The translations under genes and the position numbers were made by a program. From assembly GCF_003316695.1 (NCBI RefSeq), contig NZ_PDKB01000008.1, forward strand, positions 1 to 64,000: a stretch of 64,000 nt of DNA, in the 5' to 3' direction. Numbering within the stretch: the first letter of the stretch is position 1; each line of letters begins with the position of its first letter. The notes below the pieces were generated by a model. It was not told where the DNA came from. It worked only from the letters and a program-made list of their open reading frames with translations, and ran no database searches. Positions 1 to 64,000 of this stretch are shown piece after piece. The stretch is from Aliarcobacter vitoriensis (GTDB lineage: Bacteria > Campylobacterota > Campylobacteria > Campylobacterales > Arcobacteraceae).

Positions 1-152
1 TAACTTTTAAAGATTCACACGATAGATTTTTAATACTTGATAAAAAAGAGATATATCATTTGGGAGCTAGTTTGAAAGATTTGGGTAAAAAATGGTTCGC
101 TTTTTCTAAAATGAGTTTAGATATAGATGATATTTTAAGTAAGTTAAAATAA
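1..152 (+). CDS. C-terminal end of a probable ORF6N-domain protein (partial)
   Basis: An open frame enters from the left edge (codons in phase with position 3) and stops at TAA 150-152. It encodes about 49 residues containing HDRFLILD, then YHLGASLKDLGKKWFAFSKM. As I recall, this HDRFLI...GASLKDLGKKWFAF signature is the typical C-terminal tail of ORF6N/KilA-N-type DNA-binding proteins, often found in accessory or phage-derived DNA. The N-terminal DNA-binding part lies outside the window, so the assignment rests on the tail alone. No neighbour in the window shares its context. Confidence 0.6.
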   Translation, partial: TFKDSHDRFLILDKKEIYHLGASLKDLGKKWFAFSKMSLDIDDILSKLK

Positions 153-253
153 TCAAATTTTAATAGATAAATAACTCTATAATTGTATATCCACTATAAA
201 CTAAATCTCTATATGAGTCATCTTAAAACAGTTTGATTTTCTGTATTTTTTAA

Positions 254-271
254 AAAAGAGTTTTAACTCTT
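254..271 (-). terminator. Putative intrinsic terminator of the PhnA-domain gene
   Basis: AAGAGT (256-261) and ACTCTT (266-271) form a short stem with a 4-base loop that overlaps the stop codon of the minus-strand gene. Read on the minus strand it is followed by a T-run. The stem is only 6 bp, so strength is uncertain. Confidence 0.5.
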
Positions 272-817
272 CTTTAAAAAGCAAGTAAGAAGTACGATTT
301 TTACTCCGTTTACTCTTCCTTCGATTTGTTCAGGATTTGAAGTAAGTGAGATATTTCTAACAGCTGTTCCTCTTTTTGCAGTAAATCCAGCACCTTTTAC
401 TTCTAAATCTTTGATGATTGTAACTGTATCACCAGCTTGTAAAACTACACCATTTGAGTCTTTATGTACGATATTTTCATCAAAACTTTCTAAACCTTTA
501 TTTGCCCATTCTAAAGTTTCATCATCTAAATAAATCATATCCAAAAGCTCTTGATTGTCAAGTTTTTTAAGCATTCTATATGATAAAACTTGTACAGCTG
601 GAACTGTGCTCCACATAGATTCGCTCAAACAGTACCAATGATTTGGATCTAGTTCACAAGTTTGTTCAAATTGATTTTTACAAGTGCAACATAAAAGTAC
701 ACTATCATCAACAGTTGAATTGCTAGGAGCTACTTCATAAATACTTAAATCATCTTGACTTTTACAAAGTTCACAAGAGGAGTTGCTTCTAGCTGATAAA
801 TCTTCAAAAATACCCAT
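263..817 (-). CDS. PhnA-domain (YjdM-like) zinc-ribbon protein
   Basis: 184 aa. The C-terminal ~65 residues (SNGVVLQAGDTVTIIKDL ... KGAGFTAKRGTAVRNISL ... IEGRVNGVKIVL) are the classic PhnA domain. The N-terminus has two CxxC pairs, CELC near residue 15 and CCTC near residue 43, which fits the zinc-ribbon found in this family. Despite the name, PhnA/YjdM proteins are not established phosphonate hydrolases, and the biochemical role is unknown. The start is supported by an AGGAAAA ribosome site just upstream of the ATG. It is a single gene, divergent from the HPP gene. Confidence 0.85.
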   Translation of the reverse strand: MGIFEDLSARSNSSCELCKSQDDLSIYEVAPSNSTVDDSVLLCCTCKNQFEQTCELDPNHWYCLSESMWSTVPAVQVLSYRMLKKLDNQELLDMIYLDDETLEWANKGLESFDENIVHKDSNGVVLQAGDTVTIIKDLEVKGAGFTAKRGTAVRNISLTSNPEQIEGRVNGVKIVLLTCFLKKS

Positions 818-932
818 AATTTTTCCTAATAATTAAATATCTGAAATTATAGCAAAATAGACTTTTATTGATTTAAATCATAAATTTTATGAATAATTTT
901 TATTAATATAATATTTTATTTTAAGGATTAAA

Positions 933-1529
933 ATGAACTTCTTTTTTAAACAATTTAAAAAAATAAATTCAGAAAATTTTGATAAATCAAATCTATTTTG
1001 GTCTTGGATTGGCTCATTTTTAGGAATATTGGCTATTTCATATTTTCATACAGATTTTTTAGATGATACAGATTTGACTTTAGTTGTAGGTTCTTTTGGA
1101 GCAAGTGCAGTTTTGATTTATGGAGCAGTAAATTCGCCCTTGGCACAACCACGAAATCTAATAGGCGGACACATAGTATCAGCAATAGTTGGAGTTATAG
1201 CCTATAAATTATTTTATTCAAATATCCTTTTTGCTTCAGCTATTGCTGTTTCTACATCAATATTTTTTATGCAATTAACTTTAACTTTACATCCTCCTGG
1301 TGGAGCAACTGCACTAATTGCTGTAATAGGAAGTGAACAAATACATGAATTAGGATTTTTATATGTAATTGTTCCAATTTTTAGTGGAGCTATGATTTTG
1401 TTTTTGATTGCATTTATAGTAAATAATATCCCTAAAAATAGAGCTTATCCAGAATCATTTAAAAATTATCTAAAAAAGCACTACCAAAGATATAAAAGAA
1501 AAAGTTTAAAGAGAAAAAGAAAGATTTAA
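933..1529 (+). CDS. HPP family integral membrane protein
   Basis: 198 aa with about four or five hydrophobic segments and the diagnostic HPPGGATAL motif near residue 120, preceded by LAQPRNLIGGH near residue 71, both typical of HPP-family inner-membrane proteins. Some HPP proteins have been linked to nitrite transport in chloroplasts and cyanobacteria; the bacterial role is generally unproven. The C-terminus is a strongly basic cytoplasmic tail (about 35 residues rich in Lys/Arg). Start ATG follows TTAAGGATTAAA, a usable ribosome site. The gene converges with the L,D-transpeptidase gene with only 2 bp between the stops. Confidence 0.85.
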   Translation: MNFFFKQFKKINSENFDKSNLFWSWIGSFLGILAISYFHTDFLDDTDLTLVVGSFGASAVLIYGAVNSPLAQPRNLIGGHIVSAIVGVIAYKLFYSNILFASAIAVSTSIFFMQLTLTLHPPGGATALIAVIGSEQIHELGFLYVIVPIFSGAMILFLIAFIVNNIPKNRAYPESFKNYLKKHYQRYKRKSLKRKRKI

Positions 1530-1531
1530 AT

Positions 1532-2755
1532 TTATATTAAAATAACTTTGACTCTATTTAAGCTTTTTATATTTGCAAAATCATCTATAATCTTTGCAAG
1601 TTCTAAAACATCTATATTTCGCATTCTTATACAACCAGCACTTTCATTTGTTCCCAATGTTTTTTCATTTAAAGTACCGTGAATTCTATAAGTAGTTTTT
1701 CCATCAACTTCATGAGTAAGATTTAATTTTGCAGCACCCATATAGTTGTATTTGTGGTGTGCTGGAACAACATTTGGTAATATAATTCCTTTTTTTGCAA
1801 AGCTTTTTTTTGTATCTTCTGTTGGATACCAAACTGGATTTAATGAAATTTGAGATATTTTTCCAACACCTAAAGGTTTCTTAATATCATTTTTTCCAGT
1901 TGATACAATATAAGTTTTTAGTTTTTTTTCTACATTTCCACTTTTTGCAAAAATGTCCATAATATTTGTTTTTGAATTTACTTTTATGATAATCTCTTCA
2001 TAAGAATCCAAAGAGATTTCATTTGTATTTTTTTGTATAGGCTTTTTTTCATAAGATATTTTTATCTCTTGCTTATTTTTGATTTGATTGTCAAATTCAT
2101 CCATACTTATATGAAGTAGTTTATCTTCATCTTCTGGTGAAATACTTTCTTCATTCATATTTCCATAATCTACTTCATTGTTGTTTATATCAATATTTGA
2201 TTGTTGATTTTCAAATTTTTCTTCTTTATTATTCTCTTCTTCATCGCTGTATGGTAAAAATCCAATAATCTCTAAATTATCAGGAATAGCTGAAACCAAT
2301 GGAATAATAGATTTTTGATTTATTGATTTTGTTGTTTCTATATCTTGAGTATTATTTATAGTTGTTTCTTCAATATTGTCTTTTTTCTCTATTTTGTAAG
2401 TTTTTTGTACTGGTTTTATAGTTTCATCCATATCAATAAATAGTTTTCTTTTATCTATTTGATTTACGATATTTTTATTTATTTCTTTTATATATGGTTT
2501 TTGGTCAAGTACATATTTTGAAGCATGTTTTAGAGTAACTTTTGCTATTTCTTTATCATCATAAACATTTAGATTTGTAAAATATCCGTTTTGTTCTTTT
2601 ACTATGAAAACTTCGCCTCTCATATTGTCGTAAATTCTTTTTTTACATACTAAAGCATTTTCCAAAGTTGAAGTCGCACAAACGGCAATTGTATATTTTT
2701 CTTGTGCAAATAAAATTGATGTGAATAAGAAAAATATAGTTAAAATTTTATTCAT
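1532..2755 (-). CDS. L,D-transpeptidase (YkuD fold), periplasmic
   Basis: 407 aa. Residues 1-17 form a signal peptide (FFLFTSILFA then QEK). The C-terminal ~150 residues are a YkuD catalytic domain with His359 in YRIHGT and catalytic Cys375 in SAGCIRM. The N-terminal ~75 residues resemble a SPOR-like peptidoglycan-binding fold (inference), and a long acidic, Asn/Glu-rich low-complexity linker (about 95-250) joins the two. The family forms 3-3 or lipoprotein cross-links, or in Campylobacter (Pgp2) trims muropeptides to control helical shape. Which of these this enzyme does cannot be decided from sequence. Confidence 0.88.
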   Translation of the reverse strand: MNKILTIFFLFTSILFAQEKYTIAVCATSTLENALVCKKRIYDNMRGEVFIVKEQNGYFTNLNVYDDKEIAKVTLKHASKYVLDQKPYIKEINKNIVNQIDKRKLFIDMDETIKPVQKTYKIEKKDNIEETTINNTQDIETTKSINQKSIIPLVSAIPDNLEIIGFLPYSDEEENNKEEKFENQQSNIDINNNEVDYGNMNEESISPEDEDKLLHISMDEFDNQIKNKQEIKISYEKKPIQKNTNEISLDSYEEIIIKVNSKTNIMDIFAKSGNVEKKLKTYIVSTGKNDIKKPLGVGKISQISLNPVWYPTEDTKKSFAKKGIILPNVVPAHHKYNYMGAAKLNLTHEVDGKTTYRIHGTLNEKTLGTNESAGCIRMRNIDVLELAKIIDDFANIKSLNRVKVILI

Positions 2756-2839
2756 AATAAAAAGCCCTTTTAAAATTTCTGCTATTTTACTAAATTTTGA
2801 TAAAATGTAGGTTATTTTAAAACATTTAAGGAATAAATT

Positions 2840-4006
2840 ATGTTTAAAGAAGAAGATTTTATAGAACTAAATTCAAGATTTCGTACAAATTGTAAGCCTT
2901 TTTCAAGGATAATCACACTTTTTAGTGTCCCAGCAGCTTTATTTGCAGTTGTAATACTTTGTTATTTGGGAGCTTTACCTTTAAAAGTTGAAATTCATAG
3001 TGTTATTTTAATAGGGCTCATATTTGTAATTTATCTATTTTTTATAAGACACAACGCTTATTATGTTTCTTGCAAGTTTAAAACTTTATATGCTGACCTC
3101 CAATTTGCACTTCAAGAATATATAAATAATAATTTACTTAGTATTGGTGAAACTTCAAAAGCAAATGGAAGTGTTGATGACTTTTTACAAGATTATACAA
3201 GTAATCTAAGAAATAACAATTTTTCAAGTATTGCAAGTGGTATTTTCCCAACTTTAGGGATTTTAGGAACATTTATATCTATTGCTATTTCTATGCCTGA
3301 TTTTACTTCAACAAATACTTTTGCTCTTGATGGAGAGATAACAAAACTTTTAAGTGGTGTTGCAACAGCATTTTATGTTTCTATTTATGGGATATTTTTA
3401 TCTATTTGGTGGATATTTTTTGAAAAATTTGGAATGAGTAGATTTGACCATGATAGATTTGTTATAAAAGAAAGCACTAAAAATTTCTTTTGGACAAAAA
3501 TAGATATTGAATCAATTCATATAAAAAGCAATATTGATAATTTCTCAAGTATGAGCGATATTTTCAAACAATTAACTTCTAGTGATATTTTAGAAAGTAT
3601 TAATAGCTCTATTAAAAAACGATATGAAGCAGTTGAAGAGATTTTACAAAAAGAGTATATTTTATCTTTAAGAATTGATGAAAATATTACAAATTGTGAA
3701 AAACTAGCTAGAACTGTTGAAAGTTTAGGACAACAAATAGATACTCAAAATAATATTTTTCTAGAAACTTCAAAAAGTTTAAATAAAAATATTGTTGAAT
3801 TAAACACTCATATGAATAATTTAAGTAGTGAAAACTTAAAAGCAATATATTCAAATATTGTAAAAAGTATTGAAACTATGAAAAGTGATATGGAAAAAAT
3901 AGAGTGGAAGTTTGAAGAGGGATTAAAAGAGTCTTTGAGACAAATAGATGTTCAAACTTCAAATATAGTAAAAGATTTGAGTATCTTTAAAGATTTATCA
4001 AAGTAG
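2840..4006 (+). CDS. MotA/TolQ/ExbB-like proton-channel subunit (ZorA-like)
   Basis: 388 aa. Predicted membrane segments lie at about 23-45, 52-70, 129-151 and 171-194. The third has the family signature GIFPTLGILGTFISI and the fourth LLSGVATAFYVSIYG, as in TolQ/ExbB/MotA. Residues ~200-388 are a cytoplasmic, predicted coiled-coil tail not found in ordinary TolQ or ExbB, but reminiscent of the long tail of ZorA from Zorya defence systems. It is followed after 6 bp by a MotB/OmpA-like partner, so the two very likely form a peptidoglycan-anchored ion-driven motor. No flagellar, TolAB/Pal or ZorC/D/E gene is nearby. Confidence 0.82.
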   Translation: MFKEEDFIELNSRFRTNCKPFSRIITLFSVPAALFAVVILCYLGALPLKVEIHSVILIGLIFVIYLFFIRHNAYYVSCKFKTLYADLQFALQEYINNNLLSIGETSKANGSVDDFLQDYTSNLRNNNFSSIASGIFPTLGILGTFISIAISMPDFTSTNTFALDGEITKLLSGVATAFYVSIYGIFLSIWWIFFEKFGMSRFDHDRFVIKESTKNFFWTKIDIESIHIKSNIDNFSSMSDIFKQLTSSDILESINSSIKKRYEAVEEILQKEYILSLRIDENITNCEKLARTVESLGQQIDTQNNIFLETSKSLNKNIVELNTHMNNLSSENLKAIYSNIVKSIETMKSDMEKIEWKFEEGLKESLRQIDVQTSNIVKDLSIFKDLSK

Positions 4007-4012
4007 TAAATT

Positions 4013-5023
4013 ATGTATAAAAAAGATGACAAAAACAAGAACCAAGAAGAGAACTTTTGGATATCTTATGCCGATTTGATGGCTGGTTTACTTTTTGTAT
4101 TTATTTTAGTTATTGCTTCAATTGTAATCAAATATATTTATACTCAACATAGTTTAGAAGATAGTGAAGATGCTAAATCAAAACTATTTTATGAGTTAGC
4201 AAAAGCAAAAAATCTGTATGAAGAAAGCCTTGCAAAAATTGATGATGCAAATAAAAGAATAATTTTAAGTTCAAATGAGATAGAAAAATTAAAAGCTCTT
4301 TTACTTGAATATGAACTAACTATAAAAGATGAAAAAAGTACAAATGAGAGTTTGAATTTGGCTTTAGGCGATAGTACAAATCAGATAAATTTAAAAGATG
4401 AAGAGTTAAAACTACTTGCTGATAAGCTTTTAGTTCAAACACAAATTCATCAAAAAATGGTTGAAGAGTTTGATATTGCAAAACTAAAAATAAAAACTCT
4501 AACTGGAATAAAGCTAAATGTTATAGCAAAACTAAAAGAGAAACTTGGTAACTCTATAAATGTTGATGAAAAAAGTGGAGCTATAAAATTTTCATCAAAT
4601 ATTTTGTTTGACCAAAACTCTTATATTTTAAAAGAAGAGTCAAAAAAAGAGTTAAGTTCTGTTTTGAAGAACTATCTTTCTGTATTATTTGAAGATAAAG
4701 ATATATCAAAATATATAGAAAATATTACTATTGAAGGGCATACAAATAGTGATGGAACATATTTATCAAATCTTTTACTATCTCAACAAAGAGCTATGAG
4801 TGTTATGCAGTTTTTATATGAATCAAATATTGTAGATAAAAAACTTTTAAGCACTTTTGTAAACTCTAGTGGAAGAAGTTCTGCTGATTTGATACTAGAT
4901 AAAAAAGGTATTGAAGATAAAGATGCTTCAAGAAGAATAGAGATTAAATTTACTATTAAAAATGAAGAAGCTATAAAAGAGATACAAAATTATTTGGATA
5001 AACAAAATGAAAATAGAGAATAA
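4013..5023 (+). CDS. MotB/OmpA-like motor subunit (ZorB-like)
   Basis: 336 aa. The N-terminus has FWISYADLMAGLLFVFIL, a MotB-like single membrane segment (about 19-42) whose Asp21 sits where MotB carries its proton-binding Asp. Residues ~48-165 are Glu/Lys/Leu-rich coiled coil. Residues ~185-330 form an OmpA-like peptidoglycan-binding domain with ILFDQNSYIL, TIEGHTNSDG and a closing DASRRIEIKF. It is the partner of the preceding MotA-like gene. The coiled coil is longer than in MotB or ExbD. Function of the pair is unknown; motility, envelope or anti-phage roles are all possible. Confidence 0.82.
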   Translation: MYKKDDKNKNQEENFWISYADLMAGLLFVFILVIASIVIKYIYTQHSLEDSEDAKSKLFYELAKAKNLYEESLAKIDDANKRIILSSNEIEKLKALLLEYELTIKDEKSTNESLNLALGDSTNQINLKDEELKLLADKLLVQTQIHQKMVEEFDIAKLKIKTLTGIKLNVIAKLKEKLGNSINVDEKSGAIKFSSNILFDQNSYILKEESKKELSSVLKNYLSVLFEDKDISKYIENITIEGHTNSDGTYLSNLLLSQQRAMSVMQFLYESNIVDKKLLSTFVNSSGRSSADLILDKKGIEDKDASRRIEIKFTIKNEEAIKEIQNYLDKQNENRE

Positions 5024-5147
5024 AAAATCTTTGTATGAACCTACAAATCTTCAAGAGTTATCAAAACAGATAAAGGAAAAAGTAGTACAAAAACAGCTAA
5101 ATATCTTTCAAAAGATATTTAGGTTTTTGTTTAAAAAGAAGAGTTGA
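5007..5147 (+). CDS. Small basic ORF overlapping the end of the MotB-like gene
   Basis: 46 codons, from an ATG 17 bp inside the upstream gene to TGA at 5145-5147. The product is Lys-rich and amphipathic (starts MKIENKKSLYEP, ends RFLFKKKS). The overlap would suit translational coupling. Against it, a perfect 12-bp terminator hairpin (5097-5122) lies inside its last third, so full-length transcripts may be rare. No family recognised. It is reported because three-gene motor operons are known, but it may simply be 3' leader of the terminator. Confidence 0.35.
   Translation: MKIENKKSLYEPTNLQELSKQIKEKVVQKQLNIFQKIFRFLFKKKS
5097..5129 (+). terminator. Intrinsic terminator of the motor operon
   Basis: CTAAATATCTTT (5097-5108) and AAAGATATTTAG (5111-5122) pair perfectly over 12 bp with a 2-base loop, followed by GTTTTTGTTT. 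It lies 74 bp after the MotB-like stop codon. Confidence 0.7.
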
Positions 5148-5175
5148 ATTATTTTAAAAACTCTTCTATATTTTT
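5137..5175. terminator. Second, bidirectional hairpin between convergent genes
   Basis: AGAAGAGTT (5137-5145) pairs with AACTCTTCT (5159-5167) across a 13-base loop, followed on the plus strand by ATATTTTTT. It spans the ends of the small ORF and the convergent dehydrogenase gene. Confidence 0.55.
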
Positions 5176-6075
5176 TGCAACCATTTGAACAAGTCTAGTT
5201 CTAGCTTCGATACTTGCCCAACCAATATGTGGAGTTAAAACTAATCTCTCTTTATTTTTTACTTTTAAAAGTGGGTTTGACTCTTCTATTGGTTCTTTTG
5301 AAACAACATCAATTCCACAATAAATTTCTTTTTCATCTATAATTTTTGCCAAATCAGATTCATTTATGATTCCACCACGACCTAGATTTAGTAAAATTGC
5401 ACCATCTTTTAAATTTTTCATATTGTTATAATTTAAAAGGTTTGCTGTTTGTTCATTTAATGGAGCATGAATAGAGATAATATCACTTGTTTTTAGAAGT
5501 TCATCTAAGCTTACACTTTTGTATTCACTATTGCTATTTTTCCCACTTGTTGAGTAATACACAACTTCACAATCAAATGCAATAGCTTTTTTGGCAAAAT
5601 TTCTTCCTATTTCACCAAGACCTATAATCCCAACTCTTTTTTTATCGAGTTCAAAAAAAGGCTTATCAATATGAGTAAATAGTTCACTTTTTTGCCAATT
5701 TCCAACATCTACATAATTTTTATAGTAGTTTAATTTTGTCACAAAATGAAATATCATAGAAAAACCTACTTGAACAACACTAGATGTTGAATATCCTGCA
5801 ACATTTTTTACAACAATATTTTTTTGTTTTGCATACTCTAAATCTACATTGTTCATACCAGTTGCAGTTATACAAATAAGTTTTATATTTGAGTTATCTA
5901 TTTCATCTTTTCCAACATAAACTTTATTTGTAAGTACAATATCTGCATTTTTTATTCTTTCTTTTGTTTCATTTTCTTTTGTTAAGTCATAAGAAGTAAC
6001 ATTACCAAATTGTGAGAAAATTGATACATCTATATCAAATCCTAAACTTGCTCTATCTAAAATTACTATATTCAT
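5149..6075 (-). CDS. D-2-hydroxyacid dehydrogenase, NAD-dependent
   Basis: 308 aa, typical family length. The nucleotide-binding motif GLGEIG is at 152-157, and the catalytic triad of the D-isomer-specific family is visible as Arg233 (LGRGGI), Glu261 (SKEPI) and His283 (TPHIGW). It reduces 2-oxoacids such as hydroxypyruvate or glyoxylate, or oxidises the D-hydroxyacid. It resembles the Campylobacter protein annotated HprA, but substrate cannot be fixed from motifs. It is monocistronic and converges with the motor operon. Confidence 0.88.
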   Translation of the reverse strand: MNIVILDRASLGFDIDVSIFSQFGNVTSYDLTKENETKERIKNADIVLTNKVYVGKDEIDNSNIKLICITATGMNNVDLEYAKQKNIVVKNVAGYSTSSVVQVGFSMIFHFVTKLNYYKNYVDVGNWQKSELFTHIDKPFFELDKKRVGIIGLGEIGRNFAKKAIAFDCEVVYYSTSGKNSNSEYKSVSLDELLKTSDIISIHAPLNEQTANLLNYNNMKNLKDGAILLNLGRGGIINESDLAKIIDEKEIYCGIDVVSKEPIEESNPLLKVKNKERLVLTPHIGWASIEARTRLVQMVAKNIEEFLK

Positions 6076-6191
6076 ATTTTATCCTTATATTAAATATTAA
6101 AAATTTCATTGTATCATAAAAAATTGTAGAATATTTAAAAATATTTAGATACTAAAAAAGTGAATTTGGAAATCAAAAAAACACTATTTTT

Positions 6192-6206
6192 GTTACCAAA
6201 AGTAAC
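6192..6206. promoter_or_regulatory. Palindromic site GTTAC-N5-GTAAC upstream of the TonB receptor
   Basis: Perfect 5-bp arms (6192-6196 and 6202-6206) around CAAAA, about 65 bp upstream of a -10-like element and 111 bp before the receptor start. Dyad symmetry and position suit an operator. No regulator gene is adjacent, so its protein is unknown. Confidence 0.4.
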
Positions 6207-6270
6207 TTCAGCTAACAAATTTGAAAATTCTTTTGTAAAAATTGTCCATTTTTTTCATTTAAATCGTCTT

Positions 6271-6293
6271 ACTATATAGAGAAACAAATTCTC
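6271..6293 (+). promoter_or_regulatory. Probable promoter -10 and dyad before the TonB receptor
   Basis: ACTATATAG (6271-6279) is a -10-like element after a T-rich stretch, as usual for this group. It is followed directly by the dyad GAGAA-N5-TTCTC (6279-6293), which would fall at or near the transcription start. AAGGATT before the ATG is the ribosome site. Confidence 0.4.
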
Positions 6294-6316
6294 AAAATTA
6301 ATACAAAGGATTTAAG

Positions 6317-8699
6317 ATGAAAAACAAAGTTTTCATTTCAGTTTTAGCATCAATGATGTTAAGTGGAACAATGTTAAATGCAAAAGATATAAGTTTGCAA
6401 GAAGCAGTAGAGAATATAGTAAAGAAATATAATGTAACATATATTTCAAAAGCTAATAACCTTAAAGATAAAAGTATAAATTCGCAAAAAGTGAGTTTCG
6501 GGGGGGGGTACGGTATTAAGTAATCTAAATAGCGTACTAGAAGAACATAATCTCAAAGCTATCGAAGAAGATAGCATAATTTACATAATAGAAAAACCAA
6601 AATATCAAAACTTTGGTAATACTACTGTTTTAGATGAAATATCTGTTTCTAGTTCTAATTATAAAAATGGAAGTGCAGAATCAGGCTACCTTGTAGAAGA
6701 AACAAAAGGTGTTGGTATTTGGAATGAAAGAAAACTACAAGACACTCCATACTCAATGAGTATAATCTCAAAAGACTTAATCGAAAATGTACAAGCAAAA
6801 GATATGAATCAAATATTTAAGATGAATCCTACTACACAAGAATCAACTAAAGCAACATACGGTAATGGGGATAGTTCATTTCCTATAATGAGAGGATTTT
6901 CAGTAAGTGTTCCCATAGTAAATGGAATACCTTATGCCGATAGTATTGTTAGTACCCCTATGATGCAAGATATAGAAAGAGTAGAAATCATCAGTGGAGC
7001 AACAGGATTTTTATATGGTGGAGGGAGAGTTGGTGGAGCAGTAAATTATATAACTAAAAAACCAACTACAAAAGATTTAAGAAATGTAACTATTGGAAGT
7101 TATGGAAACGAATCATATTATGGACATATAGATTTAGGTGGACAGTTTAATGAAGATAATACTCTTGGATATAGAATAAATGGATTTTATCAAGATGGAG
7201 AACTGCCAAATGAATCTAAAAAAGAACAAAAGAACATTAGTTTAGTATTTGATTGGAAACCTACTGATAATTTTTATACAGATATAAAATATTCATATAA
7301 AGATAGTTTAGAAAAAGGGATAGCTCCTATTTTTAGTACATGGAAAACAGTAAAATTGGATAGAGCAAGTATAACAAAAAATAAAAGTTATAGTCCTGAT
7401 TGGTTAGAGAGTGAGATAAAATCAAATAAAATAGAAAACAATATAAGATATGATATAAATGATATTTTTACTTTAAGAACAAATCTATTTTACGAAGATA
7501 TGAAATATAAAGGAAGTTCTTCTGTACTATCTGTACAAGATGGGAATGCAATTGGAATCATAAATGGAAATTCTAATTCAGATTTTTCGAGGAGTGGTTG
7601 GCAACAATCAAAGAGTAATGGTGCAAATATCTATTTTGATTCAAAATTTGATACAGGAAGTATAAATCATACTTTGACAATGGGATATAGTTTAAGTGAG
7701 TGGAAAAATTACCGTTCATCTGATAATTGGTCATATTATCGTTTACCGAATGATACGAGCTTAAATGACTTAAAAAACTTAACAGAAAATGTTTCTCTTT
7801 GGACTAACAATGGTATTGTAGGAACTCAACCAAGAAAAATTGCTTTAAAAACTGAATATAATAATATTTTAATTGGAGATGATATAGTTTTCAATGACCA
7901 ATGGAGTGCATTAGTTGGAGCAAATTATGCAACTATTATGAATAAAACATATTCTACAAATACAAAATATGATGTATCAGAACTAACTCCTACTTTATCT
8001 CTTATATATAAACCATTTGAAAATCTTACAACTTATGCCACTTATATAGAAAGTTTAGAAGCTGGAACAATAGTAGGAAGTTATTATCAAAATGAAAATG
8101 AGATATTAGATCCATATAAAAGTAAACAATATGAAATTGGTGCAAAATATAGTTTATTTGATAATAAAGCACTTTTAACAGCTTCATTGTTTAGAATAGA
8201 AAAAGCAAGTCAATATATAGATAATACAACAACACCGAAGCCAACTTTAACTCAAGATGGTGAACAAATACATCAAGGTCTTGAACTAGGACTTACTGGA
8301 AAAGTTACAGATAATTTAACTTTAATGTGTGGAGTAACATTTATGGATTTAAGTTTGGAAAAAGCAGATAATCCAGCTTTAGAAGGTAAAAAACCAACTT
8401 TAGCAGCTACAAAAATGGCAAAACTTTTTGCAGAGTATAATATTCCATATATAAATGGATTATCTATAAATGCAGGAGCTTATTATACTGGTAAACGATA
8501 TGGAGATAATCTTAATACGGATATTCTACCAAGCTATACTTTATATGATGCAGGACTTAGATATAAAACTAAGTTAGATAAATATCCTACAACTTTTAAT
8601 ATAACTGTACAAAATTTAACAGATAAAGGTTATTGGACAAATAGTTCATTATTAGGCGATCCTAGAACTATTGCATTTTCTATGAAAATGGAGTTTTAG
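6317..8699 (+). pseudogene. TonB-dependent siderophore receptor, out of frame at a poly-G tract (probably phase-variable)
   Basis: The first frame (6317-6523) gives a signal peptide (about 1-22) and the start of an STN domain, then runs through a G9 tract (6500-6508) into a stop after GYGIK. Dropping one G, or adding two, joins it to a second frame that reads TVLSNLNSVLEEHNLKAIEE, completes STN, and continues without a stop through plug (PIMRGFSV, VEIISGATGFLYGGGRVGGAVN) and beta-barrel to a terminal Phe (KMEF). The repaired protein is 793 aa, normal for FecA/FpvA-type outer-membrane receptors that import ferric siderophores. STN normally signals to a FecR/FecI pair, and none is in the window. 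As sequenced the gene is OFF. A start at ATG 6756 would lack the export signal. Confidence 0.88.
6500..6508 (+). repeat. G9 homopolymer inside the TonB receptor gene
   Basis: Nine consecutive G in DNA that is otherwise very AT-rich. It sits in codons ~62-64 of the receptor. G8 or G11 restores the full reading frame; G9 and G10 do not. Such tracts are the classic slipped-strand contingency loci of Campylobacterota. Confidence 0.95.
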
Positions 8700-8706
8700 A
8701 TTTTTT

Positions 8707-8788
8707 GGAAATTGGACTTTCTCAAAGAGAGTGCTTAAGCACAAGAGTCCAATTATTATTAAAGGGCTGGGACTGAAGTCCCAGTTCC
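8707..8788. other. Highly structured intergenic element (possible small RNA or 3' UTR element)
   Basis: The interval 8700-8950 holds no gene. A 9-bp closing stem (AATTGGACT 8710-8718 with AGTCCAATT 8746-8754) encloses two small hairpins, TCTC-AAA-GAGA and GTGC-TTAA-GCAC (8731-8742). It is followed by a second hairpin, CTGGGACT (8767-8774) with AGTCCCAG (8777-8784). The arms share GGACT/AGTCC, so the outer arms (8707-8718 and 8777-8788) can also pair at 10 of 12 positions, an alternative fold. There is no T-run after either hairpin, so neither looks like a normal intrinsic terminator. Confidence 0.5.
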
Positions 8789-8950
8789 ATAATATCTTTA
8801 AGCATGGGTTTCAAAGTATTTATTTAATTTTGAGATTAAAATTTCGATGATAAAAATATACTTTCCTTTTATACTTTGGAACTCATACTTAAGTGTATAT
8901 AAAACATCATAAAATAACTAAAATATATAAATATTAATTATATAATGGTA

Positions 8951-9928
8951 TTAATTTCTCTTTTGTCCAGATTTTGGAGAACTAACCTCTTTTTGTAAAT
9001 CTATACTTAGGTTGTTATAAAATAACTCACCATAATTTGTTTCACGATTTATCGTTTCGTATGCTTGTTTTATACTATTGTTGTATTTTAAAGCCTCTTG
9101 AAGTATTTTTAGGATTTTAACTGATTCCAAAAAATTTACATGTGATGGTGCTTCGATTGGTGAACTATAATATTTGTGCATTCTTTCAACCAAGTTTTTA
9201 TTTCTTATTTCAATAAAAACAGACTCTATAGGAGATTTGAAAAATAGTATTTTATTTTTAACATTTATAGATATATATGTTGTTTCCATTCCATATATTT
9301 TTCTTGAAAAAGAGTCAAATAGAAATAATTTCTTATTGTAGTTATTATTAAAAAGTTCATACATAAGTTCTAAAATTTTTATTTTTTCTTCTTTAGTAAA
9401 AAAGTTACCAATACTTGCAAAACAAAAACTCAAAATAGATTTTATAGAATACCACTCTGTTGTATCATAGTCATATCTTAACATTTGGTCAATTCTCTCT
9501 TGTTTTAGCTCTTCTATATCTGCACTTGTAGAATTTTTGTACACTTTTTGTACAGCACTATCTCTATACATTGGTCCTGGGAATTGTGCTTGTATTACAA
9601 ATCTTCTATTTTTTTCATGCTCAATTATATATTTTAATCTCCCTTTATAGTCTTCATCTATTATTCTTACTTCTTTTTGAGGTATTTGAGTAATAGATTT
9701 TATAAACTCATCGCCACTACAAGCATCTTCCCAAATATAGTTTGGATATCTAAAAATTTGACATATTTTATCTTGAATATCTTTATTTATTTCAACTTCA
9801 CTTATCTTGTCTATCCACGAAGTTATGGTTCTTCTGTCTTTGTTTAGCATTGATGCGAATTTTGATATACTTAAATTAGAACGATTAAAAATCTCTATAA
9901 ACTTATCTAGTGAAGATTTAAAATTCAT
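8951..9928 (-). CDS. HTH-type protein, candidate regulator of the prp cluster
   Basis: 325 aa, no named family recognised. Residues ~15-45 (NLSISKFASMLNKDRRTITSWIDKI) read as a helix-turn-helix. The remaining ~250 residues are mixed alpha/beta with no catalytic motif I recognise. It does not show the Fis/AAA+ architecture of PrpR, nor an obvious DUF2083 domain of the short-chain fatty acyl regulators. The gene is divergent from prpB across a 172-bp region containing a long dyad, the usual arrangement for a local regulator. Regulation of prp is inferred from position only. Confidence 0.65.
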   Translation of the reverse strand: MNFKSSLDKFIEIFNRSNLSISKFASMLNKDRRTITSWIDKISEVEINKDIQDKICQIFRYPNYIWEDACSGDEFIKSITQIPQKEVRIIDEDYKGRLKYIIEHEKNRRFVIQAQFPGPMYRDSAVQKVYKNSTSADIEELKQERIDQMLRYDYDTTEWYSIKSILSFCFASIGNFFTKEEKIKILELMYELFNNNYNKKLFLFDSFSRKIYGMETTYISINVKNKILFFKSPIESVFIEIRNKNLVERMHKYYSSPIEAPSHVNFLESVKILKILQEALKYNNSIKQAYETINRETNYGELFYNNLSIDLQKEVSSPKSGQKRN

Positions 9929-9980
9929 AAGCTTCCTTTAATAAAATTTCTGCATATTGTACATTAATTAAACAAAAAAT

Positions 9981-10020
9981 ACAAATTTTGAACATTTTAT
10001 AAAAAATGTATAAAAATTGT
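9981..10020. promoter_or_regulatory. 18-bp imperfect inverted repeat between the HTH gene and prpB
   Basis: The left arm 9981-9998 and the right arm 10003-10020 match at 15 of 18 positions as reverse complements, around a 4-base centre. It lies 45 bp upstream of the prpB -10 box and 53 bp upstream of the divergent gene's start. The best guess is the operator for the HTH protein. Confidence 0.55.
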
Positions 10021-10064
10021 AAATATGAATTATAAATAATACAATCATAAAAAATCAAAATAGG

Positions 10065-10070
10065 TATAAT
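10065..10070 (+). promoter_or_regulatory. prpB promoter -10 box
   Basis: A perfect TATAAT (10065-10070) 30 bp before the prpB ATG, with AAAGGAAG as ribosome site. A short leader of about 24 bases is predicted. Confidence 0.6.
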
Positions 10071-10100
10071 GACATTTAACATTTTTTTAAAGGAAGAAGT

Positions 10101-10988
10101 ATGACAAGTGCAGGAAAAAGATTTAGAGAAGCTTTAAAACAAGAAGCTCCATTACAAATTGTTGGAACTATCAATGCTTACCAAGCATTACAAGCTACAA
10201 AAGTAGGGCATAAAGCTATTTACTTAAGTGGTGGTGGGATTGCAAATGCATCTTATGGTTTACCAGATTTAGGTATGACAATGTTAGAAGATGTATGTAT
10301 TGATATTAGAAGAATTACTTCTATTTGTGATACTCCATTAATCGTTGATGCTGATACTGGTTGGGGACATGCATTTAACATAGCTAGAACTGTAAAAGAG
10401 TTTATTAGATATGGTGCTGCTGGACTTCATATTGAAGATCAAGTTGCTGCAAAAAGATGTGGACATAGACCAAACAAAGAGTTAGTATCTACTGAAGAGA
10501 TGTGTGATAGAATCAGAGCAGCTGTTGATGCTAAAAAAGAGTTAGACCCAGATTTCTATATCATTGCTAGAACTGATGCTCATGCAAGTGAAGGACAACA
10601 AGCTGCTATTGATAGAGCAAAAGCTTATGTTGCTGCTGGTGCTGATGCTATTTTTGCTGAAGCAATTCACACTTTAAAAGAGTACAAAGAGTTTACAGAT
10701 GCAGTAAAAATCCCTGTATTAGCTAACATTACAGAATTTGGTGCAACTCCAATGTTTACTACTGAAGAATTATCTTCTGTTGGTATTGATATGGTTCTTT
10801 ATCCATTATCAGCGTTTAGAGCTATGAATAAAGCTGCACTAAATGTTTACCAAGAGTTAAAAGACAAAGGAACTCAAGAAGCAGTTATTGACACAATGCA
10901 AACAAGAATGGAGTTATACGATATGTTAAATTACCACTCTTATGAGCAAAAAATGGACGAATTATTTTCAAAAGGAAAAGCTAAATAA
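10101..10988 (+). CDS. prpB: 2-methylisocitrate lyase
   Basis: 295 aa, full family length. It cleaves 2-methylisocitrate to pyruvate and succinate, the last step of the 2-methylcitrate cycle for propionate, in the cytoplasm. The isocitrate-lyase superfamily signature KRCGH is at 118-122 with active-site Cys120. The Mg-binding DADTGWG is at 83-89 and the substrate loop [11 protein letters not shown] at 41-51. It is the first gene of prpB-prpC-acnD-prpF, with a clear -10 and ribosome site. Regulation by the divergent HTH protein is likely. Confidence 0.95.
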
Positions 10989-11036
10989 TTAGCTTTTCGT
11001 ATTTTATTTAAAATTAAATCAAACTAAGGAGAAAAT

Positions 11037-12188
11037 ATGAGTACTACAAGTACAGAGTTTAAACCAAAAAAATCTGTTGCACTTTCAGGTGTAGCAGCTG
11101 GAAGTACAGCATTATGTACAGTTGGAAATACAGGAAATGATTTATATTATAGAGGATATGATATTTTAGAATTTGCTGAAAAAGCTGAATTTGAAGAGAT
11201 TGCATATTTAATAGTTCATGGAGAGTTACCTAATAAAGAAGAGTTAAAAGCTTATAAAGCAAAACTTAAATCTTTTAGAGATATTCCACAAGGTGTAAAA
11301 GTTGCATTAGAACAATTACCAAAAAATTGTCACCCAATGGATGTTATGAGAACAGGCTGTTCAGTTCTTGGAGCATTAAATCAAGAAGATGAATCTCATC
11401 CAAAAGCTGCAGCACAAGATATTATCAATAAATTAATGGCATCTTTTGGTTCTATGCTTTTATACTGGTATCATTTTGCATATAATGGAAAAAGAATTGA
11501 TGTTGTAACTGATGATGATACAATTGGTGGACATTTCTTACATTTATTACATGGTGAAAAACCAAGAGAATCTTGGGTTAAAGCTATGCACGTGTCTTTA
11601 ATACTTTATGCAGAACATGAATTTAATGCTTCAACTTTTACTTCAAGAGTAATTTCTGGAACAAATTCAGATATGTATTCTTGTATTACTGGTTCTATTG
11701 GAGCGTTAAGAGGTCCAAAACACGGTGGAGCAAATGAAGTTGCATTTAGAATTCAAGAAAGATACTCATCAGCTGATGAAGCAGAAAAAGATATCAAAGA
11801 ACGAATTGCTAAAAAAGAGATTATTATTGGATTTGGGCACCCAGTTTATGCTACAAGAGATCCAAGAAATGTTGTTATCAAAAAAGTTGCAAAAGAGCTA
11901 TCTGAAGAGAATAAAAATATGTTAATGTACGATGTAGCTGCAAGACTTGAAGAAGTTATGTGGGATCAAAAGAAAATGTTCCCAAATCTTGACTGGTTCT
12001 CTGCTGTTTCATATAATCAAATGGGAATTCCAACAGATATGTTTACTCCAATATTTATTATTGCAAGAGTTACAGGATGGGGTGCACACGTTATTGAACA
12101 AAGAGAAGATGGAAAAATAATCAGACCTTCAGCTAACTATACTGGACCAGAGCCAAGAGCTTACATACCTTTAGAAGATAGAAAATAA
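11037..12188 (+). CDS. prpC: 2-methylcitrate synthase
   Basis: 383 aa. It condenses propionyl-CoA with oxaloacetate. Citrate-synthase catalytic residues are visible: His229 (GPKHGGANE), His268 (GFGHPVY) and Asp319 (NLDWFS). The compact length and the context between prpB and acnD separate it from the 428-aa respiratory citrate synthase encoded at 51.8-53.1 kb. It has an AAGGAG ribosome site. The 48-bp gap from prpB has no terminator, so the two are co-transcribed. Confidence 0.95.
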
Positions 12189-12196
12189 TTCTTTAA

Positions 12197-12226
12197 TTTA
12201 GGCTAAATTTAGCCTAAATTTTTTTT
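12197..12226 (+). terminator. Intrinsic terminator between prpC and acnD
   Basis: TTTAGGCT (12197-12204) and AGCCTAAA (12211-12218) form an 8-bp stem, extendable as a palindrome, followed by eight T. It begins 9 bp after the prpC stop and ends 19 bp before the acnD start, so it would attenuate transcription inside the operon. Confidence 0.75.
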
Positions 12227-12244
12227 ACAATAAATTTCAAAAAA

Positions 12245-14845
12245 ATGGAAAATAAAATGACAAATGACAAATATCTTAAACAGTTAGATGGTTTAGATGT
12301 TAAATATTATGATGTAAAAAGTGCTGTTGAAGATATCACTCCTGGTTCTTTTGCAAAACTTAACTATACTTCAAGAGTATTAGCAGAAAACTTAATTAGA
12401 AAATGTCCTAGTGAAGATTTAAAAGATTCACTAATTCAATTAATAGAAAAAAGAACAGATAAAGATTTTCCTTGGTATCCAAGTAGAGTAATCTGTCATG
12501 ATATTCTAGGGCTTACAGCTTTTGTTGATTTAGCAGGTCTTAGAGAAGCAGTTGCTTCACAAGGTGTAGATCCACAAAAAATCAATCCAGTTGTTCCAAC
12601 ACAATTAATCGTTGATCACTCACTTGCAGTTGAATGTGGTGGATATGATAGCGATGCTTTCCAAAAAAATAGAGATATCGAAGATAGAAGAAATGCGGAT
12701 AGATTTGATTTTATAAATTGGACAAAAAAAGCATTTGATAATGTTGATGTTATTCCTCCAGGAAATGGTATTATGCACCAAATCAACCTTGAAAAAATGT
12801 CTCCAGTTGTTCATAATATCGACGGGATTGCTAGTCCGGATACATTAGTTGGTACAGATTCACACACTCCTCACGTTGATGCTTTAGGAGTTATTGCAGT
12901 TGGTGTTGGTGGACTTGAAGCTGAAAATGTTATGCTTGGAAATCCTTCTTATATGAGAGTTCCAGAAATAATTGGAGTTGAGATAAAAGGTACAAGAGCA
13001 GCAGGAATAACTGCAACTGATATTGCACTTTCTTTAACATCATTTTTAAGACAAAACAATGTAATCTCTGCTTATTTAGAGTTCTTTGGAAGTGGAATCA
13101 AATATCTTGATTTAGGAGATAGAGCAACTATATCTAATATGACACCAGAATATGGTGCAAGTGCTGCTATGTTTGCTATTGATGATAGAACTATTGATTA
13201 TTTAAAAATTACAGGAAGAAGTCCAGAACAAGTAAAACTTGTTGAAGTTTATGCTAAAGCAAATGGTTTATGGGCAGATAGTTTAAGTGAAGCTACTTAC
13301 TTTAGAACTATTGAATTTGATTTAACAACAGTTACAAGAAGTTTAGCAGGACCTTCTAAACCTCATAAATTAGTACCTACTTCAACTTTAGATTCTGAAG
13401 GTATCACTAAAAAGATTGAGATTAAAGATGAAGTTATCCCAGATGGTGCTGTTTTAATTGCAGCTATTACTTCATGTACAAATACTTCAAATCCAAGAAA
13501 CGTTGTTGCAGCTGGACTTGTAGCTAAAAAAGCAAATGAACTAGGACTTACAAGAAAAAGATGGGTTAAATCATCTTTAGCACCAGGTTCTAAAGTTTCT
13601 GAACTATATTTAAAAGATTCTGGTCTTTTAACAGAGTTAGAGAAATTGGGATTTGGAATTGTAGGATTTGCTTGTACAACTTGTAATGGTATGAGTGGAG
13701 CTTTAGATCCAAAACTTGAAAAAGAAGCAGCTGATAGTGGAGTTTACACAACAGCAGTTTTATCTGGAAATAGAAACTTTGATGGAAGAATTCACCCATT
13801 TATTAAAGAAGCATTCTTAGCTTCACCTCCACTTGTAGTTGCTTATGCACTTGCTGGAAGTATTAGATTTAATATTGAAACAGATGTTTTAGGTAAAGAC
13901 AAAAATGGAAATGACATCAAATTAAAAGATATTTGGCCAAGCGATGAAGAGATAGATGCAATAGTTTACAAATCAGTAAAACCTGAAATGTTTGCAAAAA
14001 TCTATGATCCAATGTTTGCTAAAGGTTTAAAAGAGGCAGCTGAACCATTCTATAAATGGGATGCAAAATCTACATATATCCAAAAACCACCATATTGGGA
14101 AGACGAATTTATGACTATGCCAGCTCTTAAAAATTTAAGACCGCTTGGAGTTTTCCCAAATGATATTACAACAGATCACTTATCTCCATCAAATGCTATT
14201 CAAGCAAAAAGTGCTTCTGGAGAGTATTGTTTAAAAATGGGATTACCTTTAGAAGACTTAAACTCTTATGCAACACATAGAGGTGATCATAATACTGCAT
14301 TGAGAGCAACTTTAGCAAATCCAAAACTATATAATGAAATGGTTAAAGATGAGCAAGGTAATGTAAAACAAGGAAGTTTGACAAAAATTATGCCAGAAGG
14401 TGTTGAGTCAAGAATGTGGGAAGCAATAGAAACTTATATGGGAAGAAAACAACCATTAATTATTGTTGCTGGAACAAACTATGGTCAAGGAAGTTCAAGA
14501 GACTGGGCAGCTAAAGGTGTAAGACTTGCAGGTGTTGAAGTTGTGATTGCTGAATCAATTGAAAGAATTCACAGAACAAATCTTGTAGGTATGGGTGTTT
14601 TACCACTTCAATTTAAAGATGGTGAAACAAGAAATACTTATGCGATTACTGGAACAGAAACTTTTGATATTTTAGGAGATATTACTCCAAGATGTGATTT
14701 AACAGTTTCTATGACTAGAGCAAATGGTGAAAAAGTAGAATTTAAAGTTCTTTGTAGATTAGATACTTCAGCAGAAGTTGAAGTTTATAAAGCTGGTGGA
14801 ATTTTACAAAAATTTGCAAAAGATGTTATTGCAGCTAGTAAATAG
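12245..14845 (+). CDS. acnD: Fe/S-dependent 2-methylcitrate dehydratase (AcnD)
   Basis: 866 aa, aconitase A-like, forming 2-methylaconitate from 2-methylcitrate. The [4Fe-4S] ligands are visible at Cys411 (SCTNTSNP) and Cys477/Cys480 (CTTCNGMSG), with VDHSL (123-127) and the C-terminal swivel motif GTNYGQGSSRDWAAKG. AcnD enzymes work with PrpF, which follows, instead of PrpD, which is absent. Two starts are possible, ATG 12245 and ATG 12257. The second has GGAAAA ahead of it and may be the true one, making 862 aa. A terminator precedes the gene, so it depends on readthrough or its own promoter. Confidence 0.93.
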   Translation: MENKMTNDKYLKQLDGLDVKYYDVKSAVEDITPGSFAKLNYTSRVLAENLIRKCPSEDLKDSLIQLIEKRTDKDFPWYPSRVICHDILGLTAFVDLAGLREAVASQGVDPQKINPVVPTQLIVDHSLAVECGGYDSDAFQKNRDIEDRRNADRFDFINWTKKAFDNVDVIPPGNGIMHQINLEKMSPVVHNIDGIASPDTLVGTDSHTPHVDALGVIAVGVGGLEAENVMLGNPSYMRVPEIIGVEIKGTRAAGITATDIALSLTSFLRQNNVISAYLEFFGSGIKYLDLGDRATISNMTPEYGASAAMFAIDDRTIDYLKITGRSPEQVKLVEVYAKANGLWADSLSEATYFRTIEFDLTTVTRSLAGPSKPHKLVPTSTLDSEGITKKIEIKDEVIPDGAVLIAAITSCTNTSNPRNVVAAGLVAKKANELGLTRKRWVKSSLAPGSKVSELYLKDSGLLTELEKLGFGIVGFACTTCNGMSGALDPKLEKEAADSGVYTTAVLSGNRNFDGRIHPFIKEAFLASPPLVVAYALAGSIRFNIETDVLGKDKNGNDIKLKDIWPSDEEIDAIVYKSVKPEMFAKIYDPMFAKGLKEAAEPFYKWDAKSTYIQKPPYWEDEFMTMPALKNLRPLGVFPNDITTDHLSPSNAIQAKSASGEYCLKMGLPLEDLNSYATHRGDHNTALRATLANPKLYNEMVKDEQGNVKQGSLTKIMPEGVESRMWEAIETYMGRKQPLIIVAGTNYGQGSSRDWAAKGVRLAGVEVVIAESIERIHRTNLVGMGVLPLQFKDGETRNTYAITGTETFDILGDITPRCDLTVSMTRANGEKVEFKVLCRLDTSAEVEVYKAGGILQKFAKDVIAASK

Positions 14846-14846
14846 G

Positions 14847-14880
14847 TTTTAAGAGAGTTTTTGCTCTCTTAAAATTTTTT
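14847..14880 (+). terminator. Strong intrinsic terminator between acnD and prpF
   Basis: TTTTAAGAGAG (14847-14857) and CTCTCTTAAAA (14864-14874) form a perfect 11-bp stem with a 6-base loop followed by TTTTTT. It directly follows the acnD stop and precedes prpF by 57 bp. Confidence 0.8.
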
Positions 14881-14936
14881 AAAGAGATAAAAAATCTTTT
14901 TGAAAAGTTTTAAAAGTTTAAATTTTAGGAGAAAAT

Positions 14937-16115
14937 ATGAGTAGTTATGAACCACAAATAAGAGTTAAAGCAACATATATGAGAGGTGGAACTTCAAAAG
15001 GAACATTTTTTAATATAGCAGACCTTCCAAAAGAGGCACAAGAAGATAAAATAAAAAGAGATAAACTTCTTCAAAGAATAGTAGGAAGCCCTGATATTTA
15101 TAAACAACAAATGGATGGTATGGGAGGAGCAACTTCAAGTACTTCTAAAGCTATTTTAGTTGGAAAATCAACTGTTCCAAATCATGATGTAGATTATTAT
15201 TTTGGACAAGTTGCAATAGACAAAGATTTTATGGATTGGTCTGGAAATTGTGGGAATTTAAGCTCAGCTGTTGGACCTTTTGCAATTCATGAAGGTTTAG
15301 TTGATAATGTTCCACAAAATGGTGTTTGTTGTGTAAGAATTTGGCAAGCAAATATCAAAAAAACAATTCTTTGTTATGTAACAATGGTTGATGGACAAGT
15401 AAAAGAGATGGGTGATTATTATATAGATGGTGTTGCTTTCCCTGCTGAAGAGATTTTATTAGAGTTTGCAGAACCAGTTGACCCAAGTGAAGAATTATTT
15501 CCTACTGGGAATTTAGTAGATGATTTAGAAGTTCCAGGAATTGGTACATTTAAAGCAACTATGATAACAGCAGGTATTCCAACAATATTTTTAAATGCTA
15601 GTGATATTGGATATAAGGGAACTGAACTTCAAGCTGATATCAATAGTGATGCCGAAGCCTTAGCTAGATTTGAAAAAATTAGAAGTTATGGAGCTTTAAA
15701 AATGGGATTAATTTCTGATTTAAGTGAAGCAGAAACTAGACAACACACTCCAAAAATTGCCTTTGTTGCTCCAAAAAGTGATTTTATAACTTCAAGTGGT
15801 AAAGAAATAAAAGCAGATGAAATTGATTTACACGTACGAGCTTTATCAATGCAAAAACTTCATCACGCTATGATGGGAACAGCTTCTGTTGCTATTGGTG
15901 TTGCTGCTTGTATTGAAGGAACTTTAGTAAATATTGCTGCTGGTGGTGGAGAAAAAACTGCGGTTGAGTTTGGACACCCATCTGGAACACTGAAAGTTGG
16001 AGCTGTAATAAAATGCGAAAATGGTAAATATATTGTTGATAAAGCTACAATGAGCCGAAGTGCAAGAATTATTATGAAAGGTGAAGTTTATGCACCTGCT
16101 GATATTATGGGATAA
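14937..16115 (+). CDS. prpF: 2-methylaconitate cis-trans isomerase
   Basis: 392 aa. PrpF isomerises the trans/cis forms of 2-methylaconitate so that aconitase can rehydrate it, and is needed where AcnD replaces PrpD. Family features are the N-terminal MRGGTSKGTFF (16-26), GMGGATSSTSKA (62-73), DWSGNCGNLSSAVG, and the C-terminal HPSGTL. AGGAG lies before the ATG. A strong terminator upstream implies partial readthrough or a separate promoter in the T-rich 56-bp gap. Confidence 0.94.
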   Translation: MSSYEPQIRVKATYMRGGTSKGTFFNIADLPKEAQEDKIKRDKLLQRIVGSPDIYKQQMDGMGGATSSTSKAILVGKSTVPNHDVDYYFGQVAIDKDFMDWSGNCGNLSSAVGPFAIHEGLVDNVPQNGVCCVRIWQANIKKTILCYVTMVDGQVKEMGDYYIDGVAFPAEEILLEFAEPVDPSEELFPTGNLVDDLEVPGIGTFKATMITAGIPTIFLNASDIGYKGTELQADINSDAEALARFEKIRSYGALKMGLISDLSEAETRQHTPKIAFVAPKSDFITSSGKEIKADEIDLHVRALSMQKLHHAMMGTASVAIGVAACIEGTLVNIAAGGGEKTAVEFGHPSGTLKVGAVIKCENGKYIVDKATMSRSARIIMKGEVYAPADIMG

Positions 16116-16141
16116 ATAGAAATATTCTATAAGTAAAGTGA

Positions 16142-16175
16142 AAAAAAGGAGATAGATTTTCTATCTCCTTTTTTT
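16142..16175. terminator. Intrinsic terminator ending the prp cluster
   Basis: GGAGATAG (16148-16155) and CTATCTCC (16161-16168) form an 8-bp stem with loop ATTTT, flanked by A7 and T7, so it can work in both directions. It lies 33 bp after the prpF stop. Confidence 0.85.
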
Positions 16176-16188
16176 ATATCGATTATTT

Positions 16189-16229
16189 CAAAACTAATGT
16201 GATTTTGATATGGTAAAATAGTTTAAAAT
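16189..16229 (+). promoter_or_regulatory. Operator-like element and -10 before the lipoprotein hydrolase
   Basis: A 31-bp element (16189-16219) matches one at 19375-19405 at 27 of 31 positions. It contains TGTGA (16198-16202) and TATGG (16209-16213), half-sites offset by 11 bp, the spacing used by OmpR/PhoB-type regulators. TAAAAT (16224-16229) follows 10 bp later as a candidate -10, about 17 bp before the gene start. Confidence 0.55.
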
Positions 16230-16245
16230 ATATTTTTAAAACAAA

Positions 16246-17085
16246 ATGTTAAAATCTTTTATGAAATATACACTATTTATTTTTTTATCTTTTATATTTG
16301 TCTCTTGTTCTTCAAAAATACCTTCTATGGAAGAAAGAACAAATAGTGCTTTGAATTTTGCTACAAAAAATAGTTTGAGTAAATCTATTTTAAATAGTTC
16401 AAATTTTAATATTTTCTCTTTACAATCTCAAAATATAAATTGTGCAAATAAAACTTTAAATATTTATATAGAAGGAGATGGCTTATCTTGGATAAGTAAA
16501 AATCAAATTTCACCAAATCCAACACCTATAAATCAAACTCTTTTAAAACTATTATCTCTTGATAATAATAAATGTAAAGTATATCTTGCTAGACCTTGCC
16601 AATATGTAAAATCTTCAAATTGTAAACAAGAGTATTGGACAAATAAAAGATTCAGTAAAGAGATAATAGATAGTTTTGATGAAGTCTTAAATAGTTTAAG
16701 AACTAAATATCAAAATAGAGATTTTAATTTTATTGGATATTCTGGTGGTGGAGCAGTTGTTACTATTTTAGCTTCAAAAAGAGATGATATTAAAAATCTT
16801 ATTACAGTAGCTGGAAATTTAGATATAGAGAAGTGGGTAAATATCCATAATATTTCAAAATTAGATGGTTCTTTAAATCCAGCAAATTTTACTTCAAATC
16901 TTGAAAATATAAAGCAGTTTCACATAATAGGAATTGATGATAAAATAGTACCAAAAGATATATTTTTATCTTATTTTTCAAAGTTTAGTAATAAAAAGAA
17001 TATAGAGTATATTTATACGAATTCAAATCATAGTTGCTGTTTTGAAAGTGTTTTAAAAGAAGTTTTAAACAAAATAGAAAAATAA
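16246..17085 (+). CDS. Lipoprotein with alpha/beta-hydrolase fold
   Basis: 279 aa. The first 20 residues are a lipoprotein signal ending FVSC with lipidated Cys21, so it is anchored in the envelope. The nucleophile motif GYSGG (164-168, Ser166) is followed by a candidate acid in GIDDKIVP and a His in SNHSCC, completing an alpha/beta-hydrolase triad. Substrate is unknown; esterase or lipase-like activity is possible. ATG 16261 is an alternative start. It shares an operator-like element with the neighbouring autotransporter, so the two may be co-regulated by the two-component system at 19.5-21.8 kb. Confidence 0.75.
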   Translation: MLKSFMKYTLFIFLSFIFVSCSSKIPSMEERTNSALNFATKNSLSKSILNSSNFNIFSLQSQNINCANKTLNIYIEGDGLSWISKNQISPNPTPINQTLLKLLSLDNNKCKVYLARPCQYVKSSNCKQEYWTNKRFSKEIIDSFDEVLNSLRTKYQNRDFNFIGYSGGGAVVTILASKRDDIKNLITVAGNLDIEKWVNIHNISKLDGSLNPANFTSNLENIKQFHIIGIDDKIVPKDIFLSYFSKFSNKKNIEYIYTNSNHSCCFESVLKEVLNKIEK

Positions 17086-17109
17086 ACTAAGGCTTTTTGC
17101 CTTAGTTTA
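17083..17109. terminator. Bidirectional terminator between hydrolase and autotransporter genes
   Basis: TAAACTAAGGC (17083-17093) pairs with GCCTTAGTTTA (17099-17109) over 11 bp with a T5 loop, lying exactly between the two convergent stops. Confidence 0.75.
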
Positions 17110-17114
17110 AAAGA

Positions 17115-19334
17115 TTAGAATTTATATATATAATCAAGAGATACAACATTGTTGTTATATTTGCTTCCTTCTCCTTGATATTTATAAGAGAAGTTTAAAT
17201 TATTTTGATTATTTAGATTTACATCGTATCCTATTCCTGCTTGGTATTGCCATCTACCATTGTCTATACCATTTGTATCAAATGAAACTCCAGAAGCTCC
17301 AGCAAAAGAAGAAGTTACGATATTGTCATCATTTTTAAAATCATATCCAGCACCGATTGTAGCAGTTAGTTTAGAATCAGAAGTGATTTTATACTCAAAA
17401 TCTGCTCCAAAATTTCCTAAAAATTCAGATGAAGTGAATTTATCAGAGTGAATATTTAAAGCTTCTGCACCATTTTCTGTATATGATGGATTTGAAATAT
17501 GTCTGTAAGTTGTACCAATATTTGGCTCTACTGAAAAACTATCATTTATAGCTATTTTATGTCCAACTTTTAAATCAAGAGCAAAAGTTTTACTAGTAAA
17601 TTTAGCATCTGCTCTATCTCCTGTAAATAAACTTCTTTTACTATCATTTTTTTGCCAAGTATATGAACCTTGATAGTAAATAGTTGTTTTATCATCTGGT
17701 AATAAATTGCTTCCATATGCTACAAGAGAGTAAGCATCTACATCATTTTCATGATTTACACCATTTGTTTCTACATTTGCATTTGTATAGAATGTTGAAA
17801 GTCCAATAATTTGCCCATCTTTATACTCTTTATCATATCCAAGCCCTAAACCATAAGTTTTTAAATCAAATCCAGAGATAGAGTCTTTATCTTTTTGTTC
17901 TCCAATACTTCCAAATGCTTTTACCCATACTCTATTGTTATCAACTTTTAAATCATCTCCAGAGTTTAAACCACTTTTTAAGTTTTCTAATCTACTTGAA
18001 ACAATATTTGATATGTTTGAAGTTATAGTATTTGAACTATTTACAACTGATGTTGCTGTTGTTGGAATCATAGAATTTACAGCATTTATAACTTCATTAT
18101 TTGTACTTAAAGTATCAATTTGTGATAAAATTGCACCCATTTGTGGATGTTGAGCTTGATTATTTCTAAATTCATCTAAAGTTTTTGCAATAGATTTTTT
18201 ATTAACTATATTTTTAGTATCTGTACCATTGCCTTTATCATCACCTTTATCTTTATCATCAACAATATCAGACAATTTTTTTACATTACTTACAACTAAA
18301 TCTAGTTGGTTTTTATTTTGTTTATATTCAAAATCTAAAGTTGCAGAGTTATCAGCTAATTTTGTTTGGTTTAAAGTTAAATCATTGATTGTTAATTTAT
18401 CTGTTGCTGTTACAACTTCACTTAATGTATCTCCTTTAACAAATGCTTTTGAACCTGCTACTATATCAACTTGCATTTTTGAACCTTTTCCAAAAGTAGC
18501 AGTTTTTGTTAATATTTGTGTATTTTCTATTTTATTATCAGAGTGTTTAAAAGCTCCAATTTCAATAGTTCCATAATTTTCAAGATTTGCTAAATTTGGT
18601 TGAAGAGATATAGTTGTATATACACCATCATCATCAAATGAAAAAGTTTCTTTTTTAGTTGCATTATATGGTAAAGAGATAAATCCTTCATTTTTAAATA
18701 AACCATAATTATTTTTATTGTTATATACATTCATTAAAATATTTCCATAAATTTTCCCATCTTTTGTATTTGTTACAGTAACTGTTGGAGTTGAATTTAG
18801 ACTAAATCGTATTTTATCACTAGTGATTGCTAATCCCTGTTTGTCTAATTTATTATTACTAGTAGCTTTGATGGTTCCACTATTTATAATAGATGAATCT
18901 ATCAAACTACCAGTTCCAATAGCTTCTGATAAAAAGTATCCTGAACCATTACCATTTGCATTTACTAAAATAGTACCTTTGTTTTCAATTTGAGTATTAT
19001 CTACATCATCTATCCAAATTCCTACGGCATCACTAGATTTTGTTCCCGTTGTATTTGCTTTTATTGTTCCAGTATTTATAATTTTTGAATTAGAGATATA
19101 CTCTATACCCATTGCTTCAGAATAAGCTTCACTACTACTGTGATTTACAGAAATTTCTCCATTATTTATAATTTCTGAATTTGATACATTTTCTAATTCA
19201 ACTGCCATTCCACCACTATTTTTAATAATATTGCTATCATTTGTCCAATTATTAGCAGAAAGTGAAACTGCCCCTAAAAGCATAGTTGAAAGTAAAAAAG
19301 ATACTTTATTTTTTTTTGAATAATCTATTTTCAT
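17115..19334 (-). CDS. Autotransporter (type Va) with C-terminal beta-barrel
   Basis: 739 aa. A signal peptide occupies residues ~1-28 (SFLLSTMLLGAVSLSA). The passenger, ~30-300, is built of short Asn/Gly/Thr repeats such as NSEIINNGEISV, NSKIINTGTIKA and NTQIENKGTILV, the signature of a right-handed beta-helix. A Lys/Asp/Gly-rich linker lies near 345-370. Residues ~460-739 are the autotransporter barrel (RVWVKAFGSIGEQ onward) ending in Phe (LDYIYKF). Likely an exported adhesin or surface protein, with no protease or lipase motif. Its promoter contains paired YCACA half-sites. AAAGGAGAAAA is the ribosome site. Confidence 0.87.
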   Translation of the reverse strand: MKIDYSKKNKVSFLLSTMLLGAVSLSANNWTNDSNIIKNSGGMAVELENVSNSEIINNGEISVNHSSSEAYSEAMGIEYISNSKIINTGTIKANTTGTKSSDAVGIWIDDVDNTQIENKGTILVNANGNGSGYFLSEAIGTGSLIDSSIINSGTIKATSNNKLDKQGLAITSDKIRFSLNSTPTVTVTNTKDGKIYGNILMNVYNNKNNYGLFKNEGFISLPYNATKKETFSFDDDGVYTTISLQPNLANLENYGTIEIGAFKHSDNKIENTQILTKTATFGKGSKMQVDIVAGSKAFVKGDTLSEVVTATDKLTINDLTLNQTKLADNSATLDFEYKQNKNQLDLVVSNVKKLSDIVDDKDKGDDKGNGTDTKNIVNKKSIAKTLDEFRNNQAQHPQMGAILSQIDTLSTNNEVINAVNSMIPTTATSVVNSSNTITSNISNIVSSRLENLKSGLNSGDDLKVDNNRVWVKAFGSIGEQKDKDSISGFDLKTYGLGLGYDKEYKDGQIIGLSTFYTNANVETNGVNHENDVDAYSLVAYGSNLLPDDKTTIYYQGSYTWQKNDSKRSLFTGDRADAKFTSKTFALDLKVGHKIAINDSFSVEPNIGTTYRHISNPSYTENGAEALNIHSDKFTSSEFLGNFGADFEYKITSDSKLTATIGAGYDFKNDDNIVTSSFAGASGVSFDTNGIDNGRWQYQAGIGYDVNLNNQNNLNFSYKYQGEGSKYNNNVVSLDYIYKF

Positions 19335-19368
19335 AAATTATTTTCTCCTTTTTTTAAATTTAAAAAAA

Positions 19369-19405
19369 ATAATACAAAACTGATGTGATTTTGGTGTGGC
19401 AAAAT
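19369..19405 (-). promoter_or_regulatory. Autotransporter promoter with paired 11-bp-spaced operator half-sites
   Basis: On the minus strand the order is CCACA (19399-19395), 6 bp, TCACA (19388-19384), 9 bp, then TATTAT (19374-19369) as -10, 35 bp before the ATG. Direct repeats with 11-bp spacing replacing a -35 box, ending about 10 bp upstream of the -10, are the established PhoB/OmpR activation layout. The 31 bp 19375-19405 recur at 16189-16219. Confidence 0.6.
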
Positions 19406-19456
19406 TGTAAATATAGATAGAAATTTATTATTTTATTGAAATAAGGCAATTTTTGA

Positions 19457-19483
19457 TAGAATCTTTTTTTATCATACAAGGAG
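19457..19483 (+). promoter_or_regulatory. Promoter -10 and ribosome site ahead of the sensor kinase
   Basis: TAGAAT (19457-19462) preceded by TTGAAA (19436-19441, 15-bp spacer), then AAGGAG (19478-19483). The codon at the ideal distance from AAGGAG is ATA (19490), not ATG, so the original start codon may have been lost or lies elsewhere. Confidence 0.4.
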
Positions 19484-19536
19484 AAAAAGATAGAAGAATT
19501 TCAAGGAACAAATACTATTTTAGTAAATAGTTGTAC

Positions 19537-19545
19537 GGGGGGGGG
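19537..19545 (+). repeat. G9 homopolymer at the start of the sensor-kinase gene
   Basis: A second run of nine G, 11 bases before ATG 19557. G8 or G11 would join the frame that follows the AAGGAG site (from ATA 19490) to the kinase; G9 does not. If ATG 19557 is the real start, the tract lies in the leader at a position where it could affect initiation. Confidence 0.93.
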
Positions 19546-19556
19546 TAACATCTTAT

Positions 19557-21155
19557 ATGCCAAAATCATCAACATTTTTATTTATTGTAATTATTATATT
19601 TCTAATAACTATATTTGCAAGTTATAAATTATTGTTAATCAATATAAATGATAATCACCAAAAAAACCAACAGATAGCTTTTTATGAAATACAAAAAGGA
19701 ACGAGTTATTTTTTAACTAAACTTTTGTATAAATTTTCAAATCAAAAAGAAGAGTTAATAAAAAAGCATAAAGAAGTTTTAGCTTATCTTAAAAATAAAT
19801 CATCTGATATAAATTTGATTGAAATATATGAAAAAATAAATCAAGATGTAGCAAATAAACCTTACAATATTTATATAACTGATGAAAATTTGGTGATTAA
19901 AAATAGTACATATTTAACAGATGTAAATTTTGATTTAAGTTTTGCAAAAGAGTATTTTGAAGAGCATAAGCAAAACAATATTATAGGAGCTTCTCTACCA
20001 ATATTTGAAATTTATTCTTCAAAATTCTTTAGTTATACAGATTCATATTTAGATGATAAAAGAGTTTTACAAGTTAGTTTTACTTATGAAGAGTTAGAAA
20101 AAGATTTAAAAAATCTCCAAGATTTGATAAGCCAAAACCCAAATATTAAAAGTTCAGATGCTTTTATATTTAGTAAAGATTATGTTGGTGATTTTATGTT
20201 TAAATCTTTAAAATCATATAAAAAAGATTTAGTAGCAATTCAAAAAAGAATCAGTGATGGTAAAAAACTAGCTTAAGATTTAGAAGAAAATGAGTATATA
20301 ACACAATATATAGAAGATGAAAATTTCAAAATAACATATTTATCAGAAAAAAGTCCTATTTTTGATGAAGCAAAAATTATTTATACTATTGTATTTGATG
20401 AAACAAAATTAAAAGAAAATATCTTTTTATTAAATTTTATAACGCTTTTGATAGCTTTGATAGGCTCAATTACAATTTTTGTGATTTATAAAGTAAGAAG
20501 AAAAGAGAATATTTTAAGTTATAAAGATAAATTTATAGAACACTCTATTCACGAAATAAAAACTCCACTATCTATAATAAATCTAAATTTACAACTCAAA
20601 AATGAAGAGTTTGGAGAAGATAGTTATTCCAAAAAGATGGAAGGAGCTATAAGAACTTTAAAAAACTCGTATGAAGATATGACATTTTTACATATAAAAT
20701 CGAAGTTAGATTATAAAATAGAGAGTTTGAGTTTAGAAAATATTTTAAAAGATAGAGTAAAATATTTTGAACTTATAGCAAAAACACAAAATAGAAATTT
20801 ACAATTGGAAATATCAAATGATATTTTTATCAATATTAGTAAAATTGAGATAGAAAGATTGATAGACAATAATATATCAAATGCTATAAAATACTCAGAA
20901 ATAGGCTCAAATATAGAGATAATTTTAAAAGATAATAGTTTAAAATTTGTTTCTCAAGGTGAAAAAATAAAAAATGTTAATACTATATTTAAAACATATA
21001 TGAGGGAAAATGTAAGTTTGGGTGGACATGGAATAGGTTTATCTATTGTAAAAGATATATGTGATAAGTACAAAATTAAAATTGATGTAGTTTCAAATGA
21101 AAATATAAATATTTTTTCATATAACTTTAAATTGTCACACCAATACCACAAGTAA
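19557..21155 (+). pseudogene. Sensor histidine kinase interrupted by an in-frame stop, poly-G at its start
   Basis: One reading frame, 19557-21155, broken only by TAA at 20274-20276. Both sides translate as continuous kinase sequence. There are two membrane segments, the first at ~6-28 and the second just after the break (LLNFITLLIALIGSITIFVIY), with a periplasmic sensor region between. Then come the H-box HSIHEIKTPLS (His codon at 20550), the N-box DNNISNAIKYSE, and GGHGIGLSIVKD of the ATPase domain; a clear G1 box is missing. After the stop there is no in-frame ATG, only TTG 20448. As sequenced the kinase is probably inactive unless the stop is suppressed or a sequencing error. Its partner regulator follows after 16 bp. 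Confidence 0.85.
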
Positions 21156-21165
21156 AATGTAGAAT
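21135..21165 (+). promoter_or_regulatory. Possible third operator and -10 before the response regulator
   Basis: TCACA (21135-21139), 6 bp, CCACA (21146-21150), 9 bp, TAGAAT (21160-21165): the same geometry as the autotransporter promoter. It overlaps the last codons of the kinase (LSHQYHK), so chance is possible, and the implied start would be almost leaderless. Confidence 0.3.
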
Positions 21166-21171
21166 TCACTT

Positions 21172-21810
21172 ATGAAGAAAATATTTTTACTAGAAGATGA
21201 TTACTCACTAAATGAAACTATAAGGTTTATGCTAAATAAAAATGGTTTTATTGTAGATAGTTTTTATAATGGAGAAAAAGCATTTGAACATATTTTAGGT
21301 GAATATTCTTTGTATATTTTGGATATAAATGTTCCAAATATAGATGGATTAACAATCTTAGAAAAAATTAAAACTACAAATCCAAACTCAAAAGTTATAA
21401 TAATAAGTGCAAATATAGATATAGATAAAATAACCCAAGCTTATGAAAAAGATTGTGATGACTATATAAAAAAACCTTTTGATATAGAAGAGTTTAGATT
21501 AAAAATAAGAAAAATAACAAATTCTTTTGACATAATACAATTAGATTCTAATGTATCTTTTAATATGAAAAATAGAATATTGTATGAAAATAATCAAGAA
21601 ATTACTCTTACAAAATCTGAAAAAATCTTGTTGTATTTACTATTAAATAATAAAGGTGAAATGATAACTCATCATCAAATAGAAGAGTTTGTATATTTGG
21701 GAGTTGCAAAAACTTCCACTGCGATACGAACTTTAATTAAAAGAGTTAGACAAAAGCTTCCAAAAGATACTATTTTAAATATATTAGATGAAGGTTATTA
21801 CATAAAGTGA
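21172..21810 (+). CDS. OmpR/PhoB-family response regulator
   Basis: 212 aa. The receiver domain has the acidic pocket Glu8-Asp9-Asp10, phospho-acceptor Asp51 (LYILDINVP), Ser79 and Lys101 (KKPFD). Residues ~125-212 are a winged-helix effector (LTKSEKILLYLLLNNKG ... TAIRTLIKRVRQKLP ... EGYYIK). It pairs with the kinase upstream and probably controls the autotransporter and the hydrolase through direct repeats 11 bp apart (inference). It is intact although the kinase is not. No clear ribosome site precedes the ATG, so translation may be coupled or leaderless. Confidence 0.92.
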   Translation: MKKIFLLEDDYSLNETIRFMLNKNGFIVDSFYNGEKAFEHILGEYSLYILDINVPNIDGLTILEKIKTTNPNSKVIIISANIDIDKITQAYEKDCDDYIKKPFDIEEFRLKIRKITNSFDIIQLDSNVSFNMKNRILYENNQEITLTKSEKILLYLLLNNKGEMITHHQIEEFVYLGVAKTSTAIRTLIKRVRQKLPKDTILNILDEGYYIK

Positions 21811-21840
21811 TTTTGTCCCATTATGGGACAAAATTTATTT
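21811..21840. terminator. Bidirectional intrinsic terminator after the response regulator
   Basis: TTTTGTCCCA (21811-21820) and TGGGACAAAA (21824-21833) form a perfect 10-bp stem with a 3-base loop, followed by TTTATTTTA. It starts at the base after the stop codon. Confidence 0.85.
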
Positions 21841-22377
21841 TATTAGACTAGAAATTGCTTTGAAGTTTGGATTCTTTGCATCAACTGTTAGTTCAAATAA
21901 AATTGATTCATAAGTTGTAGGTATAACTCCAGATTGAATTAATCTTTTTATAGCCATTTTATGGTCAAGTTTTGTTCTACTTCCACAACAATTTGTAACC
22001 AAGATCACATTAAAATCATTTTCAATTAAGTCTATACAAGTTTGAAGTACACAAACATGAGTTTCTATTCCTGCTACAATGATATTTTTTTTACCACTTT
22101 TTCTAAAAGCTTCTAAAATTTCACCAGTTTGACAACCAGAAAATGTAGTTTTTTCGTAGGCTGTATATTCAGAAACCAACTCTTTTAAAACAGGAATTGT
22201 CTCTCCAATTCCTTTTTTATACTGCTCATTTACAATTATTGGTATATCTAAAGTTTTTATTCCCTTTACTAAAATAGGAAGAGTTCTCTCCAACTCATCT
22301 TTATTTCCAATATGTGGGAAAAGCTTTTCTTGAACATCTACTAGACAAAATAGGGTATCTTCTAAATTTATTCTCAT
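21835..22377 (-). CDS. Isochorismatase-superfamily hydrolase (YcaC-like)
   Basis: 180 aa, about the usual length. The cysteine-hydrolase triad is visible as Asp14 (CLVDVQEKLF), Lys76 (YEKTTFSG) and Cys109 (GIETHVCVLQT), with the cis-peptide before Cys typical of the superfamily. Members act on isochorismate, nicotinamide, ureido compounds or unknown amides; this one groups by motif with the YcaC-type, whose substrate is undefined. AGAGGATA precedes the ATG. It sits alone between a terminator and hemC. Confidence 0.85.
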   Translation of the reverse strand: MRINLEDTLFCLVDVQEKLFPHIGNKDELERTLPILVKGIKTLDIPIIVNEQYKKGIGETIPVLKELVSEYTAYEKTTFSGCQTGEILEAFRKSGKKNIIVAGIETHVCVLQTCIDLIENDFNVILVTNCCGSRTKLDHKMAIKRLIQSGVIPTTYESILFELTVDAKNPNFKAISSLIK

Positions 22378-22458
22378 TTTATATCCTCTAAATAATGAAT
22401 TAAAAGAGATAATATATCAAAAATTAGTAGCTATAAGATAGCTTTAAATAATTTAAAA

Positions 22459-23397
22459 TTATTTAAAAGCCATAGTTTCAGCTCTTGCTAAAAGCTCTTT
22501 TGCACCTTTTTGTATAAATTCATTTGCAAACTCTTTTCCCGCATTTTCAAAAGAGTTTATATCTACTATTTTTTCATCTTTTATGTATTCACTCCCATCA
22601 GGAAGTCCAACTATTGCAGATATTTTCACATTCTTTTCGTCTAATATTGTAGCTTTTACACCTATTGGAACTTGGCAACCACCTTGAAGTGTATCTACAA
22701 ATCCTCGCTCAATTTTAGACTCAATTTCAGCATTTTTATCATTTAAAACTTTTACTATTTCGATGATTTTTGGGTCTGTTGTTGTCTCTATTCCTAAAGT
22801 TGCTTGACCCATAGAAGGTATCATAATATCAGTTGAAATAGGAGCAAAATATTTTACTTCATTTTGTAGATTTAATTTTTCTATTCCTGTTGCTGCAAGG
22901 ATAATAGCATCATATTCACCTGCATTTAATTTTGCTATTCTTGTATTGATATTTCCTCTTAAATCTTTTAGCTCTATATCAGGTCTTAACATCTTTATAG
23001 CCATTCTTCTTCGCAGACTTGTAGTTCCAACAACTGCACCTTTTGGTAAATCTTCTAAAGAACTATATTTATTACTTAAAAGTGCATCTTGAGGATTAAA
23101 TCTTTTTGAAACAGCAGCTAAAGTTAAACCATCTTCAAACTGTGTTGGAACATCTTTTAGTGAATGAACTGCTAAATGAGCAGTTCCTTCAAGCATTGCA
23201 ACTTCTAGTTCTTTTGTAAAAAGCCCCTTACCACCAATTTTTGCTAGTGGAACATCAAGTATTTTATCACCTTTAGTTGTAAATTCTTGAAGTTCTATTT
23301 GCATATTTGGATAGTGTTTTAAAAGTTCAGCCTTTATATATTCACTTTGCCAAAGAGCAAGTTGGCTTCTTCTAGTTGCAATTACTAATTTTTTCAT
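22459..23397 (-). CDS. hemC: Hydroxymethylbilane synthase (porphobilinogen deaminase)
   Basis: 312 aa, full length. It polymerises four porphobilinogen molecules to hydroxymethylbilane in haem synthesis. The dipyrromethane cofactor is attached to Cys241 (TLQGGCQVP), and catalytic Asp82 is in HSLKDVPT; the arginine-rich TTSLRRR and LRGNINTR binding motifs are intact. It starts one base after the stop of the thioredoxin-like gene, the last gene of the murI-dnaX-thioredoxin-hemC run. Confidence 0.96.
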   Translation of the reverse strand: MKKLVIATRRSQLALWQSEYIKAELLKHYPNMQIELQEFTTKGDKILDVPLAKIGGKGLFTKELEVAMLEGTAHLAVHSLKDVPTQFEDGLTLAAVSKRFNPQDALLSNKYSSLEDLPKGAVVGTTSLRRRMAIKMLRPDIELKDLRGNINTRIAKLNAGEYDAIILAATGIEKLNLQNEVKYFAPISTDIMIPSMGQATLGIETTTDPKIIEIVKVLNDKNAEIESKIERGFVDTLQGGCQVPIGVKATILDEKNVKISAIVGLPDGSEYIKDEKIVDINSFENAGKEFANEFIQKGAKELLARAETMAFK

Positions 23398-23398
23398 A

Positions 23399-24232
23399 TT
23401 ACTTTTTACCTAAAGTTTTATATTTTTCTCTAGTTGTATCTTTTTCTCCATTTATATAAATAGTTGGAGTTCCACTTACTAGCATATCTTCTCCCATTAA
23501 AACCTCTTTTTCTAAAGATGTAATTATCTCTTTTTTATTTAATTCTTCGATTTTAATATCTAAACCTAACTCTTTATTAAACGCTTCTAAAATAATTTTA
23601 TCATCTGTTGAAGTTACTTCAAAGTATTTTGACCAATGAGCTGTATATGCCTTCATTATGATATCATTACCATTTTTTACTTTTGCTATATCAATAAGTT
23701 TTGATAAAGTAGTTGATGCTGGATGAATATGAGTTAATGGAAATGCATAATAATATAGTGCTATTGAATCACTTTTTTTATTTACAAAATCTATAACTTC
23801 AGGAATATATTGTGTACAAAATGGGCAAAGAGGATCAGAAAAAACTACAATTTTATCTTTTGCTTTTTCATTTCCAGCAATTAGTTTTGATTTTTGATAG
23901 TATTTATCTGTTAATGTTGGTGTTATACTATCTTTCAAAGATTTTCCTGTTGATACATCATATAAATCAGTAGCAATTACTTTTCCATCACTAAAAAGTG
24001 TATCTTTTACTTTCATACCTTTGTCTTGAATAGTTGCATCAATTTCTAAAATATAGCCATTCCAACCTTTTAATTCTAGTTCTTTTTTATAGAAAACTTT
24101 TATATTTTTCACTTTAACATTTGGATTTTGAGCAACTCTTTTTTTCTCAAAATCTATAACTAAATTATCATTTGCCAACAATGTAGCACTTGCAAATGCA
24201 CTTAAAACCAATAATTTTGCAATTTTAATCAT
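23399..24232 (-). CDS. Periplasmic thiol-disulfide protein, DsbC/DsbA-like, CPFC motif
   Basis: 277 aa. A signal peptide covers ~1-20 (LLVLSAFASATLLA). Residues ~30-115 are a DsbC/G-like N-terminal region. A thioredoxin fold follows with the active site Cys136-Pro-Phe-Cys139 (FSDPLCPFCTQY) and a cis-Pro loop in VSGTPTIYING. It resembles the HP0231-type oxidoreductases of Campylobacterota and probably forms or isomerises disulfides in exported proteins. Oxidase versus isomerase cannot be told. Translationally adjacent to hemC and 28 bp from dnaX. Confidence 0.8.
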   Translation of the reverse strand: MIKIAKLLVLSAFASATLLANDNLVIDFEKKRVAQNPNVKVKNIKVFYKKELELKGWNGYILEIDATIQDKGMKVKDTLFSDGKVIATDLYDVSTGKSLKDSITPTLTDKYYQKSKLIAGNEKAKDKIVVFSDPLCPFCTQYIPEVIDFVNKKSDSIALYYYAFPLTHIHPASTTLSKLIDIAKVKNGNDIIMKAYTAHWSKYFEVTSTDDKIILEAFNKELGLDIKIEELNKKEIITSLEKEVLMGEDMLVSGTPTIYINGEKDTTREKYKTLGKK

Positions 24233-24260
24233 ATCTTTGTCCTTTTTTTATAATATTATT

Positions 24261-26039
24261 TTAACTTCGTGATTTTACTGTAATTTTTTTAATATCAAAT
24301 AACTCTTTTGCTTTATTTACCATTTTTGAATTTAATAAATCATTTACTTGTAGCTCTTTTGAAGATAGTTGAGTATCTGTATTTTTTATAGCGCCAGCTA
24401 CACAACTAGAACTAAATTCAATATCTTCTACCATAGAAGCAACTTCACTATTTTGTTCAGGCTCTATTTTTATTTCATTGTTAGTTTTTAATAAGGTGGC
24501 CTCTTCCTTTTTAAAATCTAGCTCAACATTTAAGCCGAAAATATCTTGTGCAAAAATTTTAATAAGGCCATAATGTTTACCTAAAAGTTTTCTATCCTCA
24601 TCTTTTGCATAAGATATTATTTGAAGTTTATTATTACTAAAACCATTAAATATAAAGTTCTTTTCAAAACATTCACCTAATGTGTAATCTCTATCATAAA
24701 CTTTTTCTATCAAATGTTGATATAAATCACTATTTTTATCATTCTCTTCTTCAAAAGGAATATACTCTATCTCTTTTGTTTCTACAATTTCAGTTTTGAT
24801 AGGTTCTTCTATAATAGGCTCTATATCAAAAGGAGTAGGATCTTGCATTTGAGTATTTATATTTTGTATAGGTTTTTCTTCTTGTGGTTTTTCTTCTACA
24901 ACTTTATTCTCAATAATTTTAGTTTCTGTAATAGCAGGTTTTTCTACTTTTATTGCTTCATTTCGTACTGGCATTTTGCCAATTTGTTCAATTAACTCAT
25001 CTATTGATTTTAAGTTAGTAGCTTCTACAAGTTTCATTAAAGTAAGAATTAAAACAAAAGTATCGTCACTATTTAAAGATAATAGATGCTTAGCTTCACT
25101 TAAAATTCTGAAAAATCTATCAAATAAAGTTACATCAAATCTTGTATCTTTTGAAATCATCTTATCTTTTAAATATATAGATATTTCATCACAAATTTGA
25201 GAAACTTCATAGTTTTGAAGTTCTGGAAGTAGGGTATTTATATCACCTTTATTTAAAATAATTTTAAAAATATTTTCCATTAAAGATGGATCTATTAGTC
25301 CTAACATATCAACAACACTAGAAGTTGATATTTTCCCTTTTGAGAAAATTATTGCTTGATCTAGTAAAGTTAAAGTATCTCTTAGGCTTCCTTGACCACT
25401 TCTAGCAAGTATCTCTAAAGCTTCCTTTTCAAACTCAATATTTTCAATATTTAAAATATGAGAAAGATGATGAACAACATCATTTTGTGAGATTTTATTA
25501 AATCTAAAGTGTTGAGTTCTACTTAAAATAGTAGCTGGAAGTTTTAAAGCATCAGTAGTTGCTAGTATAAATTTTACAAAATTAGGTGGTTCTTCTAAAG
25601 TTTTTAATAAAGCATTAAAAGCCTGAGTTGTAAGCATATGAACTTCATCTATTATAAATACTTTAAATTTTGCAGAACTTGGTTTATATTTCGTATGTTC
25701 GATTAGTTCTTTTATATCATCTATCCCTCTATTACTAGCAGCATCCATTTCAATAATATCAAGATGCTTTCCACTATTTGCACTAAGACAATTATCACAA
25801 ACCTCACAAGGCTTGCTTGTTGGTCCATTTGAACATAAAAGTGCTTTTGCCATTATTCTAGCTGTACTTGTTTTCCCACTTCCTCTAAGTCCTGAAAATA
25901 AATAAGCATGAGACAATCTTGAAGAATCTAATGCTAGGCTAAGTGTTTGAGATATTGTATTTTGTCCTATTAGATCTTCAAATCTTTTAGGACGATATTT
26001 TAGAGCTAAAACTCTATCTTTTAAATGGTCATCTATCAT
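24261..26039 (-). CDS. dnaX: DNA polymerase III gamma/tau subunit
   Basis: 592 aa. Clamp-loader ATPase: Walker A GLRGSGKT (50-57), a zinc module with four Cys (CSNGPTSKPCEVCDNC), Walker B IIDEVHML, and sensor regions through RTQHFRF. The middle is a Glu/Pro-rich linker (about 345-420), then a tau-like C-terminal region. I saw no slippery A-run of the E. coli gamma-forming type, though none was searched for systematically. Its ATG overlaps the murI stop by 4 bp, so the two are coupled. Confidence 0.94.
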   Translation of the reverse strand: MIDDHLKDRVLALKYRPKRFEDLIGQNTISQTLSLALDSSRLSHAYLFSGLRGSGKTSTARIMAKALLCSNGPTSKPCEVCDNCLSANSGKHLDIIEMDAASNRGIDDIKELIEHTKYKPSSAKFKVFIIDEVHMLTTQAFNALLKTLEEPPNFVKFILATTDALKLPATILSRTQHFRFNKISQNDVVHHLSHILNIENIEFEKEALEILARSGQGSLRDTLTLLDQAIIFSKGKISTSSVVDMLGLIDPSLMENIFKIILNKGDINTLLPELQNYEVSQICDEISIYLKDKMISKDTRFDVTLFDRFFRILSEAKHLLSLNSDDTFVLILTLMKLVEATNLKSIDELIEQIGKMPVRNEAIKVEKPAITETKIIENKVVEEKPQEEKPIQNINTQMQDPTPFDIEPIIEEPIKTEIVETKEIEYIPFEEENDKNSDLYQHLIEKVYDRDYTLGECFEKNFIFNGFSNNKLQIISYAKDEDRKLLGKHYGLIKIFAQDIFGLNVELDFKKEEATLLKTNNEIKIEPEQNSEVASMVEDIEFSSSCVAGAIKNTDTQLSSKELQVNDLLNSKMVNKAKELFDIKKITVKSRS

Positions 26040-26818
26040 ATTTCACACTTTCCTATCTCAAAATTTATATTCTTTAAAACTATGTTTACCATATCTAAAC
26101 TTATCTTACCGCTATATAAAATAGTTATTTTTTGGTCTTTATTTATACTATTTTTATTTTTACCTAGATCTTGTAATCTTTTTGCGATAGCATTTGCTGA
26201 ATCAAATAAAATAACATCTTCATTAAAAAACTTTTTTATATCATCTTGTATAATTGGATAGTGAGTACAACCTAAAACTATGCTATCTATATTTTTATTT
26301 TTTAAATCTTTTAAATAATTTGTTAAAAATAAATGTAAGCTATTTGTTTCAATATCAGCTTCTTCTATTTTTTTTGCTAAACCACTACAAGGAATATGGT
26401 ACAAATTTAACTGTTGATTAACTGATAAATTTTCTACAAGTTCTTTGTATTTTTTCCCATTTATTGTTGTTGGAGTTGCTAAAATTGCTATATTCTTTGT
26501 TTTTGAATTTAGAATAGCAGGTTTTAAAGCAGGTTCTACTCCAATAATTGGTAAATTTTTATATTTTTCTCTTAAGTATTTTATTGAAATTGAAGTTGCA
26601 GTGTTACAAGCAACTACTAAAATATCAATATTATAGTTATCAATCAAACAGTTTGTTATATTATCGCATCTTTGTAAAATTTCATTTGTATCTTTTTCAC
26701 CATAAGGTGCAAATAAGGTATCGGCTATATAAACATATTCTGTGTTTTTTACACTTTTAGTAATAGCATTTAGTATAGTTAATCCACCAATTCCTGAATC
26801 AAAAATTCCTACTTTCAA
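26036..26818 (-). CDS. murI: Glutamate racemase
   Basis: 260 aa. It makes D-glutamate for peptidoglycan. The two catalytic cysteines are Cys71 (VVACNTAT) and Cys184 (VLGCTHYP), with the N-terminal DSGIGGLT substrate loop at 7-14. It is the first gene of the run with dnaX. No operator is evident, but a long inverted repeat lies 110 bp upstream. Confidence 0.95.
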   Translation of the reverse strand: MKVGIFDSGIGGLTILNAITKSVKNTEYVYIADTLFAPYGEKDTNEILQRCDNITNCLIDNYNIDILVVACNTATSISIKYLREKYKNLPIIGVEPALKPAILNSKTKNIAILATPTTINGKKYKELVENLSVNQQLNLYHIPCSGLAKKIEEADIETNSLHLFLTNYLKDLKNKNIDSIVLGCTHYPIIQDDIKKFFNEDVILFDSANAIAKRLQDLGKNKNSINKDQKITILYSGKISLDMVNIVLKNINFEIGKCEI

Positions 26819-26929
26819 ATATATCCTTATTGAAATTTTGGCAGAATTATATCCAAATTAAAATTTGAATTTGATATAAGAAATTATTTATTAAAGTTTA
26901 AAATATTTTGAGAATAAAAGTGTTATCAC

Positions 26930-26984
26930 TTAAAAGCTAAAATTCTTAAATTAGACGGAAAATGGGTTGATTTTTAGCTTTTAA
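26930..26984. repeat. Perfect 13-bp inverted repeat in the murI-gdhA gap
   Basis: The 246-bp interval 26819-27064 has no gene. It holds TTAAAAGCTAAAA (26930-26942) and TTTTAGCTTTTAA (26972-26984), 29 bases apart, enclosing the relatively G-rich TTAGACGGAAAATGGG. As RNA this is a 13-bp hairpin with a large loop, and it lies within the upstream region of murI. Confidence 0.45.
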
Positions 26985-27027
26985 AATGATTTATATTTAT
27001 AGTGGTGTGGTAGTAAATTTTTATTTT

Positions 27028-27055
27028 AAACTTAAGGAAAGACCTTAAGTTTTTT
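27028..27055. terminator. Hairpin terminator at the 3' end of gdhA
   Basis: AAACTTAAGG (27028-27037) and CCTTAAGTTT (27043-27052) form a 10-bp stem with loop AAAGA. The T-run is best on the plus strand, but the hairpin directly follows the minus-strand gdhA stop. Confidence 0.65.
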
Positions 27056-27064
27056 AGTATCTGA

Positions 27065-28513
<1,449 letters not shown>

Positions 28514-28553
28514 TTATACTCTTTTTCCCTCATTTTAAGCATATTTTAAGTTA

Positions 28554-29876
28554 TTATTCATTCATTGAAGCAAAAAATTCATCATTATTTTTTGTTTTTT
28601 GCATTTTAGGATATAAGAATTTAAGAACATCAACTTCATCCATTTCACTCATTGCATTTCTTAAAATCCATGTTTTTTGTAAAGTATCAGCACTAAGTAA
28701 AAGTTCTTCTTTTCTTGTACCAGATTTTGTAATATCAATAGCAGGATATACTCTTTTATTTGCAGCATTTCTACTTAGAACTACTTCACTATTTCCAGTC
28801 CCTTTGAATTCTTCAAATATAACTTCATCCATTTTTGAACCAGTATCTATTAAAGCGGTTGATATTATTGTTAAACTTCCACCTTCTTCAATATTACGTG
28901 CAGCTCCAAAAAATCTTTTTGGTTTGTGTAAAGCATTTGCATCAACTCCACCACTTAGAACTTTACCTGAACTAGGAGTTACAGTATTGTATGCCCGAGC
29001 AAGTCTTGTAATAGAATCAAGTAATATTACGACATCTTTTTTCATTTCTACAAGTCTTTTTGCTTTTTCAATTACAATTTCAGCAACTCTTACATGGTTT
29101 TGAGCTGGTAAATCAAAAGTAGAACTATAAACCTCACCTTTTACGCTTCTTTGCATATCTGTAACTTCTTCTGGTCTTTCATCTATTAAAAGAACCATTA
29201 AAGTAACTTCAGGATGGTTTCTACTAATTGCATGTGCTAACTCTTTTAAAAGTTCAGTTTTACCAGTTTTTGGTGGAGCAACTATTAAACTTCTTTGACC
29301 TTTTCCCATCGGTGCAAAAAGATCTAAAACTCTTCCAGTTAATTTTTGTGAATCAAATTCAAATTTAAATTTTGTAGTTGAATAAAGTGGAGTTAAATTA
29401 TCAAATAATGGTCTGTTTTTTGAATCTTTTACAGGAAGATAATTTATAGCTTCAATTTTAAGTAAAGCATTATACTTTTCACTATCTTTATTTGGAGGTC
29501 TAACCTGACCTGTTACTATATCTCCAGTTCGAAGTGCAAATTTTCTAATTTGTGTAGCACTTACATAAGAGTCATTTGATGTATCAGAAAAATTTCCATC
29601 AATTGCTCTTAAGAATCCAAATCCACCTTCTTTTATTTCTAAAATTCCAGTAAATAGGATAAATCCACCAGCATCTATTTGAGAAGCAAGTATCATAAAC
29701 ATTAAATCTTGTCTTTTTAACTCTTGAGGATTTTCAACTTCAAGTTCATTTGCTATATCAAGTAGAGTTTCAAGTGGTAACTCTCTTAATTGCTCAATTT
29801 TATAACCTTCAACAGGAATGTGAGTTCTTGTTTTTTTGGTAGTTTTTGTTTTTATTTCTTCTTTAGACTCTTCCAT
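28554..29876 (-). CDS. rho: Transcription termination factor Rho
   Basis: 440 aa from ATG 29876, which has AAAGG about 10 bases upstream; GTG 29900 is a possible earlier start (448 aa) without a ribosome site. Domains: basic N-terminus, Rho N-domain and cold-shock RNA-binding fold ([14 protein letters not shown]), then the RecA-like motor with Walker [12 protein letters not shown], Walker [16 protein letters not shown], the Q-loop [17 protein letters not shown], and R-loop. Essential hexameric RNA helicase. Confidence 0.95.
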
Positions 29877-29990
29877 GAGTATATTTGCCTTTGATTTCAC
29901 ATAATAATATATGCAGTTTTATGTAGTTTTGTAGTTTTATAAAGTTAGGTGTAATTTTAGTATTTATTTTTAAAATTGTCAATATAAATT

Positions 29991-30022
29991 AAAAAAGAGT
30001 ATCAAACTGATACCCTTTTTTT
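29991..30022 (-). terminator. Intrinsic terminator of ahpC
   Basis: On the minus strand GGGTATCA pairs with TGATACTC (one G-U pair) around a short loop, followed by six T. It lies 11 bp beyond the ahpC stop. Confidence 0.75.
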
Positions 30023-30032
30023 AATATGGTAA

Positions 30033-30629
30033 TTATAATTTACCTTCATTTTTAGCTAAGTAGTTAGCAACACCATCTTTGTCAGCTTTCATACCTTCAT
30101 CGCCTTTTTGCCATCCAGCTGGACAAACTTCACCATATTCATTTGTAAATAACATTGCATCTACCATTCTTATCATTTCATCAACATTTCTTCCTAATGG
30201 TAAGTCATTGATAACAGCATGTCTTATTGTTCCATCTTTGTCAATTAAAAAAGATCCTCTTAATGCAACTGATTCACCAAATAGTACATCATAATCTTTA
30301 GAAATTTGTTTATTTAAATCTGCTACCATAGGAAATTTAACTCTTCCAATTCCACCATTTTCAACAGCAGTTTCTCTCCAAGCAAAGTGAGAGAATTGTG
30401 AATCTACTGAGCAACCAATTACATTAATTCCTCTTGCTTTAAATTCATCAGTTCTTTTTGAGAAAGCAATAATTTCTGATGGACAAACAAACGTAAAGTC
30501 TAAAGGCCAAAAGAATAAAATTGCACCTTTCTCACCAATATTTTTATATAAGTTAAAATCTTCTACAATTTGACCATCTGCAAGTACAGCCGTTGCTGTA
30601 AAATCTGGAGCTTTTTTTGTTACTAACAT
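30033..30629 (-). CDS. ahpC: 2-Cys peroxiredoxin (AhpC)
   Basis: 198 aa, as in Campylobacter AhpC. Peroxidatic Cys49 is in FTFVCPSE and resolving Cys169 in GEVCPAGW, both needed for a typical 2-Cys enzyme that reduces H2O2 and organic peroxides. The GGLG/YF over-oxidation motif is not obvious. It is divergent from fdxA, the same neighbour pair as in C. jejuni, where ahpC is PerR-controlled. Confidence 0.95.
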   Translation of the reverse strand: MLVTKKAPDFTATAVLADGQIVEDFNLYKNIGEKGAILFFWPLDFTFVCPSEIIAFSKRTDEFKARGINVIGCSVDSQFSHFAWRETAVENGGIGRVKFPMVADLNKQISKDYDVLFGESVALRGSFLIDKDGTIRHAVINDLPLGRNVDEMIRMVDAMLFTNEYGEVCPAGWQKGDEGMKADKDGVANYLAKNEGKL

Positions 30630-30710
30630 TTTTTAATCCTTTTTTATAATAAAATTTAATATTGGAATTTTATCAATTTTTTTTTATACTAAGCTTAAAA
30701 TAGTCAAATT

Positions 30711-30724
30711 TTATTATTTAATAA
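30711..30724. promoter_or_regulatory. AT-rich palindrome in the ahpC-fdxA divergent region (PerR-like)
   Basis: TTATTA-TT-TAATAA (30711-30724) is a near-perfect dyad similar in style to PerR boxes (TTATAAT-N-ATTATAA). It lies 32 bp upstream of the fdxA -10. In such AT-rich DNA the match could be chance. Confidence 0.3.
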
Positions 30725-30755
30725 TTTTTATCTTTAATGATATTTTTATTTTTGC

Positions 30756-30761
30756 TATGAT
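30756..30761 (+). promoter_or_regulatory. fdxA promoter -10 box
   Basis: TATGAT preceded by TTTGC (a TGC-extended context), 36 bp before the ATG; TGGAGAA is the ribosome site. Confidence 0.5.
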
Positions 30762-30796
30762 AGAGTTTAAAAAATTTATTTTATGGAGAATATTTT

Positions 30797-31069
30797 ATGG
30801 CAGTTAAAATTACTGATATTTGTATTAGTTGTGATGCTTGTTTAGATGAGTGTCCAGTTGGCGCTATTGTAGATAATGATGATAATCCAACAGGTGAAGA
30901 TATATATTTTGTATATAAAGATAAATGTGTTGAGTGTGTAGGACATAATGATGAACCAGCATGTGCTGATGCCTGTCCAACTGAAGGATGCATTGTTTGG
31001 GATGAAGTTGGTTCTAGTCAAGTTGAAAAAGAGGATAGAGGTGTTGTTGGTACACCAGTTGTTGAATAA
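30797..31069 (+). CDS. fdxA: 2[4Fe-4S] ferredoxin, Alvin type
   Basis: 90 aa. The first cluster motif is CISCDACLDECP. The second is C-x2-C-x8-C-x3-C (CVECVGHNDEPACADACP), the lengthened loop of the Allochromatium-type ferredoxins, which shifts potentials very low. It matches the small ferredoxin found divergent from ahpC in Campylobacter and Helicobacter. Likely electron carrier for 2-oxoacid oxidoreductases or stress functions. Confidence 0.93.
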   Translation: MAVKITDICISCDACLDECPVGAIVDNDDNPTGEDIYFVYKDKCVECVGHNDEPACADACPTEGCIVWDEVGSSQVEKEDRGVVGTPVVE

Positions 31070-31127
31070 TATATTAAAAAATATTCAAGGACAGTAATAT
31101 AAACTTGCCTTTTTTTATTTTTTCAGA

Positions 31128-31133
31128 TATAAT
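31128..31133 (+). promoter_or_regulatory. Promoter -10 of the ndk operon
   Basis: A perfect TATAAT after a T-rich stretch, 31 bp upstream of the ndk ATG, followed by an unusually G/C-rich CCGCGAC at the expected start site. Confidence 0.65.
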
Positions 31134-31163
31134 CCGCGACTTAAAATTTATATAGGAACAGAT

Positions 31164-31577
31164 ATGGAAAGAACATTATCAATCATTAAACCTGATGCAG
31201 TAGCAAAAAATGTAGTTGGAAAAATTTTAGACAGATTTGAATCAGCTGGATTAAAAATAGCTACAACAAAAAAATTACAGTTAAGTAAGGCTGATGCAGA
31301 AGCTTTTTATGCGGTTCATTCAAGTAGACCTTTTTTCAAAGATTTAGTTGATTTTATGATCTCAGGACCAGTTGTGGTTTCAGTTTTAGAAGGTGAAAAC
31401 GCAATGGCTAAAAATAGAGAACTAATGGGTGCAACAAATCCAAAAGAGGCTGCTGCTGGAACAATTAGGGCAGATTTTGCAGATTCTATTGATGCAAACG
31501 CAGTTCATGGAAGCGATTCACTAGAAAATGCAGAAATTGAAATTAATTTCTTTTTTGCACAAAGAGAAATTTGTTAA
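31164..31577 (+). CDS. ndk: Nucleoside diphosphate kinase
   Basis: 137 aa, full length. It transfers phosphate between nucleoside di- and triphosphates through phospho-His115 in [12 protein letters not shown], with the N-terminal [12 protein letters not shown] signature. First gene of ndk-DUF177-rpmF-plsX-fabH, an order I recall from C. jejuni. Confidence 0.97.
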
Positions 31578-31582
31578 TTTAA

Positions 31583-31963
31583 ATGAAAATAGAGTTTAAA
31601 AAAGTACCAACTGATAAGAAAGAGTTAAAAACAGAATTTAATTCAGTTAAAATTGAAGGTACTTTTTGTAGAATTTCATCATCATTAGTAAAAATTGAAG
31701 CGAAACTTAGTGGCAACATAGATATAGATTGCTCGAGATGTGCTGAATTGGAAATTTTATCTTTAGATGAAGAACTTAAACTAATTTTAAGTGATGGTGT
31801 CTTTAAAGGTGAAGAAAAAGATGAATTTTTAGTAATAGAAATAGAAAATAGTTTAATTGATTTTGATGAAATAATAGAAAGTGAATTAAACAGCGTAAAA
31901 AGTGAGTACCATATTTGTAAAGAGTGCTTACAAAAAGATAAACTTGTTGAACAAGAATTTTAA
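31583..31963 (+). CDS. DUF177 (YceD-like) protein
   Basis: 126 aa. It has the DUF177 layout: an N-terminal region, a Cys pair (DCSRCAE near residue 52), acidic middle, and a second pair (CKECLQ near residue 113), suggesting a metal site. DUF177 genes almost always precede rpmF, as here (12 bp apart), and have been linked to 23S rRNA maturation in other bacteria. Molecular role is not settled. Confidence 0.85.
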   Translation: MKIEFKKVPTDKKELKTEFNSVKIEGTFCRISSSLVKIEAKLSGNIDIDCSRCAELEILSLDEELKLILSDGVFKGEEKDEFLVIEIENSLIDFDEIIESELNSVKSEYHICKECLQKDKLVEQEF

Positions 31964-31975
31964 AGGAGAATAATT

Positions 31976-32128
31976 ATGGCAGTACCAAAGAGAAGAGTTT
32001 CTCATACAAGATCAGCGAAGAGAAGAACACACTACAAAATTGAGTTAAAAAGACCAGTGAAAGATAGTGATGGTTCTTGGAAAATGCCTCATATGGTTAA
32101 TCCAAACACTGGTGAATATAAAAACTAA
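31976..32128 (+). CDS. rpmF: 50S ribosomal protein L32
   Basis: 50 aa, [20 protein letters not shown] at the start, the L32 signature. The zinc-binding cysteines of some L32 forms are absent, making this the Cys-minus type. AAAGGAGAA precedes the ATG. Its stop TAA shares one base with the plsX ATG. Confidence 0.96.
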
Positions 32129-33147
32129 TGTTAAGAATAGCTATAGATGCGATGGGTGGGGACTTTGGTCCTGAGCCTATAATAGAAGGATTAATATTAG
32201 CTATTAGAAATAACAATAATTTTACGGCAATAGCTGTAGGAGATGAAGAACAACTTTTAAAACTTATCCCCCCCTCATTTTTAAATAGAATAGAAATACT
32301 TGACACTAAAGATGTTATTAGTATGCATGATAGTGCTACTGATGCTTTAAAAAGAAAAGAATCAACAATCTATAAAGCAATAGAATTAGTAAAAGAAGGA
32401 AAAGCTGACGCTATAGTTTCTGCTGGACATTCAGGTGCTTCTATGTCATTAGCAACTTTGAGAATTGGAAGGATTAAAGGTGTTTCAAGACCTGCAATAG
32501 CAACTCTTATGCCAACAAGTGAAAATCAAAATACATTAGTCTTAGATGTTGGTGCAAATGTTGATAGCGATGCCAAAAATTTATTTGAATTTGCTGTTAT
32601 GGGACAAGCTTATGCTCAAAGCGTACTTAGAATAGATGAACCTATCATAGGTCTTTTGAGTAATGGTGAAGAAGAAAGTAAAGGAAATGAAGTAACAAAA
32701 GAAGCTTATAAATTGATTTCTAAAGTCCCAAATTTTGCTGGTAATGTTGAAGGTAGTGATATTTTTAAAGGTACAGTAGATGTTGTTGTTTGTGATGGTT
32801 TTGTTGGTAATATTTTACTTAAAACAGCAGAAGGTGTTGCAGATACAATTGGTAAAATAATCAAAAAAAATCTTAAAAGATCTCTTATTTCGATTACTGG
32901 TGCAGTATTAATGAGAAAAGTTTTTAAAAACTTAAAAGTAAGAGTAGATTATGCAGAATATGGTGGTGCACCACTTCTTGGAGTTAAAGCTCCTGTTATT
33001 ATATCTCATGGAAAATCAAATCCTAAAGCTATAATGAATGCAATATTTCAAGCAATACACTCAGCTAGTTCAAATTTAGATACTATTATTGAACAAAGAT
33101 TAGTTAAATATGGAACTAAAGAAGATAATAGTCATCAAGAAGTTTAA
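32128..33147 (+). CDS. plsX: Phosphate acyltransferase PlsX
   Basis: 339 aa. It converts acyl-ACP to acyl-phosphate for phospholipid synthesis at the membrane surface. N-terminal [23 protein letters not shown], and C-terminal [20 protein letters not shown] motifs are intact. It overlaps rpmF by one base and is 12 bp from fabH. A C7 tract (32268-32274) is in frame. Confidence 0.96.
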
Positions 33148-33159
33148 GGATTATTAAAA

Positions 33160-34161
33160 ATGATATATGCAGCATTTAGATCAATTGGAGCTTATATTCC
33201 ACCTAAAATTATGACAAATCAAGATTTTGAGAAAATTATTGATACAAGTGATGAGTGGATTACAAAAAGAACTGGTATTAAAGAAAGAAGAATAGCTGAA
33301 AAAAATGAAGCATCTTCTGATTTAGGTTCTAAAGCTGCAAAAGTAGCTATTGAAAGAGCAAATATAGATAAAAGAGATATAGATTTAGTTATTTGTGCGA
33401 CTGTTACTCCTGATTTTTTATGTATGCCTTCAACTGCTTGTTTGATAGCTTCTAAGCTTGAATTACCAAATGTTATGGCTTTTGATGTTAGTGCAGCTTG
33501 TACAGGATTTGTATACGCTTTAAGTATTGCAAAAGCTTTTGTTGAATCTGGAATGAAAAAAAATGTATTAATTGTCGGGGCTGAAAAATATAGTTCAATT
33601 TTAAATTATGAAGACAGAACAACTTGTTTTATTTTTGGAGATGGTGCTGGAGCGGCAATAATTAGTGCTACGACAAATAAAGATGAAGCAATTATTGATG
33701 TACATTGCTCTAGTGATGGAACTTATGAAGATTTAATAAAAACTGCTGGAGGTGGAAGTAGAAATCCATGTTCACAGGAAGTTTTAGATAATAAAATGGC
33801 ATGTATTAGTATGAAAGGTAATGAGACTTTTAAACTTGCAGTTAAAACTTTGACTTCTGATGTTAAAGATATGATGGAAAAACATAGTCTTTCAAATTCA
33901 GATATTACACATTTTATTCCTCATCAGGCAAATTATAGAATTATAAAAGCTGTTGGAGATGCTTTAAATTTAAGTGAAGAGCAAACTATAGTTACTGTTG
34001 ATAAGTATGGTAATACTTCGGCTGCTTCTATTCCAATGGCTATGAATTACGCATATGAGCAAGGAAGAATAAAATCAGGGGATACAATACTTTTTGATGC
34101 TTTTGGTGGTGGACTAACTTGGGGGTCAGCATTATTTCGATTTTCCCCAAAAGATAAATAG
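33160..34161 (+). CDS. fabH: 3-oxoacyl-ACP synthase III
   Basis: 333 aa. It starts fatty-acid synthesis by condensing acetyl-CoA with malonyl-ACP. The catalytic triad is Cys114 (SAACTGF), His255 (IPHQAN) and Asn285 (YGNTSA). Last gene of the operon, followed by a hairpin. Confidence 0.96.
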   Translation: MIYAAFRSIGAYIPPKIMTNQDFEKIIDTSDEWITKRTGIKERRIAEKNEASSDLGSKAAKVAIERANIDKRDIDLVICATVTPDFLCMPSTACLIASKLELPNVMAFDVSAACTGFVYALSIAKAFVESGMKKNVLIVGAEKYSSILNYEDRTTCFIFGDGAGAAIISATTNKDEAIIDVHCSSDGTYEDLIKTAGGGSRNPCSQEVLDNKMACISMKGNETFKLAVKTLTSDVKDMMEKHSLSNSDITHFIPHQANYRIIKAVGDALNLSEEQTIVTVDKYGNTSAASIPMAMNYAYEQGRIKSGDTILFDAFGGGLTWGSALFRFSPKDK

Positions 34162-34190
34162 GTGAGTAATTTCTCCTATTTATAATTTTA
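34154..34190. terminator. Terminator hairpin after fabH
   Basis: ATAAATAGG (34154-34162) pairs with CCTATTTAT (34175-34183) over 9 bp with a 12-base loop, overlapping the fabH stop and followed by AATTTTAATT. It also faces the minus-strand gene ending at 34188. Confidence 0.55.
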
Positions 34191-34622
34191 ATTAAATTTC
34201 TTATTTTTAGGATTATTTTTAAAAACGTTGAATGAGTTTTTCTCCAAATTGTTATTGAATTTATCAACTGTTGCTGTTAAATTTATATATATAATATTTT
34301 CATCAATAATAATTTGTAAAATAGAATAAAGTGGTATTTTTAGAACACTTCCAAAATTATCTTTTCCAAAACCAGCTTCAAAATATAAAAAATCATCTTC
34401 AATTCTTACTGTTGTAAATGTATAACCAGCTAGTGTAAATAGTGAAAATTTATTTAAATTGGATTTTATATCATTTGGCAAATCTGGATTAAAACTTGTA
34501 CTTTCTATATTTGCAACTACGCTAAATTCTGTGTTAGTATCTATAATATATTGAATAATATCTTTTATATGTCTTTGTGACAAGTTTTTGAAATCATCAT
34601 TTTCAATAATATTTTTTAACAT
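34188..34622 (-). CDS. Uncharacterised small protein downstream of the dynamin pair
   Basis: 144 aa, no signal peptide or membrane segment. I do not recognise a family with confidence. Its middle (FTLAGYTFTTVRIEDDFLYFEAGFGKDNFGSVLKIPLYSILQII) looks like a small beta-barrel followed by a strand/helix, faintly recalling SspB-type adaptors, which is only an impression. The C-terminus is Asn/Lys-rich and probably disordered. It lies 11 bp after the second dynamin gene and on the same strand, so it is probably co-expressed with the GTPases. Confidence 0.6.
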   Translation of the reverse strand: MLKNIIENDDFKNLSQRHIKDIIQYIIDTNTEFSVVANIESTSFNPDLPNDIKSNLNKFSLFTLAGYTFTTVRIEDDFLYFEAGFGKDNFGSVLKIPLYSILQIIIDENIIYINLTATVDKFNNNLEKNSFNVFKNNPKNKKFN

Positions 34623-34633
34623 AATTTATTCCT

Positions 34634-36652
34634 TTATATTTCGTCTTTTATTTTATTTAGTTCATCTATTTTTTCAAGATATTGTTCTTTTTCTTTTTTT
34701 ACAAACTCTATTCTATCTTGGTTTATATCCAAATATTGTTCCTTTGAGTACTTTATAATTTTAAAAAGATAGTTTCTTTTTGAAGTTAAGAAATCTTCTA
34801 TTTTTTCGAAACCAAAATTAGCTTTAAGTTTTGCAACTATTTCATCTTCTCTTGGACAATTTATTGAGAATCTTGATGGTTCTTTTTTATACAATTCTTC
34901 ACTTTCCAATATTTGTTGTTCGAAATGAGCTATAGTTGCTTGAGTTATTTGAATATATGAGTAAGACAATGCTCCATTAAAATAAGCAAATTTCTTTCTA
35001 AGTGCTGATATATTTTCTAAAATTGCTTTATAAAATGCTCTTATAACATTTTCATAAACTTTTGCAGCAAAGTGTCTAGTATTTGAGAACTCAATATCTG
35101 ATGCTATTTCTCTTTGTTTTCTTATAAGTTCATAATTTTCTTGCCATTTTGATATATCATTTTTTACAATTCTAAAAACATCTCTAAAAGCTTCATCTGT
35201 ATCAAGTTCTATATTTTTAAGAAGTTTAATTGACCGTTTAAACATTTTGTCTATTGTTTGATCATCATAAAATAGTGCTTTATAAACTGCATCAGAATTA
35301 ATCCAAAAAGTTTCATATTCAAATTTTTCTATTTTAGCACCAAAAAGAGATTTTGACTCTTCAAATCTTGATGATTTCTTTTTGTTGATATTTTTAAATG
35401 TCTCTTGGGCTATTTTTTCCATAATATTTTCTAAAGAGTTATAAATATTGTAAAGTTCTTTTGAGTATTTTTTATATATGTTATCAAATGATTCAATTAC
35501 AAGTGGTTCACAAGACTCCAAAATATCAACTAAAGCATCATAAACTTTTATAATTGTTTGATACTCATTTGACAAAATATCACAAAAACTTTTTAAATCT
35601 TTTTTTATGGCAAATTCTTTTGCTTCTGCAGCTTGTGGACGAATAGTAGTATCAATAAAATTTAATACTTCTTGAATATTTGAATCATCTAGAAGTTTTG
35701 TATTATCAGTATTGTCACTATTCTTAATATTCTCTATATTTTTTAGATAAGTGTCAAATTCATTTTTAAACAAATCTAAACTATCGTCTTTTGATAGGTA
35801 ATCTTTAAAATAATTTAGAATAGTATTTTTTTCATCTTCAACTAAAATATCTTTATGACTTGCTCTACCTTCAAGTGCTTTAATCGCAGAAATAGGAACA
35901 ACTTTTGCAAAGTATTTAGAAAATTTTTCACTTACATATTTTGTAGTTGTTTCTACTTGTTCTTTAGTTAATTTGTCTTTTTGATTTAAAACACATAAAG
36001 ATTTATTTTTAAAATGTTGCATATATTCTTCTAGTACTTCAGCTTCTGATAGTTTTCCAGCATTATCTATTAAAGTTAGCCAAATAATTCCACCAACATC
36101 TTTTAATACCTTTTTGGTAATATCTGTATCGCTTTGAGATTGTGAATTAAGACCTGGAGTATCAACAAAAGAAATATCTTTTAAAATAGGCATTGGAGCA
36201 TATAAAGTAAGATATTTAATATTTTTCATTTCATCTTGTCTTTGATCTGTAAAATCAGCAATACTTTCTATTGGAGCATATTCTTGAACTCCTGAATAAT
36301 ATGTTATTTTTAATTTGTATTCATCACCATAATTTATAAAATTTACTTTAGATGTAACTGGAGTAATTCCTGTTGGCAAAATATTCCTTGAAAGTAATGC
36401 ATTTAAAAATGTTGATTTCCCAGCACTAAATTGCCCAGTAATAGCAACTTCCATAGGATACCTAGCTCTTCTTATTTGCTTATTTAATATAGCCTTTAAT
36501 TGCATAGATGGATGAAATTTTTCATCAAGAAGCTTATCTATAGTTTTTTTTATTTCTCCTACTAAACCATCTTCATATATAATTTCATTTTGAACACTTT
36601 CCTGTTTATATTCATTTACAAAACTTTTTAAAATATTTATATTTGCACTCAT
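34634..36652 (-). CDS. Bacterial dynamin-like GTPase, second of a pair (DLP2-like)
   Basis: 672 aa. GTPase motifs: G1 GQFSAGKST near residue 73, G3 DTPGLNSQ near 164, and G4 NQKDKL near 224. A helical stalk follows, with no transmembrane paddle that I can see clearly. It corresponds in position to the shorter partner of the C. jejuni DLP1/DLP2 pair behind frdB. Such pairs form hetero-tetramers that bridge membranes. Its ATG shares a base with the upstream gene's stop, so the two are translated together. Confidence 0.85.
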   Translation of the reverse strand: MSANINILKSFVNEYKQESVQNEIIYEDGLVGEIKKTIDKLLDEKFHPSMQLKAILNKQIRRARYPMEVAITGQFSAGKSTFLNALLSRNILPTGITPVTSKVNFINYGDEYKLKITYYSGVQEYAPIESIADFTDQRQDEMKNIKYLTLYAPMPILKDISFVDTPGLNSQSQSDTDITKKVLKDVGGIIWLTLIDNAGKLSEAEVLEEYMQHFKNKSLCVLNQKDKLTKEQVETTTKYVSEKFSKYFAKVVPISAIKALEGRASHKDILVEDEKNTILNYFKDYLSKDDSLDLFKNEFDTYLKNIENIKNSDNTDNTKLLDDSNIQEVLNFIDTTIRPQAAEAKEFAIKKDLKSFCDILSNEYQTIIKVYDALVDILESCEPLVIESFDNIYKKYSKELYNIYNSLENIMEKIAQETFKNINKKKSSRFEESKSLFGAKIEKFEYETFWINSDAVYKALFYDDQTIDKMFKRSIKLLKNIELDTDEAFRDVFRIVKNDISKWQENYELIRKQREIASDIEFSNTRHFAAKVYENVIRAFYKAILENISALRKKFAYFNGALSYSYIQITQATIAHFEQQILESEELYKKEPSRFSINCPREDEIVAKLKANFGFEKIEDFLTSKRNYLFKIIKYSKEQYLDINQDRIEFVKKEKEQYLEKIDELNKIKDEI

Positions 36653-39006
36653 TAGTGTAATCCTTTAATATTAAGCAAGATATTTTCTAATCTTTTTATA
36701 TTTTTATGAATATTTATAGATAATTGAGCTCTGTTTTTATCATTTTCTTCAAATGATGATAGTTGATTTTGTAAACTTTGTTCTTCACTGTTTAATCTTT
36801 GTTCAAAAGCTTTTAAAGGTGCATTTAGAGTTGTAAAGAAGGTATCTATTAAAATAGAACTTACTTTATTGGCTTTTGTCTTAATGTCCTCTTCAATTGC
36901 ATAGAACTCATTTGTTATAATTTCTGTTAAAGCTCTATCAAGTTCATTCATCTTTCCATCTTTTGAATTTGATACGGCTTGGATTACTTGAGATACTAAT
37001 ACTTCATTATTTGAAGTCAAAAATCCAGATTTGAAATCATCTTGAAAAAATCCACGAGCATCAAAGTTATCATTTTTATGTCCTATTGCAAATCCTAAAT
37101 CATGATACTTTTGTTCACATTGTTCTCCAATTGTTTGAGATTTTTTTATAAATTTATATCTATAATCTCTTATTACATCAATAATTCCATCTTTTATTGC
37201 AGTTTCAACAATAACTTTTACTCTTGAATTTTCTGGTCGTTTTTTAGTTTTTTCTAAAGAGTACCTAACATCATTTACAACTCTTTGTTTGATAATATTT
37301 TGAAGTTCTGATAATTCACTTTTTAAAAAAGTTTCAAGAGAGTTTATATATGATTTTGCATCATTTTTATAATAATTTATATCTTCTGTCATTGAAGATA
37401 ACATTCTTTTATTTGCATCTTTCTTTTTATTGAAATCTAGGAGTTCTTTTTCTAATTCATCTTTTGATTTACTTAAAAGAGTTAGTTCATAATTATTTAA
37501 GCTTATTTGTTTATCTATGAGTCTGTTTAACTGTATTTTTGTAGATTGGATTACCAAATCTCCCTTTTGTGAAGAGTTACCAAATAAAGTATCCATTAAA
37601 TAATTTTCAATGTCCAAAATACCAGTATCTTCTAAAGTAAATCCAGCTTCAAGTGCTTCTTTTTCACGTCCAGTTCGATGTAATAACGCCATATACCCAG
37701 AAATAGGAACAAATTTAATTGTTTTTAAAATATGATCAAGTTGTGAGTCTTTATTTTGTGCTTTTAGTTGTTTTTCTATAGAACTTTTTGTATAGTTTAT
37801 AACTTCTTCGAGATTTTTTTTGCTTACAGTGTCGGCCCTTGTTATTACTACTAACAATTTTGAAATATTTTGATATAAAACAGCATCAATTATAAATTCA
37901 ATATCTTTTAAAGTTGCACTTTGAGATACATTCATTAAATGTAACATCATATCACACTTGCTAATGTAATCTTTTGTTATCTCTTCTCTTTGAATTACAG
38001 GGTCATCAAGTCCTGGTGTATCAACTATTTCTATACCATCGCTTAAAAAAGGAAGATTTGAACCTAATTCCACATATTTCACTAAATTACATTTCTTTTG
38101 GCTATGTTCTGCAGAAGTGTAAGAAGCTAAATTATTTATATCAACTTCATCAAATCTTGAATTAGGTTTTATATAATCATTTAGACTGTCTTTAAAAACT
38201 CTTTGAGTTTCATTTACAAACTCTTTCATACTTTCAAGTTGTTTTGCAGAATTTTCTATTTTTTCCCACTCTTTTGTGTTCCAGTAAAATACTTTTGCAT
38301 TTTCATTTATATTATGTTTTACTATAGTTAAATTGGCAGTTTCAGGAACAACAGCACTTCCTAAAATTTCTTTTCCCATTAAAGCATTTAACATTGTAGA
38401 TTTACCAGCATTCATAACACCAGTTATTCCAATAGAGAATTTTTGATTGCTTATATACTTATTTGTATTTTCAAGTTCATTCAAAACTTCTTTATTTGAG
38501 AGTTCATTTTTGAGTTCATTAATAATATTTTCAATTGAATTTCTTAAATCTTTAAATGAACTTTTATGATCATCATCTATTTTATGTAAATTTGTATTTA
38601 AATCATCAATTGAATTTTCTAATTCTTTATCATCAAATAAAGATATTAATTTAGAGTAATTTTCACTATTTAATATATTTTCATCTTTTAAATATTCAAA
38701 TGTTGAGTGAATAATGTTTATGAATTTTTTTGTTTTATTATTTAATATTATCTCTACAATATCATTTTGGATATGATGCAATTCAGTAATATTTGAGGGT
38801 GTTTTTATATCTATTTGTTGACACAATGTTTTAAATGATGTTAAGTTGATGTATTTATCATAATTTTTTCTATTAGCACTAATTATTAGTGCAAAAATAG
38901 TAAAACTGTTTTCATTTAAAACAGTATTTAAAGATTCAATATCTAAACTTTTTTCAAACGAAATACCATGGTATAGTAAAAAATAGTCACTTGCTAAACT
39001 CATCAT
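36652..39006 (-). CDS. Bacterial dynamin-like GTPase, first of a pair (DLP1-like)
   Basis: 784 aa. It has an N-terminal ~190-residue helical extension before the GTPase domain. Motifs: G1 GVMNAGKST near residue 199, G3 DTPGLDD near 322, and G4 TRAD near 381. The rest is predicted coiled coil and helical bundle. AGGAG precedes the start at ATGATG. A strong terminator sits only 14 bp upstream of the ATG, so expression depends on readthrough from frdCAB or an unseen promoter. Probable role: membrane remodelling or repair, inferred from the family. Confidence 0.85.
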   Translation of the reverse strand: MMSLASDYFLLYHGISFEKSLDIESLNTVLNENSFTIFALIISANRKNYDKYINLTSFKTLCQQIDIKTPSNITELHHIQNDIVEIILNNKTKKFINIIHSTFEYLKDENILNSENYSKLISLFDDKELENSIDDLNTNLHKIDDDHKSSFKDLRNSIENIINELKNELSNKEVLNELENTNKYISNQKFSIGITGVMNAGKSTMLNALMGKEILGSAVVPETANLTIVKHNINENAKVFYWNTKEWEKIENSAKQLESMKEFVNETQRVFKDSLNDYIKPNSRFDEVDINNLASYTSAEHSQKKCNLVKYVELGSNLPFLSDGIEIVDTPGLDDPVIQREEITKDYISKCDMMLHLMNVSQSATLKDIEFIIDAVLYQNISKLLVVITRADTVSKKNLEEVINYTKSSIEKQLKAQNKDSQLDHILKTIKFVPISGYMALLHRTGREKEALEAGFTLEDTGILDIENYLMDTLFGNSSQKGDLVIQSTKIQLNRLIDKQISLNNYELTLLSKSKDELEKELLDFNKKKDANKRMLSSMTEDINYYKNDAKSYINSLETFLKSELSELQNIIKQRVVNDVRYSLEKTKKRPENSRVKVIVETAIKDGIIDVIRDYRYKFIKKSQTIGEQCEQKYHDLGFAIGHKNDNFDARGFFQDDFKSGFLTSNNEVLVSQVIQAVSNSKDGKMNELDRALTEIITNEFYAIEEDIKTKANKVSSILIDTFFTTLNAPLKAFEQRLNSEEQSLQNQLSSFEENDKNRAQLSINIHKNIKRLENILLNIKGLH

Positions 39007-39019
39007 TTCTCCTAAATAA

Positions 39020-39060
39020 AAAAAGTTAAATATCTATAAATACATGATATTTAACTTTTT
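39020..39060 (-). terminator. 15-bp terminator between frdB and the dynamin genes
   Basis: AAAAAGTTAAATATC (39020-39034) and GATATTTAACTTTTT (39046-39060) pair perfectly over 15 bp with an 11-base loop, continuing into more T on the minus strand. It is within 14 bp of the dynamin start. Confidence 0.8.
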
Positions 39061-39070
39061 CTATTTTTTA

Positions 39071-39099
39071 TATTTATGAGAGATTTACTCTCATAAATA
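39071..39099. terminator. 12-bp hairpin directly after frdB
   Basis: TATTTATGAGAG (39071-39082) pairs perfectly with CTCTCATAAATA (39088-39099). There is no T-run after it on the minus strand, so it may act as an RNA-stabilising 3' hairpin rather than a terminator, in tandem with the next one. Confidence 0.6.
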
Positions 39100-39100
39100 A

Positions 39101-39832
39101 CTATCTAAGTGCTACTAATTTTCTTCTTAAGTAAGCAATTTTATTTTGTAATGGTAAGTGTTTTGGACAATGATCTTCACAAGCTAGTAAAGACATACAA
39201 CCAAAAATTCCATCATCATCTCCAATTAATTCATAGTAATCATCAGCTGTTCTACTATCATGTGGATCTATTTCAAATCTAGCAACTCTATTTAATCCAA
39301 CTGGACCAACAAAATTTGGTCTCATTAACATTGTTCCACAAGAAGCAACACAAATACCGCACTCAATACATCTATCAAGTTCAAATGTATCATTTGCAAC
39401 TTTTGGTTCAATTCTATCTTCTAATTTAGAGATGTCAACTTCATGATTTGAATGAACCCAAGATTCAACTCTTTTACTCATACCATCCATCCATTTACCA
39501 GTATTTACTGATAAATCTTTGATTAATTCAAAAGCAGGCATAGGCATTAATTGTAATTTTCCAGATGGGTAATTTGCAATTAAAGTTCTACAAGCAAGAG
39601 CTGGTTTTCCGTTTACCATCATTCCACAGCTACCACAAATACCTGCTCTACAAACAAAGTCAAAAGATAAATCTGGATCATGTCTTTCTCTAATTTGCAT
39701 CAAAGCTATAAAAAGAGTCATACCAGGAGTTTCTTCTAATTTATATTCAACAAAGTGAGGTTTTGAAACCTTACTTCTTGGATTAAATTTTAAAACTGAT
39801 ATTGTAATTTCTCTACCTTGTTTTGCACTCAT
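39101..39832 (-). CDS. frdB: Fumarate reductase iron-sulfur subunit
   Basis: 243 aa. The [2Fe-2S] motif [20 protein letters not shown] lies in the first half. [11 protein letters not shown] and [14 protein letters not shown] supply the [4Fe-4S] and [3Fe-4S] clusters. It wires FrdA to the membrane haems. It overlaps frdA by one base (39832). Order frdC-frdA-frdB is that of Wolinella and Campylobacter. Confidence 0.95.
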
Positions 39833-41817
39833 TATTTATCTCCTGCTCTTTCATTTTTCTCTTTATAGTTCATTGGTAAATCAAAAGGCATTAATGCATG
39901 TTGGATTTCATGTCTATTTTTTCCTTCATTTTGCATTTTTTCAGTTATTTCATCAACTTGAGCTTGTCTAATCGCAGATTCATCATGTTCTATAATCATT
40001 CCTTTTGCACCATATCCTCTAAATGCTGGAGGTAATTCCATAGTCATAATATCAAGTGGTTCATAAGTTATTTCTGGTTCAATAGCATCTTTTGAAGGCC
40101 AAGAAGTTAATGTTCTATTTAACCAGTTTGCATCATCTCTTTTTAAGAAATCTTCTCTATAATGCGCTCCTCTTGACTCTGTTCTATCTCTTGCTCCTTT
40201 TGCTACACAAAGTGCAACTTTAAGCATTTTTGGAACTCTATATGCTTCTTCAAGTTCTGGATTTCCAGATTTTTCTTTAGATTTTACATTTATTTGTTTA
40301 GTTTTTCTTAATAAGTCTTTTAACTCTTCAACAGCTTCAGTTAGTGGTTCTCCACTTCTAAATATACCAACTTTTTCATCCATTAGATTTTGCATTCTAT
40401 TTTTGATTCTAAAAATGTCTTCAGTACCGTTATAAGATAAAATTTCATCAAGATAAGCTTCTTGCTCATCTACAAATTTTTTAACTACAGCTGTAGGAAT
40501 TGTCACATCATTTGTTAAACAATAATCAGCAAAATAGTTACCAATAATCATACCAGCAACAACTGTTTCAGATACAGAGTTTCCTCCAAGTCTATTAAAT
40601 CCATGCATATCCCAACAAGCAGCTTCACCACAAGCAAATAATCCTGCTAATTTTTGAGATTCACCAGTTGGTTTTGTTCTAATTCCACCCATTGAGTAGT
40701 GTTGCATTGGTAAAACTGGAGCCCAACCCTTTGGACCTTCATCTGCTGGATCAATACCATTGAAGATTTGACAAATTTCTTGAACATCTCTTAAGTTTTT
40801 CTCAATATGTTCACGTCCTAGAATTGAAATATCTAGCCAAACGTGGTATCCATAAGGAGAAGGAACACCTTTTCCGTTTCTAATATGTTCAATCATTCTT
40901 CTTGAAACAACATCTCTTGATGCTAGTTCTTTTTTTTCTGGTTCATAATCAGGCATAAATCTATGACCATCAACATCTCTTAAAATTCCACCATCCCCTC
41001 TACAACCTTCTGTTAAAAGAATTCCAGATGGAACGATTGGTGTTGGGTGAAATTGTACTGCTTCCATATTTCCTAAAGTTGCAATTCCAGTTTCAATTGC
41101 AATTGCTGCTCCTGTACCTTCACAAATAACAGCATTTGTAGTTTGTTTAAATACTCTTCCATATCCACCAGTTGCGATACATGTACCTTTTGCAACATAA
41201 GCTTCTAACTCACCAGTAATTAAATCTCTTACAACTGCTCCATAACATCTATTATTTTCATGAATTAAACTTAAAGCTTCTTTTCTATCTCTTATATCAA
41301 CATTATGTTTTAAAGCTTCATTTGCAACACCAAATAGCATTGTATGACCTGTCGCATCTGCTGTATAACAAGTTCTCCATTTTTTAGTACCACCAAAATC
41401 TCTTGATGTTATTAGTCCATGTCTATCATCATCTTCAGTAATAGTTGTTTTCTTAGCATTTATAACTGCTTCTCTTGTTCCAGCTTCAACTCTTGACCAA
41501 GGAACCCCCCAAGCAGCTAATTCTCTAATAGCTTTTGGTGCAGTATGAACGAACATTCTAGCAACTTCTTGATCACATCCCCAGTCAGAACCTTTTACAG
41601 TATCGGCAAAGTGTAAATCTTCATTATCACCATCAGACATTTTTGAGTTACCTAAAGATGCTTGCATACCACCTTGTGCAGCAGCACTATGAGATCTTTT
41701 AACAGGAACCAAAGATAAAACTATTGTACTTAAACCTTTTTTTTGTGCAGCAACAGCAGCTCTAAGTCCTGCAAGTCCCCCACCAATAACTAATGCATCA
41801 CAGTAATTAATTTTCAT
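39832..41817 (-). CDS. frdA: Fumarate reductase flavoprotein subunit
   Basis: 661 aa, like the ~656-aa Wolinella enzyme. FAD-binding [14 protein letters not shown] is at the N-terminus. The covalent flavin His is in [11 protein letters not shown]. Active-site regions [17 protein letters not shown] and HYSMGGIRT follow. It reduces fumarate with electrons from menaquinol, and might also run as succinate dehydrogenase, since no sdh genes are in the window. Translationally coupled with frdC and frdB. Confidence 0.95.
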
Positions 41818-42626
41818 TATGCGATTCCTCCAACACTTTTAGTTTTTAATTCATAATTCATAATTTGTGCAGATGATGGCTTAAATGAATCTCTTGGAAT
41901 ATTATTTTTAGAGTTTTCATAACCTATTTTCATATATGCTGCAAGTGTTGCAAATCCTAAAACTAAGAAGAAAACAGTTAAAGCCCATTTAACTTTTTTA
42001 AGTGCTTTTCTAGTAGCTTTTGGATTATCTCCATCAAACCATCCCCACTTAACACAGAGTCTATATAAACCAATTGTTCCGTGGAATTCAACTGCTAATA
42101 ATAAAAGAATGTATAATGGCCACATATACTCTTCCCAAACTCTTGCACTACTTTCATATGGTCCAATTTGATCTGGATGAGTCATTATTATATAAATATG
42201 AATTGAACCCAAGAAGAACATTGCAAAACCAGTGAATGCTTGGATAAACCAAAGTTTTGTATCATCATGATTCATACTTTTAGAGTGAGTTTTAATTAAT
42301 TGGTATTGTCTAAAGTTACCAGGTAATTTTCTCATACCTAAAGCCGCATGTACTATAAATATCACAAAAATAACTAAAGCGGCAATTGATACTAAAAGTG
42401 GATTTCCACCTTCAAATATGAAGCTTCCTTCAAGTAATTTTGTAACTTGATACATAAAGTCATTTGACACTAGAATAGATGCAACTAGCATCATATGCGC
42501 CCACATAAATAAAGCTAAGAATCCACCTGTAAAACTTTGAATAAAATCAAGTTTAGCTGGGAGTCTGCTTTTCTTTCTTTCAACTGTTTTCCCTAAATAA
42601 CCTTCTATTAGGTCACTCATTTGCAA
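41817..42626 (-). CDS. frdC: Fumarate reductase di-haem cytochrome b subunit
   Basis: 269 aa, five membrane helices. The four haem-ligand histidines fall at exactly the Wolinella positions: His44, His93, His143 and His182. Glu66 (quinol site) and Glu180 (the E-pathway for transmembrane proton compensation) are also conserved at the same numbers. It is therefore a Wolinella-type menaquinol:fumarate reductase. First gene of the operon. Confidence 0.95.
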
Positions 42627-42744
42627 TCCTTTCTTTGAGATTTTAGATTTAGCTAAAATAATATCGAAATAATGGTTTAAAATTACTTCAAAGTATAGAT
42701 GTTTTTTTGATTTTATAGTTGAAATATTGTAGAAAAGTTACACT

Positions 42745-42769
42745 TAGCCCCTCTTCATTTAAGGGGCTA
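42745..42769 (-). terminator. Terminator at the end of the nuo operon
   Basis: TAGCCCCT (42745-42752) pairs with AGGGGCTA (42762-42769) around a 9-base loop, GC-rich for this DNA, followed on the minus strand by a moderately T-rich AGTGTAACTTTTCT. It is 40 bp past the nuoN stop and also separates nuo from the frd promoter region. Confidence 0.65.
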
Positions 42770-42808
42770 GATTAAACATAATTTTATTGTGTTACTATAT
42801 TTAACACT

Positions 42809-44326
42809 TTAGTTTATAAATAGAGATTTAACAGCTAATTGAGCAAAATTTATTAATGTATCAATATTTAATACTGGAATAAAGAATACAATAGCAGAAC
42901 CTATTCCTCCAATTACTGTTAAGATTGCTACAAAAAGTATCGCATAAGTTGATACTCTTTTATCATCAAAATCTTCATCTTTACAACCATCTTGTGGTGG
43001 ATAGAAATACATAACAGCGATAAGTCTTAAATAGTAATAAACTGAAATTATAGTAGCTAAAATAGCTAAAACAGATAAAGCTGTATAACCAGCTTTAATA
43101 GTTTCTGTAAATACATAAACTTTTCCTATAAATCCAATAGTTCCTGGAATCCCAGCTAAAGAAAGCATAAAAATTGTCATCATAGCAGCTAAAAATGGTC
43201 TTTGTTTTGCTAAACCTTTAAAGTCATCAAACGTAACTTTTACATTTGTTTCAGAGATAATATGTGAAGCTAATCCAAATGCTCCTAAAGCCGATACTAA
43301 ATATGCTATTAAATAGAACATTATAGAGTATGCAGCTTCAATATTTAGTATAGCTCCTCCTTGATACGTTAAAGCAATAAATGCTAAAAGTAAATATCCT
43401 GTATGAACTATTGAAGATGCAGCTAACATTCTTTTTACAATTTGTTGAGTAATAGCAAGCCACGTTCCAAAAATTAAAGTTAGTATAATTACAATTTGTA
43501 AAATTCCATCCCAGAAATCAATAATTGGTGCAGCATACTCTAATATAACTCTTAAGAAGAAAGAGAATATAGCAATCTTAAATGTAGATGCCATATATGC
43601 TGTAATAACCATCGGAGCACCTCTGTAAATATCAAGTACCCAAGATTGAAATGGAAATGCAGCAATTTTAAATAAAAATACAAAGAATACTAAAGTTAAG
43701 CCTATGTAAATAAGTGCTAAATCATTTGAACCATTTGAAATATAAGTATAAATATCAGCTAAATTTGTACTTGCTGTTGCACCATAAATTAAAACCATTC
43801 CAAGTAGATAAAATGCTCCAATAAATGAACCTAAAACTAAATATTTAAAAATAGCTTCAACTCTTTTTGAATCATCACTATTGTAACCAACCATAATATA
43901 AACACTAAAAGAAGCAATTTCTAAAGCAATAAATGCTGTTATTAATTCATTTGCTTGTGCCAAAATCATCATTCCAAATAGAGCAAATAATAAAATTGAG
44001 AAGAACTCACCTTTAAAATAACTTCTATGTTGTAAATAGTGTTCTCCAATTAAAAGAGTTAAAAGAGTTCCTAAAATAAGCAATATATTAAAGAAATTTG
44101 AAAAAGTATCAAATGTTAAAACATTAGTTAAAAAACTTTCATAAGGTTGAACTGAATACAGAGTATTTACATTTAATAATGCAAACATTAAAGCTAAAAC
44201 CAAAAAGATTGAAGATACAACAATATGACTTTTTACACTAACTTTTTCATACATACTCATAAATAGTAGAGTAATAGCTCCTACTAAAACCAACAAAGTT
44301 GGTATTAGGTATATAAATTGACTCAT
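42809..44326 (-). CDS. nuoN: NADH-quinone oxidoreductase subunit N
   Basis: 505 aa, about 14 membrane helices, antiporter-like. The family region [29 protein letters not shown], with Glu/Lys residues of the proton channel, is intact, as is the [17 protein letters not shown] loop. It pumps protons in the membrane arm. Last gene of the nuo operon, overlapping nuoM by 4 bp. Confidence 0.94.
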
Positions 44327-45810
44327 CTTGTTGCTCCAATATGTAGAATGTCTTGTAAATAATGTGTTACTGTTGGTTCAAATTTATCTATGAATACTTC
44401 TGGATAAAATCCCATAACAAATACTAAAATTACCCAAGGAATAAGTCCCACAATCTCTTTGATTTTTAAATCTCTCATTTTAAGTTCTGTTGAACCTTCA
44501 GGTCTATCTTGTAAAATTGCTCTTTGAAACATCCAAAGCATATAAGAAGCTCCAATAATTACAGATAATGCGGCAATAATTCCTAAATAAATATTGAAAT
44601 TAAATACTCCAAAAATAATTAAAAGTTCAGATACGAAACCATTAGTTCCTGGTAATCCAACATTTGCAAATAACATAATTGCAAAAATAAATGTAAAAAT
44701 AGGGGCTTTTTTAGCAATTCCACCCAAATCTTTTATAGTTTTAAAACCTGTTTGTTCTTGCATTAATCCTACAAGTAAGAATAGTGCTCCAGTTGCTATT
44801 GCGTGAGCAATTATTAAATATAATGCTCCATTTATACCATAAGAATTTAATGAGAAAATACCAGCTGCTATAAAGCTAAGGTGTGAAGCTGAAGAATAAG
44901 CAAACATTCTTTTAATATCATCTTGCATAAGTGCTGCAATTCCAAAATAAACAAGTCCAAATAGACCAATTATCACAAACCAAGTTGCAAAATCTACATA
45001 AACTTCTGGAAATAGTGGAATTAAAAATCTAACAACGGCATAAATACCTAGTTTTGCCATAATTGAAGAAAGTATAAATACAGCACCTGTTGGAGCATTT
45101 TTATATGTTTCCATAATCCATGTATGAAGTGGAAATAGTGGAATTTTAATAGCAAATGCTGCTAAAAATGCTAAGAATAACCATACTTTTTCAGAATAAC
45201 CAATATTTGAAATAGTCATTAATTTATCATAAGCAAAAGACCAAACTCCAAATTCATTATGATAAGCAACACCTAAATAAAGTATTGCTACAAGCATAAG
45301 AAGTGAGCCAGCCATTGTATAAACAGTTACTTTTATTGTTGTAAATACTTTATTTCCAAATCCATATTGCCCAATGAGTAAGAACACTGGTAGAAGCATA
45401 ATTTCCCAGAAAAAATAGAAAAGTACAACATCTAAAGATAGTAAACTTCCAGTAACACCACTTTGAACTAAAAGCATATTTATCCAATAACCTTTAGTTT
45501 TTCCTTCCCATAAAAGAAGGTATGAAGTAGGGATTAATATAGCAATCATCATTAAGATTGTAAGAGAGAATCCATCAAGTCCTAAATAATAATTGATACC
45601 ATATGTTTCAATCCAAGCAACATTCGTAACAAATTGCATACTTGAACTTGGTTCAAATTCTATGTAAACTTTTAATACTAATGCTAATATAACTGTTGTT
45701 GTTAAAAAAGCAATATTTCTAATAGTATTAACATCTTTTGTAGTAATTAGTAAACCAAGTGCTACAACTGCTGGTAAAAATATAATAAATGAAAGAATAT
45801 CTGCACTCAT
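44323..45810 (-). CDS. nuoM: NADH-quinone oxidoreductase subunit M
   Basis: 495 aa, about 14 membrane helices. Motifs [20 protein letters not shown], carrying the key Glu, and [29 protein letters not shown] are those of NuoM. Proton-pumping subunit between L and N. Two bases separate its ATG from the nuoL stop (strand minus). Confidence 0.95.
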
Positions 45811-45811
45811 A

Positions 45812-47698
45812 TTACAACCCTAATGAAATATATAAATATACAAATATACAAGACATTCCAACTAGCATAAATGCTGCATAGAATCGTACATTTGCATTCT
45901 GAATTAATGCAACTTTTTTACCTATTTCAACAAAATTTGTTGAAGATTTCATAATAAAGCCATCAATTACCTTATCATCAAGAACTTTATCGATAAATTT
46001 CGAGATAGCTTTTGTTGATTTTACGAATAAGAAATCATAAAGTTCATCAACATAAAGTTTATTTCCTATGAATCCTGTTTCTAATTCTGGTTTTGATACA
46101 TCAAAATTTGCATATTTTTTATATGCAACAAAAATACCAGTTGCTGCGACAATTACTGATAATGCCATTAAAATGTATTCTGTACTATGAGAAAGAGTTA
46201 TCGTTTTTGACTGCAATTGTCCAAGCCAAGAATCAACTAAATGACTTCCTCCAAAAATTGCAGGGAAATTTAAAAAACCTGCACCAACTGCTCCAATAGC
46301 TAATATCAGAAGGGGTATAGTTATAGTTCTTGATGTGTAAACATAATCTTTTCTATGGTGATTTGGTGCAACGAAAACTATAAAATATAATCTAAACATA
46401 TAAAATGCTGTTAAAAATGCTGTAAATAGTGCAATACCGTAAATTAAATATTGACCTTCTTGGAATGCAGCTGCCAAAATTGTATCTTTTGAGAAGAATC
46501 CAGAAAATGGTGGAATTCCTGAAATTGCAATAACTCCAATTAAAAATGTAAATCCAATAATTGGTAAAGATGCTCTATGTTGGGCAATTTTGAATATATT
46601 TTGTTCGTGGTGAAGTGCTAATATAATTCCACCAGCGCCCATAAACAGCATAGCTTTAAAGAATGCGTGAGTAAAAACATGGAATAAGCCACTTGAATAG
46701 AAACCTAAACCAACAGCAATAAACATATATCCTAATTGACTCATAGTTGAATAAGCAAGAATTTTCTTAATATCAGTTTGCCTTGTTGCAATAATTGCAG
46801 CTAACAGTGCTGAAAATGCTCCAATGTATGCTATAAATATACCTATTTCTTCAATTCCTGAATACAAGAAATGAAATCTTGCTACCATATAAACCCCAGC
46901 AGTAACCATTGTTGCTGCGTGAATTAATGCTGAAATTGGAGTTGGACCTGCCATTGCATCTGGAAGCCAAGTATAAAGTGGAATTTGTGCTGATTTCCCC
47001 ATAGCTCCAACAAAAAGTAAGAAACCTGCAAGTAATAACCAACCATTTGTTGTATTTCCTAAGTTAGCTTCAATAGAAGAGAAAGATAAATCAACTTGTC
47101 CTAAAGCAAAGAATAATGTTGCTATTCCAAGTAAGAAACCAAAATCTCCAACCCTATTTACTATAAATGCTTTATTTGCTGCAACAACATTCTCTTTATG
47201 TCCATAATAAAATTTAATTAAAAGGTATGAACAAACTCCAACACCTTCCCAACCAATAAATAAAATGATAGGATTGTCTGCTAAAACTAAAATAAGCATT
47301 GAAGCTAAGAAAAGATTGAAGTATGCAAAAAACTTACCAAATCCTTCATCACCTTTCATATAACCAACAGCATAAATATGAATTAACCAACCAACAAATG
47401 TTACAAACATTGACATAAAAATAGATAAATTATCTCCTAAAAATGCCATATCAATATTTAGATTTGAAACATTTAGCCAAGTAAATAAGTGTTGCTTAAA
47501 TACTATTTTTTCTTCAATCATTCTTAAAAATAGACTTAAAGTAATCAAAAAAGATATTAATGGAGTTAAAGTACCTATGATTGCAAAATAGTTTTCACAA
47601 ATTTTTTTCTTTTTTATATTATAAAAATATAATGCACCATTTAAAATAGCACCTAAAAGTGGTGCTAAAATAATCCAAATTAGTAAATTTGTACTCAT
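45812..47698 (-). CDS. nuoL: NADH-quinone oxidoreductase subunit L
   Basis: 628 aa, about 16 membrane helices plus the lateral helix region. Motifs IILFIGWEGVGVCSYLLIKFYY and GKSAQIPLYTWLPDAMAGPTPISALIHAATMV are diagnostic. Distal proton pump of Complex I. It overlaps nuoK by 4 bp. Confidence 0.96.
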   Translation of the reverse strand: MSTNLLIWIILAPLLGAILNGALYFYNIKKKKICENYFAIIGTLTPLISFLITLSLFLRMIEEKIVFKQHLFTWLNVSNLNIDMAFLGDNLSIFMSMFVTFVGWLIHIYAVGYMKGDEGFGKFFAYFNLFLASMLILVLADNPIILFIGWEGVGVCSYLLIKFYYGHKENVVAANKAFIVNRVGDFGFLLGIATLFFALGQVDLSFSSIEANLGNTTNGWLLLAGFLLFVGAMGKSAQIPLYTWLPDAMAGPTPISALIHAATMVTAGVYMVARFHFLYSGIEEIGIFIAYIGAFSALLAAIIATRQTDIKKILAYSTMSQLGYMFIAVGLGFYSSGLFHVFTHAFFKAMLFMGAGGIILALHHEQNIFKIAQHRASLPIIGFTFLIGVIAISGIPPFSGFFSKDTILAAAFQEGQYLIYGIALFTAFLTAFYMFRLYFIVFVAPNHHRKDYVYTSRTITIPLLILAIGAVGAGFLNFPAIFGGSHLVDSWLGQLQSKTITLSHSTEYILMALSVIVAATGIFVAYKKYANFDVSKPELETGFIGNKLYVDELYDFLFVKSTKAISKFIDKVLDDKVIDGFIMKSSTNFVEIGKKVALIQNANVRFYAAFMLVGMSCIFVYLYISLGL

Positions 47699-48009
47699 TT
47701 ATTCTCTCCTTGTGAAAGAGATGTAAATAGATCTGTATCTAAAGATCTTTTTGATCTAAATAGCAAAATTATAACTGATAAAAATATTGCAGCTTCAGCA
47801 GCAGCAATTGATATAACCATGATTGTTATAATTTGTGGGTCAATATTAAAGTGATATCTTGCAAAAGTAACTAAAAATAGATTTATACCATTTAACATAA
47901 GTTCTATTGACATATAAATTACAAAGATATTTCTTCTAGCAATTACTCCAATTACTCCAATTGAAAATAATATCATAGCTACAACTGCATAAGAAGTAAG
48001 TGTTATCAT
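47695..48009 (-). CDS. nuoK: NADH-quinone oxidoreductase subunit K
   Basis: 104 aa, three helices. The conserved membrane glutamates are present (YMSIELMLNGINLFLV and AAAEAAIFLSVII). Coupled by overlap to nuoL and 2 bp from nuoJ. Confidence 0.95.
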   Translation of the reverse strand: MITLTSYAVVAMILFSIGVIGVIARRNIFVIYMSIELMLNGINLFLVTFARYHFNIDPQIITIMVISIAAAEAAIFLSVIILLFRSKRSLDTDLFTSLSQGENK

Positions 48010-48011
48010 TC

Positions 48012-48533
48012 TTAATCCTCCTGTGAAGTTATTTTAGATTTTCTTCTTTTTGCAAGAACAACAGAACCAACCAGTGCAATTAAAAGCAAAATTGATATCA
48101 ACTCAAAAGCCACAATCCAGTTATTATATAATTCTAAACCAACTGGTTTTATCTTTCCAAAATCACTTTCAATTGGTGACAAATCTTTTGTTGGAAGATT
48201 TGATACAGCTTTTAGAACCAATACATTTAAAGGAATCATCAAAATTGCTCCAAAAGCTATTAATTGATATTTTCTTGGCTCTTTTGGTAAATCTTCTTCT
48301 TTGATATTTAAAAACATTAAAATGAATAAAATCAAAGCCATAATAGCACCAGCATAAACAATAATTTGAACCATAAATAGTAAAGTTGCATTTAAAAGTG
48401 CAAACATACCAGCGACACTAAGCATTGTAATTAATAATCCTAATGCACTAAACATAGGGCTTTTATATACAAGCATAGCAATAGCACCAGTTATCGCAAA
48501 AAATGCTAAAGCAATAAATATTATATCAGCCAT
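48012..48533 (-). CDS. nuoJ: NADH-quinone oxidoreductase subunit J
   Basis: 173 aa, five membrane helices with the conserved VYAGAIMALILFILMFLN helix that carries the pi-bulge in NuoJ. Overlaps nuoI by one base. Confidence 0.93.
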   Translation of the reverse strand: MADIIFIALAFFAITGAIAMLVYKSPMFSALGLLITMLSVAGMFALLNATLLFMVQIIVYAGAIMALILFILMFLNIKEEDLPKEPRKYQLIAFGAILMIPLNVLVLKAVSNLPTKDLSPIESDFGKIKPVGLELYNNWIVAFELISILLLIALVGSVVLAKRRKSKITSQED

Positions 48534-49033
48534 TATTCGAAATCCTTTGATTTTTCATTTGCCATTAAAGCTTTTTTATTTAATACAAAATCTTCTCTTT
48601 TTGAAGATGTAAAAGAGAAAATTCCAGTATCCATTCGTATTGCATCACAAGGACAAGCTTCTACACAATATCCACAGAATACACATTCTAGTAAATCTAT
48701 TTTAAACTCTTTTGGTCGTTTTTCATCAACACCATCAAATCTCTCTTCAGCTTCAATAAATATACACTCTGCTGGACAAGCTGTTGCACACATAAAACAT
48801 GCAACACACTTTTCAGTTCCATCATCATGTTTTGTAAGTCTATGAACACCTCTATATCTTGGTGTTATATCTGTTGGTTGAACTTCAGGATATTGAAGAG
48901 TATTTACTCCTCCAACATCTTTTAAATTTTTAAAAAAGTGTTTAAAAGTTGTTTTCATACCGCCTGCAATCCCAGGTAAGTATAATTTATCTTTTAGTGA
49001 ATTTCCATATCTTGGTACTACTTTTATTGCCAT
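48533..49033 (-). CDS. nuoI: NADH-quinone oxidoreductase subunit I
   Basis: 166 aa. Two [4Fe-4S] motifs, CVACFMCATACPAEC and CVFCGYCVEACPCDA, bind clusters N6a and N6b that link the peripheral arm to NuoB. Two bases from nuoH. Confidence 0.96.
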   Translation of the reverse strand: MAIKVVPRYGNSLKDKLYLPGIAGGMKTTFKHFFKNLKDVGGVNTLQYPEVQPTDITPRYRGVHRLTKHDDGTEKCVACFMCATACPAECIFIEAEERFDGVDEKRPKEFKIDLLECVFCGYCVEACPCDAIRMDTGIFSFTSSKREDFVLNKKALMANEKSKDFE

Positions 49034-49034
49034 A

Positions 49035-50309
49035 TTAATTTCCTATCACAACAATTATTGCTGTTACAACTATATTTAAAAGAGCCAATGGAATAAGAAC
49101 TTTCCAACCTAGCATTTGAAGTTGATCATATCTAAATCTTAAAACAGTCCATCTAACCCACATATAAACAAAAGCCATCATAAAGAACTTAACCATAAAT
49201 GTTCCAACTTGAATAACAGCAGTTGCAATATTAACTCCATTTGTTCCAAGACCAGTTACTAAGAATGATATTAAAAGAGCCATAATTCCTATACAAAGTG
49301 ACCAGAAAATAATAGTTAAAACTTTTGTTTCTTTCTCTCTACTTGTATCTTTACCAACAGCTTTATTATTTTTTTTCATCCATCTTGTAAATATAAATAT
49401 TTTAATAGGAAGTAAAATTATAATAGCTAGAATTACATAATTTATATTTGATTGAATAGTCTGTGTATCCATCCAAGGAATTTGATAACCACCAAAGAAT
49501 AAAGTAACAATTAAAGCACTTGAAGCACTCATAGCAGCATATTCACCAACTTGGAAAAGTCCAAACTTCATTGCACTATACTCTGTATGATATCCTGCAA
49601 CAATTTCGCTTTCTCCTTCAGCTAAGTCAAAAGGTGCTCTATTTGTTTCAGCAAAAGAACAAACAATAAAAATAATAGCAGCTATTGGTTGAATAAAAAT
49701 TCCCCACATAGGAATAACACCTAAATATGTTCCAGCTTGAGCATTTACCATATCTGTTAAATGAATTGTTCCATACGATATAATAATTGAAATTAAAGAT
49801 AATCCCATAGCTGCTTCATAAGAAATAACTTGTGCTGAAGCTCTAATAGAACCTAAAAGACCATATTTATTTGATGAAGCATAACCACCTAAAATTATTC
49901 CATAAACACTTAAACCTGCAAATGCTAAGAACCATAAAATTCCAAGTTCAGTAGGCACAGCTTGCATTGTGTGAGCTTTTCCATCTATTGTTAAAACATC
50001 AGCATATGGTATAACAGCAAAAGTTAAAAATGAACATAAAAATACTATAACAGGTGCAACTGTAAAGAAAAATTTATGTTTTACATGAGAAGGAGTAAAA
50101 TCTTCTTTAAAAATAAGTTTCAACATATCTGCAACTGCTTGAACTAATCCACCTAATCTAATAAACCCAATATTACATCTATTTGGTCCACTTCTATCTT
50201 GAATAAATCCAGCAATTCTTCTTTCCCACCAAACCCAAAGTGGAGTAAGTCCAACTGCAAGAACTACTGCAAGAAGTATATTTACGATAATTACAATAAC
50301 ACTACTCAT
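49035..50309 (-). CDS. nuoH: NADH-quinone oxidoreductase subunit H
   Basis: 424 aa, longer than the usual ~325 because of an extended C-terminal membrane region (about residues 295-424 with charged loop KKNNKAVGKDTSREKETKV). Motifs RIAGFIQDRSGPNRCN and ETNRAPFDLAEGESEIVAGYHTEY, which line the quinone entry, are intact. Overlaps nuoG by 4 bp. Confidence 0.93.
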   Translation of the reverse strand: MSSVIVIIVNILLAVVLAVGLTPLWVWWERRIAGFIQDRSGPNRCNIGFIRLGGLVQAVADMLKLIFKEDFTPSHVKHKFFFTVAPVIVFLCSFLTFAVIPYADVLTIDGKAHTMQAVPTELGILWFLAFAGLSVYGIILGGYASSNKYGLLGSIRASAQVISYEAAMGLSLISIIISYGTIHLTDMVNAQAGTYLGVIPMWGIFIQPIAAIIFIVCSFAETNRAPFDLAEGESEIVAGYHTEYSAMKFGLFQVGEYAAMSASSALIVTLFFGGYQIPWMDTQTIQSNINYVILAIIILLPIKIFIFTRWMKKNNKAVGKDTSREKETKVLTIIFWSLCIGIMALLISFLVTGLGTNGVNIATAVIQVGTFMVKFFMMAFVYMWVRWTVLRFRYDQLQMLGWKVLIPLALLNIVVTAIIVVIGN

Positions 50310-51742
50310 AAAGTTCCCTTTTCTATCATAGATTTTATATCCTCTATAATTGTAGTAATAGTTTTCATAGGATTATTTCTATTCATTTGTGAAACTACTT
50401 TTTGTCTAATTCCATCACAATTTATGTATGTTCCACTTTTCTCATAAAATGATGCAACACCTAAAGCTATATTAGATTTAGCAATTGTTAAACAGTGATG
50501 AGAAAATAGTGAAATTACTTTTTTATTCTCTAAAAGATTTAAATTTTCTTCAAAATAGCTATTCTCAACTATTATTACAGTTTTTGACTCATTCAATGAT
50601 TTTTCAAAAAACTCTTTTGTTTCATCAATATTTAACTCTTTAAATGAAGCTCGATTTGCTGTTTTGTCTTTTTGTCTTAGCCAATCATCACTTTGAATTT
50701 CATCATAAGTATTTGGTGAATATCCACTTAATTTAATATTTAATTTTTCACTTAAATTTTTGCAGTTTATCATCTCTTCATAAGATAAACTAGGACTTAA
50801 AAGCATCAAAATATCTTTTGAAGTAGATAATTCTTTGAAAATATTTGCAATAGCATTTGATATATTTGTTTCACTTTTTTCAATAAGTGCTGTTTCAAAT
50901 CTATTCTCTTGCTCATTATGATAAGACAATCTTCCCTTATCACATATAAACCAACCATTTACAGCTTTATTTACTCTTGGTCTAAATCTATAAATTAAAT
51001 CATCTTTATACTTTTCTTTTCTATGATCTACATGAATATTACACCCTTTTGAGCAACCACTACAAATAGCTTCAAAACTTTGTAAGAACCAAACTCTTTG
51101 TTTAAATCTGAAATCTTTACTTGTCAATGCCCCAACAGGACATAAATCAACAACATTCATAGCATATGGATTATCAAGTGGACGACCAGGGAAAGTTCCA
51201 ATTACAGAGTGATCTGTTCTACTTATTACACCCAATTCTGCAGTTTTTGTTATATCTTTACAGAATCTTACACATCTTAAGCACAGAACACATCGCTCTT
51301 GGTCTAACATTACATTAGAACCTAAATCAACTCTTTTTTCTGCATTATTCTTATCACTAAGAGCAAATCTTGAAGAGTAGAAACCAGATTCCATATAGTA
51401 ATCTTGTAATTTACACTCTCCAGCTTGATCACATGTAGGACAGTCGATAGGATGATTTATAAGTTCAAGTTCGAGAATATCTTTTCTCACTTTTTCAATC
51501 TTCTCACCTTTTGTTCTTACAATCATTCCATTTTTTATAGGAGTATCACAGGCAATTTGAGGTCTTTTTTGTCCCTCGATTTCAACCATACACATCCTAC
51601 AATTTCCATCTTTTCCCAACGCTTGATGATAACAAAAGTGAGGGATATGAATATTTTCATCTAATAATTTATCAATTAACAAGCTACCTTTAGTAGCTTG
51701 CATCTCGATACCATTAATTGTTATACTAACTGTTTCGGCCAT
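50306..51742 (-). CDS. nuoG: NADH-quinone oxidoreductase subunit G, shortened form
   Basis: 478 aa against roughly 680-900 in most bacteria. The iron-sulfur half is complete: [2Fe-2S] N1b (CYHQALGKDGNCRMCMVE), His-ligated N5 (HPIDCPTCDQAGEC), N4 (CVLCLRCVRFC and CPVGAL) and an N7-type motif (CSGCSKGCNI with a distant Cys in GWFICDKGR). The molybdopterin-like C-terminal domain is reduced to about 200 poorly conserved residues. The stop is followed at once by nuoH in frame overlap, so the truncation looks evolved rather than recent damage. Confidence 0.9.
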   Translation of the reverse strand: MAETVSITINGIEMQATKGSLLIDKLLDENIHIPHFCYHQALGKDGNCRMCMVEIEGQKRPQIACDTPIKNGMIVRTKGEKIEKVRKDILELELINHPIDCPTCDQAGECKLQDYYMESGFYSSRFALSDKNNAEKRVDLGSNVMLDQERCVLCLRCVRFCKDITKTAELGVISRTDHSVIGTFPGRPLDNPYAMNVVDLCPVGALTSKDFRFKQRVWFLQSFEAICSGCSKGCNIHVDHRKEKYKDDLIYRFRPRVNKAVNGWFICDKGRLSYHNEQENRFETALIEKSETNISNAIANIFKELSTSKDILMLLSPSLSYEEMINCKNLSEKLNIKLSGYSPNTYDEIQSDDWLRQKDKTANRASFKELNIDETKEFFEKSLNESKTVIIVENSYFEENLNLLENKKVISLFSHHCLTIAKSNIALGVASFYEKSGTYINCDGIRQKVVSQMNRNNPMKTITTIIEDIKSMIEKGTL

Positions 51743-51777
51743 GAATATATATCCCCTTAACCTTTTTTTTAAATTTA

Positions 51778-53064
51778 TTAATTACCTGTATATAGCTGTC
51801 TAGGTCTTGCAATTTTGTGTTTTGGATCTTGTTTTAATTCAGACCATTGTGCTAACCAACCTGGAGTTCTTCCAATAACAAAAATTGGAGTAAACATTTC
51901 AACTGGAATTTTTAGAGCTGTTAGAATTACACCAGAATAGAAATCAATATTTGGATATAAACCTCTTTCTTTAAAGTAATCATCACTTAAAGCAGCTTCT
52001 TCAACAGCAGCAGCAATATCTAATAATTTAGAATCAAGATTCAATTTCTCTCTTAATTGGTCTTGTAAACCTTTTAAAGTTTCAGCTCTTGGATCTCTAT
52101 TTTTATAAACTCTATGACCAAATCCCATAAGTCTAAATGGATCATTTTTGTCTTTTGCTTTTGCAATATATGAAGGAACATTTTTAATATCACCAATTAA
52201 TTTTAATTGATCCATAACTTTTTCATTTGCTCCACCATGTGCAGAACCCCATAAAGCTGAAATTCCAGAAGCAATAGCAACATAAGGGTGAGCTTCTGTT
52301 GAACCAACATTTCTTACAGTTGTAGTAGAAGCATTTTGTTCATGGTCTGCATGTAAAGTTAAAATTGCATCAAGTGCATCAACTTCAATTTGTGTTATTT
52401 CATCATTTTTACCATTACCTAAATATTTCATTCTTCCACCTGGATAAGCTCTTAACATATATAAGAAGTTTTCAGTGAAATATCTATTTACATCAGGATA
52501 AATTAGTGGTGTACCAATAGAATTTCTATATGCCATAGCTGCAATTGTTGGCATTTTTGCTAAAATTCTTCTTCTCATTATTTTAAAAGCAGCTTCATCT
52601 TCCAAATGTAAATGATCTTTATAAAATGCTGAAAGTGCCATTGTCGCAGCTCCCATAGTTGCCATTGGGTGTGCACCATCTGGTAAAGCATCAAATAATC
52701 TAATAATTCCTTCATTTAAAAAAGATCTATGTCTTATCTCTAAATCAAAATCTTTTGATTCTTGTTCATTTGGTAGTCTTGCATTCATTAAAAGGTGAGC
52801 AACATCTAAGAAAGAGTGTTTTCCAGCAAGATCAGCTATATCATACCCTCTATATCTTAATTCTGAATTTTCACCATCAATAAATGTGATTTTTGATTCG
52901 CAAGAAGCAGTTGAAGTATAACCTGGGTCATAAGTAAACATTCCTGAATCTTTATAAAAACTTGAAATATCAACTACACTAGGTCCTCTTGTACCATCTA
53001 CGATATTATATTCATAAGTTTTACCATTTCTATTGTCCGTAAAAGTCATTGTATTTTTTGCCAT
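51778..53064 (-). CDS. gltA: Citrate synthase, embedded in the nuo operon
   Basis: 428 aa, type II (E. coli-like) length. It condenses acetyl-CoA and oxaloacetate. Catalytic residues: His in GSAHGGANEKV, His in GFGHRVYKNRDPR, Asp in NIDFYSG. It sits between nuoF (20 bp upstream) and nuoG (35 bp downstream), same strand, with AAGGAG before its ATG and no terminator on either side, so it is co-transcribed with Complex I. It differs from the 383-aa prpC product elsewhere in the window. Confidence 0.95.
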   Translation of the reverse strand: MAKNTMTFTDNRNGKTYEYNIVDGTRGPSVVDISSFYKDSGMFTYDPGYTSTASCESKITFIDGENSELRYRGYDIADLAGKHSFLDVAHLLMNARLPNEQESKDFDLEIRHRSFLNEGIIRLFDALPDGAHPMATMGAATMALSAFYKDHLHLEDEAAFKIMRRRILAKMPTIAAMAYRNSIGTPLIYPDVNRYFTENFLYMLRAYPGGRMKYLGNGKNDEITQIEVDALDAILTLHADHEQNASTTTVRNVGSTEAHPYVAIASGISALWGSAHGGANEKVMDQLKLIGDIKNVPSYIAKAKDKNDPFRLMGFGHRVYKNRDPRAETLKGLQDQLREKLNLDSKLLDIAAAVEEAALSDDYFKERGLYPNIDFYSGVILTALKIPVEMFTPIFVIGRTPGWLAQWSELKQDPKHKIARPRQLYTGN

Positions 53065-53084
53065 TTAATTCTCCTTAGTTTTGG

Positions 53085-54335
53085 TTATTTTTTAAAATAT
53101 TCTTCAAATTCACTTCTAAACTTTATAACAATACTAGCTATGATATCTTTTACTGCTGGTGCGAAAACACAAACTGTTTTTCCATTCATAGTATCACATA
53201 CATCAAGTATTGTTTGTAAATCATCAGAAGTTGCTTTTCCATCTAATACATCTCTTAAGATTTTATCAATCCACCCACAACCTTCTCTACAAGGTGTACA
53301 TTGTCCGCAAGATTCATGATGATAGAATTCAATAATGTTTTTTGCAACATCAACCATTGAAGCACTTTCATCAATTACAATCATACCTCCTGTACCTAAA
53401 GTTGAGCCAATATCCCACATAGATTCATAGTCCAATACTGCACGTTCAACTTCATCAGCAGTTAATATTGGACATGATGTTCCTCCTGGAATGATAGCTT
53501 TCAGTTTTTTACCCTCAATCATTCCCCCACCTAAAATGTTTAGGAAGTCAATCATTTTATTACCATATTCCATTTCATAAACACCAGGATTTTTAACTGG
53601 TCCAGAAATAGCAAAAAGCATAGTTCCAGGAGATTTCTCTGTACCATATTTTGTATAACCTTCTGCTCCATTTTCAACAATATTTGGAACAGAAGATATT
53701 GTTTCAACATTATTTACAGTCGCTGGATCTCCATAAAACCATTCACACTCTTTCCCATGTGGTTTAAGTCTTGGATGTCCACGTTTTCCTTCTAAAGATT
53801 CTATTAGTGCAGATTTTTCTCCACAAATATATGCTCCTCCACCTCTATGAACCGTAATATCAACTTTAAAATCATATTTATCCATAATTTTATCACCAAT
53901 TATTTTAGCTTTATATGCTTCTTGAATAGCCTCATTCAATCTATCAATAAAGAATTTATATTCTCCTCTTATATAGATATAAGCATGATTTGCTTGAATT
54001 GCCCAACAAGTACAAATAATACCTTCTATTAAAATATGCGGGTCATATTGAAAAATTTGTCTATCTTTAAAAGTTCCTGGCTCACTTTCGTCACCATTGA
54101 CTATTAAATATCGTGGACGCTCGTCAACTGGTGGCATAAGCTCCCATTTTGGTCCACAGGCTGCTCCACCACCACCTTTTCCTCTTAACCCAGATTTTGT
54201 AACTTCAGCAGTAACTTCCTCTGGTTTCATAGTGAAAAGTTTATCTATTGATGAATATCTTCCATTTGCAAGAGCAACTTCAAGTTTATGAGAATTTGGA
54301 ATATCAAAATTTTTACTTACTATTCTAGTTACCAT
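53085..54335 (-). CDS. nuoF: NADH-quinone oxidoreductase subunit F (NADH/FMN-binding)
   Basis: 416 aa. The Gly-rich NADH site GLRGKGGGGAACGPKW, the FMN region (RGGGAYICGEKSALIESLEGKRG split in two motifs) and the N3 [4Fe-4S] ligands ESCGQCTPCREGC are all present. This is a canonical NADH-input subunit. Campylobacter jejuni and Helicobacter lack it and feed Complex I with flavodoxin or ferredoxin. Overlaps nuoE by 11 bp. Confidence 0.96.
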   Translation of the reverse strand: MVTRIVSKNFDIPNSHKLEVALANGRYSSIDKLFTMKPEEVTAEVTKSGLRGKGGGGAACGPKWELMPPVDERPRYLIVNGDESEPGTFKDRQIFQYDPHILIEGIICTCWAIQANHAYIYIRGEYKFFIDRLNEAIQEAYKAKIIGDKIMDKYDFKVDITVHRGGGAYICGEKSALIESLEGKRGHPRLKPHGKECEWFYGDPATVNNVETISSVPNIVENGAEGYTKYGTEKSPGTMLFAISGPVKNPGVYEMEYGNKMIDFLNILGGGMIEGKKLKAIIPGGTSCPILTADEVERAVLDYESMWDIGSTLGTGGMIVIDESASMVDVAKNIIEFYHHESCGQCTPCREGCGWIDKILRDVLDGKATSDDLQTILDVCDTMNGKTVCVFAPAVKDIIASIVIKFRSEFEEYFKK

Positions 54336-54810
54336 TTTTGCACTCCCAAATTATCTTCTCTAATTTTTCTTTATTTAATTTTCCATGATAAACATTATTC
54401 AAAGCTATCATTGGAGCATCTCCACAAGCACCTTGACATTCAACTTCATTAAAAGTAAATAATCCATCGCTACTAGTTTGTCCAGGTTCTAAACCTAAAG
54501 TGTCTTTTATAAATGCTTTAAGTTCATTTGCTCCCATAAGCATACATGATACAGTTTTGCATAACTCTATATGATATTTACCAATAGGTTTTAGATTAAA
54601 CATTGTATAAAACGTTGCTACTTCATAAACTTGCATTGGACTTTTTTCAACTTTTGACGCTACATAAACCATAGCTTCTGGACTTACCCAACCTTCTTGT
54701 TCTTGAACTATCCAAAGTGCAGGTAACATACAAGAGTCTAATTTTGGATATCTTGATACATACTCTTGAAATTTTGCTTCATTTTCTGGTGTATAACTAA
54801 AATTACTCAT
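54325..54810 (-). CDS. nuoE: NADH-quinone oxidoreductase subunit E
   Basis: 161 aa. The thioredoxin-like [2Fe-2S] N1a site is complete: Cys84 and Cys89 (CKTVSC), Cys125 and Cys129 (CQGAC). Its presence with NuoF indicates a real NADH dehydrogenase module. It overlaps nuoCD by one base. Confidence 0.95.
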   Translation of the reverse strand: MSNFSYTPENEAKFQEYVSRYPKLDSCMLPALWIVQEQEGWVSPEAMVYVASKVEKSPMQVYEVATFYTMFNLKPIGKYHIELCKTVSCMLMGANELKAFIKDTLGLEPGQTSSDGLFTFNEVECQGACGDAPMIALNNVYHGKLNKEKLEKIIWECKNGN

Positions 54811-56444
54811 TATCTATCAAACTCCCCAGCAATAAAATTCAAACTAGCCATCGTAATAACAGCATCTGCAAGCATTGTACCTTCAACAATTTTTGAATAA
54901 GCGGCAAGTGAGTAAAAACAAGGTGGACGGCATTTTACTTTGTATGGTCTACCACTTCCATCACTTACAATAAAGAACCCTAATTCACCATTTGTAGCTT
55001 CAGTTGAACTGTAATATTCTCCTTTTGGAACATGAATCCCTTCAAAAGTTAGCTTAAATTGATTCATAAGCCCTTCAATATTTCCATAAACATCTCTTTT
55101 TAATGGTAATACAGCATTTGGTGCATATACATTTATAGCACCGTCAGGCATATTTTTCATAGCTTGTCTAATTATTCTAATAGATTGAATCATCTCTTCG
55201 AATCTACACATCATTCTATCGTAAACATCTCCATGACTTCCAATAACTACATCAAAATCAAAGTTTTCGTATCCATAATATGGTTTGTCTTTTCTTAAAT
55301 CATGAGCTACTCCAGCAGCTCTTAAGTTTGGTCCAGAAATACCATATTGTATAGCGAAATCAGGTTTAATAATTCCTACATCTTGAGTTCTGTCTTGGTA
55401 AATTCTATTATGAGCTATTAAAGATAGAACATCATCTATAGCACTTTCTGTTGTTTTTAAAACTGCTTCTAAATCAGTATCAAATCCATCATATAAATCA
55501 AATTCTAAACCACCAATTCTTGTGTAAGTATTTGTAAGTCTAGCACCTGTTAATTTTGATAATAAATCATAAGCCTGATCTCTTGCAGAGAATAAGTACC
55601 ATAAACTTGTAAGTCCACCTAAATCTACCATGTTTGCAGCATTACAAACTATGTGGTCAATAATTCTACTTAATTCTCCAATTACAACTCTTATCATTTT
55701 TGCTCTTGGTGTTATGTCTATTTTTAGCATATCTTCGATAGCTTTTGCCCAACCAATATTGTTTAATATAGCACTACAATAATTTAATCTATCTGTATAA
55801 GGAATAACTTGTGAATATGTGTGATTTTCACAGGCTTTTTCGAAACCTCTATGTAAATATCCAATTTCAGTTACACAAGCTGTTATAGTTTCACCTTCCA
55901 TAGCAACAAAGTTTCTTATTGTTCCATGACTTGCTGGGTGAGAAGGACCAACATTTAAAAGCATTAAATCATCTATTTCTGTATCATTGTAACCTTTAGA
56001 TTTAAGTAAAGGTAACATTTCATCCATCAAATCTTCAGTTTCTGTACAAATTTGCCCTTTTGTGATTTGATAATCTTTTCTTAAAGGATGTCCTGTAAAT
56101 TGGTGGTGATTTAAAACTCGTTTTAAATTTGGATGACCTTTAAATTTTATACCATATTGGTCATAAGCTTCTCTTTCCGCCCAATCTGCAGAACCATAAA
56201 TATCAAAAATAGAGTCAATTTCTAAAGTTTCATCATCTACAAAAGTTTTAATTGTTGTCTCTTTTTTAAAATTTGAAGTTCTTAATACATAAACAACTGC
56301 AAATCTTGAAGGTGTTACATCAGGAAATTTTAAATAATCAATAGCTGTAATATCTAGTAAAATTTCAAAGTTTTCTTCATTTTTTAGTTTTAAAAGAGTA
56401 GTTCTTAAATCTTTTGAGTTAATTAGTAAATCACACTTAAACAT
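54810..56444 (-). CDS. nuoCD: Fused NADH-quinone oxidoreductase subunits C and D
   Basis: 544 aa. Residues ~1-150 are NuoC ([17 protein letters not shown]...[10 protein letters not shown]) and ~160-544 are NuoD ([24 protein letters not shown], ending GEFDR). The quinone-site His of NuoD lies in HPASHG. C-D fusions are well known in gamma-proteobacteria; here the fusion is seamless with no stop or frameshift. Overlaps nuoB by 8 bp. Confidence 0.95.
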
Positions 56445-56952
56445 CTAGAAATCCTTTGTACTCTTTTACTCTATCTTTTAGAATTGATTCATTTTTTGCT
56501 TTTTCTTGAATTCTCATAATTGCATCAAGAACAGCTTCAGGTCTTGGAGGACAACCAGCTACATATTCATCAACTGGAATAATTTCATCTATACCTTGAA
56601 CTGTTGCATAATTGTCATAAAAACCTCCACTACAGGCACATGCACCCATAGATATAACCCATTTAGGTTCACACATTTGTTCATAGATTTTTTTCAAAAT
56701 CGGTGCTTGTTTGTATGAAATAGTTCCAGCAACTATCAACAAATCTGCTTGTCTTGGTGAGAATCTTACAACTTCTGCTCCAAATCTTGAAACATCATAT
56801 TTAGCGGCAGCTACTGCCATAAATTCGATACCACAACAGGCTGTTCCAAAAGCCATTGGCCAAAGAGAGAAAGATCTTCCCCAATTAACTGCGGCATCAA
56901 GTTTTGTAGTGATAATAGAATCACCTAAGTTTGATTCAACTCCTAATCCCAT
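56437..56952 (-). CDS. nuoB: NADH-quinone oxidoreductase subunit B
   Basis: 171 aa. The N2 cluster ligands are visible: Cys39-Cys40 (GTACCGIE), the Cys in GACACSGG and the Cys in VAGCPPRPE. It passes electrons from N2 to quinone. It overlaps nuoA by 10 bp. Confidence 0.96.
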
Positions 56953-57305
56953 GATAAAGCCTTTTTCTTATAAATATAGATTAACCCAATAAATAGTAAT
57001 CCCATAAAGATGAACATTTTATATAGACCTGCAACTCCTAATTCTACTACATTTACAGCCCAAGGGAACATAAAAATTACCTCTACGTCAAATAGTAAAA
57101 ATGAGATTGCAACTAGATAGAACTTTACAGAAAATCTTATGTTTGTTGTTCCAATAGGGTTCGTAATACCACTTTCATAAACATTGTTTTTTAGCTGTGA
57201 ATTTTCATTTCTCGGACCTATAAATCTTGTAAGTACAAATACACCTGCAAGAATTAAGCCAATAGCAACAAAAATTGCAGATGCTAAGATTAGTTCAGCT
57301 GACAT
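56943..57305 (-). CDS. nuoA: NADH-quinone oxidoreductase subunit A
   Basis: 120 aa, three membrane helices, with the family motif [43 protein letters not shown] present in separated parts (YESGI and LLFDVEVIF). First gene of the operon; TTAGGAAAAAAG is the ribosome site. The 298-bp gap upstream holds its promoter. Confidence 0.93.
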
Positions 57306-57342
57306 CTTTTTTCCTAATTCTAAAAAATTTTAATCAACCCTG

Positions 57343-57348
57343 ATTGTA
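57343..57348 (-). promoter_or_regulatory. Promoter -10 of the nuo operon
   Basis: TACAAT on the minus strand, 37 bp before the nuoA ATG, in a G-containing context GTGTACAATCAGG. The rest of 57349-57603 is AT-rich and contains two copies of TTTATGCTAC (57456-57465 and 57500-57509) and a second TACAAT (57531-57536) facing the plus-strand UbiD-type gene. Confidence 0.5.
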
Positions 57349-57603
57349 CACAAATTTATCAAACTAAACAATTTAAATTAACTTTTTTATCTCTTTTTAT
57401 AAATTAGAGTGTGAAAAAATGTAATACTTACTTTTAAAAATTTATTATTTTATATTTTATGCTACATTTAATAAAGTTTATAATTTCTAACATATAGAAT
57501 TTATGCTACTAAAAGAAACATATATAAGAATACAATTAGATTATTTTAATAAATAAAATGATAAAGTGAAAGTACTGTATTTAAATTAATTTTAGGGAAG
57601 AAT

Positions 57604-59415
57604 ATGAAAAAAGCTATAGAATTATTAAAACAACACAATCTTTTAAAAGTTATAGATGAAGAACTAGATATTTATTTAGAAATCCCACATATTGCTTATA
57701 TAGAAGTAAAAAGAGAGGATTCAAAAGCAATTTTATTCACAAAACCAGTAGATAAGAAAACTGGTAAAAAATTTGATATTCCTGTTTTGATGAATGTTTT
57801 TTGTAATGAAGAAGCAGTAAAACTCTTTATAGGTGATGGAGATAAAATAGGAAAAGAGATAGAATCTTTACTCAAATTAAAGCCACCTGTTACTTTTAGC
57901 GAGAAGATATCAACTTTTACAAAGTTATTTTCGCTTAAAAATACAATTCCAAAAAAATTGAAAACAAAAGGTGAGTGTCAAGAAGTGATAAAGCTTGGAA
58001 AAGATGCAAAACTTACTGATCTACCTATTATTACAACTTGGGAGCAAGATGGAGGACCATTTATTACAATGGGACAAGTTTATACAACTTCTTTAAATGG
58101 AGAGTTGAAAAATCTTGGAATGTATAGGCTTCAAGTTTATGATGATAATACTTTAGGTATGCATTGGCAAATTCACAAAGATAGCAACCACTTTTTCCAT
58201 GAATATAAAAAAGCTGGTAAAAAAATGCCAGTATCAATAGGAATTGGTGGAGATCCCATGTATATTTGGTGTGGACAAGCTCCTCTTCCAATTGGGGTTT
58301 TTGAACTTATGCTTTATGGTTTTGTAAAAAATACTCCAGCAAAACTTGTAAAATCTATAACAAATGATATTTATGTACCTGCTGATAATGATTTTATAAT
58401 AGAAGGTTTTGTTGATACAAGTAAATTAAGAATTGAAGGACCTTTTGGAGATCATACAGGATATTATACACTTGAAGAGGAATTCCCTTTTATGGAAATC
58501 AGTGCTATTACAAGTAAGAAAAATCCTACATTTTTAGCAACAGTTGTAGGAAAACCACCACTTGAAGATAAATATATGGGATTTGCAACAGAGAGAATTT
58601 TTTTACCACTGTTAAAAACAACAGCACCTGATTTAGTAGATTATTATATGCCTGAAAATGGAGTATTTCACAATCTAATAATTGCAAAAATAAATAGTTT
58701 TTATCCTGGACACGCAAGTCAGATGATGCATGCATTTTGGGGAGTAGGGCAGATGAGTTTTGTTAAACATGCTATTTTTGTAAACTCTGATGCACCAGAG
58801 CTTACAAATCATGATGAAATAACAAAATACATTTTAAATAGAATCAATATTGAAGATATTTTGGTTTCAAAAGGTGTTGTTGATCATCTTGACCACTCTA
58901 GCCCAAAATTTGCAGTTGGAGGAAAATTGGGTCTTGATTGTACTGGAAATGAGATAGATGAATTTGGAATTACTCTTTTAGGAGATAGTGATTTACTAGA
59001 AAAAATGCAAAATATTTCAAATGATATAAAAGGCTTAAAGCAATATTACACAGACACAAAAAACCCAATTTGTGTAATAAGTGTAGATAAAACTAGAAGT
59101 CAAAAATACCTTTTTGAAGAGCTAAAACCTCTATTTTCTCATATAAAAATTTTAGTGATTGTTGATAATAAATCAAACGATTTGGAAAATACTTATATGC
59201 TAATTTGGAGGGTTGTAAATAATATTGACTCGAATAGAGATTTATATATTAATGGTCAAACTTTATGTTTGGATGGAACAAATAAAAATTCACTTGATGG
59301 ATTTACTAGACGTTGGCCAGATGATGTGGATTGTACAAAAAGTGTAATTGATAGTTTAAGAGAAAGAAAAATTATTGATATAGATGATGAATTTATAAAA
59401 AAATTTTATTTGTAA
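57604..59415 (+). CDS. UbiD-family decarboxylase (menaquinone biosynthesis type)
   Basis: 603 aa, the length of the UbiD-like enzyme found in futalosine-pathway Campylobacterota rather than the ~490 aa UbiD. Motifs: DLPIITTWEQDGGPFITMG near 138, GGDPMYIWCGQAPLP near 215, and EGPFGDHTGYYT near 281, the prFMN/Glu active-site region. It probably decarboxylates the naphthoate intermediate of menaquinone synthesis. It needs prenylated FMN from a UbiX-type enzyme not in this window. AGGGAAGA is the ribosome site. Confidence 0.88.
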   Translation: MKKAIELLKQHNLLKVIDEELDIYLEIPHIAYIEVKREDSKAILFTKPVDKKTGKKFDIPVLMNVFCNEEAVKLFIGDGDKIGKEIESLLKLKPPVTFSEKISTFTKLFSLKNTIPKKLKTKGECQEVIKLGKDAKLTDLPIITTWEQDGGPFITMGQVYTTSLNGELKNLGMYRLQVYDDNTLGMHWQIHKDSNHFFHEYKKAGKKMPVSIGIGGDPMYIWCGQAPLPIGVFELMLYGFVKNTPAKLVKSITNDIYVPADNDFIIEGFVDTSKLRIEGPFGDHTGYYTLEEEFPFMEISAITSKKNPTFLATVVGKPPLEDKYMGFATERIFLPLLKTTAPDLVDYYMPENGVFHNLIIAKINSFYPGHASQMMHAFWGVGQMSFVKHAIFVNSDAPELTNHDEITKYILNRINIEDILVSKGVVDHLDHSSPKFAVGGKLGLDCTGNEIDEFGITLLGDSDLLEKMQNISNDIKGLKQYYTDTKNPICVISVDKTRSQKYLFEELKPLFSHIKILVIVDNKSNDLENTYMLIWRVVNNIDSNRDLYINGQTLCLDGTNKNSLDGFTRRWPDDVDCTKSVIDSLRERKIIDIDDEFIKKFYL

Positions 59416-59427
59416 TAAGAGAAAAAT

Positions 59428-59871
59428 TTGATTATTAAAGCAAAAGAAAATGAATATAAAAATCTTACTGAAATCTGGGAAGATTCAGTAAGAGCAACGC
59501 ACAATTTTTTAAATGAATCTGACATTAATTTTTTTAGACCTAAAATTTTAAATGAATATCTATATGCTGTTCAAGTATATGTTTATAAAGATGAATTAGG
59601 AAATATTTTAGGTTTTATTGGAATTGATGAAAATAAAGTTGAAATGCTTTTTATAAAATCTAAATATTTTAAAAATGGTATTGGTAAAAAACTTTTGCAA
59701 TATGTTATAAAAAATCATGATATTAATGAAGTTGATGTAAATGAACAAAATCTAAATGCAGTAAATTTTTATAAATATATGGGGTTTGAGTTTGTAAATA
59801 GAAGTGAAACTGATGGTTTTGGCAAACCATTTCCTCTTTTACATTTAAGATTAAATCACAGGTCGATTTAA
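59428..59871 (+). CDS. GNAT-family N-acetyltransferase (YjaB-like)
   Basis: 147 aa from a TTG start. It has the YjaB pattern: IWEDSVRATHNFL at the N-terminus, acetyl-CoA loop KSKYFKNGIGKKLL, then VDVNEQNLNAVNFYKYMGFE and a closing DGFGKPFPLLHL. Target unknown. Only 12 bp from the decarboxylase gene, so probably co-transcribed. Its end overlaps the convergent exporter gene by 21 bp. Confidence 0.85.
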   Translation: MIIKAKENEYKNLTEIWEDSVRATHNFLNESDINFFRPKILNEYLYAVQVYVYKDELGNILGFIGIDENKVEMLFIKSKYFKNGIGKKLLQYVIKNHDINEVDVNEQNLNAVNFYKYMGFEFVNRSETDGFGKPFPLLHLRLNHRSI

Positions 59872-60318
59872 TCTTAAAAAATATAAAGATGGAAGAACTA
59901 AACCAAAGGTGATAGCTATTAAAATAGCGATTGCTTTTAAGCCATTGTGAACAAATAGCTCTATAAGTTCAATACTTGCACCAAATCTATTTATGTCTAT
60001 TAGATTTATCATTGCACTAAAAGCAAAAGTCCCTGGTAATATAGGAATTATAGAAGCAACAGTATAAACAGGTCTTGGGATTTTATATTTTCTTGACCAA
60101 TAAAGAGCGATAATACCTATGATTGCTGAAGATAAGAAAGTTGATATTTCTATACCAAAATCCAAGGCTAAAAAAATAGTTCTAAAATCATAAACTATCG
60201 CTCCTCCTAATGCACAATATTTTAATGTATGTTTTGGAACATTAAAAACCATAGCAAATCCAACAGATGCACAAGCGGCAAATATTGCTTCAATTATAAG
60301 TTTTGAAATAAGTTCCAT
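59851..60318 (-). CDS. Threonine/serine exporter, small membrane subunit (ThrE_2/DUF3815)
   Basis: 155 aa, four to five membrane helices (for example LILGAIVYDFRT region and TVASIIPILPGTFAFSAM). The PILPG motif is typical of the ThrE C-terminal half, here a separate gene. It works with the gene directly upstream (3-bp gap) as a split amino-acid exporter. Confidence 0.82.
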   Translation of the reverse strand: MELISKLIIEAIFAACASVGFAMVFNVPKHTLKYCALGGAIVYDFRTIFLALDFGIEISTFLSSAIIGIIALYWSRKYKIPRPVYTVASIIPILPGTFAFSAMINLIDINRFGASIELIELFVHNGLKAIAILIAITFGLVLPSLYFLRLNRPVI

Positions 60319-60321
60319 AAA

Positions 60322-61104
60322 TTATCCTTTTAATCCCAAAATTGCTATTGCTAATATAATTCCCACAGAAGTAGCAAGAGTGAGAATCATCCCATCCATC
60401 CATCGTCCCCAACCCATCATCATATAACCTTTAAATGAATCTAAGATAGAGTTCACAAAAGCAAATCCAGGGGCAAGTAATAAAACACTAGCAGCAAGAG
60501 CAATATTTGGAGTTTCACTAAATCCATATATTTTTGATAATCCAGCAATTACAGTAGCTACAAAAGCTGTTACTCCAAAGCTAATAATCATCACAAATCT
60601 TCTTTTTGCTAGCTCTTGTCTTGTAAACATAGCAATACTTGAAGCTATAAATGTTATTCCAACTGCTTTTAAATCCCCACCTTGTAAATAAGCAAAACTA
60701 GCACAGGCAATTCCTACCATAAAAATAACTAGCCATCTGTTGTAGTAATTTGGTTCGAGTTGTTTTAAAATAGTATATAAATAACTTATATCATAGTTTA
60801 CTTCTCTCTCTTTTTTTTCCATTTTTAAAACTATATTTTGTATTTGACAAACTATATTCATATTTATTGGTTTATGATGAACTCTTCTTGTTGTTGTTAC
60901 AGATTGTCCATGATAAAGTGTTGTTAAAACTATTGCTGATGGAATTAAAGATATTTCAACACTTGAAGCACCTAGAACTTTTCCAAGCCTTTGGGCTGTT
61001 TGTTCTATTAAAATACTTTCAGCTCCATATTCGCTCATTAAAACTGCTGCTTTTATGATACCTCTTGTTATTGTTGATTGTTCTTTGTGAGAAATATTTT
61101 CCAT
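60322..61104 (-). CDS. Threonine/serine exporter, large subunit (ThrE N-half/DUF1212)
   Basis: 260 aa from ATG 61104 (MENISHKEQSTITRG). A TTG 36 bases upstream would add 12 Lys-rich residues and is less likely. The soluble N-terminal ~120 residues (YGAESILIEQTAQRLGKVLGASSVEISLIPSAIVL) are the conserved hydrolase-like part of the family. Five membrane helices follow. Split two-gene form of ThrE; substrate (threonine/serine) inferred from family. Confidence 0.83.
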   Translation of the reverse strand: MENISHKEQSTITRGIIKAAVLMSEYGAESILIEQTAQRLGKVLGASSVEISLIPSAIVLTTLYHGQSVTTTRRVHHKPINMNIVCQIQNIVLKMEKKEREVNYDISYLYTILKQLEPNYYNRWLVIFMVGIACASFAYLQGGDLKAVGITFIASSIAMFTRQELAKRRFVMIISFGVTAFVATVIAGLSKIYGFSETPNIALAASVLLLAPGFAFVNSILDSFKGYMMMGWGRWMDGMILTLATSVGIILAIAILGLKG

Positions 61105-61172
61105 TTTTTTCTTTTTTTTTAAATTTATGAAATTATACAAATTTTGTTATAATAAAGGTTTTAAGGATAAAA

Positions 61173-61505
61173 ATGAAAGATATAACTCAATTTTTTGCAA
61201 AGAAAAATATTTTATTTAAAGATTTTAAAGAAGTTTTACCAAAAGAGTTAAATAGTAGAAAAAAGATACAAATTTTTGTCGGAACTACAATAGATTTGAA
61301 GTTTTATGCAATATTTGTAGTTGATAGTAAAAGTAGATTTATACGAAGAAATGCCGATGATTTGATGGAACTTTGTCAAAGTTTATCAAGTTTTGTCGGA
61401 CATAATTTTAAAGTAAAAGAGTTACTCATAAGTAGCTCACTTTGTTCTAAAGCAAAAGAGTATTTAAAAGAGTTTGGTTGGAGTGTTAGAGTTGATTTTA
61501 TGTGA
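61173..61505 (+). CDS. Uncharacterised small protein upstream of coaX
   Basis: 110 aa, no signal peptide or membrane helix, no family recognised. The core (IQIFVGTTIDLKFYAIFVVDSKSRFIRRNADDLMELCQSL) reads as a beta-sheet followed by a helix. TTAAGGATAAAA is the ribosome site. Its 3' end overlaps the start of coaX, suggesting translational coupling and a real coding gene. It is the first gene of the coaX-hisG-methyltransferase run. Confidence 0.65.
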   Translation: MKDITQFFAKKNILFKDFKEVLPKELNSRKKIQIFVGTTIDLKFYAIFVVDSKSRFIRRNADDLMELCQSLSSFVGHNFKVKELLISSSLCSKAKEYLKEFGWSVRVDFM

Positions 61506-62118
61506 TATTGGAAATACTACTTTTCATTTTTTTATAGATGGAAAACATAAAAAATATTTTTTAGATGAAAAAATACCAAAATTTAAAGAAGATATTTTTT
61601 ATATAAGTGTAAATGAAAAAGCCACAAAAAAGCTACTTAAGAAAAATCCAAAATCGAAAGATTTATCTAAATTTGTAAGTTTCGAGACAGATTACAAAGG
61701 AATGGGAATAGATAGAATATTTGCAAGTTTGTATCAAGAAAATACTATAATAGTAGATGCAGGAAGTGCAATAACAGTTGATATTATAGAAAATTCAATT
61801 AATAAAGGTGGATTTATACTTTTAGGAATTCATAGTTTTTTAAATGCTTATGAAAAAATATCAAAAAAACTAAAAGTTGATTTTGAAAAAAATATTAATT
61901 TAGATAAAATACCGCTTCAAACAAAAGATGCTATTTTGTATGCTTTAATGAAATCTATCATTTTACCTATCAAAGAAGTAAGTTTAAATAAAAATATAAT
62001 TTTTACTGGTGGAGATGGAGAATTTTTAAGCCAATTTTTTGAAAATAGCCAATATAAAAAAGATTTAATATTTGAAAATATGAAAAGGATAATAGATGCT
62101 AACGATTGCATTGCCTAA
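61492..62118 (+). CDS. coaX: Type III pantothenate kinase
   Basis: 208 aa from TTG 61492, chosen because it gives the expected N-terminus MILCDIGNTTFHF with GGAG eight bases upstream. TTG 61474 is an earlier in-frame alternative (214 aa). Motifs: CDIGNTTFHF (phosphate), DYKGMGIDRI and IVDAGSAITVDI (catalytic Asp). It does the first step of CoA synthesis. Overlaps both neighbours, by 14 bp upstream and 23 bp with hisG. Confidence 0.9.
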   Translation: MILCDIGNTTFHFFIDGKHKKYFLDEKIPKFKEDIFYISVNEKATKKLLKKNPKSKDLSKFVSFETDYKGMGIDRIFASLYQENTIIVDAGSAITVDIIENSINKGGFILLGIHSFLNAYEKISKKLKVDFEKNINLDKIPLQTKDAILYALMKSIILPIKEVSLNKNIIFTGGDGEFLSQFFENSQYKKDLIFENMKRIIDANDCIA

Positions 62119-62704
62119 GGGAAGAATTGCTGATGAGACTCTTGATAGATTTGAAAAAGCTTTTGGAGAGAAGTTTATTTTTGAAGATAGAAAACTTATT
62201 ATGGAAAAAGCTGGATTTAAATTTTTAAATGTAAGAAATCAAGATGTTCCAACTTATGTTATGCACGGAGCTGCTGATTTGGGTGTTGTTGGGCTTGATG
62301 TTTTAGAAGAAAAAGAGTATGACTTGATAAAACTTTTGGATTTAAAACTTGGTCGTTGTAAAGTTGCTTTTGGTTTAAGAGCAGGTGAGAAATTAAATTT
62401 TGATAAAAGTAAAATAACAATTGCTACAAAACATGAGAAAATAGCTAAAAAATATTTCGAACAAAAAGCTATGGCAGTTGAGATTATAAAGCTTTATGGT
62501 TCTATAGAATTAGCTCCTTTAGTTGGTCTTTGTGACTGTATAGTTGATATTGTTGAAACTGGCGAAACTATGAAGCAAAATGGTCTTGAAGTGGGTCCAA
62601 CTATTATGGAAACAACAGCACATTTAATAGCAAATAAAAACTCATTTTATGCAAAAAAAGATTTGATATTTGACTTAAAAGATAAATTAGAGAAGTTTTT
62701 ATAA
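62096..62704 (+). CDS. hisG: ATP phosphoribosyltransferase, short form
   Basis: 202 aa, the short HisG lacking the C-terminal regulatory domain. This form needs HisZ for activity, and hisZ is not in this window. N-terminal LTIALPKGRIADETL, GAADLGVVGLDVL, and the PRPP loop CDCIVDIVETGETM are present. First step of histidine synthesis. AAGGAT precedes the ATG. Confidence 0.94.
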   Translation: MLTIALPKGRIADETLDRFEKAFGEKFIFEDRKLIMEKAGFKFLNVRNQDVPTYVMHGAADLGVVGLDVLEEKEYDLIKLLDLKLGRCKVAFGLRAGEKLNFDKSKITIATKHEKIAKKYFEQKAMAVEIIKLYGSIELAPLVGLCDCIVDIVETGETMKQNGLEVGPTIMETTAHLIANKNSFYAKKDLIFDLKDKLEKFL

Positions 62705-63399
62705 TGGGTTTAGATTTATATGCAAAAATAGAAGGATTTTTAGATTTTGAAGAGGAAATTTATACTCTTCATAAAGAGTTTTTAAAATTTATCATTGTAA
62801 ATGATATAGATAATATTATAGATATTGGTTGTGGACAAGGTTATTTTTTAGAAAATTTAAAAATCAATAAAAAAAGATCTTTTGGAATAGATTTGAGTAT
62901 TGAGCAAATAAAAATTTGTGAAGATAAAAACTTAAATGCAAAAGCTATGCCTTTATGTGAAGTTAAAGATAAATTTGATTGTGCAACTGCTATTTTTGAT
63001 GTATTAAACTATATTCCAAAAAGTGAAATAGAAACTTTTATAAAAAATGTTAGTGATATTTTAAATCCAAATGGGTATTTTATTTTTGATGTAAATACAT
63101 ATTTTGGATTCGATGAAATTGCACAAGGAACTATCACAATAGATAATGAAGATAATTTTATAGCAATAGATGCAAATTTTGAAGATAATAAACTTCAAAC
63201 AGATATTACACTTTTTGAAAAAGATGAAAGTGGAAAATTCATAAAAGAGCAAGATAGTATAATACAAGAGTACCATACAAAAGAAGATATTGAAAAACTT
63301 TTAAATATAAATTTTGAACTTATTGAAATAAAAGAGTTTTTTTTACATACAAATGAAGAAGCAGATAAATTAATATTTATTTGTAAAAAAATAAAATAA
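62704..63399 (+). CDS. Class I SAM-dependent methyltransferase
   Basis: 231 aa. Motif I is IIDIGCGQGYFLENL (about 39-53); an acidic FGIDLS strand 2 follows, then DCATAIFDVLNYIP and PNGYFIFDVN. Substrate unknown; small-molecule or protein methylation are both possible. It shares its start base with the last base of hisG, so it is coupled. Confidence 0.85.
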   Translation: MGLDLYAKIEGFLDFEEEIYTLHKEFLKFIIVNDIDNIIDIGCGQGYFLENLKINKKRSFGIDLSIEQIKICEDKNLNAKAMPLCEVKDKFDCATAIFDVLNYIPKSEIETFIKNVSDILNPNGYFIFDVNTYFGFDEIAQGTITIDNEDNFIAIDANFEDNKLQTDITLFEKDESGKFIKEQDSIIQEYHTKEDIEKLLNINFELIEIKEFFLHTNEEADKLIFICKKIK

Positions 63400-63409
63400 T
63401 ACTTTAAAC

Positions 63410-63430
63410 TATGTGTAAAAAATACACATA
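63410..63430 (+). terminator. Hairpin after the methyltransferase gene
   Basis: TATGTGTA and TACACATA form an 8-bp stem with an A5 loop. There is no T-run after it, so it may be a weak terminator or a 3' stabilising hairpin. Confidence 0.4.
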
Positions 63431-63503
63431 ATTAAATAATAATTATTAACTATTCTTATTTTAACCCCTATAAAATAATCTAGTAAATATAATAAAAACA
63501 GTT

Positions 63504-63509
63504 TATAAT
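63504..63509 (+). promoter_or_regulatory. Promoter -10 before the chemotaxis receptor
   Basis: TATAAT about 30 bp before the TTG start, in an AT-rich context; no flagellar sigma-28 pattern was seen. Confidence 0.4.
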
Positions 63510-63538
63510 AAATATAAGTTAAAAAAGGGGAGATAAGC

Positions 63539-64000
63539 TTGAATTTAAACTCATTAAAAATAAAAATCTTAGTAATTACGTTGATACCAGTTATAATAGG
63601 TATATTTGTTCTTTCTGGTATAAATTTTGAGAAGACTCAGAATACATTAAATAGCACTTTAGATAAGTTTGAGATTGCTATTACAAAAGAGAAAGAATCT
63701 CTTATTAGACATGAATTTGAAGTTGCTAAAAGTTTAATTGATACTATAATTGCAAAAGAAAGTGATATAGAAACTGCAAAGTTGAAAGTTATTGAACTTC
63801 TAAGTGGAATTAGATATTTAGATGACAAAAGTGGATATTTTTTCGCTTATGAACAAAGAGCTGATGGATACTATTTTGGCTTTCATCCTGCAAATCCATC
63901 TTTAAATAACAAAAAAACTGATATAAAAGCACCTGATGCAAAAGGATATGCTTTTAGAGAAGATTTAATCAAATACGCAAAAGAACAAAAATATATAAAT
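63539..64000 (+). CDS. Methyl-accepting chemotaxis protein, sCache sensor (partial, 3' end missing)
   Basis: 154 codons to the right edge, from TTG 63539 with GGGGAG six bases upstream. A membrane segment is at about residues 9-29 (ILVITLIPVIIGIFVLSGI). A predicted periplasmic helix follows, then a single-Cache sensor (IRYLDDKSGYFFAYEQRADGYYFGFHPANPSLNNKKT), whose GYFF and HP motifs are typical of sCache_2 receptors for small acids. The HAMP and signalling domains lie beyond the window, so the receptor call is inferred from the sensor domain. Confidence 0.7.
   Translation, partial: MNLNSLKIKILVITLIPVIIGIFVLSGINFEKTQNTLNSTLDKFEIAITKEKESLIRHEFEVAKSLIDTIIAKESDIETAKLKVIELLSGIRYLDDKSGYFFAYEQRADGYYFGFHPANPSLNNKKTDIKAPDAKGYAFREDLIKYAKEQKYIN

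What the first reader, a model, noticed from the sequence alone, without database searches (positions are those of the whole stretch)
6317..8699. TonB receptor gene switched OFF by a G9 tract in its STN domain
A run of nine G at 6500-6508 breaks an otherwise intact 793-aa receptor. Deleting one G or adding two restores one uninterrupted frame from signal peptide to terminal Phe. Homopolymer G tracts are the known contingency mechanism in Campylobacterota, so this is probably ON/OFF switching of siderophore uptake or of a phage/bacteriocin receptor. The tract falls inside the STN signalling domain, which is unusual placement.
Basis: partly seen in the sequence, partly recalled or inferred. Interest (0 to 1): 0.75.

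Follow-up and report, generated by a model that had tools for sequence, protein, structure and literature searches.

The report
Thirty iron receptors with G-tract switches
The interrupted receptor gene is one of about thirty iron-siderophore receptor genes in this bacterium that each carry a slippery run of G's near the start, so that cells can probably switch single receptors on or off at random; nearly all are off in the sequenced consensus, and 22 of them share the same copied 'promoter plus switch' front end.

Summary
In detail: G9 at 6500-6508 truncates the receptor after 68 codons, while the other frame stays open to a terminal Phe. The interpretation (ON/OFF contingency switch) is well supported but not proven, and the finding is larger than reported. 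This Arcobacter-like genome has 33 runs of at least 8 G (about 0.08 runs of at least 9 expected); 30 lie in TonB-receptor genes: 22 in an STN-like N-terminus, 8 in the signal peptide. Twenty-five of the 27 not cut by contig ends keep an intact 660-743 aa downstream frame, and close OFF/OFF pairs show dN/dS of about 0.3-0.4, so a fixed pseudogene is unlikely. At the assembled lengths only two are ON. The 22 STN-type copies share a 5' cassette (dyad, promoter, signal peptide, half STN, tract) on diverged receptors at scattered sites, with recombination across the tract. A sister species has the same module as G10 (ON), G8 (OFF) and an interrupted 9-mer (OFF). One cassette follows a fecI-fecR pair. 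Each mechanism is known (compare HmbR/HpuA in Neisseria); the cassette-borne, mostly OFF receptor repertoire is the new part, in a genus whose first genome reported no poly-G tracts. Within-species length variation could not be tested.

The parts
6190..6207 (+). Dyad TTGTTACCAAAAGTAACT (arms GTTAC 6192-6196 / GTAAC 6202-6206), the 5' edge of the shared cassette; possible operator
   Evidence: Conserved in every STN-type copy whose 5' side is assembled; upstream of it the copies are unrelated. 23 exact copies in the genome, none exact in six of seven relatives searched.
6242..6293 (+). Putative promoter: TTGTCC (6242-6247), CGTC (6265-6268, ECF-like -10) and inverted repeat GAGAA-N5-TTCTC (6279-6293, Fur-box-like)
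   Evidence: Near-invariant in all copies; similar layout upstream of tract-free receptors of this and related genomes. Function inferred from motif resemblance only.
6317..6523 (+). Truncated reading frame at G9 (68 aa): signal peptide plus first part of STN-like domain, then stop
   Evidence: Direct reading.
6500..6508 (+). G9 tract, the presumed slipped-strand switch; OFF in the assembled sequence
6190..6628 (+). Whole shared 5' cassette (dyad, promoter, signal peptide, half STN, tract, about 120 nt after it)
   Evidence: Sliding identity to the other copies drops abruptly at the upstream edge and falls off after about 120 nt downstream.
6509..8699 (+). Receptor body out of frame with the start: rest of STN-like domain, plug, barrel, terminal Phe
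   Evidence: Pfam Plug and barrel; TIGR01783 over cut-off; no stop.

Best explanation
The gene is a TonB-dependent siderophore receptor under translational phase variation. Replication slippage in the G tract changes its length by one; only one length class in three joins the signal peptide to the receptor, and the assembled genome holds an OFF length. It is one of about 30 such receptors. In 22 of them the switch sits in a shared 5' cassette (dyad, promoter, signal peptide, half of an STN-like domain, tract) that has been copied onto different receptor bodies at scattered loci by recombination; in 8 the tract is in the signal peptide. Shown: sequence, frames, cassette edges, mosaicism, intact downstream frames, different lengths and states in a sister species. 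Inferred: that tracts slip in living cells, that cells then differ in receptor set, and that this hedges between siderophores or surface-directed threats.
For: 33 runs of at least 8 G in this genome, 30 in TonB-receptor genes; about 0.08 runs of G9 or longer expected. 25 of the 27 receptor loci not cut by a contig end have an intact 660-743 aa downstream frame ending in Phe. Close OFF/OFF pairs: dN/dS 0.27-0.40 for the six closest. Sister species G014 carries the same module with G10 (in frame, 787-aa open frame), G8 (out of frame, further decayed) and GGGGGAGGG (out of frame), the first two with identical near flanks. Two copies with a 1-nt upstream indel have a shifted ON length. Four-gamete mosaic across the tract. 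The G9-dominated spectrum is what Campylobacter contingency tracts show: 9 = 53%, 10 = 26% (PMC6321876), and other Campylobacterales genomes here look alike. Switching frequencies 0.004 (G8) to 0.02 (G11) in C. jejuni (PMC4965091). Poly-G phase variation of TonB-dependent haemoglobin receptors HmbR and HpuAB is established (PMC3786947).
Against: No reads and no second genome of this species were available, so length variation within the species is unshown. 30 of 33 tracts are exactly G9 and only 2 of 30 receptors are ON; free drift among three frames would give about 10 (P 0.0007 if independent, though copies share ancestry).
Confidence: 0.82

Rival explanations
1. Programmed expression from a fixed G9: transcriptional slippage or ribosomal frameshifting at the tract makes a minority of in-frame product from every receptor, so the genes are weakly ON rather than OFF and the length is kept at 9 by selection.
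For: Striking uniformity at G9 in this genome and purifying selection on 'OFF' genes.
Against: Two receptors are in frame at G9 and two tracts are G10; the sister species has G10 in frame and G8 out of frame on near-identical flanks; a G9 mode is general in Campylobacterales.
Confidence: 0.08
2. Fixed pseudogenes: the receptors were inactivated by the tract and are decaying.
For: No STN-type copy is in frame at its present length; a few copies are further broken (C12:36943, C63:110175, G014:1462763).
Against: 25 of 27 assessable loci keep about 700 open codons and the terminal Phe; dN/dS well below 1.
Confidence: 0.04
3. Assembly or base-calling error of one G: the true lengths are one shorter and the receptors are ON.
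For: The genome is a 66-contig draft and several contigs end inside the cassettes; raw reads were not available.
Against: No general homopolymer problem: intact window ORFs contain twelve A/T runs of 8-9. A uniform error of one base would put the two G9-in-frame receptors out of frame. The G7/G8/G9/G10 counts 4/1/30/2 match a real peak at 9.
Confidence: 0.05
4. The tract is chiefly a recombination or cassette-exchange site, and the frame effect is a side product.
For: All four combinations of upstream and downstream haplotypes across the tract; the cassette sits on strongly diverged receptor bodies.
Against: The same kind of tract arose in signal peptides with other flanks; exchange could use any part of the cassette.
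Confidence: 0.03

Closest known systems
HmbR and HpuAB haemoglobin receptors of Neisseria meningitidis
   Same: TonB-dependent receptor systems switched by a poly-G tract in the reading frame (PMC3786947)
   Different: One or two haem systems per genome and no shared 5' cassette described there; here about 30 siderophore-type receptors, 22 with one copied promoter-plus-switch module, mostly OFF
Campylobacter poly-G phasome (e.g. C. jejuni)
   Same: Poly-G tracts with a mode of 9, in-frame switching, 18-39 phase-variable genes per C. jejuni strain (PMC6321876)
   Different: Those tracts lie often in LOS and capsule loci (PMC2147049) and 'TonB' does not occur in the PhasomeIt main text; here 30 of 33 are in TonB receptors
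FecA-FecIR type transducer receptors (PF07660 STN with ECF sigma and FecR)
   Same: Six receptors of this genome lie near fecI-fecR pairs, have STN-type N-termini and no tract; one tract cassette lies directly after a fecI-fecR pair
   Different: None of the tract-bearing STN-like loci has fecI/fecR as nearest assembled neighbour, and the module's N-terminus is below the Pfam STN threshold
Bacteroides SusC/SusD phase variation (from memory, not tested)
   Same: Many TonB receptors switched stochastically in one genome
   Different: There by DNA inversion, here by homopolymer slippage

Membership tests
Simple-sequence contingency locus (translational phase variation) | Pure repeat tract in the reading frame, far longer than chance | tested here: met
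   G9 at 6500-6508
Simple-sequence contingency locus (translational phase variation) | Tract length decides between full-length and truncated product; downstream frame intact | tested here: met
   dN/dS
Simple-sequence contingency locus (translational phase variation) | Tract length differs among isolates of the species or among reads | tested here: inconclusive
   Only cross-species homologues differ (G10, G8, interrupted 9-mer in G014); no second genome or reads of this species; viral, plasmid and phage collections empty
Simple-sequence contingency locus (translational phase variation) | Reversible switching shown experimentally | not testable with these tools
   Needs culture
TonB-dependent siderophore receptor (TIGR01783) | Profile match above curated cut-off, plug plus barrel | tested here: met
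   275.6 bits against 223.5; PF07715 and PF00593
FecA-type transducer receptor | N-terminal STN domain (PF07660) | tested here: inconclusive
   No Pfam hit on in-frame relatives; hhalign 98.1% to STN N-termini of FecIR-associated receptors, one of which hits PF07660 above cut-off
FecA-type transducer receptor | Adjacent fecI-fecR | tested here: not met
   Window neighbours are a 2-hydroxyacid dehydrogenase and an unassigned ORF; no FecI/FecR as nearest neighbour of any tract locus whose flanks are assembled; one contig-end cassette at C2:92045 does follow fecI-fecR

The most novel reading that the evidence does not exclude
A two-layer receptor repertoire: one fecI-fecR pair (contig C2) controls the shared promoter of about 25 dispersed receptors, while each receptor's own G tract, resting at an out-of-frame length of 9, gates translation. 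Iron or siderophore signalling would then transcribe all receptors, but each cell would display only the few whose tract has slipped.
Probability: 0.25. Interest if true: 0.82.

Novelty: new variant of a known kind. Interest (0 to 1): 0.62.

Why it matters
It would be a large set of phase-variable outer-membrane transporters in a genus first described as lacking poly-G contingency genes (PMC2147049). It shows a way such switches can multiply: a promoter, signal peptide and switch module copied onto new receptor bodies. A genome annotated as full of broken receptors would instead hold a reserve of selectable ones, which affects predictions of siderophore use and of sensitivity to phages and siderophore-drug conjugates.

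Tried and rejected
The single genome-contig scan gave only Thauera, Acinetobacter and Lysobacterales relatives, no further genome of this species. Search for the tract with its flanks in viral contigs, and of the cassette in plasmids and phages: nothing. Pfam STN on the module: no hit. Idea that uniform G9 is peculiar to this genome: rejected, other Campylobacterales show the same mode, one as uniform (G8:G9:G10 = 2:25:0). Idea that G9 always means OFF: rejected, two signal-peptide-type receptors are in frame at G9. Idea that no cassette is linked to fecIR: rejected, one is. The Bayliss 2012 paper on mutational patterns was not held.

Full report
OBSERVATION. The window holds G9 at 6500-6508. 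From ATG 6317 the frame ends at TAA 6521-6523 (68 aa); another frame is open from the tract to TAG 8699 with a terminal Phe. Pfam finds Plug and barrel, NCBIfam TIGR01783 TonB-siderophor at 275.6 bits against a cut-off of 223.5, and the nearest solved structures are FemA and BauA, with FhuA and FoxA further off.

GENOME CONTEXT. The organism is Arcobacter-like: the genus set includes G006, whose second contig (189043 bases, receptor at 137910-139799) has the same length and match coordinates as an Arcobacter cloacae plasmid record. The draft genome (2.43 Mb, 66 contigs) has 33 runs of at least 8 G: 30 G9, 2 G10, 1 G8; about 0.08 runs of at least 9 are expected. It also has 38 TonB-receptor matches, including fragments. 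Reading each tract puts 30 of 33 in receptor genes: 22 in an STN-like N-terminus (context TTC-Gn-TAC) and 8 inside the signal peptide (mostly TGC-Gn-TAAC). The other three are one upstream of a histidine kinase in this window and two outside any evident receptor.

ON AND OFF. In the 22 STN-type loci the present length is out of frame wherever the start is assembled and the downstream frame long enough to judge, including two (C7, C18) with a 1-nt upstream indel that moves the in-frame length. The start is missing at one contig-end locus (C5) and the downstream frame is cut at C15, but both have the same flanks. Of the 8 signal-peptide loci two (C8:33264, 762 aa; C44:38480, 730 aa) are in frame at G9. 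So 2 of 30 are ON. Twenty-five of the 27 loci not cut by contig ends keep 660-743 open codons ending in Phe. Pairwise dN/dS between close OFF copies is 0.27-0.40 for the six closest pairs; much of that divergence may predate the tract, so it shows long-term constraint rather than present expression.

THE CASSETTE. Aligning the STN-type loci shows near-identity from a dyad TTGTTACNAAARGTAACT, about 110-125 bp before the ATG, through promoter, signal peptide and half the STN-like domain to about 120 nt after the tract. Upstream of it copies are unrelated; downstream they diverge, to chance level over the stretch compared for the most distant bodies. The exact dyad occurs 23 times in this genome: 19 at tract loci and 4 at contig ends that run into a cassette. 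A 20th tract locus (C15) and a fifth contig end (C65:129664) have one mismatch, and two tract loci are cut before the dyad. There is no exact copy in six of seven relatives and one in G030. The exact tract context is absent from 103 other genomes of the family. Upstream types A/B and downstream types a/b occur in all four combinations (Aa 6, Ab 2, Ba 7, Bb 6), so recombination has most likely occurred across the tract. Neighbouring genes are unrelated housekeeping and other genes: the cassette is dispersed.

RELATIVES. In sister species G014 (single contig) the same module occurs three times: G10 in frame (787-aa open frame), G8 out of frame with further stops, and GGGGGAGGG out of frame but otherwise open. 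The G003 homologue has no tract and is open. Homologous tracts thus differ in length and state on near-identical flanks, as slippage predicts and a fixed-length expression device does not.

WHY G9. Other Campylobacterales show the same mode; counts of G8:G9:G10 are 1:30:2 here, 2:25:0 in G135, 12:32:1 in G073, 14:30:8 in G086 and 2:18:16 in G212. In 77 Campylobacter genomes 53% of poly-G tracts are 9 and 26% are 10 (PMC6321876). A mutational resting length of 9, with the cassette frame set so that 9 is out of frame, would explain why nearly all copies are OFF; this is inference.

REGULATION. Seven fecR genes of the usual size exist, each with a fecI where the flank was read. Six lie near tract-free full-length receptors with STN-type N-termini (two with a few genes between), and one pair (C2:90578-92012) lies directly before a cassette that runs off the contig end. 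The cassette promoter has TTGTCC and CGTC elements and a GAGAA-N5-TTCTC repeat like those upstream of several tract-free receptors. One ECF sigma factor could therefore control all cassettes; this rests on motif resemblance and one adjacency. The cassette N-terminus is related to STN by profile comparison (98.1%, E 9e-14) but fails the Pfam test, so it is not filed as a FecA-type transducer.

ARTEFACT CHECK. Intact ORFs of the window contain twelve A/T runs of 8-9 without frameshift, and a uniform error of one base would break the two receptors that are in frame at G9. An assembly error is unlikely but needs reads.

VERDICT. A real, probably phase-variable receptor, one of about 30, with a recombined 5' switch cassette. 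The mechanism class is known (HmbR/HpuA; Campylobacter). The scale, the cassette, and its presence in a genus whose first genome was reported to have no poly-G tracts are the new parts. No paper describing this in Arcobacteraceae was found in the library, which holds only openly licensed papers.

Noticed in passing
window 19537-19545 and 19557-21155 (+): A second G9 lies just before a sensor histidine kinase gene whose homologues in relatives align from the same MPKSST-like motif; the kinase also has an in-frame TAA at 20274-20276 absent from the relatives. A response regulator (21172-21810) follows and an autotransporter (17115-19334, minus strand) is divergent.
   Followed up: partly
G000 C8:33264 (L121) and C44:38480 (L073): The only two phase-variable receptors in frame at the assembled length; both have the tract in the signal peptide.
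   Followed up: yes
L172 (G000 C2:88500-92330): fecI-fecR pair directly followed by a copy of the tract cassette, cut by the contig end; candidate master regulator of the cassette promoter.
   Followed up: partly
Downstream of receptors at C2:67945, C10:18698, C64:24960, C4:40344, C14:27141: A recurring gene family (proteins beginning M-E-[DE]-L-S-N-L-V-V-Y-N-D-G-E-L-E) follows at least five receptor genes, with and without tract.
   Followed up: no
L061 (Thauera sp. Sel9), L062 (Acinetobacter sp. S54): Receptor bodies 55-58% identical to the window receptor in distant proteobacteria, suggesting horizontal transfer.
   Followed up: no
L085 (G014 C1 near 438 kb): Interrupted tract GGGGGAGGG, out of frame with an otherwise open receptor: looks like a switch frozen in the OFF frame.
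   Followed up: partly
Ends of contigs C2, C16, C20, C44, C65 of G000: Five contigs end inside cassette copies, so the number of STN-type receptors (about 25-27) is an estimate.
   Followed up: partly
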